From Wohlfahrtiimonas sp. G9077 (GTDB taxonomy: Bacteria > Pseudomonadota > Gammaproteobacteria > Cardiobacteriales > Wohlfahrtiimonadaceae): a stretch of 64,000 nt of DNA. Location: positions 62,001 through 126,000 of the forward strand of contig NZ_NEFD01000001.1 of assembly GCF_002252155.1 (NCBI RefSeq), written 5' to 3'. The position numbers and the translations under genes are program-made. Within the stretch, counting starts at the first letter, position 1. The number at the start of each line of letters is the position of its first letter. The notes under the pieces were generated by a model. That model was not told where the DNA came from. It was given only the letters and a program-made list of their open reading frames with translations, and searched no databases. Below, one piece after another: positions 1-64,000 of the stretch.

Positions 1-1313
1 CTGCCATCGACAAAGCGGATGCAGCATTCCAAAGCTGGAAAAACTTACCCGTTGCAGAACGTGTGAGCATTTTAGGCAAAGCGGCTAAACATTTGCGTGA
101 CAACATCGATGAGCATGCCAAACTCATCACTTTAGAAATGGGTAAAGTGTTTGCTGAGTCTAAAGCAGAAGTGGAATTGTCTGCACAAATTTTAGAATAC
201 TACGTAAAACACGCAGAAGAACAATTACAACCGCGTAAACTTCCTGTGATGGATCCTGCGGAAGGCGAAGCCTCTTTAGTGTACGAGCCTTTAGGCGTAT
301 TGCTTGCCATCGAACCTTGGAACTTCCCGTATTATCAAGTGGCGCGTATTTTGGCACCACAATTGTCAGCGGGTAACACATTGATTTTAAAACATGCTTC
401 AAACGTACCACAATGTGCTGCGGCGTTTGAAAAAATGATGTTAGAAGTGGGCTTGCCTGAAGGCGTGTTCATCAACTTATTTGCTGAGCATCATCATGTG
501 GAAACCATTTTACAAGATCCACGCGTGTGTGGCGTTGCATTGACAGGTTCTGAATTTGCAGGTTCTGCCGTTGCACAAGTTGCGGGTAAACACCTTAAAA
601 AATCTATCATGGAATTAGGCGGTGCGGATGCATTTGTGGTATTAGACGATGCGGACATTGAAAAAACGGCCAAATGGGGCGTGTTTGGCCGTCATTGGAA
701 TGGTGGTCAAGTGTGTGTATCTTCTAAACGCATGATTGTGGATGCTAAAGTGTATGATGAATATTTAGAAAAATACACAGCAGGCGTGGCGGCATTGAAA
801 GCGGGTGATCCGATGGATCCTGCCACACAATTGGCACCATTATCTTCACAACGCGCGAAAGATGGTTTGTTAAAACAGATCGAAGAAGCCGTTAAACACG
901 GCGCAACAGCCATTGAAGTGGGCGAAAAAGTTCCAGCTCAAGGTTGCTTTGTTCAACCCACTATTTTAACAAATGTGACGCCAGATAACCCTGCGTACTA
1001 TCAAGAGTTCTTTGGTCCTGTGTCCATGATCTTTAAAGCGAAAGATGAAGCCGATGCCATTCGCATTGCCAACGATTCACCTTTCGGTTTAGGTGGCTCA
1101 GTCTTTACATCTGATAATGAACGTGGTCGTAAAGTGGCACTCCAAATCTCAACAGGTATGGTATTTGTGAATCACCCAACCATGGTGAAAGCAGACTTAC
1201 CATTTGGCGGTGTACGTCGCTCAGGCTTTGGTCGTGAATTGATCGATTTAGGCTTAAAAGAGTTCGTGAACCAAAAATTAGTGGACATCGTGGACATTGA
1301 TGCACCATTCTAA
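1..1313 (+). CDS. Aldehyde dehydrogenase, succinate-semialdehyde dehydrogenase-like (5' end outside window)
   Basis: NAD(P)-dependent aldehyde dehydrogenase, closest by eye to the Sad/YneI type of succinate-semialdehyde dehydrogenase. The open frame runs to the left window edge (first complete codon at base 3), so the N-terminus is missing; the GTG at 63 is internal. Visible motifs are PWNFPY near the nucleotide site, MELGGADAF with the general-base Glu, and GGQVCVSSKR with the catalytic Cys. The C-terminus is complete and followed by a strong terminator. A second, full-length semialdehyde dehydrogenase (gabD) lies 9 kb downstream, so the two are probably paralogues with different substrates. 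The family is certain; the exact aldehyde is inferred. Confidence 0.85.
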   Translation, partial: AIDKADAAFQSWKNLPVAERVSILGKAAKHLRDNIDEHAKLITLEMGKVFAESKAEVELSAQILEYYVKHAEEQLQPRKLPVMDPAEGEASLVYEPLGVLLAIEPWNFPYYQVARILAPQLSAGNTLILKHASNVPQCAAAFEKMMLEVGLPEGVFINLFAEHHHVETILQDPRVCGVALTGSEFAGSAVAQVAGKHLKKSIMELGGADAFVVLDDADIEKTAKWGVFGRHWNGGQVCVSSKRMIVDAKVYDEYLEKYTAGVAALKAGDPMDPATQLAPLSSQRAKDGLLKQIEEAVKHGATAIEVGEKVPAQGCFVQPTILTNVTPDNPAYYQEFFGPVSMIFKAKDEADAIRIANDSPFGLGGSVFTSDNERGRKVALQISTGMVFVNHPTMVKADLPFGGVRRSGFGRELIDLGLKEFVNQKLVDIVDIDAPF

Positions 1314-1333
1314 GCACTCATTTTTGAGATGAT

Positions 1334-1360
1334 AAAAAGCCTCCTTCGGGAGGCTTTTTT
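1334..1360 (+). terminator. Rho-independent terminator after the aldehyde dehydrogenase
   Basis: An 11-bp stem (AAAAAGCCTCC, loop TTCG, GGAGGCTTTTT) with a UUCG tetraloop and a T-run lies 20 nt after the stop codon. Confidence 0.9.
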
Positions 1361-1406
1361 GTGTCTTGTCATTTTGTGGCTTATATTGATGCCTAAAGGA
1401 GGATTT

Positions 1407-2300
1407 ATGAATCGACAAACAGCAACCTTGATTGGCATCAGTGCCATTGTGCTTTGGAGTGCAAATGTGGGATTGCTTCGCCAAGTGGCGGTGAATTTTG
1501 GGGCAGTGGGCGGTGCTGCGTTAACGTATTCAGTGGCGAGCATTTTTTTGCTCATCACACTTGCGCGCCCAAGCATCAAAGCCTTTAGTAAAACGTATCT
1601 CATTTGGGGCAGCGTATTGTTTGTGGCGTATGAAGTCTGTTTCTCACTTGCCATTGGTTATGCCAACACCGCAGAACAAGCCATTGAAGTGGGCATGGTC
1701 AATTATCTATGGCCAACTTTTACGATTGTGGCGGCGATTTTATTCAATCATCAAAAAAGCAACCTTTGGATCATTCCAGGATTCATCATCTCTTGCGCTG
1801 GCATTGTGTGGATTTTAGGGGGCGATGCGGGCATTAGCCTCTCGCAGATGCTGGACAATATCAATGACAATCCTTTAAGTTATGGTCTTGCCTTTGTGGG
1901 TGCATTGATTTGGGCGGCTTATTGCATCGTGACTGCACGACTTGCGAAGGGGCAAAATGGCATCACGCTCTTTTTTATATTGGTGGCGATGACGCTGTGG
2001 CTGCAATACGGATTGACAGAGCAAGCAAGCTTTGAGTGGCATTGGATGGGCGCTGTTTATCTATTGTTAGCAGGTGCAGCAATGGGTTTTGGTTATGCTG
2101 CGTGGAATGTGGGGATTTTGCATGGCAATGTCACTTTACTTGCCACCGCCTCTTATTTTGTGCCTGTGTTGTCAGCTGTATTGGCGGCGATTGTGTTAAA
2201 TGCGCCATTATCGTTGTCCTTTTGGATGGGTGTTGTATGGGTGTGTTTAGGCTCCATCATCTGTTTATGGTCCACGCGAAGCGCTATGCGTTCTAAATAA
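1407..2300 (+). CDS. yddG: Aromatic amino acid exporter YddG (DMT superfamily)
   Basis: Ten-helix inner-membrane exporter of the drug/metabolite transporter superfamily (two EamA repeats). It matches E. coli YddG closely from memory, including the N-terminus NRQTATLIG, the central AIEVGMVNYLWP, and AAWNVGILHGNVT near the C-terminus; the length (297 aa) also fits. YddG exports aromatic amino acids and some analogues. The frame is open back to 1329, but the start at 1407 is preceded by a good AAAGGAGG site (1395-1402) and gives the family N-terminus. It forms a single-gene unit between two terminators. No regulator or substrate gene is adjacent. Confidence 0.9.
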   Translation: MNRQTATLIGISAIVLWSANVGLLRQVAVNFGAVGGAALTYSVASIFLLITLARPSIKAFSKTYLIWGSVLFVAYEVCFSLAIGYANTAEQAIEVGMVNYLWPTFTIVAAILFNHQKSNLWIIPGFIISCAGIVWILGGDAGISLSQMLDNINDNPLSYGLAFVGALIWAAYCIVTARLAKGQNGITLFFILVAMTLWLQYGLTEQASFEWHWMGAVYLLLAGAAMGFGYAAWNVGILHGNVTLLATASYFVPVLSAVLAAIVLNAPLSLSFWMGVVWVCLGSIICLWSTRSAMRSK

Positions 2301-2311
2301 TAATGGCATAA

Positions 2312-2336
2312 AAAATCCCGCACAAGGCGGGATTTT
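2312..2336. terminator. Bidirectional terminator between yddG and cioB
   Basis: AAAATCCCGC, loop ACAAG, GCGGGATTTT: a 10-bp stem with A- and T-rich ends, placed between two convergent genes and able to serve both. Confidence 0.85.
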
Positions 2337-2355
2337 GTTCATCAAAGTGAGTCAA

Positions 2356-3372
2356 TTAGTAACCCACGTGATGATCATGCTCGATTTTACCTTTAAAGAT
2401 GCGATGCACATAGAATGTGTATGCAAGGATCATTGGCAATACAATGGCCACACCCCACAAAGTGAATTCTAATGAGGCAGGTGCTGCACTTGCTTCCCAG
2501 ATGGTCAATTGACCTAAGATGATGTCAGGGAAGATGCTGTATGAGAAACCAATGAAGGCACACAATACAATCAATACCGCACATAAGTAAGGCACCCAAT
2601 CATATTGGTAAGTCGTGTCCACAGCGATTTTAGGCAACATACGGAAGATGATGAAGGCTAAAATCACACATGCCAATGGTACAGGCGCTAAATAAATGAT
2701 GTTCGGGAATGTGAACCATTTATTGTATACAGTTGTGCTCACAAGTGGCGTTGCTGCAGAGATCAACACGATCGCTAAGAAGGCTAAGAAAATGCTGTTT
2801 TTAACAGTTTTAATGGCCATTTGGCGGATGTGATCTTTAGATTTAAAGATCAACCATGCAGAACCAAGCAATGCATAACCAAAGCACACAGAGATGCCCA
2901 CTAAAATGGCAAATGCCCAACCATATAAAGAGGTGTCTAAACCTGTGGCATATAAACCCACCATCACACCTTGTGATAAAGTGGCGATGTATGAACCAAT
3001 GGAGAACAATGCATCCCATAAGCCTTTGTGGTGCTCTTTTGCTGTGTTACGAAAGTCAAAGGCTGCACCACGTAAAATTAAGCCACCTAACATTAAAACA
3101 GTTGGAATGTAAAGGGTGACTAAGATGTCGCCATAAGCTTTTGGAAAGGCAATGAAAATGACGCCAATGCCAAGGACAATCCATGTTTCGTTCGCATCCC
3201 AAAATGGGTCGATCGTGGCCACCATAGAATCGCGATCGGCACGATTTTTCACAAATGGGAACAATAAGCCCACGCCTAAATCATAACCATCGAAAATGAT
3301 GTAAAAGAAGACCGCCGCTGCCATTAAAAAGGCAAATATGACGGGTAGAATCGTTGCTGCATCCATGACCAT
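2356..3372 (-). CDS. cioB: Cytochrome bd-type (CIO) quinol oxidase subunit II
   Basis: Subunit II of a cytochrome bd oxidase, an inner-membrane protein of about nine helices. At 338 aa it is shorter than E. coli CydB. The N-terminal FDGYDLGVGLLFP and the following DPFWDANETWIV are signatures of the subunit; overall it resembles the cyanide-insensitive oxidase (CioB) branch. The gene follows cioA with 2 nt between stop and start, so the two are translationally coupled. MVMDAA offers two ATG starts, at 3372 and 3366; the first is kept. No small CydX-like frame is visible downstream before the terminator. Confidence 0.9.
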   Translation of the reverse strand: MVMDAATILPVIFAFLMAAAVFFYIIFDGYDLGVGLLFPFVKNRADRDSMVATIDPFWDANETWIVLGIGVIFIAFPKAYGDILVTLYIPTVLMLGGLILRGAAFDFRNTAKEHHKGLWDALFSIGSYIATLSQGVMVGLYATGLDTSLYGWAFAILVGISVCFGYALLGSAWLIFKSKDHIRQMAIKTVKNSIFLAFLAIVLISAATPLVSTTVYNKWFTFPNIIYLAPVPLACVILAFIIFRMLPKIAVDTTYQYDWVPYLCAVLIVLCAFIGFSYSIFPDIILGQLTIWEASAAPASLEFTLWGVAIVLPMILAYTFYVHRIFKGKIEHDHHVGY

Positions 3373-3374
3373 GA

Positions 3375-4697
3375 TTATGCTCCTTGTTTCGCAGTGTTAT
3401 TTTTGATTGCTTTATGAGTCATATAAAACAATACAGATAAGTAACTCACTAAAATGAAGACATAAAGTAAGCTATACATCAATAATGAAGAGATCATCAC
3501 TGTCATGCCGTGTGGTGCTGCAGCATCTGCTGTTTTAAGCACGCCGTAGACCAACCAAGGTTGGCGACCGATTTCTGTCACATACCAGCCGGCAATGACG
3601 GCGATCCAACCTGAGAATGTCATGGCCACTAAGCCTTTTAACATCCAGTTAGAGACCTCTTTTTTACGCCATAATTGGAACGCTGCAATCCATGAAGCAA
3701 AGAGCATTAAGAAGCCAATGCCCACCATGATTCTAAAGCTCCAGAAAACTTTGGCCACAGGAGGATGTTCTGCAAATGTATTTAAACCACGAATTTCGCC
3801 ATCCCATGTATGAGTCAAAATCAAGCTGCCTAAGTGTGGCACAGCGATGTCAAATTTATTTGAACGGGTTGCTTCATCAGGGAATGCAATGAGGTTTAAT
3901 GCAGCAGGTGCTTCTGTTTCCCAGATGGCTTCAATGGCGGCCAATTTGTCTGGTTGATGTTTTAACACCAATAAACCTGACATGTCACCGACAAAGATTT
4001 GTACAGGGATTAAAATGGCAGCAACCACCACACCTAAATGCATGGCATGACGCGTACCTGCCGCGCGGTCACCTTTGAGCATGCGATATGCGGAGATACC
4101 TGCAACGATGAAGGCAGCCGTTAAGCCAGAGGCCAATAACATGTGCGCTAAGCGAGTCAAGAAGCTTGGGTTGAAGATCACTTCCCACCAGCTGGTGACA
4201 TGGGCAACGCCATCGATCATTTCATAGCCTGCAGGGGTTTGCATCCAAGAGTTCAAGGCAATGATCCAGAAGGCAGAGAACGATGTACCCACCGCCACTA
4301 AAATCGTTGCAATGTTGTGCGTACGATCAGAGACGCGATTTTGACCAAAGAGCATCACACCTAAGAAGGTGGCCTCTAAGAAGAACGCAGTCAATACTTC
4401 ATAGCCCAATAACGGCCCTGCAATATTACCCACGGTTTCCATAAAGCCCGGCCAGTTTGTACCAAATTGGAAGCTCATGGTAACGCCTGTCACAACGCCA
4501 ATGGCGAAGCTCAATGCAAAGATTTTAACCCAGAAGTTATACGCATTTAACCAAGACTGATCTTGCGTTTTCTGATAACGTAGTTTAAAAAATAAAAGCA
4601 TCCATGCCAAAGCGATGTTAATGCTTGGGAAGATGATGTGAAATGTAATATTAATGGCAAATTGTATCCGTGCCAGTACGGTTGGATCTAGTTCCAT
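3375..4697 (-). CDS. cioA: Cytochrome bd-type (CIO) quinol oxidase subunit I, short Q-loop
   Basis: Catalytic subunit of a quinol:O2 oxidoreductase. Key residues are present: His20 (high-spin haem), His185 and Met324 (in SFRIM; haem b558 ligands), Glu100 and Glu108 (proton/haem site), and the quinol-loop KHQPDKLAAIE with Lys251 and Glu256. At 440 aa it lacks about 80 residues relative to E. coli CydA, and the shortage falls in the Q-loop, as in CioA of pseudomonads. That is the basis for the CIO call; cyanide resistance itself is inferred. It is first gene of the cioAB operon and is read divergently from a lipoprotein gene. Confidence 0.92.
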   Translation of the reverse strand: MELDPTVLARIQFAINITFHIIFPSINIALAWMLLFFKLRYQKTQDQSWLNAYNFWVKIFALSFAIGVVTGVTMSFQFGTNWPGFMETVGNIAGPLLGYEVLTAFFLEATFLGVMLFGQNRVSDRTHNIATILVAVGTSFSAFWIIALNSWMQTPAGYEMIDGVAHVTSWWEVIFNPSFLTRLAHMLLASGLTAAFIVAGISAYRMLKGDRAAGTRHAMHLGVVVAAILIPVQIFVGDMSGLLVLKHQPDKLAAIEAIWETEAPAALNLIAFPDEATRSNKFDIAVPHLGSLILTHTWDGEIRGLNTFAEHPPVAKVFWSFRIMVGIGFLMLFASWIAAFQLWRKKEVSNWMLKGLVAMTFSGWIAVIAGWYVTEIGRQPWLVYGVLKTADAAAPHGMTVMISSLLMYSLLYVFILVSYLSVLFYMTHKAIKNNTAKQGA

Positions 4698-4744
4698 TTT
4701 TGAACCTTTAATTTACAGTGGGGGAGGGCCAACATTATAGGATA

Positions 4745-4778
4745 TTTTTATAGAATAGGGGGAGGCTTTCTATAAAAA
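4745..4778. repeat. Inverted repeat upstream of cioA
   Basis: TTTTTATAGAA and TTCTATAAAAA form perfect 11-nt arms around a 12-nt G-rich spacer, 48-81 nt upstream of the cioA start. A second, 8-nt inverted repeat (ACAATTTT, GTA, AAAATTGT) lies at 4804-4822. Either could be an operator or a 5'-UTR hairpin; the binding protein is unknown. Confidence 0.5.
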
Positions 4779-4880
4779 AACTTTTATTTTGTCGTATTTT
4801 CGAACAATTTTGTAAAAATTGTGTAGATTGTTTAAGGGCTTATCCATAAAAAATGTAAAATTGATCAAGGAGACAGAATC

Positions 4881-5138
4881 ATGAACCATATCAAAAAAGT
4901 GTTAATTTCTTTAGGGGTGATGAGCCTTGTGGCTGCGTGTGCATCGAATGATCCTTATCGTGATCGTGGCACCCGTGAAAATGTGGTTTCTGGCGCATTG
5001 ATCGGGACAGCTGTGGGTGCGGGCGTTGGTGCATTATCAAGTAAAAAACATCGTGGGCGCAATGCCGCAATTGGTGCCGGTATTGGCGCGGCAGCCGGTG
5101 CAACAACGGGCGCAGTGGCCACGCAGCGCGACCATTAA
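4881..5138 (+). CDS. Small glycine-zipper lipoprotein
   Basis: An 85-aa predicted lipoprotein with a signal peptide of about 19 residues ending in the lipobox LVAAC. It then has two GxxxG-rich stretches (SGALIGTAVGAGVGAL and NAAIGAGIGAAAGATTG) separated by a basic SSKKHRGR turn. This is the glycine-zipper hairpin also found in YiaD, SlyB and related envelope lipoproteins, but the OmpA domain is absent. The start has an AAGGAGA site 9 nt upstream. The next gene (yiaD, 31 nt on) has the same module plus an OmpA domain, so the pair may come from a duplication. Specific function unknown. Confidence 0.8.
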   Translation: MNHIKKVLISLGVMSLVAACASNDPYRDRGTRENVVSGALIGTAVGAGVGALSSKKHRGRNAAIGAGIGAAAGATTGAVATQRDH

Positions 5139-5169
5139 TTGATGAATCATAAAAATAGATAGGAATGAT

Positions 5170-5820
5170 ATGAAAAAACAGGTGATGATACTCTCAGTAT
5201 TGGCCATTGGCTTGGCAGGTTGCACAACGAATCCTTACACAGGACAAGAACAAGCCGCAGACACGGGGGTTGGCGCAGCCATTGGTGCAATTGTGGGCGC
5301 AGGCATTGGCGCTTTATCGGATAAAGGCAAACCTGGGCGCGGTGCTTTGATTGGCGCAGCCGGCGGTGCTGCTGTGGGCGGTGGCATCGGTTATTATTTG
5401 GATCAGCAGGAAGCAAAATTGCGCCAAAGTTTAGAGGGCACAGGTGTGAGCGTGACGCGTTATCCAGATCGCATTGTATTGAATATGCCAAACAGCTTAA
5501 CCTTTGACACCAGCAGCTCTGTGCTCAAGCCCTTTGGCGTACAGACCTTAAAAAGCGTGGCGGCTGTCTTAAAAGAGTACAACAAAACGGGTGCGCGCAT
5601 TGTGGGTTATACCGATTCCACCGGCACGATGGCGATTAACCAACGTTTATCGAATGAACGCGCACAAAGCGTTGCCAATGCATTGGTATTGCAAGGCATC
5701 AGCGCCACTCGCTTGACCACATATGGCGCAGGCCCCAGTGATCCGATTGCCTCGAATGCAACGCCAGAAGGGCGCGCGCAAAATCGCCGCGTAGAGATTA
5801 CGTTGTATCCTTTACAATAA
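5170..5820 (+). CDS. yiaD: YiaD-like OmpA-family lipoprotein
   Basis: A 216-aa outer-membrane lipoprotein with lipobox LAGC (signal about 17 residues), the CTTNPYTG start typical of YiaD, a glycine-zipper hairpin (about residues 33-75) and a C-terminal OmpA-like peptidoglycan-binding domain (about 100-216) including NQRLSNERAQSVANAL and the end motif NRRVEITL. The match to E. coli YiaD covers the full length. It probably tethers the outer membrane to peptidoglycan. It follows the small glycine-zipper gene, probably in one transcript, and is terminated by the hairpin at 5839-5868. Confidence 0.92.
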   Translation: MKKQVMILSVLAIGLAGCTTNPYTGQEQAADTGVGAAIGAIVGAGIGALSDKGKPGRGALIGAAGGAAVGGGIGYYLDQQEAKLRQSLEGTGVSVTRYPDRIVLNMPNSLTFDTSSSVLKPFGVQTLKSVAAVLKEYNKTGARIVGYTDSTGTMAINQRLSNERAQSVANALVLQGISATRLTTYGAGPSDPIASNATPEGRAQNRRVEITLYPLQ

Positions 5821-5838
5821 TTAATAAATCAAGCGAAG

Positions 5839-5868
5839 CGGCGCTGACGTTCTGTGGGCGCCGTTTTT
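5839..5868. terminator. Likely terminator between yiaD and the PucR-family gene
   Basis: CGGCGC and GCGCCG (6-bp stem, 13-nt loop) followed by TTTTT, between convergent genes. Confidence 0.6.
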
Positions 5869-5879
5869 GTATGCTAAGT

Positions 5880-7352
5880 TTAATGACTCTCTTCAATATG
5901 GCCTAAAATCTCACCCGCTTTAATGGCCACCCACAATTCCACAATGTCCGCCGTTGAATTGATGGCGCGTGTTGTCATCTCTTGAATTTTCTGCATGCGG
6001 TACACTAAGGTTTGTTTATGGATATGCAACTGCTTGGCAGTTTTCTCCCAAGCGCGATCATTTTCTAAAAACACCTTTAATGTATGCACATAACGGGTAT
6101 TTTTCAGCTGATCTTGTTGATGCAGGGCACCTAAATTGAGCTCAAAAATACGCTCGGCATCTTGTAAGTTCTTTGGCAAGGTGTAACGGCTGTAATTTTG
6201 TTTTGCATAATGCTGCACAGGCACAGCATCTGTGGTGTTTTTGTACGCAAGTTTTGCTTCAGAAAAAGCATCATTGATGCGTTTGATCTGTTTAATGGGA
6301 TCGCTGATGCCCATGTACTCAAAAAGATTGCTGAGCTTTTCAACATTGTGTGCCTCTGTCAATAAATACACGCGCTGCTTTTGAAACAGGCACAAACCGC
6401 GAATGGCGAATTTGAAAAAGACTTTTTGATAATTGATGTCAGGCTTACATTGGGCAATGATGGCGATGCAATTATCAATGCTGACATTGTAATTTGGCAG
6501 CTTTTTTTCGATGTAAGCATCACTGATGCGTTCATTTAAAATATCGTCTAAAAACTCACTGGAAAGCACGCTGCGTTGATAAGAGCTCTCTTTACGCATC
6601 TCAATGTATAGGCTAAAGAGCAGCGTTAAGCTTTGTAACAGTTCGCTGCTGATGTTGCTGTCTTCGATCACAAGGCTGATGCCATGAGATTTGAGGGGAA
6701 TGATGTTGAGGGTGGGGGCGGTTTTTTGGTAAATCTTTTGGGGCACATCAATCTGTAGATCAATGGTGGACAGCAGTTGTAAGCGTGCCTCGCTTAAAGG
6801 CGCAAAGCTAAACAGCGTCTCTTTCGGATTGATGCTATTGACCAAATCAATCGGCATGTTTAAAAGGGCAGTGACGCGCGCGGTGAGTTCTTGCACATTG
6901 TGCTCACGAATCAATTCTTTGGAGTGCTCATATAATAATTTGACCAACTGATTGTTGATCACCTCTTTTTTGTCTTTATTGGCATCGATGATGATTTTAG
7001 CGATCTCAATAAAGGGCACATGATAATCAATGAATAACACCGGAAAATCATGGTCATTTGCCACTTCAATCAGCATTTTGAGATCTTTTGGTGCACTCAT
7101 GTGGGTGGAGATCATCAAGCCCGCTAAATCTGCGTTGATTAACCGCATGATGTAGTCTTTTTGTTTTAAACCATTTTTGGGGATACCAAGACCGGTGGTC
7201 ATGATTAAGTGGTTGGGCAATACCCATTCGCTGGGGTTTTCTAATTCTGAGGTGTGCGCCCAAACAATTTTACGATGTGTACCCTTGTGACCGCCCATTA
7301 ATACGATCTTAAGCTCTGGTCTGTCGATTAAATCACGAATGGTGAGTTGCAT
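5880..7352 (-). CDS. PucR-family transcriptional regulator of the GABA cluster
   Basis: A 490-aa regulator. The N-terminal PucR domain (about 1-130) starts LTIRDLIDRPELK and includes ELENPSEWVLPNHLIMTTG. The middle is a poorly conserved sensor region. The C-terminal helix-turn-helix of the PucR/CdaR kind (about 415-475) has FLENDRAWEKTAKQLHIHKQ and TLVYRMQKI. Family members sense small nitrogen metabolites such as purines or GABA. The gene is divergent from a permease-gabT-gabD operon and a perfect 16-bp palindrome lies 20 nt before its start, so control of that operon and of itself is likely. The ligand is inferred from context. Confidence 0.85.
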   Translation of the reverse strand: MQLTIRDLIDRPELKIVLMGGHKGTHRKIVWAHTSELENPSEWVLPNHLIMTTGLGIPKNGLKQKDYIMRLINADLAGLMISTHMSAPKDLKMLIEVANDHDFPVLFIDYHVPFIEIAKIIIDANKDKKEVINNQLVKLLYEHSKELIREHNVQELTARVTALLNMPIDLVNSINPKETLFSFAPLSEARLQLLSTIDLQIDVPQKIYQKTAPTLNIIPLKSHGISLVIEDSNISSELLQSLTLLFSLYIEMRKESSYQRSVLSSEFLDDILNERISDAYIEKKLPNYNVSIDNCIAIIAQCKPDINYQKVFFKFAIRGLCLFQKQRVYLLTEAHNVEKLSNLFEYMGISDPIKQIKRINDAFSEAKLAYKNTTDAVPVQHYAKQNYSRYTLPKNLQDAERIFELNLGALHQQDQLKNTRYVHTLKVFLENDRAWEKTAKQLHIHKQTLVYRMQKIQEMTTRAINSTADIVELWVAIKAGEILGHIEESH

Positions 7353-7371
7353 GTTACGCCTTTAAAATGAA

Positions 7372-7387
7372 TCATACGATCGTATGA
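7372..7387. promoter_or_regulatory. Candidate PucR-type operator (16-bp palindrome)
   Basis: TCATACGATCGTATGA is a perfect dyad in the intergenic region between the regulator and the GABA operon. A partial copy (TCATACAT) follows at 7393-7400. The position suggests autoregulation or dual control; the assignment to this PucR protein is inference. Confidence 0.6.
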
Positions 7388-7613
7388 ATTTATCATACAT
7401 TTCATTATTTTTATCTAATTGTTATGAAATGAAGAACACAATACTATCGAATCAGTGATGAGAACTGAGTTTTGAAAGGATGAAATGGCTATAGTGATTT
7501 GAAAATATGTGAAATTTTTTATTCATAAATGTATTGTGAGACTTCAGAATAGCTACAAATGGCAAATAAGAATCAAGAAGCTCATCAAAGTGATTGGGGA
7601 ACGAGGAGAAAAT

Positions 7614-8939
7614 ATGAGGACTGTGAGTATGGAAGGATTAGCAACGCCTTCAAACCGAGAGATCAGCGCAGACAGCGTTGAAGGACAGGAGACGGAGACA
7701 TTAGTCACCAAAAAATTAACATTGCTAGAAGGCGTGGCCATGATTGTGGGCACGAACATCGGCGCAGGTGTATTGGCCATCCCTTATGCATCGCGCAATT
7801 CAGGCTTTTTGCCACTCTTTTTGTGGCTCATCATCATTGGCATCATCACCACGATCACGATGCTTTATGTGGCAGAATCTTCGCTTCGCACCAAAGCGCA
7901 CCATCAATTGAGTGGGCTTGCGCGTAAATATGTGGGTAAAGTGGGTTCATGGCTCATTTTTATCTCAATTTTTGCCAATACAACGGGCGCATTGATTGCT
8001 TATATGGCGGGCAGTGGCCGATTAATGAATGTGTTGTTTGGCATTCCGAATCAATTGGGCAGCATTTTGTTTGCCATTCCGGCAGTTGGTATTTTATATG
8101 CAGGGCTCAAAGCCATTGGTAAAGGCGAGAAATACATCAGTATTACGATGGTGGTGCTTATTTTGGTGCTCTCATTTTCCACCATTTTTAATGTCAATAC
8201 CAAAGTTGAACATCTGATGGAAGGGCGCTGGTCTTACATGATTCCCATCATCTATTTAGTGGTGTTCAGTTATTCTGCTCAATACATTGTGCCAGAGATT
8301 GCCCGCGGCCTGGCACATCGTCCAAAAGCTTTGCCAAAAGCCATCATGATCGGCATGGCGTGTACATTCATCTTATTAACAACTGTGGCATTGTCTGTGA
8401 TTTCACTGGCTGGCATTGAAGGTGTGGATGAAATTGCCACCATCACTTGGGGCAAATATTTAGGTACATGGGCAGCATTGATTGCCAATTTCTTTGCGTT
8501 GTGTGCCATGCTCACTTCGTATTGGGGATTGGCTGGCAGCTACTTTACCAATATTTTTGATCAATTTAAATTGGGCTCAGAAACCCATAAACTTCGCCGT
8601 TTAACCGTGCTTGCCGTGATCTGTGTGCCACCTTTTATTTTGGCATACCGCGAAATGGTCTCATTTGGTCGAGCCCTTGAGTTTGCCGGCGCCGTTGGCG
8701 GTGTGATTTTAGCGATTTTACCCATCATTATGCTGAAAAATTCCCGTAAAAATGGCGACATTCAGCCCGATTGGCAGTGCAATCGCTTGATCACCAGCAT
8801 GCCTGTGCAAGGCGTAATCGTCGCACTTTATACCTTTGCTGCGTTATATGCAGTCAGTGATTTGCTCTATAACATCAATCTTTTGCCAACACCGGTGGAA
8901 GAGATGCTCGTGAGCCTTAATGTGTTCATCCCAAAATAA
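7614..8939 (+). CDS. Amino acid permease, aromatic amino acid permease (HAAAP)-like, in GABA operon
   Basis: A 441-aa inner-membrane transporter with about eleven helices. The first helix LEGVAMIVGTNIGAGVLAIP is the signature of the hydroxy/aromatic amino acid permease family (Mtr, TyrP, TnaB). Being first gene before gabT and gabD, it is likely to import GABA or a GABA precursor, which would be unusual for that family; GabP itself belongs to a different family. The frame is open back to 7509, but the ATG at 7614 has a GAGGAG site (7603-7608) and is chosen. The N-terminal 35 residues before the first helix are polar and poorly conserved. Confidence 0.8.
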   Translation: MRTVSMEGLATPSNREISADSVEGQETETLVTKKLTLLEGVAMIVGTNIGAGVLAIPYASRNSGFLPLFLWLIIIGIITTITMLYVAESSLRTKAHHQLSGLARKYVGKVGSWLIFISIFANTTGALIAYMAGSGRLMNVLFGIPNQLGSILFAIPAVGILYAGLKAIGKGEKYISITMVVLILVLSFSTIFNVNTKVEHLMEGRWSYMIPIIYLVVFSYSAQYIVPEIARGLAHRPKALPKAIMIGMACTFILLTTVALSVISLAGIEGVDEIATITWGKYLGTWAALIANFFALCAMLTSYWGLAGSYFTNIFDQFKLGSETHKLRRLTVLAVICVPPFILAYREMVSFGRALEFAGAVGGVILAILPIIMLKNSRKNGDIQPDWQCNRLITSMPVQGVIVALYTFAALYAVSDLLYNINLLPTPVEEMLVSLNVFIPK

Positions 8940-8995
8940 TAACGATCGACACGACAACCATTTTATTGAATTGATTTAAATCTAAGGAGTTTCAA

Positions 8996-10288
8996 ATGAG
9001 TACTTTACCTGAATTGCGCGAAGAATATGTGGCTCGCGGTGTCAGCACTGGTAACTTAAACGTGGCCAAAAGCGCCAAAAATTCAACCATCATCACACAA
9101 GATGGCAAAACCTTCATCGATTTTGCCGGCGCCATTGGCGTGATGAATGTGGGTCACAGCCATCCTAAAGTGATCGAAGCGATCAAAGCACAAGTGGAGC
9201 ATTTTACGCATCCTGGTTTTAACGTGATCATGTATGAAGGTTATGTGGAAGTGTGCCGCCGTTTGTGTGAAATCACAGCAGGGGATCACAAGAAAAAAGC
9301 ATTGTTATTGAACTCAGGCGCTGAAGCGGTTGAAAATGCCGTTAAAATCTCCCGTAAATACACCGGTAGAAGTGGCGTTGTGGTGTTTAATCGTGCATTC
9401 CATGGCCGCACAAACTTAACGATGGGTATGACGAGTAAAGTGAAACCCTATAAAGAAGGCTTTGGCCCATTTAACTCAGATGTTTTCCAAGCGCCGTTCC
9501 CATTTGTGTATGAACGCCCAAGCAGCATGACAGAAGATGAATATGTGGATGAAGTGATCGCGCGCTTTAAAGAGTTCTTTAAAGGCACTGTTTGCCCAAG
9601 CATGATTGCCTGCGTTGTGATGGAGCCGGTTCAAGGCGAAGGCGGCTTTATCATTCCACCTAAACGCTTTGTGGAATTTGTGTATCACTTCTGTCAAGAG
9701 CACGGCATTGTATTTGTGGCCGATGAAATTCAAGCCGGTTTTTGCCGCACAGGTAAACTCTTTGCCATGGAACATTTTGGCATTGTGCCTGATTTAATGA
9801 CCACATCAAAATCGTTAGCTGCCGGCATGCCATTGAGTGCTGTGGTTGGGCGCGCTGAAATCATCAATGAACCGACAGCGGGTCAATTAGGCGGCACCTT
9901 TGCCGGCAACCCAATTGCCTGTGCCGCTGCCCTTGCGGTGATGGACATTGTGCAAGAAGAGTCATTGAATGAAAAATCAGAAGCCTTAGGGGCAAAACTT
10001 GAAGCCTTCTTGGTAGAGATGCAAAAAGATTATCCATTCATTGGAGACATTCGCCGCTTAGGTGCGATGGTTGCTGCAGAATTAACAGATCCTGCCACAG
10101 GTTTGGCCGACTCAAAACGAACCGGCATCATCACAAAATATGCGAACGACAATGGATTATTGTTATTATCAGCGGGCTTACACGGCAATGTCATTCGCTT
10201 CTTGTCACCTTTGACCATCACTGATGAAGAATTGGCTAAGGGTTTAGCGATTCTCAAAGATGCATTTGTGGAAGCGAGCAAACAGTAG
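8996..10288 (+). CDS. gabT: 4-aminobutyrate aminotransferase
   Basis: Class-III PLP aminotransferase of 430 aa that converts GABA and 2-oxoglutarate to succinate semialdehyde and glutamate. Visible features are [12 protein letters not shown] (phosphate binding), the [13 protein letters not shown] segment with Asp243 for the pyridine nitrogen, and Lys272 in TTSKSLAAG for the Schiff base. [15 protein letters not shown] completes the dimer-interface phosphate site. The AAGGAG site is 8 nt before the ATG. It sits between the permease and gabD with short gaps (56 and 14 nt), as expected for a GABA degradation operon. A related omega-amino acid substrate is possible, but GabT fits best. Confidence 0.93.
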
Positions 10289-10302
10289 AAGGACAAATTT
10301 CA

Positions 10303-11691
10303 ATGAATGAATTAAAGGTTTACAATCCCGCAACGGGCGATCTATTGGCGCAATTGACAATGGACAGCACGGAGCTGATTGAAACAAAACTCAAAGCAGG
10401 GCATGATGCCTTAACGGCGTGGCGCAAAACTTCAGCCTATGAGCGCTCAGCCTTATTGACCAAGTGGGCAGCGCTCATTGTGGCCAATAAAGCTGAGATT
10501 GCAAAAATCATGACGGAAGAGAACGGTAAGCCATTGAAAGAATCCCTCGGTGAAGTGGATTACGCTGTGAGTTACTTAACGTGGTATGCAGAGGAAGCCA
10601 AACGTATTTATGGCCGCACCATTCCGGCAAGCTCAACGAATAAACGCCTCATTGTCACGCGTCAAGGTTTGGGTTTAGTGGCAGCGATTACGCCTTGGAA
10701 CTTTCCGGCAGCGATGATGACGCGTAAAGCAGGGCCTGCATTGGCAGCTGGCTGTACGTTTATCGTCAAACCTGCAGAAGATACGCCATTGACCATGATT
10801 CGCTTAGTGGAATTGGCGCACGAAGCAGGCATCCCGAAAGATGTGTTGCAATGCGTGATTGGTTATGGTCATGAGGTGGGTCCCGTATTGACCGCAAGCT
10901 CATATGTGCGCAAAATCACTTTCACGGGCTCAACGCCAGTGGGCAAACGCCTCATCAGCGAAAGTGCGGCGACTGTTAAGCACATGTCGATGGAATTAGG
11001 TGGACATGCGCCGTTCATCATCTGTGAAGATGCGGATATTGATTATGTGGTTGAGCAAGCGATGGCTTCAAAGTTCAGAAATGCAGGGCAAACGTGCGTC
11101 TGTGCGAACCGTTTTATCGTGCATCAATCCGTGCTTGCAGAGTTCAGTGAGAAGTTTGCTAAAGCTGCCCGCGCCCTTAAAATGGGTAATGGGATGGATG
11201 AAGCTACAGACATTGGTCCGCTCATCAATCAAAAAGGCTTTGATAAAGTGGTTTTTCAAATTGAAGATGCCAAAGCCAAAGGCGCCACAGTTTTAGCGGG
11301 CGGCAATAGCTTTGCGGATCACGAAAAGGGCACGTATTTTGTAGAACCAACGGTTCTTGGCAATGTGACGCTTGAGATGAACATCATGAGTGAAGAGACA
11401 TTTGGCCCTGTTGCGCCCATCATTGCTTATGAGAACTTAGAAGATGCGATCGCCATTGCCAATGGCACGCCATTTGGTTTAGCGGCCTATTTCTTTACGG
11501 ACAATTATAAGCGCGGCATTTATCTACAAGATCAATTGGATTTTGGCATTGTGGGTTGGAATGATGGTTTGCCAAGTGCAGCTCAAGTGCCTTTTGGTGG
11601 CTTTAAAGAGAGCGGGCTTGGCCGAGAAGGTGGCATTGAAGGCATTGAGCCTTATTTAGAAACCAAATACCTTTCCATTGGTCAATTGTAA
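10303..11691 (+). CDS. gabD: Succinate-semialdehyde dehydrogenase
   Basis: A 462-aa aldehyde dehydrogenase oxidising succinate semialdehyde to succinate, the second step of GABA breakdown. Seen: Asn133 in PWNFPAAM, Glu231 in MELGGHAPF, and catalytic Cys265 with a second Cys two residues on (GQTCVCANR), the arrangement typical of GabD. It is slightly shorter at the N-terminus than E. coli GabD. The gene ends the operon with gabT and is followed by a terminator. Confidence 0.93.
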
Positions 11692-11718
11692 GTTGTTTCA
11701 TTGAGTCGTACCTAGATT

Positions 11719-11744
11719 GATCCCACTTTGTGGGATCTTTTTTT
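11719..11744 (+). terminator. Terminator of the GABA operon
   Basis: GATCCCAC, loop TTT, GTGGGATC then seven T. Confidence 0.9.
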
Positions 11745-11751
11745 ATAACTA

Positions 11752-11780
11752 TAAAAAAGCCCCAATTGAATTGGGGCTTT
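11752..11780 (-). terminator. Terminator of the TsaP-like gene
   Basis: AAGCCCCAAT, loop TGA, ATTGGGGCTT; the A-run on the left is a T-run on the minus strand, serving the gene ending at 11799. Confidence 0.85.
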
Positions 11781-11798
11781 GGAGTTAAGCATCAGTGA

Positions 11799-12896
11799 TT
11801 ACTGGCTGTTGTAATCTGAATAAGGCGTAACGGCCATCATGTCTTGCTGAATGGGTTTGGCCGCTTCAATGACAATCGCTAAGCTCATGCGATCAAACAC
11901 TTTATACACCATCACCATGCCGGCCGCTTGTCCTGGAATGCGTAAACGCTTACTTGGATCAATGGGATCATTTTTATAAATGTCAGGTTGTTGCACCAAA
12001 AGTAAATCACCTGGGGATAAACCTGCATCTAATCCTTTGTCTAACACCACATTCCCACCTGCCGCAACGCTTTTGAGCATGCCTGGGGTATTGACCACTT
12101 GTGCTTCGGTTTTTTGTGGGGCAGATTTGGGTTCAAAATAAAGGTTGCCGATGTTGCTCGTTTGCGGTTTTGGCACCACATATTGCCCCGGCGAAATGCC
12201 GCGGTTGACGGTATTTTTAATGTAGACCGTTGAAATACCATCTTTGACATTTTCAACCACAATCTCACCAGTTTTGATCAACTCAGTTCCGATGTCCACA
12301 TCTTTTTTCTTTTTACCTTTGCTGATGTCATCGAGCTTTAAGCCTTTATGTGTGATGCCGCGCTCATAAACATTGTAGGTTTGTCCGGGTTGTAAATCAC
12401 CTTTAATGAAGGCTTTCAGATTCACATGACCAGTTAAACGATTGTCTTCAAATGCCACCACATACGGTAAGGATTTGAGTTGATTGGCATCGACAATTTC
12501 CATGTCCACAAACTTACCACGAAGATAATCATAAGAGATCACCGGTAAACCTAAGTCAATTGGTACTTCGCGCATTTCAGGGGAGAGCTTAACAGTTTTA
12601 AGGCCGCCTTGCTGTTTGGCATTGCCGCCTTTGAAGTTGCGTTTATAGACAATCTTGCCATTTTTGATGCTCAATTCATCGCCAGGATAAATGCGGTTTG
12701 GGTTCTTCACTTGTGGATTGCTTTTCCACAATTGACGCCATTCCCACGGATCATCCGTGTACTTTTTCGCAATGCTCCATAAGGAATCCCCAGGCTGCAC
12801 CACATAGTGTTGAGGCGCATCTGGTTTGAGCGTTGCCGCCATAGAAAGGGATGCGCACAACAAGCCAGTTGCAATGAGCAGGCGCTTTATATTCAT
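11799..12896 (-). CDS. TsaP-like LysM peptidoglycan-binding protein
   Basis: A 365-aa secreted protein. The signal peptide (about 1-20, ending SMAA) is followed by a LysM domain (about 30-77: HYVVQPGDSLWSIAKKY ... NPNRIYPGDEL) and a long C-terminal region without an obvious enzyme fold. The position next to def-fmt-rsmB and the layout match the Pseudomonas PA0020 family, members of which (TsaP) anchor the type IV pilus secretin to peptidoglycan. No pilus gene lies in this window, so the pilus role is inferred. It is transcribed divergently from def. ComEC elsewhere in the window would fit a pilus-dependent competence system. Confidence 0.8.
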   Translation of the reverse strand: MNIKRLLIATGLLCASLSMAATLKPDAPQHYVVQPGDSLWSIAKKYTDDPWEWRQLWKSNPQVKNPNRIYPGDELSIKNGKIVYKRNFKGGNAKQQGGLKTVKLSPEMREVPIDLGLPVISYDYLRGKFVDMEIVDANQLKSLPYVVAFEDNRLTGHVNLKAFIKGDLQPGQTYNVYERGITHKGLKLDDISKGKKKKDVDIGTELIKTGEIVVENVKDGISTVYIKNTVNRGISPGQYVVPKPQTSNIGNLYFEPKSAPQKTEAQVVNTPGMLKSVAAGGNVVLDKGLDAGLSPGDLLLVQQPDIYKNDPIDPSKRLRIPGQAAGMVMVYKVFDRMSLAIVIEAAKPIQQDMMAVTPYSDYNSQ

Positions 12897-13055
12897 AAAT
12901 TATCCTTATTAATATTAATGCAAACAAAAATTTGATAAGATTATCTGAATTTTTTGAGCGTTTAGCAAGCCACCTGACCAAATTTAAGGCGTGCGTTGAG
13001 CGCTTCAAATCAGCGGTTTTTTTATTTTTTGATATGAATGGGTAGTTTTTAATCA

Positions 13056-13571
13056 ATGTCTAAACTTGATGTAATTTATGTGCCACATGAGACGCTTCGT
13101 CAAACAGCAAGCGTTGTTACCACTTTTGATAAGGATTTATATGAGTTAGCTAACGGAATGTTAGAAACCATGTATGAGAATAATGGCATCGGCTTAGCGG
13201 CCAATCAGGTCAACGATCTGCGTCGCATTTTTGTCACTGACTGTACAGAAGAAAAGAACGATCCTATGATCTACATCAATCCTGAGATCATTTGGGAATC
13301 TGAGGATGTGGCAGAATCAGAAGAGGGCTGTTTATCTTTGCCAAGCATTTACAGTGGCCCGATTGAGCGCCCATTTGCTGTAAAAATCCGTGCACAAGAC
13401 ATTCATGGCGATTACTTTGAGCGTGAAGCAGAAGACTTATTGGCTCGCTGCATGCAGCATGAATTAGATCACTTAAATGGCATCTTATTCATTGACTATT
13501 TATCTCGCTTAAAACGTGAACGCGCTTTGAAAAAATTGGAAAAATATCTCAAAGAGATGGGGAAAAAGTGA
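13056..13571 (+). CDS. def: Peptide deformylase
   Basis: A 171-aa metalloenzyme removing the formyl group from nascent proteins. All three signatures are present: GIGLAANQ (44-51), EGCLSLP with metal ligand Cys92, and QHELDHLNG with His135, Glu136 and His139. First gene of a def-fmt-rsmB-DUF4390-kinase run; its TGA stop lies within the fmt start region. Confidence 0.97.
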   Translation: MSKLDVIYVPHETLRQTASVVTTFDKDLYELANGMLETMYENNGIGLAANQVNDLRRIFVTDCTEEKNDPMIYINPEIIWESEDVAESEEGCLSLPSIYSGPIERPFAVKIRAQDIHGDYFEREAEDLLARCMQHELDHLNGILFIDYLSRLKRERALKKLEKYLKEMGKK

Positions 13572-13573
13572 TC

Positions 13574-14515
13574 ATGACAGCACCGAACGCAACAAGAGTG
13601 ATCTTTGCGGGCACGCCTGAATTTTCAACAGGCACATTAGAGGCTTTGATTGAGGCAGGTTACGATGTGGTTGCTGTATACACACAGCCAGATCGCCCCA
13701 AAGGTCGTGGGAAAAAGTTGGCCAAAAGCCCAGTGAAAGAATTGGCAGAAAGTCATCATATTCCTGTGTATCAACCGTTGAGCCTTCGTCAAGAAGCGGC
13801 GCAAGCTGAACTTGCTGCCCTAAATGCCGATGTGATGATCGTGGTGGCGTATGGTTTGATCTTGCCTGAAGCTGTATTGAGGGCGCCTAAGAAAGGCTGC
13901 ATCAACATTCATGCTTCGTTATTGCCAAGATGGCGTGGTGCTGCGCCCATTCAGCGCTGTATTGAAGCTGGAGATTCTGAAACCGGCATTGCCATCATGC
14001 AAATGGATAAAGGTTTAGATACCGGCGCCGTTTGGCGTGAAGCCAAAGTTGCCATCACACAAACCATGACTGCAGGCCAATTGCACGATGCGTTAAAAAC
14101 TGTGGGGGCGAATCTTTTGATTGAAACGTTGCCGACAATTTTGGCCGGTGAATCACAGCCTGTGGCGCAAAGTGATGTGGGCATCACATATGCAGAAAAA
14201 CTCACTAAAGAGGAGGCGAAAATCATTTGGTCAGAGCCTTCTGAAATCATTGACCGCAAAGTGCGTGCCTTCAATCCTGTGCCTTCTGCCCATACATCAT
14301 GGCAAGGTCAGTTGTTAAAAATTTGGCAAACGCGCATCACGGATCAACCGAGCACCCGTGCACCTGGAACATTAGAAGAGCGCCATGGCGACTTATTTGT
14401 TCACACCGGCAGCACACAACTAGAAATCATTGAACTACAACTTGCGGGCAAAAAAGCAATGCTTGCACGTGACTTTATTAAAGGCACGTCACTTCATTTA
14501 GAGGAACTAATTTAA
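13574..14515 (+). CDS. fmt: Methionyl-tRNA formyltransferase
   Basis: Transfers formyl from 10-formyl-THF to initiator Met-tRNA; about 313 aa, the usual length. The N-terminal domain has RVIFAGTPEFS, HASLLPRWRGAAPIQ (catalytic His, substrate loop) and MDKGLDTGAVW; the C-terminal tRNA-binding domain contains GITYAEKLTKEEAKI. A GTG at 13568 overlapping the def stop would add two residues; the ATG at 13574 with the GGGGA site upstream is preferred. The downstream rsmB ATG directly follows the fmt stop, so the operon is tightly coupled. Confidence 0.96.
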   Translation: MTAPNATRVIFAGTPEFSTGTLEALIEAGYDVVAVYTQPDRPKGRGKKLAKSPVKELAESHHIPVYQPLSLRQEAAQAELAALNADVMIVVAYGLILPEAVLRAPKKGCINIHASLLPRWRGAAPIQRCIEAGDSETGIAIMQMDKGLDTGAVWREAKVAITQTMTAGQLHDALKTVGANLLIETLPTILAGESQPVAQSDVGITYAEKLTKEEAKIIWSEPSEIIDRKVRAFNPVPSAHTSWQGQLLKIWQTRITDQPSTRAPGTLEERHGDLFVHTGSTQLEIIELQLAGKKAMLARDFIKGTSLHLEELI

Positions 14516-16045
14516 ATGACAACCGATACCACTCTAAATGGCGTAAAAGTTAGCTACAAGCCAAAATCAGAGAAAAAAGCTGAACCGAAAAAGAGCCGTG
14601 ATTTTTCTCGCGATGGCCAAAAACGTGTGCATTATGGCAAGGGGCAATCTAAGCCTTCGCGTCCATCACGCACGCATAAATCGCGCACGCAAACGGCAAC
14701 GCCTGATAAAAATTACAGCCCAATGAGCCATTTGCTCAAAGATCCACGTTATTGTGCCATTGATATTTTGCACAAAGTGGAAAAAGGGCAGTCATTGTCT
14801 GAATTGCTTGCCACAGAAATGCGTGAGCTCAATGACAGTAATCAACGTTTTGTTCAGCATTTGGTGTATGGTGCTTTGCGCCATTTTGATGTGTTGAGCT
14901 TTCAATTGACCCATTATTTACAAAAGCCCATTAAATCCACAGAGCGCCAAGTGTATTTAGCATTATTGCTGGCGATGTATGAAATCACTGAGATGAATAC
15001 CGCTGAATATGCTGCGGTGAACAATTGGGTGGCATTGATTCGTGCCATGAACAAAGAGTGGGCAGTGGGCTTAACCAATGGCATTTTGCGTAAAGTGTTG
15101 CGTGAAGGTTTGCAGCCATTGCCGAAGAACACCGCAAAAGTTTCGTTGCCAAAATGGTTGTCGGAAAAATTGATCAGCCATTGGGGTGTTGAGAAAGCCT
15201 GTGCGATTGCAGAACAATTCATGCAGCATCCGCCTATGACCATTCGTGTCAATCCGCTGCAAACAACGCGAGATGCCTATTCAGCTTTGTTAAATGATGC
15301 AGGCGTTGACCATCAAATGCATGCCCATTCTGATTCTGCCATTGTATTGACAGAAGCGGTGCCGGTCTCCGTTTTGCCACATTTTGATGAAGGCATGAGC
15401 TCTGTGCAAGATGCGAGTGCACAATTGGCTGCGGTATTGATTAATCCACAAAATGAGGATGTGATTGTCGATGCGTGTGCGGCGCCTGGTGGTAAAACCG
15501 TGGCGATGCTTGAGCGCAATCCTCAGTTGATGAAAATTTACGCCATTGACAGCGTGAGCAACCGTTTAAAACGTGTGCAAGAGAACGTGACGCGTGTCTT
15601 TCAGAATGAGTTGGCAGATAAAGTGATTTTATCCGCGAACCATTTTGAAAACTTCACAGCTGAGGAAGCCGTGGATGCCATTTTATTGGATGTGCCATGT
15701 TCAGCAACGGGCATCATTCACCGCCATCCGGACATTAAACGCCTTCGTCAACCCACTGACATTGCCGTGCTTGCGCAAACACAAGCGGATTTATTGGCAC
15801 ATGCTTGGTCGATGCTCAAAGTGGGCGGCCGTTTATTGTATTCCACCTGTTCGATTTTAAAAGAAGAGAACGAAGGGCAGATGCAAGCCTTTTTTGCTGC
15901 CCACAGCGATGCAAAAGAGTGTGAGTTGCCATTAGAATTTGCAGAGCGTCAAGCGTATGGCCACCAAATTTTGCCTGTGTTCTCTGAGCAAGCGGAAAAA
16001 ATGGATGGCTTCTATTACTGTTTAATCGAAAAGATTGATGGTTAA
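14516..16045 (+). CDS. rsmB: 16S rRNA m5C967 methyltransferase RsmB, with basic N-terminal extension
   Basis: SAM-dependent methyltransferase for C967 of 16S rRNA. After a NusB-like RNA-binding domain (about 75-215) comes the Rossmann methyltransferase domain with DACAAPGGKT (motif I), DVPCSATGIIHRHPDIK (motif IV Cys) and LLYSTCSI (motif VI catalytic Cys). At 509 aa it is about 75 residues longer than E. coli RsmB; the extra part is a Lys/Arg/Ser-rich tail at the N-terminus. An alternative ATG at 14723 would remove it, but the first ATG abuts the fmt stop and is kept. Confidence 0.92.
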   Translation: MTTDTTLNGVKVSYKPKSEKKAEPKKSRDFSRDGQKRVHYGKGQSKPSRPSRTHKSRTQTATPDKNYSPMSHLLKDPRYCAIDILHKVEKGQSLSELLATEMRELNDSNQRFVQHLVYGALRHFDVLSFQLTHYLQKPIKSTERQVYLALLLAMYEITEMNTAEYAAVNNWVALIRAMNKEWAVGLTNGILRKVLREGLQPLPKNTAKVSLPKWLSEKLISHWGVEKACAIAEQFMQHPPMTIRVNPLQTTRDAYSALLNDAGVDHQMHAHSDSAIVLTEAVPVSVLPHFDEGMSSVQDASAQLAAVLINPQNEDVIVDACAAPGGKTVAMLERNPQLMKIYAIDSVSNRLKRVQENVTRVFQNELADKVILSANHFENFTAEEAVDAILLDVPCSATGIIHRHPDIKRLRQPTDIAVLAQTQADLLAHAWSMLKVGGRLLYSTCSILKEENEGQMQAFFAAHSDAKECELPLEFAERQAYGHQILPVFSEQAEKMDGFYYCLIEKIDG

Positions 16046-16598
16046 ACGCATTGGATGGTTGATTGTATTGTTAAGCTCATGGTTTTCCATGAGCTTTGCC
16101 AATGAGTTTATGATTTCTTCTGTGTTCGTGAAAAATGGGCGCGAGGAGAACAGTTATAAAATCGCCATCGATGCCACCATCGAAATGAGTAAAGATCAAA
16201 TACAGATGCTGGAAAATGGCATTCCCCTCACCTTTACCTACACATTTGTGGTGGAGGAAAAAGTGGGGCTGGTTTGGTTAGAAGGGGACAATCCGCCAAA
16301 AAATTACAGCTTTGTCATCGCATATAATGCCTTAACGCGGCAATATGTGGTGCATGCAGAGCAGAGTAAAAAATATGAGAATTTCCCCACATTAACATTA
16401 GCGCTCGCATACATTGCTGAGCCCAAAAATTTTCGCATTAAAATTGCCCATCGAAAGGCAGACAAGATTTATCGTGGTGGCGTGCGCTTAAAACTCAACA
16501 TTGATGAGTTGCCAACGCCGCTACGCATCCCGGCATATTTGTCGAGTGATTGGAATTTAGATACAGGTTGGAAGTATTGGGAGTTTGCTAAATGGTAA
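16038..16598 (+). CDS. DUF4390 family exported protein
   Basis: A 186-aa protein with a signal peptide (about 1-22, cut after SMSFA) and a beta-rich domain of the DUF4390 type (ATIEMSKDQIQMLENGIPLTF and IPAYLSSDWNLDTGW as recognisable ends). Function unknown. The start overlaps the rsmB stop by 8 nt and its end overlaps the next kinase gene by 7 nt. The order rsmB-DUF4390-sensor kinase is conserved in several gammaproteobacteria, so it may act with the kinase in envelope sensing. Confidence 0.8.
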   Translation: MVKRIGWLIVLLSSWFSMSFANEFMISSVFVKNGREENSYKIAIDATIEMSKDQIQMLENGIPLTFTYTFVVEEKVGLVWLEGDNPPKNYSFVIAYNALTRQYVVHAEQSKKYENFPTLTLALAYIAEPKNFRIKIAHRKADKIYRGGVRLKLNIDELPTPLRIPAYLSSDWNLDTGWKYWEFAKW

Positions 16599-18736
16599 GA
16601 AGAACAAAAAAAGAGAGCATCATCCCTCTATTCATCTTATCGATGTTGTTGGTGATCATCTTAGGGATGATGAGCCAATCGTTAGAATCTGTGTCAAAGT
16701 ACTCAGATAACTTTATTTGGCTATTGGCCGCGGGCGGCATCTGCTTTTTGCTGCTCATTTTCTTTGTGGGGCACTATTTGGTGAAACTTGTGCGCATTTA
16801 TCGCAAAGGTTACATCGGTTCGCGCTTAAATGTGCGCATGATGCTGTTTTTTTCTGGGATTTCGTTGTTGCCCTTGGCGATTTTGCTCTATTTCTCCATT
16901 ACGATGGTGTATAAGGGCATTGACAGCTGGTTTGATGCCTCTTTAGACAAGGGCTTTGAGGATGCTTTGGCGTTGTCCCGCTCTTCGTTAGACATTCGCC
17001 GCGTGGATGCTTTAAATTTGACGCAATCCACCGGTGAGCGCTTAATGACATTGCCATTTACGGATTTGAGTTTTTACATTGAAAATGTGCGCGAAAACAT
17101 CAACGCGATGGAGTTGTCTGTCTTTGATGGTCATGGCAATGTTGTAGCCTTTGCTTCCAGTGACTTTGATAAAGTGATGCCAGAGCGACCGAATGATGTG
17201 ATTCTCATGAGTGTGGCCCAAGGCATGGAATATGTGGTGCTTGAGCAGGTTTCTGACTCGCAATTGCGTGTGCGCGTGGTGACCAAAATTGCTGAAAATT
17301 TACCCTATATTTTGCAAGCCTTTTATGAAATCCCTGATAAATACACAGAGCTTGCAAACTCTACGAAAAACTCCGTGGAGTACTATAAACAGTTTAAATC
17401 CTTAAGGGCACCTTTGAAAATGAATCTGTTGGTGATTTTGGGGCTTGTGGCACTTTTGTCCATATTATTGGCACTTGGTGGCTCTTTCTTTGCCTCTCGT
17501 CGTTTGGTTAATCCGATTCGTGATCTCTCCATTGCCACAAAAGCGGTGGCCGAAGGGGATTTAGAGCGCAAAATCAAAGTCAAATCCCGTGATGAAATTG
17601 GCTTTTTAACCTCGTCTTTTAACGAGATGACGCAAAAACTTAAACATGCCCATGAAGTGGCTCAAAAATCCCAAGGTTTATTAGAGGCTGAGCGGGCACA
17701 TTTGGCATCTTTGTTAGAAAAACTCTCCAGCGGCGTTTTGGTGATTGATGAGCTTGGTAAAGTACGCGTTTTTAACAATGCCGCATTGACCATTTTGGGC
17801 GTGACAGAAGATGATTTAGATCACTTAACGCTGGCATCATTAAAAGATGCGCCAGAAGCATTAAGAAGCTTCATTGCGCCATTATTTGACCATTTAAAAA
17901 ACACCACAGAAAAAGAGTGGCGCACAGAGATCAGTCGCTATCACAATGGTTCGCAGCAGATTTTATCGGTGCGCGGCTCAGAAGAGAATGATCAGATTGG
18001 TTTAAAAGGTGGGAAAATTGTGGTGTTTGATGACATCACTCAACTCATCAGCGGTGAGCGTGAATCGGCATGGAGCGAAGTGGCGCGCCGCTTAGCCCAT
18101 GAGATTAAAAATCCATTGACGCCCATTCAGCTTTCCGCCGAACGCATGAAACTGCGTTTTTCTGAAAAAATGGTGGATAAAGATAAAGAGATCATTGATA
18201 AATCCACTGAAACCATCATCGCGCAAGTAAAAGCGCTCAAAACCATGGTGGATGATTTCAGTCAATATGCAAAAAGCTCGCAGCAGCAATTGGTGGAATT
18301 GGATCTGAAAAAGCTCGTCAAAGAGGTGATGTATCTTTATCAAGATTATCCGGCGGCGCTTGAGATCCGCACGATGCTGGCAGATACACCTGCCTATATT
18401 CTTGGCGACAGCTTGCGTTTGCGTCAGTTATTGCATAACTTAGTGAAAAATGCCATTGAAGCCTGCCCGGATCAAACGGGGGAGATTGATGTCTCCTTAA
18501 CGAGTGATGATGATTGGGTGGTGCTGAAAATTAAAGATACCGGCATTGGTTTTGATCAGGATCAGATGGCGAAGATTTTTGAGCCATATGTCACCACAAA
18601 ATCAAAAGGAACAGGATTGGGGCTTGCCATTGTCAAAAAGATCATTGAAGAGCATCATGGTAAGATCGCCATCTATTCAGAAGGTAAAATGATGGGGGCT
18701 GAAGTTGTGATTCAGCTGCCGAAAATAGTGAAATAG
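16592..18736 (+). CDS. NtrY-like sensor histidine kinase
   Basis: A 714-aa membrane kinase. There are about three N-terminal helices (residues about 9-30, 41-65, 83-107), an extracytoplasmic domain, a further helix (about 275-297), HAMP ([21 protein letters not shown]), a PAS domain (about 365-480), HisKA with phosphoacceptor His503 in [13 protein letters not shown], and an ATPase domain with [16 protein letters not shown] and [10 protein letters not shown]. The layout is that of NtrY. The usual partner NtrX response regulator is not next door: argH follows after 16 nt. It overlaps the DUF4390 gene. Confidence 0.88.
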
Positions 18737-18752
18737 TCAAAAAGGATTTAGG

Positions 18753-20138
18753 ATGTCTGAACAAAAAGTCAATCAACAGTGGGGCGGTCGTTTTTCAGAA
18801 AGCACAGATGCATTTGTGCAAGCATTTACGGCATCGGTACAATTTGATCAACGCATGTATAAAGAAGACATTGCCGGCTCAAAAGCCCATGCAGAGATGT
18901 TGCATCGCCAAAGCATTTTATCAAAAGAGGATTTTGATCTGATCATCAAAGGCCTAAATGAAGTGCAAGCTGCGATTGAAGCAGGTACATTTGAATGGTC
19001 AGTTGCCCTTGAAGATGTGCACATGAACATTGAATCAGCATTGACGAGTAAAATTGGCATTGCTGGTAAACGTTTACATACAGGGCGTTCGCGCAATGAT
19101 CAGGTGGCCACAGACATTCGTTTATGGCTTCGTAACACATTAGATTTAATCGATGCTGAGTTAAAGCGTTTGCAGCTTGGCATTGTGGATTTAGCCGCAC
19201 GTGAATATGACACCATCATGCCAGGCTTTACCCATTTACAAGTGGCGCAACCAATCACTTTTGGTCATCATTTGATGGCGTGGTTTGAAATGATCAAGCG
19301 TGACCGTTCGCGCTTTGCCGATTGCCGTGCACGCATGAACTATTCACCGCTTGGCGCTGCGGCATTGGCAGGCACGACATATCCGATTGATCGCCACATT
19401 TCAGCCGAATTATTGGGTTTTGCTGCACCGACAGAAAACTCATTGGATTCTGTGTCTGATCGTGACTTTGCCATTGAGTTTGCGAGCAGTGCGAGCATCA
19501 TGATGATGCATTTATCCCGTTTTTCTGAAGAGTTGGTGCTTTGGTCAACGCCGGCCTTTGATTTCATTGATTTACCGGATCGCTTCTGCACAGGTTCATC
19601 AATCATGCCGCAAAAGAAAAACCCGGATGTGCCAGAATTGGTGCGTGGTAAATCTGGCCGCGTCTTTGGCCATTTGATGGGTTTGCTCACATTGATGAAA
19701 AGTCAGCCACTTGCGTACAACAAAGACAATCAAGAGGATAAAGAGCCGATTTTTGACATTGCCGATACAGTGCTTGGCTCTGTGCGTGCATTTGCGGACA
19801 TGGTGCCTGCCATCATCGCGAAAAAAGAGAACATGTATTTGCGTACAAAACTCGGTTTTTCAACCGCAACCGATTTGGCCGACTATTTAGTGCGTAAAGG
19901 CATGCCCTTTAGAGATGCGCATGAAGTGGTGGGTAAAGCCGTTAAATTAGGCGTCGATACGGCGCGTGATCTCTCTGAAATGAGTTTAGATGAGTTGCGT
20001 GGTTTTTCTGACTTAATCGATGCGGATGTGTTTGAGTGCTTAACCCTTGAAGGCTCTGTCAATGCGCGCAATCACTTTGGTGGCACGGCACCAAATCAAG
20101 TGAAGGCGGCCATTGAGCGCGCTAAGGCTGTGATTTAG
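18753..20138 (+). CDS. argH: Argininosuccinate lyase
   Basis: A 461-aa homotetrameric lyase catalysing the last step of arginine synthesis (argininosuccinate to arginine and fumarate). The fumarase-superfamily signature [20 protein letters not shown] is complete, and [13 protein letters not shown] and [10 protein letters not shown] supply the other active-site loops. The start has an AAGGATTTAGG site. No other arg gene or ARG box is seen nearby. The last 17 nt overlap the convergent comEC gene. Confidence 0.96.
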
Positions 20139-22284
20139 TCATCCACCAATAATGATTGGAGGCTGCCGTCTTGACATGATGGCGGCCTTTTTTAATGTTG
20201 ATCATGATTGCGCCATCATAGGCATTGTGGATATTGAAATGTGAATGATTCGGGTGCACGGTTTTTGTGGAGGCAATCAGCGTTGTTTGCCAATCTTTGG
20301 GGATGCGCAATTGACCGGAGCGTCCCTTATTGGGCATCAATAAAATATCCGGCGCGGGCAGTTTTGTTAAGGCTTGCCATTCGCGCGGCGTGATGTTGGC
20401 TAACAGCCAAATGCGCTGATCATCGAGAGTGACTTCAAAGGCACAACTTGTGTGAACAGGCAAAGGCGCAATGGTGAGGTTTTGACCGTTATAATGATAA
20501 TCCTGACAGGCTGTGGCCTCATTGATCAGTGGCATTAAACTTTGATGGGCAATGATGGGGGCATCGGGAAATTGCCGACGAATGGTTTTGGTGCCGCCAA
20601 TGTGCTGCTGATTGTGTTGGCTTAAAATGATGCCATTTAAATGCTCGATACCAAGGGCATTGAGTGTTGGCAAAATCGTGCTTTTTGCGGCTTCAAAACC
20701 CCTAAAATAAGGACCTGTATCATAAAGGAGGGTTTGTTCATCACTCTCTAATAACACGGATAAGCCTTCGCCCACTGGAAAAATATAGAGCCGATTGTGA
20801 TGTGTGGGCATGCCAAGAATGCTGAAAACACTCAATGCGAGTATGCTGGCCATGAGTTTGATGGGCCATCCATAACGGGTGAGCAGCATTAAGGCGCACA
20901 CGGTCATCAATATGGCTAACACGATGGGAATGTGTGGTACTGTAATGTGACTATATGGTAGCGCATTCATCACTTTTAAAAATTGCAATAAATGGGTCAG
21001 CCCCCAATCGCTCAAATGTAAGAAAAAGTTGGCAACGCTTGGAAAAATGGGTAAGAGCACAATGCCAATCAATAAGGGGGGCAAAATACACAGCGTTGTC
21101 CATGGAATTGCCAATAAATTGGTAATGGGGCTGATGAGGGAAACCTCATTAAAAAAGCTTGCCACAATCGGCATCGCCAGTAAGCTAATGATTAATTGTG
21201 TCACACACAACATCACAATGAATGGCCATTGAAAACGGTTGAGCAGCATTAAAATTAAAACGGCGGTAAATGAGAGCCAAAGCCCCACTGTCAGCACTGA
21301 AAAGGGTGCAATGATTAATACAATCAGTAGTGCCGTTGCCAAACTTGAGAGGTTAAAGATCGGATAGCGCCAAAGCAGCGTGAGCATAAAGATCGTGAAC
21401 ATAATGAGTGCGCGTTCTGTCGGTAAACTCATGCCGGCTAACAGCGCATAACTGAGGGCAATCACAATGCTTAAGGCTGCGGCGATTTGATAAGGCGCGG
21501 GGCGCGTGATCATGCAAAACCCAAAGGAGGTTCTTAACATCACAAAACACCAAAGCGCCACAAAAGTCAGATGTAAGCCTGAAATGGATACCAAATGAAT
21601 GGTGCCTGTTTGCCGAAGGAGTGACCACGTCTCTTGTGGTATTTTTTGTGTCATCCCAACGCTGAGGGCCGCCATCAAATCGCCATTTTGACGATCAGGT
21701 TGTGTGAGGCGATCAAAAATCTGTGTGCGAAGCTCAGTGATGGCATCGCTGGGCTGAATTTCTATCAGTTGAGCATTGTGGGGTAAAGTTGCTGTGGCAA
21801 TGCGCTGTTTTGCTAAATGTTGCAGGCGCTGCGGCATTGTGTGAAATGTAGCTTTGGCGCGATTGGGCTGAAGCGTCAGTTGAGCTTCATAAATGGCGGA
21901 CAGCGCAATGGGTTGTGCGGTTGGCACATTGTATAAACGAAATGAGAGATTTTTAAAGGCGGCGGGTGCAATGATGCGCGCTTCTAAGGCATGGCTTTGT
22001 GGATAGTATGCTGTGACTTCAAACTGATAGGTATCTTGATGGGGGAGCGTGTTAAAGGCCGATTGATAATGCAGAAGTTTAGGAATGGCAAGGCCACTTG
22101 CAAGGAGTAAGCCAATGATGATGAATCCTAACGTGAGGCGATATTTGGCAAGAAATACAGCAAGGATGGCTAAAACAATAGTGATGCAAAGAAGAGTAAT
22201 GAGCAGTGCTGTGAAGCTGAAGGGGAAGAAGATGATGGCGACTAAACTGAACAAGGTTGTTAAGGATAGTGCGATCATCTTCAA
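20122..22284 (-). CDS. comEC: ComEC/Rec2-family DNA uptake channel with degenerate beta-lactamase-like domain
   Basis: A 720-aa inner-membrane protein for passage of transforming DNA. It has N-terminal helices, a DUF4131-like region, the Competence domain (about 195-470; includes [13 protein letters not shown]) and a C-terminal metallo-beta-lactamase-like domain (about 490-700). In the last domain the usual H-x-D-x-D-H motif is replaced by [10 protein letters not shown], and the later HHGS-type loop reads PNKGRSG, so metal binding is probably lost. The channel part looks intact, with no frameshift. Alone in its unit, it ends convergently with argH. Confidence 0.88.
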
Positions 22285-22294
22285 GCCTCTTGAG

Positions 22295-22888
22295 TTATTG
22301 CGCCGCCTTGTTGATGGCGCGAATGGTGCGTAAAATCGCTAAGCGCTCTGGTTTAGAGAGTAAACAGCGCGATAAGCGTTTGTCCATCAAATAAGGTTTG
22401 AGTGGACCTTTGTCTTTTTTATCCACACATAAAGCCAGTGCGTATTGACGCGTTGGATCATCAGTTTTAACGATGAGGGGACCTGTTTCACCCGGGAATT
22501 CTGCATTGATCACTTGCGTTGTGCCAACCGGCCAACGATAACTGACTTTCGTCATCACGCTGCCACGTAAGCTTTTGCCTGAGTAGATGTTTTCAATGGG
22601 CACCAAAACAGGCACGACTTTTTTATCTTTAATGGAGTAAAGATATTTGAGTTTTTTAAGGTTAAACAGCGCAAAGACAATTAAAAATGCCACGGCCAAC
22701 ACAGAGAGCGCCACAAAGCGCACCGCAATGGCACCGCTGAACATGAAAATGCCGATGATGCCAAGCATCAAGGCCACTAAACAGACCAAGCTATAAAAGC
22801 GTACTGAACGACCAATGCTGATGTGTAAGCGGCGGTCTGGAAAGCTCGCTTTGATCATTTCATTACATTTACCGATATCATAAGCCAT
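22295..22888 (-). CDS. Uncharacterised two-helix membrane protein
   Basis: A 197-aa protein I do not recognise. Two adjacent hydrophobic helices (about 30-50 and 56-76) follow a 28-residue soluble head; a C-terminal cytoplasmic or periplasmic domain (about 85-197) is rich in Lys/Arg and contains EFPGETGPLIVKTDDPTRQYA. It lies just upstream of comEC (10 nt between stop and start), so the two may be co-transcribed, which gives a weak hint of a DNA-uptake or envelope role. Codon use resembles its neighbours. Confidence 0.65.
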   Translation of the reverse strand: MAYDIGKCNEMIKASFPDRRLHISIGRSVRFYSLVCLVALMLGIIGIFMFSGAIAVRFVALSVLAVAFLIVFALFNLKKLKYLYSIKDKKVVPVLVPIENIYSGKSLRGSVMTKVSYRWPVGTTQVINAEFPGETGPLIVKTDDPTRQYALALCVDKKDKGPLKPYLMDKRLSRCLLSKPERLAILRTIRAINKAAQ

Positions 22889-22962
22889 ATTTTATCCTTT
22901 GTTTAGACTATTATACTTTAAACTTAGTACGCCTCTATTTTAACCTATTTATGGGCAATTTT

Positions 22963-23751
22963 TTATGCTCCTTGCAAAATATATTGCATAAACCGCTCAG
23001 GATCTTCCTCAGGCAATAGATGATCACAGTTCGGCAATGGGCCAGAACCTGCTAAGCGACGATCTTTGGGTAAATGCTCTAATAATGCTTTTGAGGCCAA
23101 TTGGAAAATGAGTCGAGAATCTTCTCCCCAACAGATGCGAACTGGCACAGGATATGCATTTAAGGCTGATTTGGTTAAAGGTTCAGGCTCTTTTTGTGTC
23201 AATAAACGTGATACAGTGTGGGCATTGTCTAATTTAATGGCTTGAATGCGGGGCGATTGATCCATTAATCCTATGTTTTTGGCGCTGCATGCTCTGACAA
23301 ATGCATCGACGGCCACATCGGGCGAGCCATTTCTAAGGGCCTTAATCACCGGCGACATCATTTGATGAAGATCGCGGCTGAATGCTTTGAGGGCAGCGGG
23401 ATCTTCTTCTAAGCCATAACTTGGCACGATGCAATCATATAAATAGAGTGCATTGAATAAATGTGGCGCTTTAAAGGCGGCAAGGAGTGCAACATGGCAG
23501 CTGTAAGACCATGCCACAAGCGACACAGGCGTTGCGTAATGTTGCGTGCAGTGGGCAATCAGTTGATCACTGTGGATCTCGGTATTGAATGCTTGTGCTG
23601 CAATGCTTTCGCCATCTGCCCCCGAACCTGACAACGTATAGGGAATCAATGGCAATTGCGGATGAGCATCTTGCAGTGGGGCAAAGGTGCGGCCATCGCC
23701 TAAAATGCCATGGAGCAATAAAATGGGTGAATCACAGTCTGTTAAATGCAT
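22963..23751 (-). CDS. Alpha/beta hydrolase, candidate BioH-type pimeloyl-ACP methyl ester esterase
   Basis: A 262-aa alpha/beta hydrolase with LLLHGILGDGRTF (oxyanion loop), nucleophile elbow AWSYSCH with Ser82, Asp211 in WGEDSRL and His244 in NCDHLLPEED. The elbow departs from the usual G-x-S-x-G. It is transcribed divergently from bioF-bioC, and a BirA-like operator covers both promoters, so I infer it frees pimeloyl-ACP in biotin synthesis, as BioH, BioG, BioK or BioJ do elsewhere. It is not obviously orthologous to any of these. The ATG at 23751 is chosen over a TTG at 23757 because AAGAGAG precedes it. Confidence 0.75.
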   Translation of the reverse strand: MHLTDCDSPILLLHGILGDGRTFAPLQDAHPQLPLIPYTLSGSGADGESIAAQAFNTEIHSDQLIAHCTQHYATPVSLVAWSYSCHVALLAAFKAPHLFNALYLYDCIVPSYGLEEDPAALKAFSRDLHQMMSPVIKALRNGSPDVAVDAFVRACSAKNIGLMDQSPRIQAIKLDNAHTVSRLLTQKEPEPLTKSALNAYPVPVRICWGEDSRLIFQLASKALLEHLPKDRRLAGSGPLPNCDHLLPEEDPERFMQYILQGA

Positions 23752-23765
23752 AATCAACTCTCTTT

Positions 23766-23798
23766 TTGTGAACTTGAAAATTATATATGGGTTTACAT
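23766..23798. promoter_or_regulatory. BirA-type biotin operator overlapping divergent promoters
   Basis: TTGTGAACT-N15-GGTTTACAT matches the BirA consensus TTGTAAACC-N14/15-GGTTTACAA at 15 of 18 positions with correct spacing. The -10 (TATAAT, minus strand, 23780-23785) of the hydrolase promoter lies inside the spacer, with -35 TTGGCA at 23804-23809. The bioF promoter has -35 TTTACA (23792-23797) inside the right half-site and -10 TATGAT (23816-23821). This resembles the E. coli bioA/bioB operator arrangement. Confidence 0.75.
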
Positions 23799-23852
23799 CA
23801 CAATGCCAATTGACCTATGATAGCCGTTCTTTGAGCCTTGAAAAGCAATTTT

Positions 23853-25016
23853 ATGAACAGATGGTCAACACGAATTGAGCAAACTCTTGCGGAGCGTGCG
23901 GCAGCCGATGCATATCGTCGTCGCCGCAGTATGCAGAGCTTGCCAAATAATCAAGTGGTGGTGGATGGGCGTCGCTACTTGAATTTTGCCTCAAATGATT
24001 ACTTAGGCTTGAGTCATTCATTGCCATTGATCACGGCTTGGCAAGAAGGTGCGGCGCTTTATGGCGTGGGCAGCGGCGGTTCAGGTTTAGTGACCGGTTA
24101 TCAAGCGCCGCTTGAGGCATTGGAAGCAAAGCTTGCCGATTGGCTGGGTTATGCGCGCGCGATTGTTTATCCTTCTGGATTTTCCGTCAATCAGGCTGTG
24201 ATCAAAGCACTGATTGATAAAGAAGATTGGATCATTGCAGATAAATTGAGTCATGCTTCTTTATTGGAAGCGGCCATGCTTGCAAAAGGCACCTTAAAAC
24301 GTTTTGCCCACAATGATATTACCGCTTTGGTTCAACATTTGGATAAAGCCCATGAGCACGAAGCGGTCAGTCTTGTGGTGACTGAAGGTGTCTTTAGTAT
24401 GGATGGCGATGAGGCGCCGCTTAAAGATATGGCAACTGTGGCTGAAGTGACGCCAGATTGTTTATGGATGGTGGATGATGCTCACGGCATTGGCGTCAAT
24501 GGACGAGAAGGGCGCGGCACGTGTGATGCTCAAGGCGTGAAACCTGATCTATTGATCGTAACCTTTGGGAAAGCGTTTGGTTTAAACGGTGCAGCATTGT
24601 TGTGCTCAGATGCAATGGCGGAGTATTTTACGCAAGTGTCTCGTCCATTGATTTATAGCACCGCCATTTCACCGGCGCATGCGCATGCGTTATCCAAAGC
24701 GGTGGATTTGATCCGTAAAATGGATGCAGAACGCGCCCATTTACAAGCCTTGATTGCCCACTTTAAAAAAGAGATGGCAGCGCTTGGCATTGAAAATGCG
24801 TCCAACAGCCCCATTCAGCCGGTGATCATTGGCAGCAACGAGGCAAGTTTGCGTGTATCAGATGCCTTGAAAAGTCGCAACATTTGGGCAACGGCCATTC
24901 GTCCGCCCACTGTACCGCCAAACAGCGCCCGCATTCGCATTACTTTAAATGCTGCGCACAGCTTTGAACAAGTCGATCAACTCATTGAGGCCATGCACCA
25001 TGCGCTTAGCCGATAA
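23853..25016 (+). CDS. bioF: 8-amino-7-oxononanoate synthase
   Basis: PLP enzyme (alpha-oxoamine synthase family, about 387 aa) condensing pimeloyl-ACP and alanine. Recognisable are NDYLGLS, GSGGSGLVTG, the stacking-His loop DKLSHASLLEA, DDAHGIGV and the Schiff-base Lys in TFGKAFGLNGAA. The frame opens with a TTG at 23838; the ATG at 23853 (MNRWSTRI) is preferred but has no strong ribosome site. The last 17 nt overlap bioC. Likely repressed by BirA through the operator just upstream. Confidence 0.95.
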   Translation: MNRWSTRIEQTLAERAAADAYRRRRSMQSLPNNQVVVDGRRYLNFASNDYLGLSHSLPLITAWQEGAALYGVGSGGSGLVTGYQAPLEALEAKLADWLGYARAIVYPSGFSVNQAVIKALIDKEDWIIADKLSHASLLEAAMLAKGTLKRFAHNDITALVQHLDKAHEHEAVSLVVTEGVFSMDGDEAPLKDMATVAEVTPDCLWMVDDAHGIGVNGREGRGTCDAQGVKPDLLIVTFGKAFGLNGAALLCSDAMAEYFTQVSRPLIYSTAISPAHAHALSKAVDLIRKMDAERAHLQALIAHFKKEMAALGIENASNSPIQPVIIGSNEASLRVSDALKSRNIWATAIRPPTVPPNSARIRITLNAAHSFEQVDQLIEAMHHALSR

Positions 25017-25767
25017 ATCCCAAGTGGCCACCGCATTTGGGCGCGCTGCACACTCTTATGACACGGCGGCAACTGTACAAAAAACCGTGGCGGATGCCTT
25101 AATGGCACAATTAACTGCGCAAGTGCCGCTTGATCAAGCGTGTGTGTTAGATGCTGGCTGCGGCACCGGTTACATCAGTCATGCCTTGAAAAATCGGGGC
25201 GCAGCACATGTGACGGCGCTTGATCTGTCTGATGCCATGCTCACGCAAGCGATGCTCAAAGCATCTGCTCACGACTATGTGCAAGGGGACATTGAATCTC
25301 TCCCTTTGCCAAGTGATGCATTTGATGCGGTCATCAGCAGTTTAGCAGTGCAGTGGTGCCATGATTTACCACGTGCGCTCTCTGAGTTGGTGCGTGTGTT
25401 AAAGCCGGGCGGCCGATTGTATGTGGCAACATTGGCAGATCCGACATTGCATGAACTGAAACAAGCATGGCAAGCGGTGGATGATGCGCAGCATGTGGTG
25501 GATTTTTTGCCCGTAGCCAATATTGAATCGGCAGCAGAGGGTTTAGGCCGCGCTGTCCGATGTCATCATTATTGTGAAATTTTGACATTTTCTGGCATTT
25601 TTCCGCTCTTAAAAAGTTTACAAGGCATTGGCGCGACCGCCATTGACCGCACACATAAAGGTTTGATGGGTAAAGCACAGCTGCAAACCTTAGCCCGTGC
25701 TTATCCCCAGCACGCCACAGGCTTGCCATTGAGTTATTATGTGACTGAAATTGTTATCATAAAATGA
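25000..25767 (+). CDS. bioC: Malonyl-ACP O-methyltransferase
   Basis: SAM methyltransferase of about 255 aa that starts biotin synthesis by methylating malonyl-ACP. The family start QVATAFGRAAHSYD, motif I VLDAGCGTGYIS, the acidic ALDLSDAML and the post-motif LVRVLKPGGRLYVAT are all present. The ATG at 25000 lies inside the end of bioF (17-nt overlap), implying coupling. Upstream in-frame codons to 24949 are bioF sequence and are not used. bioA, bioB and bioD are not in the window. Confidence 0.92.
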   Translation: MRLADKSQVATAFGRAAHSYDTAATVQKTVADALMAQLTAQVPLDQACVLDAGCGTGYISHALKNRGAAHVTALDLSDAMLTQAMLKASAHDYVQGDIESLPLPSDAFDAVISSLAVQWCHDLPRALSELVRVLKPGGRLYVATLADPTLHELKQAWQAVDDAQHVVDFLPVANIESAAEGLGRAVRCHHYCEILTFSGIFPLLKSLQGIGATAIDRTHKGLMGKAQLQTLARAYPQHATGLPLSYYVTEIVIIK

Positions 25768-25773
25768 TCAAAT

Positions 25774-25804
25774 GCCCATTTTATCGTCAGTGAAATGGGC
25801 TTTT
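25774..25804 (+). terminator. Terminator of bioF-bioC
   Basis: GCCCATTT and AAATGGGC (8-bp stem, 11-nt loop) followed by TTTT. Confidence 0.8.
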
Positions 25805-25864
25805 GAGTAGCTGTCTGTAAAGATAATTAAATTATTTTATTTTACAAATAAAGACAAATTTGTA

Positions 25865-25893
25865 TTTACATTTTTCAGTCGAACCCCTATAAT
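25865..25893 (+). promoter_or_regulatory. Promoter of the purE operon
   Basis: TTTACA-N17-TATAAT, close to the sigma-70 consensus, 42 nt before purE. A dyad (TACAAAT at 25843-25849, ATTTGTA at 25858-25864) abuts the -35 and could be an operator. No E. coli-like PurR box and no purine riboswitch is recognisable in the short leader. Confidence 0.7.
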
Positions 25894-25934
25894 CTAGCGC
25901 TTCCGATAGACTTGCATTATTTAAAGTTTGTGAG

Positions 25935-26429
25935 ATGAAAAATCCAAAAGTTGCAGTAATTATGGGCAGTCAAAGCGACTTGCCAACCATGCAGTTTGCG
26001 ATCGACATATTAGTCGAGTTTGATATCCCTCACCACGTGCAAGTAGTATCCGCACATCGTACCCCTGAGTTAATGTTTGAATTTGCCACCTCTGCGGTTG
26101 ATCGAGGTTTTTCTGTGATCATTGCGGGCGCGGGCGGTGCTGCACATTTACCGGGCATGGTGGCGGCATTGACAACACTACCTGTGATTGGTGTCCCAGT
26201 TGAGAGTAAAGCCCTCAAAGGGATGGACTCCTTATTATCCATCGTACAAATGCCTGGCGGCGTACCTGTGGCGACCGTAGCCATTGGCACGGCAGGCGCT
26301 AAAAACGCGGGCTTATTGGCCGCACAAATGTTAGCGATCGCTGATCCGACATTGCGAGATCGTTTACAGAAGTACAGAAATGATCAGCGTGATTCTGTAC
26401 TCCAACAAAAAATTAATATTGGAGAATAG
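25935..26429 (+). CDS. purE: N5-carboxyaminoimidazole ribonucleotide mutase
   Basis: A 164-aa class-I PurE converting N5-CAIR to CAIR. Signatures are [10 protein letters not shown] (nucleotide site), SAHRTPELM with the active-site His, and [16 protein letters not shown]. First gene of the purine operon; purK begins at the base after its stop codon. Confidence 0.96.
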
Positions 26430-27557
26430 ATGATGAGATGCATTTTACCTAATCAAACAATCGGCATTATAGGAGGCGGTCAGTTAGGTAAGATGCTTGC
26501 AGCAGCAGCTAACCGAATGGGTTACCTCACGGCTGTTTATGATCCATCATTGCATGCACCAGCGTTTTCCATCGCCCATCAATACACCATTGGCCATTTT
26601 GATGACTATGAAGCCTTGAGTCAGTTTGTGGCTAAGTGCGATGTGGTGACGTACGAGTTTGAAAACATCAATGCCGACCTCGTCAAACGCCTTAATGAAC
26701 AATACAACAACATTCCCCAGGGGCATTTTCCCCTCTGGATGACGCAAAATCGCATGCGTGAAAAAGAGCACATCGTCAATGCAGGTTTACCGGTGCCACC
26801 GATTGTAATGGTGGATAGTTTAGGTGATGAATGGCTTGGGCTGCCCGAGAAGTTAGGCTTCCCGTTTGTGGTCAAAACCTCAGAAGGCGGTTATGATGGC
26901 AAAGGGCAAGCAGTGGTGCGATCTAGAGAAGATCTACCCAATAAACTTTTTGCCTTGATGGATTCATCCGTAATTGCTGAAGCCTTTGTGGATTATGATT
27001 TTGAGGCTTCCATCATCGGTGTGCGCGGGCAAGATGGCGAGTTTGTCACATTCCCTGTGGCGCGCAATGAACACATCAATAACATCTTACATTGTTCAAT
27101 CGCCTCAATGGATGAATCCCCTGATTTAACCGAACGCTTACACACAATGCTTAAAAACCTCATGGAAAAATACAATGTGGTGGGCATTTTAGCGATGGAA
27201 GTGTTCGTCAAGGGCGATGAAATTTACGTCAATGAGCTCGCACCGCGTCCACACAACTCAGGGCATTACACCATTGAAGGCTGCACGACAAGCCAGTTTG
27301 AGCAAGCAATCCGTGCTGTGTGTGGCTTACCTTTAGGCTGCACCACACTTCGTCAAACCACGATCATGTATAACTTGCTTGGCCAGCATATCGAACCCTT
27401 GATGACCTATTTACCCCATTTATCGCGCCATGGTCACGTCCATTTGTACGGTAAAAAAGAGAACAAATTTAATCGCAAAGTTGGTCATGTGACCTTTACG
27501 TGCGATCAACAGACGCAGGAATTTTCTCACGCTGTTTTTACTCATCAGGAGGAGTAA
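26430..27557 (+). CDS. purK: N5-carboxyaminoimidazole ribonucleotide synthetase
   Basis: ATP-grasp ligase of 375 aa making N5-CAIR from AIR, ATP and bicarbonate. [13 protein letters not shown] at the N-terminus, the ATP-grasp loop [25 protein letters not shown] and [16 protein letters not shown] are all present. Two adjacent ATG codons (26430, 26433) are possible starts. The stop shares one base with the purC start (TAATG). Confidence 0.96.
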
Positions 27558-28270
27558 TGAAAAACGCATTGTTGTACGAAGGAAAAGCAAAACAAATCTA
27601 TTCAACGAACAACCCAGATGAAGTGATCATCTATTATAAAGATGATGCCACCGCGGGCAATGGCGCGAAAAAGGCGCAGTTTGAGGATAAAGGACGCTTG
27701 AATTCTGAGATTTCTCGCATGATTTTTGCTCAATTGATGAAAGATGGCATCAAAACGCATCTCATCAAAGCCGTCAATGAGCGTGAGCAGTTGTGCCATA
27801 AAGTGGACATCATTTTATTGGAAGCGATTGTGCGTAACATTGCGGCAGGTTCTCTTGTTAAACGTATTGGCTTGACGGAAGGCGAAAAGCTCAATCCCCC
27901 TATTTTAGAGTTCTGTTATAAAAATGATGCATTCAATGATCCATTGATTAACGATGATCACGCCATTGCGCTTGGTTTGGCCACGAAAGCAGAACTTGAT
28001 CACATGCGCAGCGAAATGCTCAAAATCAATGAGTTTTTAAAAGCATTGTGGTTAGAAGTGGGCATTGATTTGGTGGACTTTAAAATCGAATTTGGCCGCA
28101 TGAAGGATGGCACCATCGTCTTGGCCGATGAGATCAGCCCAGATACTTGTCGCTTATGGGACAGCAAAACCCATGAGAAATTGGATAAAGATCGTTTCCG
28201 CCAAGATATGGGCGGCGTGATCGAAGCGTATCAAGAAATCCATCGTCGTTTAGAGGAACGCTCCGAATGA
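27557..28270 (+). CDS. purC: Phosphoribosylaminoimidazole-succinocarboxamide synthase
   Basis: SAICAR synthetase of 237 aa. [13 protein letters not shown] at the start, the PurC signature [13 protein letters not shown] and [13 protein letters not shown] are clear. The ATG at 27557 has a very strong AGGAGGAG site (27547-27554) inside the end of purK; the longer frame back to 27500 is only open reading. Coupled to purF by an ATGA overlap. Confidence 0.96.
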
Positions 28271-29667
28271 GCATGAAACAACTGAATGAAGAGTGCGGCG
28301 TTTTTGCAGTTTCAGGCAATCCTGAAGCGGCAACGCTGACATATTATGGCTTGCACGCATTGCAGCATCGCGGGCAAGAGAGTGCAGGGATCGCAACATT
28401 GACAGATGATGGCAAAATCATCTGTGTCAAAGGTGAAGGTTTATTAACTGAAGTCTTTGCAGATCCAAAAAAATTACAAAGTTTGGTGGGTTCAACATCC
28501 ATTGGGCACGTGCGTTACCCAACAAACAGCTCACGCGGTGTGATCAATGCGCATCCGATTGTGTTGAGCACCACAGATGAAACCATCGCCATTGCCTTTA
28601 ATGGCGCATTGACGAACTCAGATGAGTTAAAAGTGCGTTTAGAAAAAGAGGGCAGCGTGTTCCATTCCTCCGGTGAAACAGAGCTCTTAGGCCATTTGTT
28701 GCGCCGTTGTACGGGCACATTTTTAGAGCGTTTAAAGCAGAGCTTATTGCAGATCGAAGGCGCGTATAGCTACACCGTATTGCATGACAGCGGCTTATAT
28801 GTGGCGCGTGATCCACACGGCATTCGTCCCTTATCAATGGGGAAAATGCCAAGCGGTGGTTATGTGTTTGCCTCAGAAACCTGTGCGTTTGACATTGTCG
28901 GCGCAGCGTTTGTGCGTGATGTTGAGCCCGGTGAAGTGATCACCATTGAAGATGGAAAAGTGATCTCAAGCTTTTTAGAAACAGAGCGCACACATGCTCT
29001 TTGCATGATGGAATATGTCTATTTCTCTCGTCCTGACAGTGATTTAGAGGGTAAAAATGTGCACGCTGTGCGTAAACGCAGTGGCATTGAGCTCTTTAAA
29101 GAGGCGCACATTGATGCAGACATTGTCATTGGTGTGCCGGATTCAAGCATCTCTGCTGCCATCGGCTATGCAGAAGCTTCTGGCTTACCCAATGAAATGG
29201 GGCTCATTAAGAATCGTTACATTGGGCGCACCTTCATTCAGCCAACCCAAGAGTTGCGTGAGCGCGGCGTTCGCATGAAGATCTCTGCCATCAGCAGCAT
29301 TGTGAAGGATAAGCGCGTCATTTTGATCGATGACTCAATTGTGCGTGGTACGACAAGTAAACGCATCGCATCTTTACTTCGCACGGCGGGCGCAAAAGAG
29401 ATTCACATGCGTGTGTCTTCTCCGATTTTTAAATATCCATGTTATTACGGCGTTGATGCCACAAATCCGCGTGAGTTATTGGCGCAGCATCAAAAAACGG
29501 TGGAAGATATGCGCCGTTACATTGATGTGGATTCCTTGGCATTTTTAAGTCCTGAAGGTTTAATCAAAGCCACAGGGCACTCTGCGGATCGCGGTGAAAA
29601 TTGCGGTTTGTGCATGGGTTGTTTCACCAACCATTATCCCACGAATATTCAGTTTAATGAGGCATAA
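28267..29667 (+). CDS. purF: Amidophosphoribosyltransferase, Bacillus-type with propeptide and Fe-S cysteines
   Basis: First committed enzyme of purine synthesis (PRPP and glutamine to phosphoribosylamine). The N-terminus [15 protein letters not shown] implies removal of a nine-residue propeptide to expose the nucleophile Cys10, as in Bacillus PurF; E. coli PurF has no such propeptide. The PRPP loop [13 protein letters not shown] is present, and the C-terminal [10 protein letters not shown] provides cysteines matching those that ligate the [4Fe-4S] cluster of the Bacillus enzyme. At 466 aa it is shorter than the E. coli type (505). Overlaps purC by 4 nt. Confidence 0.94.
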
Positions 29668-30678
29668 ATGAGTCAAGCATATAAAGAAGCAGGCGTAAAC
29701 TTAGAAGCAGGCTATGAGTCTGTTGAGCGCATCAAAAAACATGTGATGAGCACCATGCGTTTTGGCGCGATGAATCTCTTTGGCGATTTTGGTGGGGCGT
29801 TTGACTTATCTGAATTGGGATATCAAAAGCCAGTATTAGTCTCAGGCACCGATGGGGTTGGCACCAAATTAAAATTGGCCTTTGAGATGAACATTCATGA
29901 CACCATCGGCATTGATGCTGTTGCAATGTGTGTGAATGACATCTTAACGCAAGGCGCGGAGCCTCTATTCTTTTTAGATTACATTGCGTGCGGCGCAAAC
30001 AATCCGGCACAAATTGAAGCGATTGTTGCTGGCGTGGCAGAAGGTTGCCGACAATCAAATGCCACATTGCTGGGCGGTGAAACTGCAGAGATGCCAGGTT
30101 TTTACCAAGATGGCGAATATGACATTGCAGGCTTTGCAGTGGGCGCGGTTGAAAAAGATGAGCGCATCACAAAAGAGAACGTAAAACTGGGTGATGTGAT
30201 CATTGGCTTGCCATCAAGCGGCGTGCACAGCAATGGCTTCTCATTGGTGCGCCACATCATTAAAAATCATGGTTTATCTTTGCATGAAACGTATCCAGGC
30301 TTTGATCGACCACTTGGGGAAGTGTTATTGACCCCAACGATGTTGTATGTGCGTCCTGTTTTAGAGTTATTGAAAGCAGCTAAAGTCCACGCAATGGTGC
30401 ACATCACCGGTGGTGGTTTTTATGAAAACGTACCGCGTGCATTGCCTGAAGGCATGGGTGCTGAGTTTGTCAAAGGCTCATGGGACATGCCAGCCATTTT
30501 CCCATTTTTACAAGAGACAGCCAACATCCCTGAAGAAGAGATGTACAGCGTCTTTAACATGGGTGTGGGCTTTATGTTAATGGTGGCAAAAGAGGATGCG
30601 GAACGCATTCTTGCCCACAATGCAGATGCGAAAATCATCGGTAAAGTGACAGATTCCGGGCAAATCACCTTCCAATAA
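29668..30678 (+). CDS. purM: Phosphoribosylformylglycinamidine cyclo-ligase
   Basis: AIR synthetase of 336 aa. [19 protein letters not shown] and [12 protein letters not shown] (nucleotide loop), [11 protein letters not shown] and [16 protein letters not shown] are family signatures. It begins immediately after the purF stop. A terminator hairpin follows, before purN. Confidence 0.96.
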
Positions 30679-30686
30679 TTCAATCA

Positions 30687-30713
30687 CCCCAAATCCTCTG
30701 TATTTGGGGTTTT
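30687..30713 (+). terminator. Terminator hairpin between purM and purN
   Basis: CCCCAAAT, loop CCTCTGT, ATTTGGGG then TTTT. It splits the purine cluster; the short T-run suggests partial read-through, since purN has only about 20 nt of leader after it. Confidence 0.75.
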
Positions 30714-30731
30714 CATTTAAATGGATGAATC

Positions 30732-31316
30732 ATGACGAAAATTGCAGTGTTTGGTTCAGGCAGCGGAACCAACTTTGATGCCATTATGAAATGGATCAAC
30801 AATGGCAAATTACAAGCTGAAGTTGTTTTGGTGGTGTGTGATCAAAAAGGTGCGGGCATCATTGAAAAAGCTGAACGTGAAGGGTTAGAAACTTTTGTTT
30901 TTAGCGCAAAAGATTATGCCTCTAAAGCTGAATATGAAGCTGTATTGGTTGAAAAAATGCGCTTGCTTGGCGTTCAATGGGTGGTGCTTGCAGGTTTTAT
31001 GCGTTTGGTGGGGGAGACTTTATTAAATGCTTATCCACACCATATCATCAATATCCATCCTTCATTATTGCCAGCCTATAAAGGCAAAGATGCCATTGGT
31101 CAAGCGTACCGTGCAAAGGAAACAAAGATCGGTGTCACCATTCATTATGTGGATGAAGGCATGGACACCGGCGAAATCATTGCCCAAAAAGCCATTGAAT
31201 TAACAGGAAATGAGTCACTTGAGGAAGTGGCGTACATGATCCATGCCGTCGAGCATGGATTGTATCCCGCCACTTTAGAAATGTTGTTTACAAAGGAGAA
31301 GTCGTTGTGTCTATAA
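30732..31316 (+). CDS. purN: Phosphoribosylglycinamide formyltransferase
   Basis: GAR transformylase (10-formyl-THF dependent), 194 aa. The N-terminal [11 protein letters not shown], the catalytic [17 protein letters not shown] segment and the [16 protein letters not shown] motif are diagnostic. Its last 10 nt overlap the purH start, so purN and purH are coupled. Confidence 0.95.
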
Positions 31317-32848
31317 AGCGTGCATTATTAAGCGTCAGTGATAAAGCTGGTATTGTTGAATTTGCTCAATCGTTGGCGAATTTGGGCTATGAACTCATCT
31401 CAACAGGTGGGACAAAAAAAGCCATTTTTGATGCAGGCATTGCCGTCAAAGACATTTCAGAGATCACAGAATTCCCTGAAATGATGGATGGCCGTGTGAA
31501 AACCTTACACCCAAAAGTGCACGGTGGTTTATTGTCCATTCGCGGCAATGCAGACCATACAAAAGCGATGGCAGACAATGGCATTGAGTACATCGATTTG
31601 GTGTGTGTGAATTTGTATCCTTTTAAAGAGACCATTTCTAAACCGGGCGTGACGTATCAAGACGCGATTGAAAACATCGACATTGGCGGCCCTTCTATGT
31701 TGCGCTCTGCGGCTAAAAACCATGCATTTGTGACAGTGGTGACAGATCCTGCCGATTATGCAGTGGTGATCGAAGAGATCAAAGCAAGCGGTGACACCAC
31801 TTTTGAAACCCGTCAGCGTTTAGCCCTCAAAGTGTTTCAAACCACAGCAGCATATGATGCCTTGATTGCCGATTACTTTGCGCGCACATTAGGCGATGCA
31901 TTCCCTGAAAAATTGACATTGACGTTTGAAAAACAGCAAGCGCTTCGTTATGGGGAAAACCCACATCAAGCTGCGGCGTTTTATCGCACGCCCTTAGCAG
32001 AAAGCAATGCCCTTGCATATGCCAAACAATTGCATGGTAAAGAGCTCTCTTATAACAACATCCAAGATGGCAATGCGGCTGTGAACATCATGCTTGAATA
32101 TAAAGAGCCTGTGGTGGTTGCTGTCAAACACATGAATCCATGCGGTGTTGGCACGGGGTCAACTTTGTTTGAAGCATGGACAAAAGCTTTTGAAGCCGAT
32201 TCTACCTCCATTTTCGGTGGCATCATTGCCACGAATCAGGTGATTGATGCACAAACAGCGACAGAAATGAGCAAGATTTTCTTAGAAATCATCATTGCGC
32301 CTGCATTCACATCCGAAGCGCGTGAGATTTTAGAAGCGAAGAAAAACATTCGTTTATTGGAAAATCCTGCGATGGTCTCTGAGCTGGATGGTGAATACAC
32401 CACAACGGCGGTCAATGGCGGTTTATTGGTGCAAACGAAAGATCGTGGCGCCATTAACTTTGATGACTTTGAAATTGTCACAGAACGTGTGCCAACGAAT
32501 GAAGAGAAAGAAGCTTTGCTCTTTGCTTGGAAAGTGGTGAAACATGTGAAATCAAACGCCATTGTCGTCGCTAAAGCGGGGCAAACCTTGGGCATTGGCG
32601 CCGGTCAAATGAATCGTGTGGGCGCTGCTAAAATCGCTTTAGAGCAAGCAGGCAGTGAAGCCGAAGGCAATGTATTGGCATCGGATGCCTTCTTCCCAAT
32701 GGCAGACACATTAGAGATCGCGGCCAAAGCAGGCATTAAAGCCATCATTCAACCGGGCGGTTCCATTAAGGATCAAGATTCGATTGATGTGGCCAATCAA
32801 TACGGCATTGCCATGGTCTTTACGAAAAAGCGTCACTTTAAACACTAA
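31307..32848 (+). CDS. purH: Bifunctional AICAR transformylase/IMP cyclohydrolase
   Basis: A 513-aa enzyme for the last two steps of IMP synthesis. The N-terminal IMP cyclohydrolase domain (about 1-195) has [28 protein letters not shown] and [16 protein letters not shown]; the C-terminal transformylase domain has [23 protein letters not shown] and [11 protein letters not shown]. It starts with GTG at 31307, supported by the AAAGGAG site at 31293-31298 inside purN. Confidence 0.96.
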
Positions 32849-33621
32849 TATGAGTTAAAACGGTCACCGAGGATGATGGCAATTCCCTCAAGCAAAGGCG
32901 CCATCATCCTCGGTTGGCAGTGCAATGCTGCCGAACGCCGATTGTATCATCCCTCTTTAGCATCATCTTCCACTATTTTTATATGATCATTTCTCTTTAT
33001 GAGGCTCATAGACAAGCTTTATTGCGCTTGTTATTCGCGCCAAATCCTTGTCATATAAAGATATATATAGCGAAAATGTGGTTAAAATCTATACAGACTG
33101 CCATTTTTATGGGGCAATGGCCAATTTATTGATGCATTCAGTATTTTATGGAATCAATCAATTATTGAAACATTAAAAGCCATGGGTAAAAGTTCTTTAT
33201 TACATTGTTGTTACAAGATAGTTAATTGAAAAATAATGATTTTTTATAAATTTTGTGCGCTTTATGTGCGATTTTGCTGACTAATTATCAAACAATAATG
33301 ATTGCTGTTTAATAAAAAAATGCTAGAAATATGACAATTATTCTTTGTTTAATTAAAGATTTTTTTGATCTGAAGAATTTAGATTTAGTCAATGATATAA
33401 GTCAAAAAACTACTGTTTTTTATCAACTATTTTAAAGTCAAGTTTTTAAGTATTTGAAAAGTAATGATAAAATGCGCATAAAAATTTAGCAGGTCTTTCA
33501 AAATCACTGTGCTATGATCCGCTGCCTGTGCTCTTGGTGGCACAGTTAGAATTTATTGTTTTGATGCTTGTCATGAAAATGAACTGTTTTTAGTGATAAA
33601 TGTCAAGCAAATGTCAGAGTA
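32849..33621. other. 773-bp AT-rich intergenic region after purH
   Basis: This gap between purH and the amine oxidase holds a 15-bp inverted repeat at its left end (32866-32914), a smaller hairpin (GGCAG/CTGCC, 32916-32932), then about 550 bp of very AT-rich sequence. Near the right end CTGTGC occurs at 33507-33512 and 33526-33531 with GCACAG at 33540-33545. A 72-codon frame (32914-33132) has no ribosome site or recognisable homology and is not called. The AT-rich part is probably the promoter and long 5' leader of the amine oxidase gene. Confidence 0.5.
32866..32914. repeat. Long perfect inverted repeat downstream of purH
   Basis: ACCGAGGATGATGGC and GCCATCATCCTCGGT are perfectly complementary 15-nt arms around a 19-nt loop, 17 nt after the purH stop. 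No T-run follows, so it is not a classic terminator; it could be an mRNA 3'-end stabiliser or a REP-like element. Confidence 0.7.
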
Positions 33622-33633
33622 GTGAGGAAAATT

Positions 33634-35214
33634 ATGGCTGAACAGGCTACAGAAATGAAGCGTCGCGACCTTTTAAAAATGATCGGTGCGACGGCCGGTG
33701 GATTTGCACTTTACAATTCCATGATGGCGTTTGGATTCATGAACAACAGTGATTTCAAAGGCACACCAGATTTAAGCAATGCACCTAAAGGCGCAACTGT
33801 CCTCGTATTAGGGGCAGGCCTTGCAGGTTTAGTGTCTGCTTATGAGCTTAAAAAAGCGGGTTACAATGTTAAGATCTTAGACTTTAATGACCGAGTCGGT
33901 GGTCGTGCATGGTCTTTACGTGGTGGCGACGTTTACACTGAGTTAGGTGGTCATACACAAAAATGTGAATTTGACGAAGGTTTATACTTAAATCCTGGTC
34001 CTTGGCGCGTTCCTTACCATCACCAAGGTTATTTACATTATGCACGTGAGTTTGGCGTAGAAATGCAACCGTTCCAACAAGTGAACCAAAATGCATACTT
34101 ACACAACTCTCAAGCCTTCGGTGGTAAACCACAAAGATACCGTGAAATCTTCTCTGATTTCCGTGGTTACACCAATGAATTATTGGCCAAATCCATCAAC
34201 CAAAATCAATTGGATGAAGTGGTCACTAAAGAAAACAAAGAGATGTTGTTAGAGTCCATTAAAGAGTGGGGCGGTTTAGATAAAAACTATCGCTACACAG
34301 GACCAAGCGGTTCACCATTCCGTGGTTGGGCACAAGATGCGAACGCAACACATGACAACATTCCATCCACACCATTAGATTTCAATGACGTATTGTCTTC
34401 ACGTTTATGGTCAGCATTGAACATGCATTTCGATTATGAATATGCATCCACAATCTTCCAACCAAAAGGCGGTATGGATCAATTACCTAAAGCGATTGCT
34501 AAAGGTTTGATGTCCAACATTCGTTTGAACTCTAAAGTGACTAAATTGATCCAAGACGATAAAGGCGTAACTGTTACGTACTTAGATCGTGCCAATGGTG
34601 ATAAAGAGATGGTGGAAACAGCAGATTACTGTGTGTGTACCATTCCATTCTCAATTTTAGCGCAGATTCCAAACAACTTAAGCGCGCCAGTGAAAAGCGG
34701 TATTGCAGCGGTGCATTATGCCACAAGCTTTAAAGCGGGTATCCAATTTAAGCGTCGCTTCTGGGAAGAAGATGAGCAAATCTATGGTGGCGTGACATTC
34801 ACTGATTTACCGATTGGTCAGATCTCTTACCCAAGCACAGATTACCTCTCAAAAGGTAAAGGTGTGGTGTTAGGTTCTTACTTGTTCGGCATCAACTCTT
34901 TTGAATTCTCTGCAAAAACACCTGAAGAGCGCATGAAAAAAGTGATGGAAAACTTCCAAAAAATCCATCCTCAAGCGGTTAAAGAGTTTGACAATGGTAT
35001 TTCTGTGGCATGGCATCGTCAGCCATCAACATTAGGTTGTTATGGTTTATGGACAGAAGATACACGTGCTAAGCATTTCAAAAATGTCTCCACGATGGAC
35101 AACCGCGTAGTATTGGCAGGTGAGCATGTTTCTTACATCCCTGCATGGCAAGAAGGTGCGATTTTATCTGCACTTGAAGCCATTGGCCAATTACACGCAA
35201 GAGCATCAAAATAA
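33634..35214 (+). CDS. Tat-exported flavin amine oxidase/dehydrogenase
   Basis: A 526-aa FAD-dependent amine oxidoreductase. The twin-arginine signal (KRRDLLKMIG, Arg10-Arg11, then a hydrophobic stretch to about residue 34) sends the folded protein to the periplasm. The dinucleotide motif VLVLGAGLAGLVSAYELKKA (from about residue 56), DRVGGRAWSL and the C-terminal FAD segment VVLAGEHVSYIPAWQEGAI are the amine-oxidase hallmarks. A c-type cytochrome gene follows at 15 nt, suggesting electrons go to the cytochrome rather than O2, as with NicA2/CycN. Substrate unknown (amine or amino acid). The ATG at 33634, with GAGGA upstream, is preferred over a GTG at 33622. Confidence 0.88.
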   Translation: MAEQATEMKRRDLLKMIGATAGGFALYNSMMAFGFMNNSDFKGTPDLSNAPKGATVLVLGAGLAGLVSAYELKKAGYNVKILDFNDRVGGRAWSLRGGDVYTELGGHTQKCEFDEGLYLNPGPWRVPYHHQGYLHYAREFGVEMQPFQQVNQNAYLHNSQAFGGKPQRYREIFSDFRGYTNELLAKSINQNQLDEVVTKENKEMLLESIKEWGGLDKNYRYTGPSGSPFRGWAQDANATHDNIPSTPLDFNDVLSSRLWSALNMHFDYEYASTIFQPKGGMDQLPKAIAKGLMSNIRLNSKVTKLIQDDKGVTVTYLDRANGDKEMVETADYCVCTIPFSILAQIPNNLSAPVKSGIAAVHYATSFKAGIQFKRRFWEEDEQIYGGVTFTDLPIGQISYPSTDYLSKGKGVVLGSYLFGINSFEFSAKTPEERMKKVMENFQKIHPQAVKEFDNGISVAWHRQPSTLGCYGLWTEDTRAKHFKNVSTMDNRVVLAGEHVSYIPAWQEGAILSALEAIGQLHARASK

Positions 35215-35229
35215 TCTGAGGACGATGAA

Positions 35230-35643
35230 ATGAAAAAACTTCTTTTAGGCACGGCTTTATTCAGCTTAATGAGCAGTCTTGTATTTGCTGATGGTGCAGG
35301 CGGTGTGAACGATAAAACTGTGATCACAAAACGCGATGGCGCAGAAATCTATGCTGTTTCTTGTGCAGGTTGCCACATGCCAGATGGTAAAGGTGCAGTC
35401 GGCGCAGGTTTCTACCCAAGCCTTGTGAACAACCCTAAATTACAACAACCTGCTTACCCAAGCATTGTTGTATTGTACGGCTTGCATGGCATGCCAGCAT
35501 TAGGTGGCATTTTAGATGATGAACAAATCGCAAACGTTGTGAACTATGTACGTTCAAACTTCAACGGCATCGATAAAGGCATCACAGCGAAAGATGTCAC
35601 ACCAATGCGTGTGAAAGATTATCAATATAACGACTTGAACTAA
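35230..35643 (+). CDS. Periplasmic monohaem cytochrome c, partner of the amine oxidase
   Basis: A 137-aa class-I cytochrome c with a Sec signal peptide (about 1-20, cut after VFA), haem site CAGCH (Cys45, Cys48, His49) and a likely distal Met88 in GLHGMPALGG. The second signature helix DDEQIANVVNYVRSNFN is typical. The tight placement after the flavoenzyme, with its own AGGA-type ribosome site, supports a role as its electron acceptor, passing electrons on to a terminal oxidase. Followed by a strong terminator, so the two genes form one unit. Confidence 0.9.
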   Translation: MKKLLLGTALFSLMSSLVFADGAGGVNDKTVITKRDGAEIYAVSCAGCHMPDGKGAVGAGFYPSLVNNPKLQQPAYPSIVVLYGLHGMPALGGILDDEQIANVVNYVRSNFNGIDKGITAKDVTPMRVKDYQYNDLN

Positions 35644-35663
35644 TCCTTCAAGCGATTAAGATA

Positions 35664-35692
35664 GGCAATCTCTGATGAGGTTGCCTTTTTTT
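35664..35692 (+). terminator. Terminator of the amine oxidase-cytochrome operon
   Basis: GGCAATCTC, loop TGAT, GAGGTTGCC then seven T. Confidence 0.9.
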
Positions 35693-35709
35693 ACGTCATC
35701 ACGTAATTA

Positions 35710-35747
35710 TTCATCAAATAAATGGTATGATGTTCACCTTTGATGAA
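35710..35747. promoter_or_regulatory. Inverted repeat flanking a -10 element upstream of mrr
   Basis: Perfect 9-nt arms TTCATCAAA (35710-35718) and TTTGATGAA (35739-35747) bracket TATGAT (35726-35731), a plausible -10 box. The placement is that of an operator controlling the mrr-purD transcript; no regulator gene is adjacent. Confidence 0.5.
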
Positions 35748-35766
35748 CCTGATTGTTGTCAATAGG

Positions 35767-35832
35767 ATGAATATGCCGCAACCGCCGAATTCTCTTGTAT
35801 TCGATGACCCTGTGATGAATGGGGGCATTTAA
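35767..35832 (+). CDS. Possible 21-residue leader ORF before mrr
   Basis: ATG at 35767 (AGG just upstream) to TAA at 35830-35832 encodes 21 residues beginning MNMPQPPNSLVFDDPV. Its stop is 3 nt before the mrr ATG, and mrr itself has only a weak ribosome site, so translation of this frame may be needed for mrr expression. No homology recognised; it could also be chance. Confidence 0.35.
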   Translation: MNMPQPPNSLVFDDPVMNGGI

Positions 35833-35835
35833 GGC

Positions 35836-36735
35836 ATGCTGCCGAGTTATCAAGATTTAATGTTACCAATCTTGCAATGCGTCGCTCAGCACACATCCAT
35901 CAGTACGCGCGCGCTCAGCGATGTACTTGTCGAACAACTGAATATTCCTGAAAAAGCCCGTCAACAAAAATTAAAAAATGGGCAACTTGTCCTCACCAAT
36001 CGCATCAGCTGGGCATCGATTTATTTAAGAAAAAGTGGCTTATTAGAATCCAAAGTCCGTGGCATGTTGAGTATCACCAAAGCGGGGCAACGCATTGTGA
36101 AAAATTCAGACATCGATGCCATCAATAACCAGTTTTTGATGCAATTTCCATCCTTTGCCGCCTTTATGCAAGCGTCACGTGCGCCACAAATTCCAAAAGA
36201 AAAAGAGGTGGATCGTACAAGTTTAGAGCGCTTAGAGGCCGCGCATCATGAAATCAATACGCAATTGGCTTTAAGCTTAAAAGAGAAGATTCTTTCCGCA
36301 TCGCCTGCATTTTTTGAAAAACTGATGATTGAGCTGCTATTGGCCATGGGTTACGGCGGTTCGATGGAGGATGCTGGGGAAGTGATTGGTCAAACGGGCG
36401 ATGGTGGGATTGATGGCATCATCAAAGCCGATCGTTTGGGGCTTGATAATATTTATGTGCAAGCCAAACGTTGGCAAGGCACAGTGGGTGAACCGGCCAT
36501 TCGTGATTTTGTGGGTGCATTGACAGGCTATCACGGTGCAAATAAAGGTGTGTTCATCACCACCGGTAAGTTTTCTAAAAATGCGCAAAAGTTCTTCCCA
36601 AAAAATGGTGCAAAAGTGGTGCTTGTAGATGGGGAACTTTTAACGAAATTGATGATTGAGTACAACATAGGTGTCAGCGATCAGCAAGCATACGTAGTAA
36701 AAACAATTGATATTGACTTTTTTGACAGTGAGTAG
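35836..36735 (+). CDS. mrr: Mrr-type modification-dependent restriction endonuclease
   Basis: A 299-aa protein matching E. coli Mrr over its full length. The N-terminal winged-helix DNA-binding domain (Mrr_N, about 5-90: KLKNGQLVLTNRISWASIYL) recognises modified DNA; the C-terminal nuclease domain (about 150-280) has GDGGIDGII with Asp193 and VQAKRW with Gln209 and Lys211, the D...QxK version of the PD-(D/E)xK site. It cuts methylated DNA. No methyltransferase is adjacent, as expected for type IV. It is placed inside the purine cluster and its stop is only 3 nt before purD, so the two are co-expressed. Confidence 0.9.
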   Translation: MLPSYQDLMLPILQCVAQHTSISTRALSDVLVEQLNIPEKARQQKLKNGQLVLTNRISWASIYLRKSGLLESKVRGMLSITKAGQRIVKNSDIDAINNQFLMQFPSFAAFMQASRAPQIPKEKEVDRTSLERLEAAHHEINTQLALSLKEKILSASPAFFEKLMIELLLAMGYGGSMEDAGEVIGQTGDGGIDGIIKADRLGLDNIYVQAKRWQGTVGEPAIRDFVGALTGYHGANKGVFITTGKFSKNAQKFFPKNGAKVVLVDGELLTKLMIEYNIGVSDQQAYVVKTIDIDFFDSE

Positions 36736-36738
36736 TGA

Positions 36739-38001
36739 ATGATGAAAATTTTAATCGTGGGTAAAGGCGGGCGTGAGCACGCATTGGCATGGAAAGTGAA
36801 ACAAAGCGCTCAAGTATCAGAAGTGTATGTGGCGCCTGGCAATGTGGGTATGAAAAATGTGGCGCACCTTGTGAACATCAATGAAACAGCAAGCGATGAG
36901 CTTGCAAACTGGGCAGAAGCGAATGCGATTGATTTGGTGATCATTGGTCCTGAATCGAGTTTAGTGGCGGGTGTGGCCGATCAAATGCAAGCCCGTGGCA
37001 TCAAAGTCTGGGGGCCAACGCAGGCAGCCGCACAAATTGAAGGCAGTAAAGATTTTGCCAAAGTGATCATGAATCGTTATGGCGTGCCAACGGCGGCGCA
37101 TCAAACCTTCACACAAGTGGATGAGGCGCTTTCGTACCTTGAAAAAGTGGGCGTGCCCATTGTGATCAAAGCCGATGGTTTAGCCGCTGGTAAAGGCGTT
37201 GTATTACCACAAACGATGGATGAGGCCAAAGCGTGCGTTATTGACATGTTAGAAGACAATCGCTTTGGGGACGCCGGCGCGCGCATCGTGATTGAAGAGT
37301 TCTTAGAGGGCAATGAATATTCCCTCATGTGCTTTGTGCATGGCAATAAAGTGGTGCCAATGATGATGGCGCAAGATCACAAACGTGCATATGACAATGA
37401 TGAAGGTCCGAACACAGGTGGAATGGGGGCGTATGCGCCATGCTTTACAGCAGAGAGCGAAGAGACCACGATTGCTGTCAAAACCATCATGCAGCCGGTG
37501 GCCGATGGCTTAGTGAAGGAAGGCATGCCATTTACAGGATTTTTGTATGGCGGCTTGATTTTAACGAAAGAGGGCTTTAAAACCATCGAGTTCAATGCGC
37601 GCTTTGGCGATCCTGAAGCAGAAGTGATTTTACCGCTCTTAGACAGTGATTTGGTGGATGTGATCCTAACGATGTTAAAAGATGATCAAATGCCAAATGT
37701 GCAATGGAAATCCGGTTATTGTGTGGGCGTTGTGCTTGCCTCAAAAGGTTATCCTGAGCAGCCTGAAACAGGTTATCCATTGAAAACTGCGGCAGTGGAT
37801 GAATCCATTAGTATGATTTTTAATGCCGGCGTTGCGGAAAAAGCAGGGCAATTGGTGTCAAATGGTGGCCGAATTTTAGTGGCCACAGGGTTAGGTGCAA
37901 CATTTGCCGAGGCCAAAGCACATGCATATGCTTTGATGAAAACCATCGAAACTGAGGGTACATTCTATCGCACAGACATTGGCCATCGCTTTAAGGGTTA
38001 A
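36739..38001 (+). CDS. purD: Phosphoribosylamine-glycine ligase
   Basis: GAR synthetase of 420 aa, ATP-grasp family. KILIVGKGGREHALAWK, DGLAAGKGVV (ATP loop), MGAYAPCFTAE and the metal-binding EFNARFGDPEAE are all present. ATG codons at 36739 and 36742. In Firmicutes purD follows purH directly; here the amine oxidase, cytochrome and mrr genes lie between, and purD appears to depend on the mrr promoter or read-through. Confidence 0.96.
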   Translation: MMKILIVGKGGREHALAWKVKQSAQVSEVYVAPGNVGMKNVAHLVNINETASDELANWAEANAIDLVIIGPESSLVAGVADQMQARGIKVWGPTQAAAQIEGSKDFAKVIMNRYGVPTAAHQTFTQVDEALSYLEKVGVPIVIKADGLAAGKGVVLPQTMDEAKACVIDMLEDNRFGDAGARIVIEEFLEGNEYSLMCFVHGNKVVPMMMAQDHKRAYDNDEGPNTGGMGAYAPCFTAESEETTIAVKTIMQPVADGLVKEGMPFTGFLYGGLILTKEGFKTIEFNARFGDPEAEVILPLLDSDLVDVILTMLKDDQMPNVQWKSGYCVGVVLASKGYPEQPETGYPLKTAAVDESISMIFNAGVAEKAGQLVSNGGRILVATGLGATFAEAKAHAYALMKTIETEGTFYRTDIGHRFKG

Positions 38002-38016
38002 TGTTAATATGTGATC

Positions 38017-38046
38017 AAGCCGATACAATTGTATCGGCTTTTTTAT
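38017..38046 (+). terminator. purD terminator, copy 1 of a 30-bp repeat
   Basis: AAGCCGATAC, loop AATT, GTATCGGCTT followed by TTTTAT. The identical 30 bp recur at 40429-40458 on the far side of the two cytochrome genes. Confidence 0.92.
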
Positions 38047-38178
38047 AGGGCGATATTTTTAATATTAAAAATAATATTTATTAATAAAATAATAAACATG
38101 CTAGATTAATCATAATTACTGAGTGATAAGTAATTGAATAAAAAATATAAAAATTGATCAAAATCTTGGGAGTGTTAT

Positions 38179-39510
38179 ATGAAAAAAATATTAACATGGC
38201 TGATTGCGGTTGTGATCTTAGGTTTTGTCATTGCATATGGCATTGGCTATGGGATCATTCAATCGCGTAAGGAAGCACCGACGAGTACGCAAATTCACGA
38301 TACAAAAGCATTGATTGAACGCGGGGAATATATTGCAAAACTGGCAGATTGTGCAGCTTGCCACACCGTGCCTGGAGGACAAAATTATGCTGGTGGCTTA
38401 GCGATTGATTCTCCATTTGGTACGATTTACTCCATGAATATTACACCGGATGTGACAACAGGCATAGGGAACTATTCACTGAGTGATTTTAAAAATGCGG
38501 TTCAGCGCGGCATCCGCCAAGACAATTCTGCATTGTATCCCGCGATGCCATATCCTTCATTTACCATCATCAATGATGAAGATATGACGGCATTGTATGC
38601 ATACTTTATGAGCATTGAACCGGTTGTGCAGCATAATCAGCCCACGACGTTTCCATGGTTCATGAGCATGCGTTGGCCAGTGGCCTATTGGCAATGGTTA
38701 TTTTCGCCTGTTCGTACATTTGAACCCTCATCATCTTTGACAGCACAAGAGAATCGCGGCGCTTATATTATTGAAGGTCCGGGGCATTGCGGTGCATGTC
38801 ATACGCCACGCGGTTTTGCATACCAAGAAGAAGCCATGAAGGATGATTCTGACCGCTATTTATCAGGTGGCATGATTGATGGCTGGCATGCAAAGAGTTT
38901 ACGTGGTGAGCTTGGCGGTTTAAAAACATGGTCTGCCGCTGATGTGGCACTCTTTTTAAAAACAGGACGCACCAATCATTCAGCCGCTTATGGCCCGATG
39001 GCGGATGAAGTGCAAAATAGCTCGCAATATTGGACACAGGAAGATGTTAATGCGGTAGCGGCCTATCTAAAAACATTATCCCCAGTGAAAGAACAAGCAT
39101 TAACGCTGCCTGAAAAAGTGGACACAACCACGGATCGTTTGCTGGCAGGGGATTATGATGATCTCGGAGCTGTTTTATATGTAGAGCATTGTACGATTTG
39201 TCATCGTCGAGATGGTGAGGGGGTGCCGCGTATTTTCCCATCTTTGAATTTAAATAATGCAGTGACAGGTGATAATGCAGAGTCTGTGATCCAACTCGTA
39301 TTATCTGGTGGAACAACGCCTTTAACATCTTATGATCGAATGACATTTACAATGCCAGCGTTTAGTTATTTAAGTGATGAGCATATCGCTGAAATCATTA
39401 ATTTTGTGCGCAATAGCTGGAATAATCAGGGGAAATTGATTGATCAGTCAGATGTTAAGAAAATGCGGGAGCACATTCAGTCTAGAAGTCCGAATGTGAT
39501 GGCAAATTAA
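38179..39510 (+). CDS. Membrane-anchored trihaem cytochrome c
   Basis: A 443-aa protein with an N-terminal membrane anchor (about 5-27) and three cytochrome c domains with haem sites CAACH (58-62), CGACH (204-208) and CTICH (338-342). The architecture is that of the cytochrome subunits of membrane-bound dehydrogenases (alcohol, gluconate, aldehyde), but no dehydrogenase subunit is adjacent. The next gene, 10 nt on, encodes a TsdA-like dihaem protein, so this may carry electrons from that enzyme to the quinone or oxidase level; that is inferred. The ATG is preceded by GGGAG. Confidence 0.85.
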   Translation: MKKILTWLIAVVILGFVIAYGIGYGIIQSRKEAPTSTQIHDTKALIERGEYIAKLADCAACHTVPGGQNYAGGLAIDSPFGTIYSMNITPDVTTGIGNYSLSDFKNAVQRGIRQDNSALYPAMPYPSFTIINDEDMTALYAYFMSIEPVVQHNQPTTFPWFMSMRWPVAYWQWLFSPVRTFEPSSSLTAQENRGAYIIEGPGHCGACHTPRGFAYQEEAMKDDSDRYLSGGMIDGWHAKSLRGELGGLKTWSAADVALFLKTGRTNHSAAYGPMADEVQNSSQYWTQEDVNAVAAYLKTLSPVKEQALTLPEKVDTTTDRLLAGDYDDLGAVLYVEHCTICHRRDGEGVPRIFPSLNLNNAVTGDNAESVIQLVLSGGTTPLTSYDRMTFTMPAFSYLSDEHIAEIINFVRNSWNNQGKLIDQSDVKKMREHIQSRSPNVMAN

Positions 39511-39520
39511 GGAGAGCCAT

Positions 39521-40411
39521 ATGAAAAAGTTGTTGTGGACATCAATAATGTTATTGAGTGTTGCGTTTGCTCAAGGACAAATATTACAGAGTCAGAATCC
39601 AATGAGTTTTCCGATGCTCAATAAAGAGGGTGATTATATTGGGCGTTATACGGTGCCTTCAGATGCGGAAATCTTAAAAGAGCCTAATGCGAAAGAGATC
39701 ATGCGTGGTAAATTGATCCTCAATGATACTAAGCGCCTTTTACCAGATCATGTAGGGGCTGAAATGAATTGTAGTAGTTGTCACATTGCAGAGGGGAAAG
39801 TACAATTTAGCTCGCCTTATATTGCGATTATTCATGAATTTCCTGAGTATTCTAAGCGCGCGAAAAAAGTCATAGATATCGAAGAGCGTATTAATGGTTG
39901 TTTCGAACGATCTATGAATGGTGTGCCGCTTGATCCAGATTCAGAGCCCATGCGTGCAATGGTGGCATATATGACCTTTTTAGCAAAAGGTCAGCCAAAA
40001 GATGCCATCGTGCAAGTGGTTAATTTGCAGCCATTAGACACAAGCTTGATACCTGATCCTATCAATGGAAAAGTGCTATTTGGTTTACATTGTGCAACGT
40101 GTCATGGTGATGATGGTCAAGGTATGAAAGATGCTCGGGGCGATATCATTTTCCCACCATTATGGGGGCCTAATTCTTTCAATGCTGGCGCAGGAATGCA
40201 TCATATCAGTAAAGCTTCCAGTTTTATTAAATACAATATGCCAATTGCAGCACGTAAAGAAGGGGCTTGGGGGCAAGGACACATTTTAACGGATCAAGAA
40301 GCATTAGACATTGCTGCTTATTTTACTCAGCAACCAAGGCCAGCGCTCAATGAGAAAAAAGCCAAAGTTAAAATGCTTGAAGAGGAGAAAAATCAAGCAG
40401 AGCAAGAGTAG
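39521..40411 (+). CDS. TsdA-like dihaem cytochrome c (putative thiosulfate dehydrogenase)
   Basis: A 296-aa periplasmic protein with signal peptide (about 1-17), haem sites CSSCH (84-88) and CATCH (191-195), and the segment EERINGCFERSMNG with Cys127. A Cys in this RSxNG context is the unusual His/Cys axial haem ligand in thiosulfate dehydrogenase TsdA, which oxidises thiosulfate to tetrathionate or runs in reverse. The last 30 residues are a charged Lys/Glu tail, probably a short helix. Preceded by an AAGGAGAG ribosome site. Function by family resemblance; other cytochromes of the same COG are uncharacterised. Confidence 0.75.
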   Translation: MKKLLWTSIMLLSVAFAQGQILQSQNPMSFPMLNKEGDYIGRYTVPSDAEILKEPNAKEIMRGKLILNDTKRLLPDHVGAEMNCSSCHIAEGKVQFSSPYIAIIHEFPEYSKRAKKVIDIEERINGCFERSMNGVPLDPDSEPMRAMVAYMTFLAKGQPKDAIVQVVNLQPLDTSLIPDPINGKVLFGLHCATCHGDDGQGMKDARGDIIFPPLWGPNSFNAGAGMHHISKASSFIKYNMPIAARKEGAWGQGHILTDQEALDIAAYFTQQPRPALNEKKAKVKMLEEEKNQAEQE

Positions 40412-40428
40412 TGTAACAAAAAATAAAA

Positions 40429-40458
40429 AAGCCGATACAATTGTATCGGCTTTTTTAT
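40429..40458. terminator. Bidirectional terminator, copy 2 of the 30-bp repeat
   Basis: Identical over 30 bp to the purD terminator (38017-38046). It sits between the convergent TsdA-like and Wzy-like genes and has A- and T-runs on both sides. Confidence 0.92.
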
Positions 40459-40461
40459 GTG

Positions 40462-41865
40462 CTATTTTGATGCACTTGGCCAATCAATGATGGGATTATG
40501 CTGCCAAATCGACGGACCATAAGCTCGATCAATAAGCAGTGTGTCTTGATCTGTGGCATCAGTTTCTCGTGAGAGCATTTCATGGCGGATGTATGGCCAT
40601 GCATTATATGTGCTGAGCATGATGAGAATACTGGCAATGACGGCCAAGCCTTTATGGCCATAAACATAAATAATAGGGGCAAGAGGCTGAGTGGTTGATG
40701 TGCTCGGCAGTGCCGCATAAGCATATGCCATCAACATTAAAGTCAGCCATTGACTGATGGGGTAAATTAAGGAGCCAGACAATGCACCATTGCTCATCAA
40801 TACAAAGACACTGACCCAAAGCCAGGCCGGCAGTTGATCAGCATATGACAGCAAGCGCACCAATAAATAGAGGCACAATAAATTGAGCATCAGCCCCATT
40901 AAGCCCATCTCAGCCAGCCAATAGAGCATGAAACTATGGGGGTGAGCCAATTGATTGCCATCTTCGAAGATGAAATGACCTGCACCCATGCCAATGTACA
41001 CATTGTCCATGAAGGTTTGTAAGGAGAAAAGATATAAATCCATCCGACCCGATGAGCTTGTGCGGGCTAAACCATGCATTTGTGCATTTTGCAGCATCAA
41101 AACATTAAAGACCACATATAAAGTGAATGCGCAAATGACTGTCATTAAGGGCAATGTTAACGTAGCGCGTTTATTTTGTCCTAAGACCATAATGAGGAGT
41201 ATTCCGATGGTGAGGGACAGTAAAACGGCGCGAGCACCATCATAGAAAAACACGAAGAGGTATAAGGTGCTTAAAATAAAAATCCATGGTGTGAAGCGTT
41301 GATTGGCGAGAAAGCCCGGGCGCAACCATAAAATCATGAGTAACGGCAACAGTGCATCATTAAAATAACGAATGTTGCCAAAGGTATTGTGCCCAACGCT
41401 TGTATAATTTGGATCTGTGATTTGAATCATAACGCTAGTGATGAGATAGACAATGCTGGGAATGGGCGTGAATGCAATGACTGCAAGGGCATGATTGAAC
41501 CAAACTTGATCTTTTTTGAATGCCATTGCAAAGTAGAGAAACGCCATCACCAATAGAATATTGAGGCTTAAGGTTAAATATGCCGTCACATTATGAATGC
41601 CAAAGATCAGCAACAGCACATAACAACCATTGATCAGCGCGGCGATTTTTAGGGCATGGCGATGGTGACGCAGTTCAGTACTCGGTAACAGGATGAGCCC
41701 GACGGCACTGAACAGTAATAAAATGATCTCACCCATGCGCCATTCATTGTAATAATCATCAATCCAAGGATTGAGATCGATCCCTGCAAACGAACCAAAG
41801 AGCCAAATGAGCGTGAGATAAATGATGATGCGATGCAATACTAAATGTATCCTATCCTTTGTCAT
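40462..41865 (-). CDS. O-antigen ligase/polymerase-like membrane protein (Wzy_C family)
   Basis: A 467-aa multi-pass protein with about twelve helices. The large periplasmic-loop region shows the Wzy_C pattern: GARAVLLSLTIGI, the RTSSSGRMDLY segment and HPHSFMLYWLAEMGLMG. Such proteins transfer or polymerise lipid-linked glycans: O-antigen ligase WaaL, polymerase Wzy, or pilin glycosyltransferase PglL. The sequence alone does not separate these, and no other glycan gene is nearby. Single-gene unit reading away from selD. Confidence 0.7.
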   Translation of the reverse strand: MTKDRIHLVLHRIIIYLTLIWLFGSFAGIDLNPWIDDYYNEWRMGEIILLLFSAVGLILLPSTELRHHRHALKIAALINGCYVLLLIFGIHNVTAYLTLSLNILLVMAFLYFAMAFKKDQVWFNHALAVIAFTPIPSIVYLITSVMIQITDPNYTSVGHNTFGNIRYFNDALLPLLMILWLRPGFLANQRFTPWIFILSTLYLFVFFYDGARAVLLSLTIGILLIMVLGQNKRATLTLPLMTVICAFTLYVVFNVLMLQNAQMHGLARTSSSGRMDLYLFSLQTFMDNVYIGMGAGHFIFEDGNQLAHPHSFMLYWLAEMGLMGLMLNLLCLYLLVRLLSYADQLPAWLWVSVFVLMSNGALSGSLIYPISQWLTLMLMAYAYAALPSTSTTQPLAPIIYVYGHKGLAVIASILIMLSTYNAWPYIRHEMLSRETDATDQDTLLIDRAYGPSIWQHNPIIDWPSASK

Positions 41866-41939
41866 GGTGTGCCTTGTTATCTTTTTTGTTTAGGCATGTA
41901 GTATAAGCCATCGCTTTATCAGAGACTATGGCACCACCA

Positions 41940-42980
41940 TTATTTTAGGATGATTTTATGGGCTTGTGGGGCAATGATGTGGCCAATGGGCTCTAAATGG
42001 CCAAGTCCTTCCTCTTTGCACAATGATGTGAAATCATCAATATGATCCTTGCCCACAGACACTAATAAACCGCCACTTGTTTGCGGATCACCCAGAAGAT
42101 GTTTATAGGCATCAAATTGCTCATTGTGTGTCACTAAATGTTCGTAACTTGCCAAGTTTTTAAAGGTACCGCCTGGCATTGATCCTAAAGCCTCATAATG
42201 GCGCACAGAATCAATGAGCGGAATGTTTGCACAATTGAGCTCAATGCTGACATTGCTACCTTCTGTCATTTCAGAGAGATGGCCAATCAATCCAAAACCT
42301 GTGACATCCGTCATGGCATGCACATACGGCTCAAGGGCAAAGCGTGCACCGGCTTGATTGAGTTGTACCATAATGTCACGGGCAGTGAATTGATCTTCAC
42401 TGCGCAGTAAACCACGTTTTTCTGCGGTGGTTAAGATGCCAATGCCAATGGGTTTGGTTAAGAAGATGGCATCGCCCACTTGTGCGGTGTCATTGCGTTG
42501 TAAATGGGCTTTATCCACAATGCCAGTGACGGCTAAGCCAAAAATGGGCTCAGGCGCATCAATCGAATGGCCGCCAGCTAAAATGATGCCCGCTGCTTCA
42601 CATGTGGCGCGGCCGCCTGCTATCACCGTACGAGCCACTTCTGGTGGGAGTTTTTGAGAAGGCCAGCCTAAAATCGCAATCGCCATGATGGGTTTACCAC
42701 CCATGGCATACACATCGCTGATGGCATTGGTGGCGGCAATGCGCCCAAAATCAAAGGGATCGTCCACAATGGGCATGAAAAAGTCCGTGGTTGAGATAAT
42801 CCCCGTCGTTGCATCGATGCCATAAACCGCAGCATCATCGCGTGACTGGTTGCCCACCCATAAATTCGGATCAGAGGTTTGTATGCCACTGCCTGTCAAT
42901 ATCTCCCCAAGAACCTTGGGATCTAATTTACAGCCTCATCCGGCGCCGTGGCTATACTGTGTTAATTTTATCTCAGACAT
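41940..42980 (-). CDS. selD: Selenide, water dikinase, itself a selenoprotein (in-frame UGA = Sec15)
   Basis: Selenophosphate synthetase, 346 aa counting Sec. A conventional ORF search begins at a TTG at 42899, but the frame continues upstream through TGA (42936-42938) to ATG 42980, giving [22 protein letters not shown]. This aligns with E. coli SHGAGCGCK, with Sec replacing catalytic Cys17. A hairpin begins 15 nt after the UGA. Other motifs intact: [63 protein letters not shown]. It makes the Se donor for Sec-tRNA; hence the genome must hold selA, selB and selC, which are not in this window. Divergent from nadK. Confidence 0.93.
42906..42920 (-). promoter_or_regulatory. SECIS-like hairpin in selD
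   Basis: In the mRNA, CCCAAG-GTT-CTTGGG folds into a 6-bp stem starting 15 nt after the UGA; with the last pair open the loop reads GGUUC, close to the GGUC-type SelB loop of E. coli fdhF. It lies inside the coding sequence, as bacterial SECIS elements do. Confidence 0.75.
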
Positions 42981-43046
42981 TACCTTTTCAATCCCATAAG
43001 AATAGGTTAAAGTTTAGCACTTTAACCACCGATATACGAAGCCGAT

Positions 43047-43919
43047 ATGAACAATTTTAACAAAATTGCTTTGGTGAGCCGAAACAACGTGAGCAATCCA
43101 TCGTTTGCTAAAGTGATGAAAACGGCTGAAGCCATCTTTGAGCGCAATGGTTGTGCAACGGTCACTTTGGCCTTGCCCCCGAATGATAGCGCTGAATCTA
43201 AGCAATTGCTAGAAGAGAGCGTCAAAGATTGTGATTTGATCATCATCTTTGGCGGCGATGGCACATTTTTAGGCATTGCCCGCAAGGCTTGTCATTTAGA
43301 CATTCCATTTTTAGGCATTAACTTGGGGCGCTTGGGCTTTTTGACGGATATCCGTGAAACAGAATTGGAAGAGAGCCTCATTCACATCTTAAAAGGTGAA
43401 TATAAAACGGAGGATCGTGAGCTCATTCGCGTGAAAATCCCCGGGAAATTTGACTCGTTTGCCTTAAATGATGTGGTGATTCATCAGCGCAGCATCTCAC
43501 GCATGATTGAACTAGATGTGTTTGTGGATGATAAATATTTAACCAGCTATTGGGCCGATGGTGTGATTTTTGCAACGCCCACAGGCTCAACGGCATATGC
43601 GTTGTCATCAGGCGGTCCTTTGGTCTATCCATCTTTGTCTGCGGTGCTTGTGGTGCCGATCTCCCCACATACTTTTAGTCATCGCCCGATTGTATTGCCC
43701 ACGAATTTAAAAATTAAAGTGGCACTCAAAGAGAGCGTGCGTCATGCGGTGAGCGTCAGTTGCGATGGGCAAGTGGTGTTTGATTTTGATAAAGGCGATG
43801 AGCTTGAACTCATCAGCAATGCCTCAAAAATCACTTTGGTGCATCCTGAAAACTACAACTATTTTGAAATTTTACGTGCAAAATTAAACTGGGGTCATCA
43901 CCCTGAAAGAGAAAGATAA
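43047..43919 (+). CDS. nadK: NAD kinase
   Basis: ATP-dependent NAD phosphorylation, 290 aa. The GGDGT motif (69-73) with catalytic Asp71, LGINLGRLGFLTD, the conserved TPTGSTAYALSSGGP and the C-terminal SCDGQ region are all present. Divergent from selD; the following small gene starts at its stop codon (TAATG). Confidence 0.95.
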   Translation: MNNFNKIALVSRNNVSNPSFAKVMKTAEAIFERNGCATVTLALPPNDSAESKQLLEESVKDCDLIIIFGGDGTFLGIARKACHLDIPFLGINLGRLGFLTDIRETELEESLIHILKGEYKTEDRELIRVKIPGKFDSFALNDVVIHQRSISRMIELDVFVDDKYLTSYWADGVIFATPTGSTAYALSSGGPLVYPSLSAVLVVPISPHTFSHRPIVLPTNLKIKVALKESVRHAVSVSCDGQVVFDFDKGDELELISNASKITLVHPENYNYFEILRAKLNWGHHPERER

Positions 43920-44359
43920 TGATGGAACAAACAACATTGATACATCCTGTATTGGGTGAATTGACTTATGAAGCGGCTTTACAAGGTTATGCCGGCAGCA
44001 TTGAATTGTCAGACATGCCCCTTAAAATCAATTTAGTGGGCGATGCGTTAGCCGTAGAAGCTTTGGGCGATCGCTTATTGGCATTTTTAGAAAGTGATGC
44101 CTTTGAAGATGCATTTATTGAAGGTTTAGAGGCATTATTGACCTTAAAAAATCGCGATTGGCTCAGCGAAGGGGAAGCAGAATACACGCTCGAGGAGTTT
44201 TTTGACTTTGTCTCCCTCGATGCAATTGTGATGCATTCAGATAAAATTGAGCTCTATACCGACGATTTAGAGCTTTTATGGCGCAATCGTGCCATTTTGA
44301 GTTTTGATTATGATTATCAGCTCATTAATGTGCACATTGAAGAGCACATCAGTTTTTAA
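43919..44359 (+). CDS. Uncharacterised acidic protein co-transcribed with nadK
   Basis: A 146-aa acidic, soluble protein with no signal peptide or helix; I do not recognise the family. The sequence alternates predicted strands (KINLVGDALAVEAL, LDAIVMHSDKIELYT) and Asp/Glu-rich helices (FLESDAFEDAFIEGLEALL), with a strongly acidic C-terminal half. The start overlaps the nadK stop by one base and a second ATG follows directly at 43922. Coupled to nadK and closed by a terminator. It looks like one of the small DUF proteins often paired with house-keeping enzymes; no function is proposed. Confidence 0.7.
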   Translation: MMEQTTLIHPVLGELTYEAALQGYAGSIELSDMPLKINLVGDALAVEALGDRLLAFLESDAFEDAFIEGLEALLTLKNRDWLSEGEAEYTLEEFFDFVSLDAIVMHSDKIELYTDDLELLWRNRAILSFDYDYQLINVHIEEHISF

Positions 44360-44366
44360 GCATTAA

Positions 44367-44391
44367 AAAAAGCAGCGTTTGCTGCTTTTTT
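44367..44391. terminator. Bidirectional terminator between the nadK unit and the NlpC/P60 gene
   Basis: AAAAAGCAGC, loop GTTT, GCTGCTTTTT. Confidence 0.9.
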
Positions 44392-44398
44392 ATTGTGA

Positions 44399-45004
44399 CT
44401 ATGTATTGAGTGCCACTTGCGTGCTTTTGCTTTGTTGCACGCGGCGGGCTTGATAAAAGCGCTGCTTCCAATATTTGTCATTCAACGAAGAAGTCATCAC
44501 GCCTTTTGACGTCGATGCATGGATGAATTGATTGTTGCCGTTGTAGATGCCCACATGCAATCCTGTGCGATTTTGTCCCCAATTGGTTTTAAAGAAAATC
44601 AAATCGCCCGGTTTTAAATCCTCTTTAGCAATCTGGATGCCAACATTTTTTTGTGCCACTGTGGTGCGTGGAATGGCGATGGCAAATTTATCTGTAAAGG
44701 TGCGCTGCACAAAGGCAGAGCAATCGATGCCATTTAAAGAGTTACCGCCTAATTTATAGGGCGTGCCTTTCCATTGTTTTAATTGATTTTGCAGTGCCGT
44801 GGTGACAACGTGGCTGTCTCTTAAGGCTGCGGGTGCGGCGCTGACCGTCACATTTGTTCTCGCGACAGGTTTTGCTTTAGGTTGAGCGCTTGTGGCAACG
44901 CTTGCTTGAGCAACAATTGGGGCGCTTTTTTGTGTCTGTGTACTTGCGCAACCCACCGTTAAAAGGGATACCAGGGCAACCGAAAAAATCTTATTCATAA
45001 TCAT
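44399..45004 (-). CDS. NlpC/P60 family lipoprotein, MepS/Spr-like murein endopeptidase
   Basis: A 201-aa outer-membrane lipoprotein: lipobox LTVGC (lipid Cys19), a Ala/Pro/Lys linker (20-60), then an NlpC/P60 domain (about 68-190) with catalytic Cys95 in GIDCSAFVQ, His150 in GLHVGIY and His162 in FIHAS. Such enzymes cut D,D or L,D peptide crosslinks during wall growth. MNKIFS after the first two codons gives an alternative start at 44998. A 9-bp dyad (GATCAGAAA, ATGA, TTTCTGATC; 45042-45063) lies about 40 nt upstream and could be an operator or the metA 3' hairpin. Confidence 0.88.
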   Translation of the reverse strand: MIMNKIFSVALVSLLTVGCASTQTQKSAPIVAQASVATSAQPKAKPVARTNVTVSAAPAALRDSHVVTTALQNQLKQWKGTPYKLGGNSLNGIDCSAFVQRTFTDKFAIAIPRTTVAQKNVGIQIAKEDLKPGDLIFFKTNWGQNRTGLHVGIYNGNNQFIHASTSKGVMTSSLNDKYWKQRFYQARRVQQSKSTQVALNT

Positions 45005-45041
45005 TCATTCTGCATTGTCTCAAAAGGGATGAATGATTATA

Positions 45042-45063
45042 GATCAGAAAATGATTTCTGATC
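45042..45063. repeat. Inverted repeat between metA and the NlpC/P60 gene
   Basis: GATCAGAAA and TTTCTGATC, perfect 9-nt arms with a 4-nt loop and no T-run on the minus strand. Either a weak metA terminator or an operator of the downstream gene. Confidence 0.5.
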
Positions 45064-45091
45064 CATAATTTATACATTTAATCAGGATGAT

Positions 45092-46009
45092 TTACGATTT
45101 TTTTGACGTAAAGTCATAATCTGTCTCTTGATAGACAAAATAATTGAGCCAATTTTGGAAGAAAATGCTTGATGCACTCATCCAACGGGTTTGAATGGCC
45201 TCATTCGGATCATCGTTTTTAAAGTAGTTGCTCGGAATGGTCATCATGCCTAGGGCAGAGTCACGTTGATACTCTTTTAAGAGCGTCTCTTTACCATATT
45301 CAGGATGACCACTCATAAAGACTTGGCGCCCATTTTTTGAGGCCACTAAATGAATGCCAGAGACTTCAGAGCTGGCAATCACTTCCAATTCAGGATGATT
45401 GCGCGTGGCAATCGGGTCGCTCTCTGTATTGCGTGATTGAGGCACATAAAATAGATCATCGATGCCGATGAGCAGTTTTGAGTCCGGCTTTTCTTTGATG
45501 TGTTCAAAGACACCCGTTAATTTTTCTTTAAAGATGTTTTTCTCAATGTCATAAAAATACTTCAAAGCCGCTTGGCTGCCCCAACAGATAAAGAGGGAAG
45601 CAAAGACATGGGTTTTACTCCATTCAAAGATCTTGGTCAATTCATCCCAATACGTCACTTCTTTAAAATCTAAGAGCTCAATGGGAGCGCCTGTGATGAT
45701 CATGCCATCGAAATATTCATCTTCAATGTCGCTGAAAAATCGGTAAAACTCATCTAAATGCACTTGCTTGGTGTTTTTTGAAGTGTGGTTTTCGATGGCA
45801 AGCAGTGTGATGTCCACTTGTAAAATACCGTTACTGAGTTTACTCAGCAATTGAGTTTCTGCAGTGATTTTGTCAGGCATTAAGTTCAAAATACAGATGC
45901 GCACAGGGCGAATGTCCTGCGTATTGGCGCGTTCTGGATTCATCACAAAGATGCCATGATCTTTGAGAATTTGTGAAGCGGGTAAATTTTCCGGAATAAT
46001 CACGGGCAT
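45092..46009 (-). CDS. metA: MetA-family homoserine O-acyltransferase, predicted acetyl-CoA-specific
   Basis: A 305-aa enzyme activating homoserine in methionine synthesis. Catalytic Cys142 (FICWGSQ), His235 and Glu237 (GHPEYGKE) sit at exactly the E. coli positions. The acyl-CoA selector at 111 is Glu (ITGAPIELLDF) where E. coli has Gly; Glu111 is the residue found in acetyl-CoA-using MetA such as that of Bacillus cereus, so the product is predicted to be O-acetylhomoserine. The gene has its own promoter and a ~200-nt leader with a Met-rich peptide and terminator. GGAG lies upstream of the ATG. Confidence 0.94.
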   Translation of the reverse strand: MPVIIPENLPASQILKDHGIFVMNPERANTQDIRPVRICILNLMPDKITAETQLLSKLSNGILQVDITLLAIENHTSKNTKQVHLDEFYRFFSDIEDEYFDGMIITGAPIELLDFKEVTYWDELTKIFEWSKTHVFASLFICWGSQAALKYFYDIEKNIFKEKLTGVFEHIKEKPDSKLLIGIDDLFYVPQSRNTESDPIATRNHPELEVIASSEVSGIHLVASKNGRQVFMSGHPEYGKETLLKEYQRDSALGMMTIPSNYFKNDDPNEAIQTRWMSASSIFFQNWLNYFVYQETDYDFTSKKS

Positions 46010-46033
46010 GGTTGTTCTCCTTTTATTTCATCC

Positions 46034-46064
46034 ATAAAAAAACCAGAGTGTCGTCACTCTGGTT
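46034..46064 (-). terminator. Attenuator terminator in the metA leader
   Basis: In the transcript AACCAGAGTG, loop ACGA, CACTCTGGTT then a U-run, ending about 24 nt before the metA ATG. Its left arm (AGAGTGAC) is perfectly complementary to GTCACTCT in the upstream leader segment, which gives an antiterminator. Confidence 0.85.
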
Positions 46065-46090
46065 GATCAATTTTCGGGTAAAGATGAGCG

Positions 46091-46141
46091 TTAGAGTGAC
46101 TCTACAGTAAGGTTCGAGAGCCACTCAAGTGAGTAACTCTC
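46091..46141 (-). promoter_or_regulatory. Alternative hairpins of the metA attenuator
   Basis: Three transcript segments can pair in exclusive ways. Segment 1 (GAGAGUUACUCA, from the leader stop codon) pairs with segment 2 (UGAGUGGCUCUC). Segment 2 (GAGUGGCUCU) also pairs over 10 bp, with one G-U, with segment 3 (AGAGUCACUC). Segment 3 (GUCACUCU) also pairs over 8 bp with the terminator's left arm. Confidence 0.7.
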
Positions 46142-46176
46142 TAAAGCATCATCATTAACGCGGATGGGTGGGTCAT
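46141..46176 (-). CDS. metA leader peptide (11 aa, three consecutive Met codons)
   Basis: ATG at 46176 to TAG ending at 46141 encodes MTHPSALMMML. The three consecutive ATG codons lie 2 codons before the stop, and the stop codon overlaps the first arm of the leader hairpins. Only a weak AAAG-type ribosome site is seen. The position, Met content and following terminator suggest a transcription-attenuation peptide sensing charged tRNA-Met; too short for any ORF track. Confidence 0.65.
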   Translation of the reverse strand: MTHPSALMMML

Positions 46177-46215
46177 GTTTAAGTTTACTTTAGTAACATT
46201 GTTGAACTGAAAAGT

Positions 46216-46244
46216 ATCAAACCATTTCAGATAAAAAGTGTCAA
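46216..46244 (-). promoter_or_regulatory. metA promoter
   Basis: On the minus strand a perfect -35 TTGACA (46239-46244) is followed after 17 nt by TTTGAT (46216-46221). It lies just after the hutD-like stop codon and predicts a start near 46209, giving a ~200-nt leader to metA. Confidence 0.65.
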
Positions 46245-46247
46245 GGG

Positions 46248-46811
46248 CTATTTGAGGTCAATCTCGACAATCAGGCAGGAAGCCATTGAAAATTGAGCCT
46301 TAAATATTAAGTGCATGGCATCATGATCTGAGAAAAATAGTGTATCCAAGGGTTCAAGCACTTGTCCATTGATTGAGCAGGCCGCCAGTGCAATGATGCA
46401 AGTGGTCAAAGAAGATCGCTGATATTCTTGATCAGTAAAATCCATGCGCACCATGGAATGCGCGGCCAAGCGTGTATCGGTAATGATGCCACAATCTAAA
46501 GCGGGCATTGTGCAATGGGTCATGATGGTGTTGCTGTCACCACTAAATGTGATGGGTTGCCCCGTGGGCGTTAACGTGTGCAATGCGCCATTAATAGAGA
46601 GCTCGATCGATTGACCGGTCACCAACGCTAAACTGCGCTGGCGATGCGGGAAATGAGAAAAAGGCCCTGTGTGTTCAACCGATGCCATACTCAAGCGCCA
46701 TATGAAGTCGTCCATAGATGCATGTGGTGGATGAATCATCACCTCGCGAGTGGTTCCAAGGCCATTTTTCCAAGGCTGTTCCTGAAGGTCATTAAAGGCG
46801 ATTTTTTGCAT
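46248..46811 (-). CDS. hutD: HutD/Ves family protein
   Basis: A 187-aa cupin-like protein. The HutD pattern is clear: [33 protein letters not shown] and the RSLALVTG strand. HutD members occur with histidine utilisation genes and have been proposed to limit hut expression; Ves is the E. coli relative. The start at 46811 (MQKIAFND) lies inside the end of the upstream permease gene (20-nt overlap); the longer form from 46829 would overlap more. The other hut genes are not here. Confidence 0.82.
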
Positions 46812-48162
46812 TGGGCTTGATCCATACATAGTAACAAACAGTTAACACCACAAGCCAAATGATGCCGGCATATAAGGCATTGCGAACGGGGGCATAATAA
46901 CCCAGCACACCCACCACAAAGAGCATAAAGGCAATGGCAAGGGCAGGCCCAATCGGCCAAAAGGGCACAGGGAATTTAAGGTTGGCAATTTGGGTTTTAC
47001 TCAATTGTCGACGCATGCCCACTTGGGAGATGAGGACAGTCAGCCACACCCAAACGGTGGCAAAGGTGGCCATTGCGGCAATCACCAAAAAGAGCCCATC
47101 ATGGAAAAAGTAGTTGAGCACAACGCCGATGATCATCACCATAAACATGATGGCGATCGCCACAATGGGGACGCCACTTTTAGAGAGTGTGCTCAATGCT
47201 TTGGGGGCTTGACCTTGCTCACTGAGCCCGTGCATCATGCGGCCGGCACCAAAGATGTCACTGTTGATGGCAGAGATCGCCGCCGTGATCACCACAATAT
47301 TGAGTAAATTTGCAGCATAATCAATGCCAAGGCTTTTAAAAATGGTGACAAATGGGCTGGCACCTAAGCCAATGTGATTCCACGGGAAAAGCGCCATGAG
47401 CACAAGGAGGGCTAAAAAGTAAAAGAGTAAAATTTGCACTGGCACTACATTGATGGACATCGGAATGGTTTTTTCAGGGTTTTCTGCTTCTAATGCTGTC
47501 AGCCCCAACGTTTCAACGCCACCAAAGGAGAACACCACCACTGAGAGTGAAATGATGATGCCTGTAATACCAAAAGGGGCAAAGCCATCGTGGCTCCAAA
47601 GATTGCTGAGGCTTGGGGTGAATTCAAGGGGCACATTTAAGTGCATGTGGCTCATGAGGATGTAACCACCTGCAATGATCATGGCGATGATGGAGATGAC
47701 TTTGATCAAAGAGAGCCAAAAACCAAGCTCGCCAAACATTTTAACCGCGCATAGGTTAATGCCACATAAAATTAAAGTGATGGCCAATGCCCAAATCCAT
47801 GGCGCCACATCGGGATACCATAAACCCATGTAGATGGCAAAGGCGGTGACATCTGCGATGCACACAAGCGCCATTTCAAACACATAGGTCCAACCTGTGA
47901 TGAAGCCTGCAAGGGGGCCTAAATATTTGGTGGCATATGCCCCAAAAGCGCCCGGCATTGGATGATGCATGATCATCTCGCCTAAAGCGCGCATCACCAT
48001 AAAGACGGCGATGCCAGATAAAAAATAGGCGATGAGAACGGCAGGTCCTGCCAATTCAATGGCATTTGCTGAACCATAAAATAGACCGGTGCCCACGGCA
48101 GAACCTAAGCCAATGAATAAAACGTGGCGCGGCGTCAATCCGCGCTTGAGCTGAGTCGCCAT
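46792..48162 (-). CDS. APC-family amino acid permease, probable histidine permease (HutT/ProY-like)
   Basis: A 456-aa transporter of the amino acid transporter (AAT) branch with twelve helices. The first helix region [26 protein letters not shown] (seen in two parts) and [27 protein letters not shown] are AAT signatures. [18 protein letters not shown] marks helix 6. The overlap with a hutD-like gene suggests histidine uptake; ProY-type cationic or proline uptake is the alternative. It follows the YeiH-like gene after 33 nt on the same strand. Confidence 0.83.
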
Positions 48163-48195
48163 AATGTTAATTGTGTCCTTTATTGCTGCGTCGGG

Positions 48196-49200
48196 TTAGG
48201 CTAAATGCCCCATGCTGTAGAGTACGATGAGTGCCGTGACAGAGAGCACCGCCCAACAAATGGCGCCCATTATAATGGGACGAAGCCCATTTTTCAGCAA
48301 TTTCATTAAATCTGTGTTGAGCCCAATGCCCACAAGCGCCACAATGATTAAAAATTTACCAAATTGTGCCAAACCATGGGTGATCTCATGCGGGATGATG
48401 TTCAGAGAATTGATCAAGGTGGTGATGATAAAGCCTGTGATGAAGTAAGGCACCGCTTTGGTGAGTTTAAATTCATAATCATCGCCGGCACTTTTTGCTT
48501 TGGCCATATATAAAGAGAGAAAAAATGTGATGGGAACGATCATTAATGTGCGCGTTAGTTTAACAATGGTGGCAAGGCTGCCGGATGCATCACTGTAGGA
48601 ATAAGCGGCGGCTAAGACAGAGGATGTATCATTGATGGCAGTGCCGGCCCATAAACCAAAGGCTTCATCATTCATATGAAAAAGATGGCCGAGGGCAGGG
48701 AAGATAAAAACAGCGGCGATGTTGAATAAAAAGATGGTGGCAATGGCATAGGCGATCTGTTGGCTATCTGCGCGCACCACAGGCGCTGTGGCCGCAATGG
48801 CAGATCCACCACAAATGCTGGTGCCAACGCCAATTAATGTGCCGGTGACAAAATCAATTTTCAGCATTTTGGCTACAATGATGGCGGTGATGAAGGTGGC
48901 CGCTAAGGTAAAGAGCATGATCCACAATGAATTTAATCCCACATTCAAGACTTCTTGAATGCTCATCTCAAAGCCCAAGAGAATGATCGCGTAATGGAGC
49001 ATTTTTTTGCCGGCAAAGCTGCTGCCTTTGCTGATTTTTTCAGAGGTTTTGGCAAATAATGCATTGAGAATGATGCCAAGGGTAATCCCAAACACCGCCC
49101 CGCCAATGAGTGGGAATCGGACGCCCAAAATATGAGCGCCCACAGCCACCACAAAGCAGCAGGCAATGCCCACAATGATCGATTGATTGAGTTTAGTCAT
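48196..49200 (-). CDS. YeiH/UPF0324-family inner membrane transporter
   Basis: A 334-aa protein with about ten helices. The family signatures TLIGVGTSICGGSAIAAT and GLWAGTAINDTSSVLAAA are complete. Members are annotated as putative sulfate exporters; experimental support is thin. The frame is open back to 49302, but the ATG at 49200 (MTKLNQSI) overlaps the ftsB stop by 8 nt and gives the family N-terminus. Co-transcription with ftsB upstream is likely. Confidence 0.82.
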   Translation of the reverse strand: MTKLNQSIIVGIACCFVVAVGAHILGVRFPLIGGAVFGITLGIILNALFAKTSEKISKGSSFAGKKMLHYAIILLGFEMSIQEVLNVGLNSLWIMLFTLAATFITAIIVAKMLKIDFVTGTLIGVGTSICGGSAIAATAPVVRADSQQIAYAIATIFLFNIAAVFIFPALGHLFHMNDEAFGLWAGTAINDTSSVLAAAYSYSDASGSLATIVKLTRTLMIVPITFFLSLYMAKAKSAGDDYEFKLTKAVPYFITGFIITTLINSLNIIPHEITHGLAQFGKFLIIVALVGIGLNTDLMKLLKNGLRPIIMGAICWAVLSVTALIVLYSMGHLA

Positions 49201-49501
49201 AATGGCGATGCTCCTCTTCACTTGGCAGGATTTGATAGAAAGTTTCATCCTCTTGAATGAGGCCAAGTTTATGGCGAGCGAGCTCTTCTTGGGCTTGGAC
49301 ATCTGTTTTTAGGCTTTTGATCTTGACTTCAAGGGCTGTGTTGCGCGCTTCAAGCAGTTTATTTTGTTGATTGACGGTTTCGATCTGTGCGGCCAGTTTT
49401 TCTAGCGAGGCATAACCTTGATCCTCTTGAAACCACAAATTGTAACTTAAATAAAAAACCAAGCCTGCCAAAAAGGCGATGAGAGCGTGAAGCCATTTCA
49501 T
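49193..49501 (-). CDS. ftsB: Cell division protein FtsB
   Basis: A 102-aa bitopic protein: short cytoplasmic start, one transmembrane helix (about 4-22) followed by LSYNLWFQEDQGY, then a coiled coil (about 30-75) and the conserved tail ARHKLGLIQEDETFYQILP. It joins FtsL and FtsQ in the divisome. Usually ispD follows ftsB in gammaproteobacteria; here a YeiH-like transporter gene follows instead. Confidence 0.92.
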   Translation of the reverse strand: MKWLHALIAFLAGLVFYLSYNLWFQEDQGYASLEKLAAQIETVNQQNKLLEARNTALEVKIKSLKTDVQAQEELARHKLGLIQEDETFYQILPSEEEHRHYD

Positions 49502-49587
49502 AAATTTTGTCCTATCGGGTACACGAATTGTAAATATTCTGCGATAATGGCTATTTTATCTCTTCTAGAAGAATATAGTAAAATTTT

Positions 49588-50676
49588 ATGAATCCATCGA
49601 TTATCCGTAAGTTAGATCAGTTGATTGAGCGTCATCAAGAAGTGGGTGTCTTACTCTCTGAACCTGAAATCATCACCGATCAAAATAAATTCCGTGAGCT
49701 CTCGCAAGAGTATGCTCAATTGACGCCTGTTGTGGAAGAATTCACTGCATGGAAAACCAATGAGTTTAACCTCACTGAAGCGAAAGAGATGCTAGAGAGC
49801 AATGATGCCGAGCTCAAAGAGATGGCAAAAGAAGAATTGCCCATTTTGCAAGAGCAGCAAGCAGCGTTAGAAAAGAAATTACAAATTCTGCTCTTACCGA
49901 AAGATCCAAACGATGACAGCAACATCTTCTTAGAGATTCGTGCCGGAACGGGCGGCGATGAAGCGGCGATTTTTGCCGGTGACTTATTCAATATGTATGC
50001 ACGTTATGCAGAAACATTGCGCTGGCAGGTGGAAATTGTCTCTGAAAACCGCGGTGAACATGGTGGCTTTAAAGAGATCATTGCGCGTGTGATTGGTCAT
50101 GGCGCGTATTCGCGCTTGAAGTTTGAATCCGGTGCGCACCGTGTACAACGTGTGCCAGAGACAGAATCACAAGGTCGCGTGCATACATCGGCGGCCACTG
50201 TGGCCATTTTGCCAGAAGTGCCAGAAACAGAAGTGGTGAACATCAATCCTGCTGATTTAAAAGTGGATACGTTCCGTGCATCGGGCGCCGGTGGTCAGCA
50301 CGTGAATAAAACGGATTCTGCCATCCGTATTACGCATTTACCGACAGGTACTGTTGTGGAGTGTCAAGATGAGCGTTCTCAGCACAAAAACCGTGCGCGT
50401 GCCATGAGCTTATTGGCCTCACGTTTATTGGAAGCAGAGCGTGAGAAAGAGCAAAAAGCCATGAGTGAAAATCGCAGAAGTCTTGTGGGTTCAGGTGATC
50501 GCTCAGAGCGCATTCGCACATATAACTATCCGCAAGGTCGCATTACCGATCATCGCATTAACTTGACCCTTTATAAATTAGAGGACATCATGGGCGGCGA
50601 TTTAGATCAAGTGATCAATCCACTCATTCAAGAGCATCAAGCGGACATGCTCTCTTCATTGAGTGAGCAAGGATAA
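49588..50676 (+). CDS. prfA: Peptide chain release factor 1
   Basis: RF1 of 362 aa, decoding UAA and UAG. The catalytic GGQ is in [20 protein letters not shown], and the codon-reading tripeptide is Pro-Glu-Thr ([10 protein letters not shown]), a variant of the usual P-x-T of RF1. [16 protein letters not shown] is conserved. hemA, which commonly precedes prfA, and prmC, which commonly follows it, are both absent. Confidence 0.96.
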
Positions 50677-50686
50677 CGACAGTGAC

Positions 50687-52516
50687 ATGACCCTTCAGCG
50701 AGCGAAACTTTGCATTTTAGCCACCACGGATTTACATGCACATGTCACGAATTATGATTATTATCGTGATCAGTCGCTTCTTGATGTTGGGTTGATGGGG
50801 CTTGCGGATGTGATCGGCGAAATCCGCCGCACAGAGCCAAATACACTGTTATTAGACAATGGGGATTGCCTGCAGGGCAATCCCATTGGTAATTATCTTC
50901 GCGATGATGCCATGGCGCATCAGCATCCGATGGTCACGTTGATGAACGCCCTTCAATATGATGGCGCCACCCTTGGCAATCACGAATTCGATTTTGGTTT
51001 GGCGTATCTTCATAAAGCGATTGAAGATTGGCACCATCCTGTCACGAGTGCGAACATTGAAACAGCAGCGGGCACGCCTTGGCTTGCACCCTATTTATTA
51101 TTAAATCGATCAATCATCCTAGACAATGGTGAGTCGCAACCGATCACCATTGGTGTCATTGGTGCTCTGCCGCCTCAAGTGATGCTGTGGAATCATAAAG
51201 TCTTGTCAGAAGATCCGCATGAGCGTTTAGTGGTCAAAGACATCACAGCTGCCATTGCCCATTATGTGACAGAGATGAAAGCCAAAGGCGCAGATTTGAT
51301 CATTGCATTGTCCCATTCTGGCATCAGTGAACGTCCTTATCAAACGGGGGCAGAAAACAGTGCCGCTTACATTGCAGAGATTGAGGGCGTGGATGCCATT
51401 GTGGCAGGGCATGCTCATGGCGTGATGGCTGAAACAATTGGCAGCCGTGCAGTGCCTGTGGTGATGCCAGGGGCTTTTGGGCAATATTTGGGATGTTTTA
51501 ATGTGGCGCTTTCTCATGATGAGAGTGGTTGGCATGTGGATCATATTGCACCTGATATGATAGATAATGATGGGCAAGGGGATGAGACTCATTCGCTCTT
51601 TCCATTGGTGGCACGTGAACACAAATTAACGCTGGCGCGCATGAATGATCCGATTGGCCATAATGTGACGCAATTTTCAAGTGCAATGAGCTTGGTTAAA
51701 GATGATGCGTGCATAGAGCTGGTTGCCCGCGCGCAATTTTGGTACGGGGAAAAATTGTTGGCATCGCTTGATGTCGAACCGCGCCCTTTATTGAGTGCTG
51801 TGCCGGCATTTAAAGTGGGCGGACGTAAAAATGCCCCACATGATTTCACATGGATTGAGCCTGGCATTTTAACTTTTAAAAATGTGGCGGATTTATATCC
51901 TTTTAACAATCAGCTGGCCATTTTGCGCATCAATGGGCGTGATCTGCGTGAATGGCTCGAATGCGCAAACAGCATCTATTTTGCCATTGATGATCAACTG
52001 CATGGCACCGCGCAGCCGCTGATCAACTGGTCAAAGCACCGTGGATACAATCGCGATGTGATCAAAGGCATTGAATACACCGTCGATGTGCAGCAGCCTC
52101 GTCGATACAATGGAGAATGTCGCTTGGTGAATGATGCCGCGCAGCGCATTGTGGACTTGACGCATCAGGGTGCACCGATCAAAGATAATGATGAGTTTTT
52201 CCTCATCACCAATCAATATCGCGCTTATGCAGGCAAATTCCCCGGCAGTGGCGAACATGCGGTGGTGACGTTATCTACCGATGAATTGCCAACAATCATT
52301 GCTGAGTATTTGAGTCATCAAGTGGCGCAAGAAGGTGCCATTTCCGTGACGCCTTCCGTCAATTGGCAGCTTGAGTGCAGAGCAAAAGTGCGGTATGAAA
52401 CAGCGCCGGATCACAAAGCAGCGCAGTACATTCAAACATATGCGCCGACTTGGCGGCGTTGTCATTCGTTGGATGAAGATGGTTTTGCCATTTACATTCA
52501 CCCAAGTATTGAATAA
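50687..52516 (+). CDS. CpdB/5'-nucleotidase-family phosphoesterase lacking a signal peptide
   Basis: A 609-aa two-domain metallophosphoesterase. The N-terminal catalytic domain has ATTDLHAHVTNYDYY, LLDNGDCLQGNP, TLGNHEFDFG and AGHAHG (metal ligands); the C-terminal nucleotide-binding domain includes LYPFNNQLAILRINGRDLREWLE and GYNRDVIKGIEYTVDV. The closest known type is CpdB (2',3'-cyclic phosphodiesterase/3'-nucleotidase), normally periplasmic, yet no signal peptide is visible at either possible start (GTG 50663 or ATG 50687). It may be cytoplasmic. The start region overlaps or just follows prfA. Confidence 0.82.
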   Translation: MTLQRAKLCILATTDLHAHVTNYDYYRDQSLLDVGLMGLADVIGEIRRTEPNTLLLDNGDCLQGNPIGNYLRDDAMAHQHPMVTLMNALQYDGATLGNHEFDFGLAYLHKAIEDWHHPVTSANIETAAGTPWLAPYLLLNRSIILDNGESQPITIGVIGALPPQVMLWNHKVLSEDPHERLVVKDITAAIAHYVTEMKAKGADLIIALSHSGISERPYQTGAENSAAYIAEIEGVDAIVAGHAHGVMAETIGSRAVPVVMPGAFGQYLGCFNVALSHDESGWHVDHIAPDMIDNDGQGDETHSLFPLVAREHKLTLARMNDPIGHNVTQFSSAMSLVKDDACIELVARAQFWYGEKLLASLDVEPRPLLSAVPAFKVGGRKNAPHDFTWIEPGILTFKNVADLYPFNNQLAILRINGRDLREWLECANSIYFAIDDQLHGTAQPLINWSKHRGYNRDVIKGIEYTVDVQQPRRYNGECRLVNDAAQRIVDLTHQGAPIKDNDEFFLITNQYRAYAGKFPGSGEHAVVTLSTDELPTIIAEYLSHQVAQEGAISVTPSVNWQLECRAKVRYETAPDHKAAQYIQTYAPTWRRCHSLDEDGFAIYIHPSIE

Positions 52517-52913
52517 ATATTGCGCAAAATCACTGAATTTTAGATGTGAATCATTCGCAATCTTTACATTTCTCATATAGGACTAAATTTACTTATTTTA
52601 ACAATGGTGGTGATAATTTTTATCAATCTCATTGATAAATAGTGAATTTTACCCATTAGAGCTGTCAGTAAAACAGTCAAAATCATTTATTTTGTTGATA
52701 TTTCCTAACAAAAATATATAATTGATCGCATTGGTAATGAAGGCATACAGATAGAACGTTTCATTATAATCTTTTTAAAAGATGATGATAAGGGTTTTTT
52801 ATTTTATCAATCATGCCATTGTCTATATGATTGTCGGCGTCAAATCATACAGACAAATTAATGAGTTACACAAACTATTTTAGTAAAGAAATATCAATCA
52901 ATAAGGGTTGTCA
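52517..52913. other. 397-bp AT-rich region upstream of rpoS
   Basis: No frame is credible here. It holds a 14-nt inverted repeat at 52819-52856 and AT-rich promoter-like sequence. nlpD, which normally precedes rpoS and carries its main promoter in enterobacteria, is absent, so rpoS must be transcribed from this gap. Confidence 0.5.
52819..52856. repeat. Imperfect inverted repeat in the rpoS leader
   Basis: TTGTCTATATGATT and AATCATACAGACAA pair at 13 of 14 positions around a 10-nt loop, ending 57 nt before the rpoS ATG. Candidate 5'-UTR hairpin or operator. Confidence 0.6.
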
Positions 52914-53837
52914 ATGAATAAGGAAGGTTTACTCGGTGAGTGGGATCAAGAATCCGTAGAAGGTTCTGACCTCATCCGCGATAAAGATGAGTTTACAAAT
53001 ATTGTCACAAATCATGATAAACACAGTAATATTGATATTTCTGATTCCTTAAGCATGTATTTCAGTGATCTCTCAAGTCGTACATTATTAACGGCTGATG
53101 AAGAAAAAGCATTGGCCCATCGCATTAAAGCTGGGGATCAAGCGGCGCGTCAAGAGATGATCGAAAGTAATCTGCGTCTTGTGATCGCAATTGCAAAACG
53201 CTATGCCAATCGTGACATTCCATTGAGCGATCTCATTGCTGAAGGCAATATGGGATTGATGCAGGCGGTGGAGAAGTTTGACCCTGAGATGAATTACCGC
53301 TTTTCTACCTATGCAGTGTGGTGGATTCGTCATGCCATTGAGCGTGACATTATGAATACGGGGCGCGCGGTGCGTTTGCCGATTCATTTACACAAAGCCA
53401 TTAATCGTATTTTAAAGATTCAACGTGATTTAGGGAAAACCCTCAATCGTGAGCCCACTTATGCAGAGATTGCACAAGTGGCACAAAAGAGTGTCAAAGA
53501 GGTGGAAGATCTTCTGATTGAAAATGAGATGATTCTTTCATTAGATATGGAAGTGAATGATGAGCAGGGCTCTTTATTAGACATGCTCTCAAGTGATCAT
53601 CGCTCAGATGATGCCCTAGGAATGATGGAGGAAGATTGTTTGATGTCCGCATTAGAAACAGGTTTAACCCATTTAGATGAGATGTCACGCCGCGTGATCA
53701 TTGAGCGTTTTGGCTTAGATGATGATGTACCCAAAACCTATGCAGAAGTGGGTGAGCTTTTAGGCACAACGAGTGAGAAAGTGCGCCGCATTCAGATGAA
53801 AGCACTCAAAGAGATCCGCGAATATTTGGTGGATTAA
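52914..53837 (+). CDS. rpoS: RpoS-like group 2 sigma factor
   Basis: A 307-aa sigma-70 family factor for stationary phase and stress. Region 1.2 (SLSMYFSDLSSRTLLTADEE), region 2 (MIESNLRLVIAIAKRYANR, the -10-binding STYAVWWIRHAIERDIMN), region 3 (IHLHKAINRILKIQRDLGK) and region 4 (EVGELLGTTSEKVRRIQMKALKEIRE) are present and region 1.1 is absent, as in group 2. It is a little shorter than E. coli RpoS (330). RpoH is the main alternative, but RTIRL/RAVRLPIH-type region 2 favours RpoS. The ATG at 52914 is 6 nt after AAGGG. Confidence 0.85.
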   Translation: MNKEGLLGEWDQESVEGSDLIRDKDEFTNIVTNHDKHSNIDISDSLSMYFSDLSSRTLLTADEEKALAHRIKAGDQAARQEMIESNLRLVIAIAKRYANRDIPLSDLIAEGNMGLMQAVEKFDPEMNYRFSTYAVWWIRHAIERDIMNTGRAVRLPIHLHKAINRILKIQRDLGKTLNREPTYAEIAQVAQKSVKEVEDLLIENEMILSLDMEVNDEQGSLLDMLSSDHRSDDALGMMEEDCLMSALETGLTHLDEMSRRVIIERFGLDDDVPKTYAEVGELLGTTSEKVRRIQMKALKEIREYLVD

Positions 53838-53841
53838 TGAT

Positions 53842-53870
53842 AAAAAAGCCCATCAATGATGGGCTTTTTT
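53842..53870. terminator. Bidirectional terminator between rpoS and usp
   Basis: GCCCATC, loop AAT, GATGGGC flanked by A6 and T6. Confidence 0.9.
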
Positions 53871-53887
53871 GAGTCTGATGATTTTAA

Positions 53888-54307
53888 TTATTTAACCAAT
53901 AAAACAGGCACTGTGGCTTTTTGCACCACATCATTGCTCACGCCGCCGAGCACAAATTTTTGAACGGCATTCAAACCGCGGCTACCGATGACAATGATGT
54001 CTGCGCCCATTGTTTTAGAGTGTTGCACAATGGCAGGCGCCGCTTCACCTGTAATGATGCTGGTTTTGTGTTGCACAGCCGCATCATCTAAGATTTTTTC
54101 AACCGGTTGGATTTTTGCATTGCGTACTTTTTCTTGTTCTTCTTTAGAAGGTTCTAATAAAATTTCACGCGCTGTTTTTGGTGGGACAGTGACATAGACA
54201 ATTTCCACAACTGCATCGGCATCTGCTTTTGCAAGTTTTGCAGCTTCCGCCGCGGCACGAAGAGAGTTTTCAGAACCATCAATGGCCAATAAGATTTTTT
54301 TATACAT
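53888..54307 (-). CDS. Universal stress protein, UspA family
   Basis: A 139-aa cytoplasmic Usp domain. The start YKKILLAIDGSENSLRAAAEA and the ATP-binding-type end ADIIVIGSRGLNAVQKFVLGGVSNDVV (G-x2-G-x9-G pattern) define the family. The frame is open to 54388, but ATG 54307 follows a good AAGGAG site. It lies next to rpoS and just downstream of gapA; stress-phase expression is likely but not shown by sequence. Confidence 0.9.
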   Translation of the reverse strand: MYKKILLAIDGSENSLRAAAEAAKLAKADADAVVEIVYVTVPPKTAREILLEPSKEEQEKVRNAKIQPVEKILDDAAVQHKTSIITGEAAPAIVQHSKTMGADIIVIGSRGLNAVQKFVLGGVSNDVVQKATVPVLLVK

Positions 54308-54369
54308 ATTGTGACTCCTTATGTCGGTACGAATGATTATTGTTGATTGAGTATAACCCATTATTGTAG

Positions 54370-54407
54370 AAAAAGCCTTGATAAACAATTATATCAAGGC
54401 TTTTTTT
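54370..54407 (-). terminator. gapA terminator
   Basis: GCCTTGATA and TATCAAGGC (9-bp stem, 8-nt loop) with a T-run on the minus strand, about 20 nt after the gapA stop. Confidence 0.88.
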
Positions 54408-54428
54408 GATCAGCGTCGTCTCTTAGAG

Positions 54429-55442
<1,014 letters not shown>

Positions 55443-55467
55443 CTAATGGGTAATAAAAACAAACGGA

Positions 55468-55491
55468 GTAACTATAGTCATCTATAGTTAC
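55468..55491. promoter_or_regulatory. Palindrome upstream of gapA
   Basis: GTAACTATAG and CTATAGTTAC, perfect 10-nt arms around TCAT. Each arm includes TATAG, so it may overlap the gapA -10 element and act as an operator, or form a stable 5'-UTR hairpin. Confidence 0.65.
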
Positions 55492-55537
55492 ATAATTTTA
55501 ATTTAATGTATATCTTTTCGCTTGATCTACGTCTATC

Positions 55538-57028
55538 TTATGCCAAAGATTGCTTTTTCAGATAATCGAGTAATAGGCCAACAGGGCGACCCGTTGCACC
55601 TTTATTCGCACCTGATGTCCAAGCAGTGCCCGCAATGTCTAAATGGGCCCACGCATATTTTTCTGTAAAGCGGGATAAAAAGCATGCCGCTGTGATTGAG
55701 CCACCTGCACGGCCACCGCCAATGTTGGCAATGTCTGCAAATGGGCTGTCTAATTGACTTTGATACTCATCCCACATGGGCAATTGCCACACACGGTCAC
55801 GGGTGGCTTCGCCAGATGCCATCAATGCATCGGCCAAATCTTGATTGTTGGCAAATAAACCTGTCGGTTCATGACCAAGGGCCACGATGATGGCGCCCGT
55901 TAATGTGGCCACATCAATGACGGCTTTAGGTTCATATTGCTCAGCATAGGTTAAAGCATCACATAAAATGAGGCGGCCTTCGGCATCTGTGTTTAAAATT
56001 TCGATGGTTTGACCGGACATCGATGTCACCACATCGCCAGGTTTAATGGCGGTGCCAGAAGGCATGTTTTCAACTGCCGGTACCAATGCCACGATGTTTA
56101 AAGGCAACGCCAGTTCAGCCACCGCTTTCATGGTGCCAAGTACGCTTGCAGCACCGCACATGTCATACTTCATCTCATCCATGCCAGCGCCTGGTTTTAA
56201 GGAGATGCCACCTGAGTCAAACGTCACGCCTTTGCCCACCAATACAATCGGTGCTTCTTCACGGCTTTGGGCGCCATGATATTCTAAGACGATGAAGTTA
56301 GGCGCTTCTGCGCTGCCTTGAGATACAGCCACAATCGCGCCCATGCCTAAGCGCTTGATGTCGCTGTCATTGAGGATTTTACAGTGCAAATCATCATATT
56401 CACGGGCTAAATTGTCCGCAATGTCCGATAAATCTGTGGGCGTTAAGTGATTAGCCGGTGTGTTGCCAAGATCTTTTGTGAGCAAAACGCCTTTTTTAAG
56501 GGCTAAACCATAATCAAACGCTTCTTTAATCTCTTCAGTTAACGCAGCAACATTGATGGCATAGACTTGTGCATTTTGCTCATCTTTTTTACTTTTGTAT
56601 TGATTAAATGTGTAGGTTGCATGCGCAACCGTTTCGATGATTTTGGGGATGGTGTACGCTTTTTTACCACAATTGCTCAAAATGGAGAATGTGATGGTTT
56701 CCGCGGGCATTTTTTTCACCCATTGCGTTGCAGCATCCACAGCTTTGCTTAACGTCACCACGGAAGCTTTTGCGCGTGCACCAAAGCCCACCACCAATAA
56801 ATAACGGGCTTTGATGTTTTTTGGTTGAAAGATTGGGAAAACTGAACCCGCTTTCCCAGTGATTTCGCCTGAATCTAATAAAGACTGCAATAAGCCATCC
56901 ATGGCTGCATCGAGTGCTTTAGCATCGGGTGAGAGCTCATCTTCATAGCAGTTCACCACCAATACATCGGTTTCTAACGCAGCGATGTCTTCGCTGATCA
57001 ATTGGTAAGATACGGGTTGAGTTTTCAT
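55538..57028 (-). CDS. pepA: Leucyl aminopeptidase
   Basis: Hexameric two-metal M17 aminopeptidase, 496 aa. The N-terminal domain is followed by the catalytic domain with VGKGVTFDSGGISLKPG, MKYDMCGAA, and the family signature NTDAEGRLIL. In E. coli PepA also acts as a DNA-binding protein; that cannot be judged here. It starts 19 nt after the miaB stop, so the two are probably one operon. Confidence 0.95.
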   Translation of the reverse strand: MKTQPVSYQLISEDIAALETDVLVVNCYEDELSPDAKALDAAMDGLLQSLLDSGEITGKAGSVFPIFQPKNIKARYLLVVGFGARAKASVVTLSKAVDAATQWVKKMPAETITFSILSNCGKKAYTIPKIIETVAHATYTFNQYKSKKDEQNAQVYAINVAALTEEIKEAFDYGLALKKGVLLTKDLGNTPANHLTPTDLSDIADNLAREYDDLHCKILNDSDIKRLGMGAIVAVSQGSAEAPNFIVLEYHGAQSREEAPIVLVGKGVTFDSGGISLKPGAGMDEMKYDMCGAASVLGTMKAVAELALPLNIVALVPAVENMPSGTAIKPGDVVTSMSGQTIEILNTDAEGRLILCDALTYAEQYEPKAVIDVATLTGAIIVALGHEPTGLFANNQDLADALMASGEATRDRVWQLPMWDEYQSQLDSPFADIANIGGGRAGGSITAACFLSRFTEKYAWAHLDIAGTAWTSGANKGATGRPVGLLLDYLKKQSLA

Positions 57029-57047
57029 AAATTCCTTCCTTTTTTGA

Positions 57048-58397
57048 TTATTCTAGAACCAAACGGCCACGCAATGAGTTTGGTAATGCTTCTGTAATGA
57101 TGACATCACAGAACTGACCAATCAACTCTTTTGGTCCGATGAAGTTCACAACGCGGTTATTTTCAGTGCGGCCAGCTAAAACTTCAGGATCGTGTCGAGA
57201 AGGGCGGCTCACTAAAATACGCTGTTTTGTGCCCACCATGCTTTGTGAAATGGCGTTGACTTGTGACGTGATTTGAGCTTGAAGGCGCGCTAAACGCTCT
57301 TTTTTCTCTTCCATGGACACATTGTCAGGCAAAGATGCTGCCGGCGTACCTGGGCGCGGTGAATAGATGAAGCTAAAGGACATGTCGTAGTTCAACTCTT
57401 TGACCAAATCCATGGTTTTTTCAAAATCTTCAGCCGTTTCGCCAGGGAAGCCAACGATGATGTCTGTGGACAATGAAATATCAGGACGCACTTTTTGTAA
57501 CTTACGGATTTTTGATTTGTACTCAAGCGCCGTGTGGTTACGTTTCATGGCCATCAAAATCTTATCAGAGCCCGATTGAATCGGTAAGTGTAAATGGGAC
57601 ACCAATTCAGGCACGCGGCCATAGACTTCAATCAAACGGTCAGAGAAGGCAATCGGGTGCGATGTGGTAAAGCGAATGCGGTCAATGCCATCAACTTTTG
57701 CTACGTATTCGATCAATAACGCTAAGTCACAAATGGAGCCATCAGGCATTTCGCCTTGGTAATCGTTCACGTTTTGACCAAGTAGATTGATCTCTTTCAC
57801 GCCTTGTTCTGCTAAAATGGCGATCTCACCGATCACATCCATCACAGGGCGAGAGATCTCTTCGCCACGTGTATAAGGCACGATACAAAATGAACAATAT
57901 TTGTTACAGCCTTCCATGATGGACACAAACGCAGAGGGTCCTTCAGCACGAGGTTCTGGTAAGTGGTCAAATTTCTCGATCTCAGGGAAAGAGACGTCCA
58001 CTTGCGCGCCATTGCCTTTCCACACATCGTGGAGCATTTTTGGCAAACGGTGTAGGGTTTGTGGGCCAAACACAATGTCAACATAAGGCGCACGTTTACG
58101 GATCAATTCACCTTCTTGGCTCGCGACACAGCCGCCCACACAAATCACAATGTTTGGGTTGGCAGCTTTGAGTTCGCGCCAGCGGCCTAACTCAGAGAAT
58201 ACTTTCTCTTGGGCTTTTTCGCGAATGGAGCAGGTGTTTAAAATGATCACGTCCGCTTTTTCCACATCAGTGGTTTTTTCAAGCTGACAGAACGCTTTTA
58301 AGCTATCGGCCATTTTGTCTGAGTCGTACTCATTCATTTGGCAGCCTTGCGTTTGGATGTAAAAAGTTTTAGAAGTAGATGGTAATTCAGTTGTCAT
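57048..58397 (-). CDS. miaB: tRNA-2-methylthio-N6-dimethylallyladenosine synthase
   Basis: Radical-SAM methylthiotransferase of 449 aa acting on i6A37 of tRNAs. The N-terminal UPF0004 domain supplies Cys19 ([11 protein letters not shown]), the Cys of NTCSIREKA and that of GGCVASQ for one Fe-S cluster; the radical-SAM domain has [15 protein letters not shown]; a C-terminal TRAM domain binds tRNA. Length and order are normal. It is followed by pepA. Confidence 0.96.
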
Positions 58398-58551
58398 AAA
58401 ATTAGATAGATAAACTAAGGATAGTTAAAAACAGAGGCGATTTTACACGGTTTTCAGAAAAAATTCTGAAAGAAATGGCCGGCAACTGTGGCACGGTTTA
58501 TTTTTGTACAAAAAATGCCATACTAAGCTTTTCTTCATTGGAGGTTTGGTA

Positions 58552-59412
58552 ATGATCCCTAAGGAATTGGCAGCATTATTGGCAAAAACGGCAGCGCCAG
58601 CGATTGCTTTGACACCCACAGAGGATGCTGTGCATCAGGATTTGTTTGCTTCAAAAATCGGCGGCGTGCCGTATTTCCCGAAAGATATGCCGTATCCAAC
58701 GAATGATGATGGTGTGCCCTTAGCCTTATTGGCGCAACTGAATTTATCTTGCATCTTTAAAGATGCTGTGCTTTTACACGCATGCGAACAAGATGCTGCT
58801 TTAAAACATTTGCCAAAGTCTGGCATCCTTAGCTTTTTTTATGACATCACCGACGACTTAATGGGTTTAGATTTAGAAAAAACCGGCAACGGGAATGGCA
58901 GCACCGTGCACTATTTTGCTGAGATTTTGCCAGAATCTGCATTGACGCAAGCACATTTTGAGGATTTGCAAGCGCGCATTCAGGCAGACAAAGTAGAAGA
59001 TTATGGCGTGTTGAGCATTGATCAATCAGTGGGTTTAACGGCCAGCATGAAAGAAACACTTTATGAATTGGAATCAGAATCATTTGATCGACCAGCGGTG
59101 GAAAGCTTTAAAGCGGCGCTTGAGCATTATCGCGAATCGTTAGACGATGAGGATACAGAAGAATCAGTGATGATGGCGATTTATGATGCGGTGAGTGCTG
59201 CCAACCAAGGCCACGCCGTCGGTGGATATCCCAATTTTACGCAGTTTGATCCTCGTAATCCCGAAGACAACCAACAGTTTTTATTGTTACAAATTGACAG
59301 TGTTGGCGATGTGTTGATCGGCGATTGTGGTTCCATTCAATTTTTCATGACGCCAAAAGCGCTAGAGCAGCGTGATTTTACCCGCGTGCTCTACGATTGG
59401 GCATGCGGTTAA
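58552..59412 (+). CDS. DUF1963 (YwqG-like) family protein
   Basis: A 286-aa soluble protein of the YwqG/DUF1963 family. FASKIGGVPYFPKDMPYP at the start and GYPNFTQFDPR, LLQIDS and GDCGSIQFFMTP near the end are the recognisable conserved strands. Function unknown. The ATG at 58552 has a GGAGG site; the frame is open to 58504. It shares 4 bp with the convergent pgeF gene. Divergent from miaB. Confidence 0.8.
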   Translation: MIPKELAALLAKTAAPAIALTPTEDAVHQDLFASKIGGVPYFPKDMPYPTNDDGVPLALLAQLNLSCIFKDAVLLHACEQDAALKHLPKSGILSFFYDITDDLMGLDLEKTGNGNGSTVHYFAEILPESALTQAHFEDLQARIQADKVEDYGVLSIDQSVGLTASMKETLYELESESFDRPAVESFKAALEHYRESLDDEDTEESVMMAIYDAVSAANQGHAVGGYPNFTQFDPRNPEDNQQFLLLQIDSVGDVLIGDCGSIQFFMTPKALEQRDFTRVLYDWACG

Positions 59413-60176
59413 ACATCCATCCAGATGAGTGTGGCTTGGCGGCCTGAGGCTTTGCCATCTCTGCGATAGGAGAAAAAGAGATCCGGCGAGCTGTGTGTGC
59501 AGTAATCACCGCCAAAGATGTTGTGGGCTTTGAGGCCAAAATCTGTGAGTTTTTTGCGGGCAATGCTGTAAAGATCCGCATAAAAATGGTGAGTGCGTTC
59601 ACTGTCGATGAAGCAATCGGCATATTGAGGATTGCTCTCCATAAAGGCTTCACGCACTTCAGGGCCCACTTCAAAGGCTTTTTGGGAAATGGCCGGTGCC
59701 AACCATGCGATGGTTGTGTTATCCATGTGATGACAAGCCGATAACGTATTTTCAATGATGCCGTTGAGTAAACCGCGCCAGCCAGCATGAATGGCTGAGA
59801 CAAATGTTCCCGCTTCATTGGTTAAAATGATGGGCAAACAGTCCGCCGTTAAAATGGCACACACTTGATTGGGCGTTGTGGTAAAAATGGCATCGCCCTC
59901 ACAAATCGCCTCTAAAGCACTTGCATCATGGACAATGGTGCTATGGGTTTGAGAGATCCAGCGCGGCGGCTCAGGCAAATTGAGCGCATCCATCAGGCGC
60001 GCTCTGTTCTTGATCACATCATCGCGATCATCCTCAACGCTCAGCGCTAAGTTTAAACCATCAATGGGCGCACTGCTAAAACCGCCCAAACGTGTGGTTG
60101 AGTAAGCTTTAATATGAGCTGGAACGGACCAATTCGGTTCGATCACAGGTAATCCATTGATGGTTTTGATGGTCAT
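59409..60176 (-). CDS. pgeF: Peptidoglycan editing factor PgeF (YfiH/LACC1 family)
   Basis: A 255-aa copper/zinc-type oxidoreductase-like protein. The metal-site residues His78 (SQTHSTIV), Cys113 (TADCLPI) and His130 (AIHAGWRG) are present. Older names are laccase or polyphenol oxidase; E. coli YfiH is reported to prevent misincorporation of L-Ser in peptidoglycan, and relatives show purine nucleoside activity. Start at 60176 (MTIKTINGL), 4 nt after the rluD stop; the upstream part of the frame to 60260 lies in rluD. Conserved rluD-pgeF pair. Confidence 0.9.
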   Translation of the reverse strand: MTIKTINGLPVIEPNWSVPAHIKAYSTTRLGGFSSAPIDGLNLALSVEDDRDDVIKNRARLMDALNLPEPPRWISQTHSTIVHDASALEAICEGDAIFTTTPNQVCAILTADCLPIILTNEAGTFVSAIHAGWRGLLNGIIENTLSACHHMDNTTIAWLAPAISQKAFEVGPEVREAFMESNPQYADCFIDSERTHHFYADLYSIARKKLTDFGLKAHNIFGGDYCTHSSPDLFFSYRRDGKASGRQATLIWMDV

Positions 60177-60180
60177 GACT

Positions 60181-61152
60181 CTAATAATCCTCGTTACGTT
60201 GATAGTCTTCTTCAAAAACGTGCATGATTTTTGCCAAGTCTTCAGGATAATCGCATTCAAAGAGCATGCGTTTACCTGTATGTGGATGGGTCAATTCAAG
60301 TTTTTTCGCATGCAACGCTTGACGCTTAAATTGACGCAACTCTTCTGCGAGTTCTGGCACCATTTTAGGGGGCAATTTTAAACGCCAACCATAGGTGGAA
60401 TCGCCAAAGAGCGGATGATGAATGAAGTTCATGTGCACACGGATTTGATGGGTGCGCCCGGTTTCAAGCTTACATTCTACCAATGTGTGACCACGATAAT
60501 GATCGAGCACGCGATAATGGGTGATGGCCGGTTTGCCAATGGCTTGAGCGCTCATTTTTTTGCGATCCACTTTGTGGCGGCCAATGGGCACATCAATGGT
60601 TTGCCCAGAGATGAGTTCGCCGGTGGCAATGGCATGATACGTTCTGCCCATTGAGTGATCACTCAATTGCTCGACTAAATGGTAATAAGCATCTAAATTT
60701 TTAGAGACCACCATTAAGCCGGTGGTGTCTTTATCTAAACGGTGCACAATGCCCGCACGCGGCAATAAATGCGCGTTTTCATTGTGAAAGAGTAGGGCAT
60801 TTAATAAGGTGCCATCAGGGTTGCCCGCTGCAGGGTGCACCACTAAGCCCGCTGGCTTATTGATCACCATGATGTGGTCATCTTCATAGACAATGTTTAA
60901 AGGGATGTTTTCGGCTTTGGCATCATTTAAATAATCTTGCTCTAAAATCAATGTGATGGAGACGATTTCACCGCCATAGACTTTATCTTTGATTTTAGGT
61001 GGTTTACCATCTAACAAAGTTTGACCATTTTTGATGGCGTCTTGGATTTTACTGCGGGAATAATTCGGTAACAATTCACTTAGAACAACATCTAAACGGT
61101 TGCCAGCGGCAGACATAGGGATAGTCAATGAAAAAGTTTCTGTCGATTGCAT
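60181..61152 (-). CDS. rluD: 23S rRNA pseudouridine synthase RluD
   Basis: A 323-aa enzyme making pseudouridines 1911, 1915 and 1917 in helix 69. An N-terminal S4 domain (about 16-75: NRLDVVLSELLPNYSRSKIQ) precedes the catalytic domain with INKPAGLVVHP and Asp140 in HRLDKDTTGLMVV; GRTHQIRVHM is also typical. Divergent from bamD, the usual gammaproteobacterial layout. Confidence 0.95.
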   Translation of the reverse strand: MQSTETFSLTIPMSAAGNRLDVVLSELLPNYSRSKIQDAIKNGQTLLDGKPPKIKDKVYGGEIVSITLILEQDYLNDAKAENIPLNIVYEDDHIMVINKPAGLVVHPAAGNPDGTLLNALLFHNENAHLLPRAGIVHRLDKDTTGLMVVSKNLDAYYHLVEQLSDHSMGRTYHAIATGELISGQTIDVPIGRHKVDRKKMSAQAIGKPAITHYRVLDHYRGHTLVECKLETGRTHQIRVHMNFIHHPLFGDSTYGWRLKLPPKMVPELAEELRQFKRQALHAKKLELTHPHTGKRMLFECDYPEDLAKIMHVFEEDYQRNEDY

Positions 61153-61214
61153 AAATTTGAGTATAATGGCTGGTTAAAATTTCTGTTAAAACACTAAATC
61201 ACATGGATTTGAAT

Positions 61215-61979
61215 ATGAATAAAACTGTTTTGCATTGTAGCGTACTTTTATCAACAATGTTGTTGATTGTTGGATGCTCAAGTACCAAAAAAGAAGATCG
61301 TTATCGTATGATGTCAGGCAGTGATCTTTTACAGGAAGGTCGATCAAGTTTAGATGGTGGTAGTTATAAAGAGTCGATTGAGCGTTTTGATGTGATTGAG
61401 GCGCGCTTTCCACAGGGCAGTTATGCAGAACAAGCTAAGTTGAATAAAATTTATGCATATTACCTCAATCGTGATCATAAAGAAGCCTTACAAGAGGCCG
61501 ATAACTTCATTAAACTTTACCCAAATCACCCACATGTGGATTATGCATGGTACATGAAGGGCTTAGTGAACTTTGATAAAGCCCGTTCGATCATCGATAA
61601 ATTCTTACCGCCAGATCACACAAAAGTGGATCAAAAGCAGCTCACTGATTCCATGGAAGCGTTCTTGGTGATTTTAGATAAATATCCAAACAGTGTGTAT
61701 GCAGAAGATGCGGCAAAACGCGTCATTTATCTTCGCAACACTTTAGCGCAGTCAGAAATTCACATTGCCAACTTCTACATGCAGCGTAAAGCGTATGTTG
61801 GGGCGGCGAACCGAGCACAATATGTGATTGACAATTACGATGGCTCACCGGCTGTGCAAGAAGCATTGGTCATTCAAGTCAAAGCATATCGCGCCCTTGG
61901 TTTAGACAATATGGCCAATGATCGCTTACGCATTTTACAAAAGAATTACCCAAATTACGCAGGTTTAAAATCTCTATAA
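61215..61979 (+). CDS. bamD: Outer membrane assembly lipoprotein BamD
   Basis: A 254-aa essential lipoprotein of the BAM complex. The signal peptide ends with lipobox LIVGC (Cys21), followed by five TPR-like repeats (LQEGRSSLDGGSYKESIERFD, LNKIYAYYLNRDHKEALQEADNF and onward) and the RYPNS/YPNSVYAEDA pattern. The ATG at 61215 is preferred over 61203 because it gives the normal signal peptide length. Divergent from rluD; waaA follows 16 nt after its stop. Confidence 0.94.
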   Translation: MNKTVLHCSVLLSTMLLIVGCSSTKKEDRYRMMSGSDLLQEGRSSLDGGSYKESIERFDVIEARFPQGSYAEQAKLNKIYAYYLNRDHKEALQEADNFIKLYPNHPHVDYAWYMKGLVNFDKARSIIDKFLPPDHTKVDQKQLTDSMEAFLVILDKYPNSVYAEDAAKRVIYLRNTLAQSEIHIANFYMQRKAYVGAANRAQYVIDNYDGSPAVQEALVIQVKAYRALGLDNMANDRLRILQKNYPNYAGLKSL

Positions 61980-61995
61980 GCGCCATTGATCGGAC

Positions 61996-63258
61996 ATGTT
62001 ATTTTTAGTGTATAGAATCCTATGGTGGGTGATCCTGCCATGGGTTTTATTATTTCGGTATTTGAAAGATAAAAAATCTGGCAAAGCTGCACGCTATTGC
62101 CTTGAGCGCTTAGGGTTTTCCCGCGCAGTCAAGCCGCATGATGTGATTTTGCATGCTGTTTCCTTAGGGGAAGTGCGCGCAATGACGCCTTTGGTGTGCG
62201 AATTATTAAAAACGTCGCCATCGTGCAATATTTTGATCACCACGACCACATTAACGGGGCGCGCGCAGATTGAAAAGAGCTTTGGCGATCAAGTTTCGGT
62301 CACTTTTCTGCCCCATGATGTTGGCTTTTTTGTGCGCCGCTTTTTAAAAAAAGTGCGCCCTAAGGCTTTAATGATCATGGAGACGGAAATTTGGCCAAAT
62401 CTGCTCAATCAATGCCATCGATTGGGGATTGAAACGTTCATCATCAGCGCTTGTTTATCGGATCGCTCGCAAAAAGGGTATCAAAAGATGCCCAAAACCA
62501 TCGCCAAAATTTTGGCGCCCGTACATGTGATGGCGCAAACGGCAGAGGATCAAGCACGTTTTTTCGCCATTGGGGCCAAACATGTGACGGTGATGGGGAA
62601 TTTAAAATATTTCACCATTTTGCCAGAAGATTTCAGTTATCAAGTGACGCAACTGACCAAAGGTAAACACAATTATCTGTTGTGGTGTTTAGCGAGCAGC
62701 CATGAAGGGGAAGAAAAGCTCATTTTAGAGCATTTTAAAACCCTCAAAGAGCGCTATCCCCATTTAAAATTGGCCATTGCCCCAAGGCACCCTGAGCGTT
62801 TTAGAGCGGTGCGTAATCTCATTAAGGATTATGGCTTTTTGTGCCAAGCACGCAGTGAAACCGCCTTTGAGGATTTTGAGTTCAATCATAATGATGTGTG
62901 GCTCTTTGACAGCATTGGCGAGTTGCTCTATCTGTATGGTGTTTCAGACATTGTGACGGTGGGCGGCAGCTTTGTGCCCATTGGTGGACATAATATTTTA
63001 GAGCCCGCTTGCCTTAAAAAAGTGATCACAACAGGCCCGTATGTGGATAACATTATGGACATGGTGAACCTATTTAAAGCGTACGATGCCATTGAGATCC
63101 TCACACAAGAGACATTAGATGCCCAAATGGCCACACTCATTGAAGCACGCGCTGTGCGCCGACGCATGAAAAATGCCGCTGAAGCTTGTGTGCAACAAAA
63201 TCAACATGCTTTGCCCTATGTGATCGATGCCCTAAAGGGGGCACTTGAGGAGAGATGA
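61996..63258 (+). CDS. waaA: 3-deoxy-D-manno-octulosonic acid transferase
   Basis: A 420-aa inner-membrane-associated GT30 glycosyltransferase adding Kdo to lipid IVA. There is an N-terminal anchor (about 5-22), then HAVSLGEVRA with the catalytic Glu, TTTTLTGRAQ, METEIWPNLL, and the C-terminal nucleotide-binding VGGSFVPIGGHNILEPA. Unusually it is placed after bamD. The following unknown gene begins one base after its stop. Confidence 0.95.
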   Translation: MLFLVYRILWWVILPWVLLFRYLKDKKSGKAARYCLERLGFSRAVKPHDVILHAVSLGEVRAMTPLVCELLKTSPSCNILITTTTLTGRAQIEKSFGDQVSVTFLPHDVGFFVRRFLKKVRPKALMIMETEIWPNLLNQCHRLGIETFIISACLSDRSQKGYQKMPKTIAKILAPVHVMAQTAEDQARFFAIGAKHVTVMGNLKYFTILPEDFSYQVTQLTKGKHNYLLWCLASSHEGEEKLILEHFKTLKERYPHLKLAIAPRHPERFRAVRNLIKDYGFLCQARSETAFEDFEFNHNDVWLFDSIGELLYLYGVSDIVTVGGSFVPIGGHNILEPACLKKVITTGPYVDNIMDMVNLFKAYDAIEILTQETLDAQMATLIEARAVRRRMKNAAEACVQQNQHALPYVIDALKGALEER

Positions 63259-63259
63259 G

Positions 63260-63952
63260 ATGAAAGAGCGCTTGCGACAATTGAATCAATTTTATCTGCC
63301 GCCACTGACCAAACTCTATTTTGAACGGGCAGCCCTAGAGAAGATTGTGAACCATGTGCCGCTGTTTGTGCGGATCTCAGATCCGGAGAGTTGGCTCATG
63401 CAAAGCGCCCATCAAATGTATCGTAATCTCTCAAAAGAGGCATTGAGTGATCGCCTTGATCAACTCATTGATTATTTAACTACAGAATCCACCTCTGTTT
63501 TTGAGGGGCAGCAAGGGCTTGTGGTGCATGATTCAGTGCCGTACATCGAGTGGCGCATGGGGCAAAAATTCTATGCCACGAGCGATCTATTGGGCAAACC
63601 CACATTATTCATGGATCTTCAGGATTTAAGTACAGATTCAGAGCAATTGAGTAAAAACATTAATCATCTACAATCGGTGTGGCACGATCAATTGCAGATT
63701 GTATTGATGGGGGAAACGCACACTTATCCAGCCATGGCGCAATATGAGAATCTCATATTGATGGACCCAACGCGCGTCACCCATCCACATTTTGTTGAGC
63801 GCTTTCGCTTCAAACCACGCAACCTCAGCATGTTCAGCTTTGGCAGCAAGCCCTTTTTCTTGATGAACAGCCATGGCAAATTGATGAGCTTTTTCAGTAA
63901 GCAGGATCAATCTGTGTTGGTGGAAGAGGTCAAAAAGCAGCTTAAACTTTAA
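63260..63952 (+). CDS. Uncharacterised protein downstream of waaA
   Basis: A 230-aa soluble protein I cannot place. No signal peptide or helix is visible; the C-terminal half is basic and aromatic (HFVERFRFKPRNLSMFSFGSKPFF). The ATG at 63260 follows the waaA TGA by one base; a GAGGAG site sits in the end of waaA, so the two are coupled and a role linked to lipopolysaccharide or Kdo is possible. Its 3' end overlaps a convergent gene at the window edge. Confidence 0.6.
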   Translation: MKERLRQLNQFYLPPLTKLYFERAALEKIVNHVPLFVRISDPESWLMQSAHQMYRNLSKEALSDRLDQLIDYLTTESTSVFEGQQGLVVHDSVPYIEWRMGQKFYATSDLLGKPTLFMDLQDLSTDSEQLSKNINHLQSVWHDQLQIVLMGETHTYPAMAQYENLILMDPTRVTHPHFVERFRFKPRNLSMFSFGSKPFFLMNSHGKLMSFFSKQDQSVLVEEVKKQLKL

Positions 63953-64000
63953 AAAGGGCTAAATAATCGCCATAGCCTTCTTCTGCCATGGTTTCTAAAG
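63942..64000 (-). CDS. C-terminal end of a minus-strand gene (rest outside window)
   Basis: Reading leftward from the window edge, an open frame ends with LETMAEEGYGDYLALFKV and a TAA at 63942-63944, overlapping the previous gene by 11 nt. Codon use and composition look coding, but 19 residues are too few for identification. Confidence 0.45.
   Translation of the reverse strand, partial: LETMAEEGYGDYLALFKV

Follow-up and report, generated by a model that had tools for sequence, protein, structure and literature searches.

Leader-peptide attenuation is the textbook mode of control for the his, trp, leu, ilv, thr and phe genes, and the enterobacterial his attenuator, with its segments A to F, is a ribosome-mediated system of this type. 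We know of no methionine leader-peptide attenuator described to date, and the literature that we searched, with most subscription papers lying outside its scope, yielded none. Methionine control has been surveyed in about 200 proteobacterial genomes; the survey covers MetJ, MetR, SahR, SamR and riboswitches, while the terms "attenuat-" and "leader peptide" are absent from it (PMC4239095). Control of the surveyed genes lies with sensors of S-adenosylmethionine, S-adenosylhomocysteine or homocysteine. In alphaproteobacteria it is SAM-II riboswitches that precede metA, metX and metY (PMC4239095, PMC9373788). Candidate cysteine leader peptides have been reported before actinobacterial cys operons, and the same survey of actinobacterial RNA elements gives none before methionine operons (PMC1262725). 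In a broad screen for premature terminators, the passages on methionine, metA and leader peptides describe no methionine leader peptide (PMC2965389). A methionine attenuator, if true, would mean that charged Met-tRNA can serve as a direct measure of methionine supply. It would also make an attractive test case, since codon and synthetase are shared with the initiator tRNA.

We analysed a stretch of 64,000 nucleotides from Wohlfahrtiimonas (the window), in which metA is preceded by a leader with a run of Met codons. At a probability of roughly 0.88, we consider metA to be regulated by this leader through ribosome-mediated transcription attenuation, with charged elongator Met-tRNA as the signal, and metY to be regulated by a paralogous copy. 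Both controlled genes belong to methionine synthesis. The reading is built on the anatomy of the leader, its conservation at two loci and a predicted codon-specific switch.

Anatomy of the metA leader

The preliminary description of this DNA had reported a promoter (TTGACA-N17-TTTGAT), a Met-Met-Met frame, mutually exclusive hairpins and an intrinsic terminator ahead of metA, all of which were confirmed in place. The features are as follows.

46216-46244, minus strand: promoter, with the -35 box TTGACA at 46239-46244, a spacer of 17 and the -10 box TTTGAT at 46216-46221, from the sequence
near 46209, minus strand: expected transcription start
46141-46176, minus strand: leader peptide frame MTHPSALMMML* of 11 codons (46176-46141, ATG ACC CAC CCA TCC GCG TTA ATG ATG ATG CTT TAG), with homologous frames in 6/6 species
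46147-46155, minus strand: three consecutive Met control codons, ATGATGATG in 12/12 metA and metY leaders
46139-46147, minus strand: segment 0 (GCTTTAGAG; Leu codon and stop, preceded by the last base of the Met run), able to pair with 46088-46096
46131-46141, minus strand: segment 1 (GAGAGTTACTC), partner of segment 2 and paired in 12/12 leaders
46116-46126, minus strand: segment 2 (GAGTGGCTCTC), partner of segment 1 or segment 3
46088-46102, minus strand: segment 3 (GAGTCACTCTAACGC), partner of segment 2, the terminator 5' arm or segment 0
46055-46064, minus strand: segment 4, the terminator 5' arm (AACCAGAGTG)
46041-46050, minus strand: segment 5, the terminator 3' arm (CACTCTGGTT); the T run begins inside it and ends at 46036
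46016-46022, minus strand: metA ribosome site AAGGAGA, from the sequence
45092-46009, minus strand: metA, homoserine O-acyltransferase of 305 aa, with its ATG at 46009, about 25 nt past the T run

The promoter is missing from the output of a simple scanner that requires A at position 2 of the -10 box, which in metA reads TTTGAT. Just upstream lies a gene for a HutD/Ves-like protein (window 46248-46829, minus strand), which adjoins a gene for a ProY-like amino-acid permease and whose stop is only a few bases ahead of the metA promoter. The metA product is closest to the acetyl type (NCBIfam MetA_acetyl 417 bits, MetA_succinyl 389 bits, both under the curated cut-offs), and the gene is 98% identical to metA of W. 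chitiniclastica DSM 18708.

Compared with shuffled sequences the leader folds far more stably (z of -4.7 over 200 nt and -5.2 over 125 nt). The motif ATGATGATG occurs ten times in the window, counting both strands, and is followed by a stop two codons later at the metA leader only. The poor ribosome site of the leader frame, named in the preliminary description as the weak point, is real: its duplex amounts to -0.4 kcal/mol, as it does in the near-identical metA leader of W. chitiniclastica. The remaining leaders have better sites, from -1.7 to -4.2 kcal/mol, the value for one metY leader (metY_L104) being scored at an upstream start; in this leader the MNLFVIE start carries the same GGGAACAG site as metY_L75.

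Conservation of the metA and metY leaders in Wohlfahrtiimonas

Our sample consists of six Wohlfahrtiimonas species: the window genome, W. chitiniclastica DSM 18708 and four more. A Met-run leader precedes metA in 6/6 of them, with the peptides MTHPSALMMML, MNTTNLQ(L/P)MMML, MNTLTFQPMMML and MNTNQFQPMMML, and TTGACA-N17-TTTGAT or TTTTAT is equally placed in all six. When the genomes were searched for a pattern made of the Met run and segment 1, each proved to have a second site, which is a leader on the matching strand in five and the opposite strand of the same leader in the type strain of W. chitiniclastica. This second, diverged leader, like the pairing of the Met codons with segment 3 described below, had been missed in the preliminary description; it stands in front of metY in six species, with one metagenome-derived contig stopping short of the gene. 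The metY product is an O-acetylhomoserine sulfhydrylase that scores over the TIGR01326 cut-off, and the metY leader peptides read M(K/N)xLFVxEMMML or MNLFVIEMMML.

As in the attenuator family at large, the short frame repeats the codon of the amino acid that the following genes help to make (MMML*, before metA and metY, in six species). All 12 leaders carry ATGATGATG and the same segments, and CTT TAG, which gives the ending MMML-stop, is found in 11/12. Start and frame are likewise conserved, as is the stop in those 11, and differences in length come in multiples of three. The metA peptides bear no relation to those of metY in their N-terminal parts, and conservation is thus confined to the control run, the stop and the hairpin segments. 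In this sequence comparison, conservation across 12 leaders, at two loci per species in six species, lifts the Met run above chance. Methionine has a single codon, which makes a test by synonymous changes impossible for the run, and the run also belongs to a stem.

In W. chitiniclastica DSM 18708 (L064, L082) the stop TAG of the metY leader reads TGG, and the frame would run on through the hairpins into the terminator; this is possibly a natural loss-of-attenuation allele, or else a sequencing error. The contig with the metagenome-derived metY leader (L068) ends soon past the terminator in a putative mobile-element end (GGGGCTGTTGAACATTTGAATTC...), as would follow from an insertion that separates the leader from metY or from an assembly that breaks at a repeat.

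Stems and alternative pairings

The leaders were aligned in 12 rows, six from metA and six from metY. Stem 1:2 is paired in every cell of the alignment and includes one compensatory pair (C-G, U-G, U-A), and two pairs of the terminator exchange A-U for G-C among the 12 leaders. When the partners are slid by one to three columns, pairing falls from 97% to 37-48%; neither this control nor the covariation is corrected for the relatedness of the leaders. For stems 2:3 and 3:4 the paired cells amount to 96% and 98%, and the bases hardly vary, so that there is no covariation and the support comes from conservation. With two or three partners to match, bases in segments 2 and 3 are not free to vary. 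Comparison with relatives, which the preliminary description had proposed as a check, bears it out for the Met codons and for compensation in 1:2 and the terminator, while the compensatory changes expected in 2:3 and 3:4 do not appear in these nearly invariant stems. Mutually exclusive hairpins ending in an intrinsic terminator are thus present ahead of the gene.

A further pairing appears in folds without a ribosome, where the Met codons and CTTTAGAG face the 3' half of segment 3. Segment 0 and segment 3 form 9/9 pairs in eight leaders and 8/9 in two, among them the window metA leader, and two metY leaders of the W. chitiniclastica group have a Met-codon helix of ~23 bp. Over the whole set, uncorrected for relatedness, the leaders' own 0:3 arms beat permuted arms (18 of 20,000 permutations were as good); taken singly, several metA leaders pair no better with their own arm than with those of others.

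Predicted effect of ribosome position

In the mechanism that we infer, the leader is translated, transcription actually ends at the terminator, and the outcome responds to methionine. Transcription would begin near 46209 and a ribosome would start on the leader frame. When Met-tRNA is scarce, the ribosome would pause while the first or second ATG of the run occupies the A site and would cover the Met codons (segment 0), leaving segment 1 free to form 1:2; segment 3, free in its turn, would trap the terminator 5' arm, and metA would be transcribed. When Met-tRNA is plentiful, the ribosome would reach the TAG and cover segment 1 to its last base, whereupon 2:3 would form and the terminator would fold.

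To follow these states, the nascent leader was folded as far as the terminator 5' arm for all 12 leaders, with a ribosome footprint of +13 to +16 moved codon by codon; such folding is at equilibrium and excludes kinetics and the terminator 3' arm. The mean probability of the antiterminator (3:4) depends on the codon in the A site: it is 0.85-0.86 for the first Met codon, 0.51-0.86 for the second and 0.07-0.53 for the third, footprints of +15 or +16 giving only partial antitermination at the second and little at the third. It drops to 0.04-0.08 at the Leu codon and 0.04-0.05 at the stop, where a ribosome with a +16 footprint reaches the last base of segment 1. In most leaders a ribosome waiting at codons ahead of the Met run likewise favours the antiterminator. 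The switch logic of the preliminary description is thus reproduced: stalling at the first Met codons is predicted to turn the genes on, stalling at the Leu codon is not, and arrival at the stop is predicted to turn them off. Selection between antiterminator and terminator by ribosome position, a further mark of the attenuator family, is here a calculated result.

Without a ribosome the antiterminator is near zero in all metY leaders, and ranges from 0 to 0.98 in metA leaders (window 0.98). The pairing that hides the Met codons on segment 3 is accordingly modelled as terminating, and keeping metY off, when translation fails; the window metA leader is predicted to read through.

Other regulators and rival explanations

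A metabolite riboswitch (for S-adenosylmethionine, S-adenosylhomocysteine or methionine) coupled to the intrinsic terminator, in which the ATG run would be an untranslated part of a stem, could account for the pairing of the Met run with the 3' side of segment 3, strong as it is in two metY leaders, and for the weak ribosome site of the window frame. An aptamer, however, needs a conserved unpaired core, and here the conserved bases are those of pairing segments and codons, whereas loops and linkers vary. The retained start codon, frame and stop, together with length changes in steps of three, also speak against a riboswitch, as does a geometry that suits a ribosome at the Met and stop codons. 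No Rfam family matched in the metA region (E up to 1) or at the metA and metY loci (gathering score), T-box included, and a SAM-II search of the genomes returned nothing over its cut-off. We hold a riboswitch to be improbable. A somewhat smaller chance still is given to a leader that senses a general slowing of translation, by antibiotics or by low charged-tRNA pools at large, instead of methionine. Antibiotic-resistance leaders elsewhere work in this way, msrD being an example (PMC10314930), and the antiterminator favoured by waiting at codons ahead of the run would agree with it. Against this, the Met run never changes, unlike the codons ahead of it, which vary from species to species and from metA to metY; the antiterminator is not favoured by stalling at the Leu codon, and both controlled genes are methionine genes.

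The two genes might instead be under a T-box or a repressor of the MetJ type, with the short three-ATG frame a mere coincidence. This has precedent in that proteobacterial methionine genes are generally under MetJ, MetR, SahR or riboswitches (PMC4239095); of all the explanations it is the one to which we give least credit. MetJ (PF01340) is absent from Wohlfahrtiimonas and from all 40 relatives searched, the E. coli control being positive. As a full explanation it is largely refuted by the conservation of the terminator and of the Met run, the latter at two loci in six species. A further DNA-binding regulator may act at the promoter. The attenuator reading, by comparison, is supported by a Met run and segments common to six metA and six metY leaders, and by the compensatory changes in 1:2 and the terminator.

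Distribution of the element and other leaders

A covariance model was built from the 12 leaders and used to seek further members. In each Wohlfahrtiimonas genome the strong matches are the metA and metY sites only (E about 1e-20 to 1e-23), with scores that follow by construction, since these sequences built the model. There was no strong match in 12 other genomes of the family, nor, with stricter filters, in 273 other gammaproteobacterial genomes. Weaker matches, on inspection, overlap or adjoin gene ends, in many cases of convergent genes, and have the look of ordinary terminators. No Met-run leader precedes 29 metY relatives in other gammaproteobacteria, no comparable one precedes metY or metA of the sister genera, and none lies upstream of the core-MetE operon of Wohlfahrtiimonas. 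In this genus (L124-L129) there is no full MetE match above the cut-off but instead a methionine synthase of the core-MetE type (PRK09121), whose gene lies behind one of 325 aa and, in most genomes, ahead of a flavin-reductase-like gene.

As to other amino acids, hisG of Wohlfahrtiimonas has no conserved His leader. A Leu-rich leader peptide (...LSLLRLILL*) was found ~340 nt before a leuA-like gene in at least 5 of the 6 Wohlfahrtiimonas genomes (L160-L165) by an automatic scan in which it served as positive control; being conserved, it makes leader-peptide control look normal in this genus.

The sister genera (Ignatzschineria-like, groups g4 and g3) have metY and metA in tandem. Their metY is preceded, about 70-170 nt before the start and once per genome in 11 genomes (L070-L080; e.g. 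L079:3578-3682, plus strand), by another conserved element. Its stem arms vary yet stay complementary (CTAAGT/ACTTAG, TGAGT/ACTCA, TCAGT/ACTGA, GAAGT/ACTTC), and an invariant loop CTAATTTTTTGG has its complement in CCAATAAAATTTAG, likewise invariant, which overlaps the ribosome site. Such an arrangement is likely a pseudoknot of SAM-II-like layout and makes the element, which has no Rfam match, a candidate riboswitch. For metY the sister genera thus seem to rely on an RNA element of quite another kind, and the family could show one RNA control replacing another.

Comparison with known systems

SAM-II in alphaproteobacteria resembles the Wohlfahrtiimonas leaders as RNA control of the same genes, but its aptamer senses S-adenosylmethionine directly and the mechanism described involves no Met-run leader peptide. 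The actinobacterial cys leaders share a run of sulphur-amino-acid codons near the stop, and differ in having no obvious terminator and in belonging to another phylum and another amino acid. Within the genus, the leuA leader is also short and conserved and is rich in codons for the amino acid to whose synthesis the next gene belongs, but this amino acid is a different one and the distance to the gene is much larger (about 340 nt).

A close parallel is the his attenuator. In both designs, a run of control codons lies near the stop of the leader peptide; a stall gives two early hairpins that trap the terminator 5' arm, one hairpin and the terminator form once the stop is reached, and a further arm is able to pair without translation. 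Unlike the his attenuator, the leaders described here are specific for methionine, not histidine, with three control codons, and consist of five segments plus a segment 0 in which the control run ends; there is no detectable sequence relation (no Rfam match). The kind of system is a known one, and it is the amino-acid specificity that is apparently new. It is probably the first methionine-specific leader-peptide attenuator to be recognised: a metA and metY regulon in one MetJ-less genus, which would read the charging of elongator Met-tRNA, not S-adenosylmethionine, and whose control codons double as an arm of the fold that permits the terminator.
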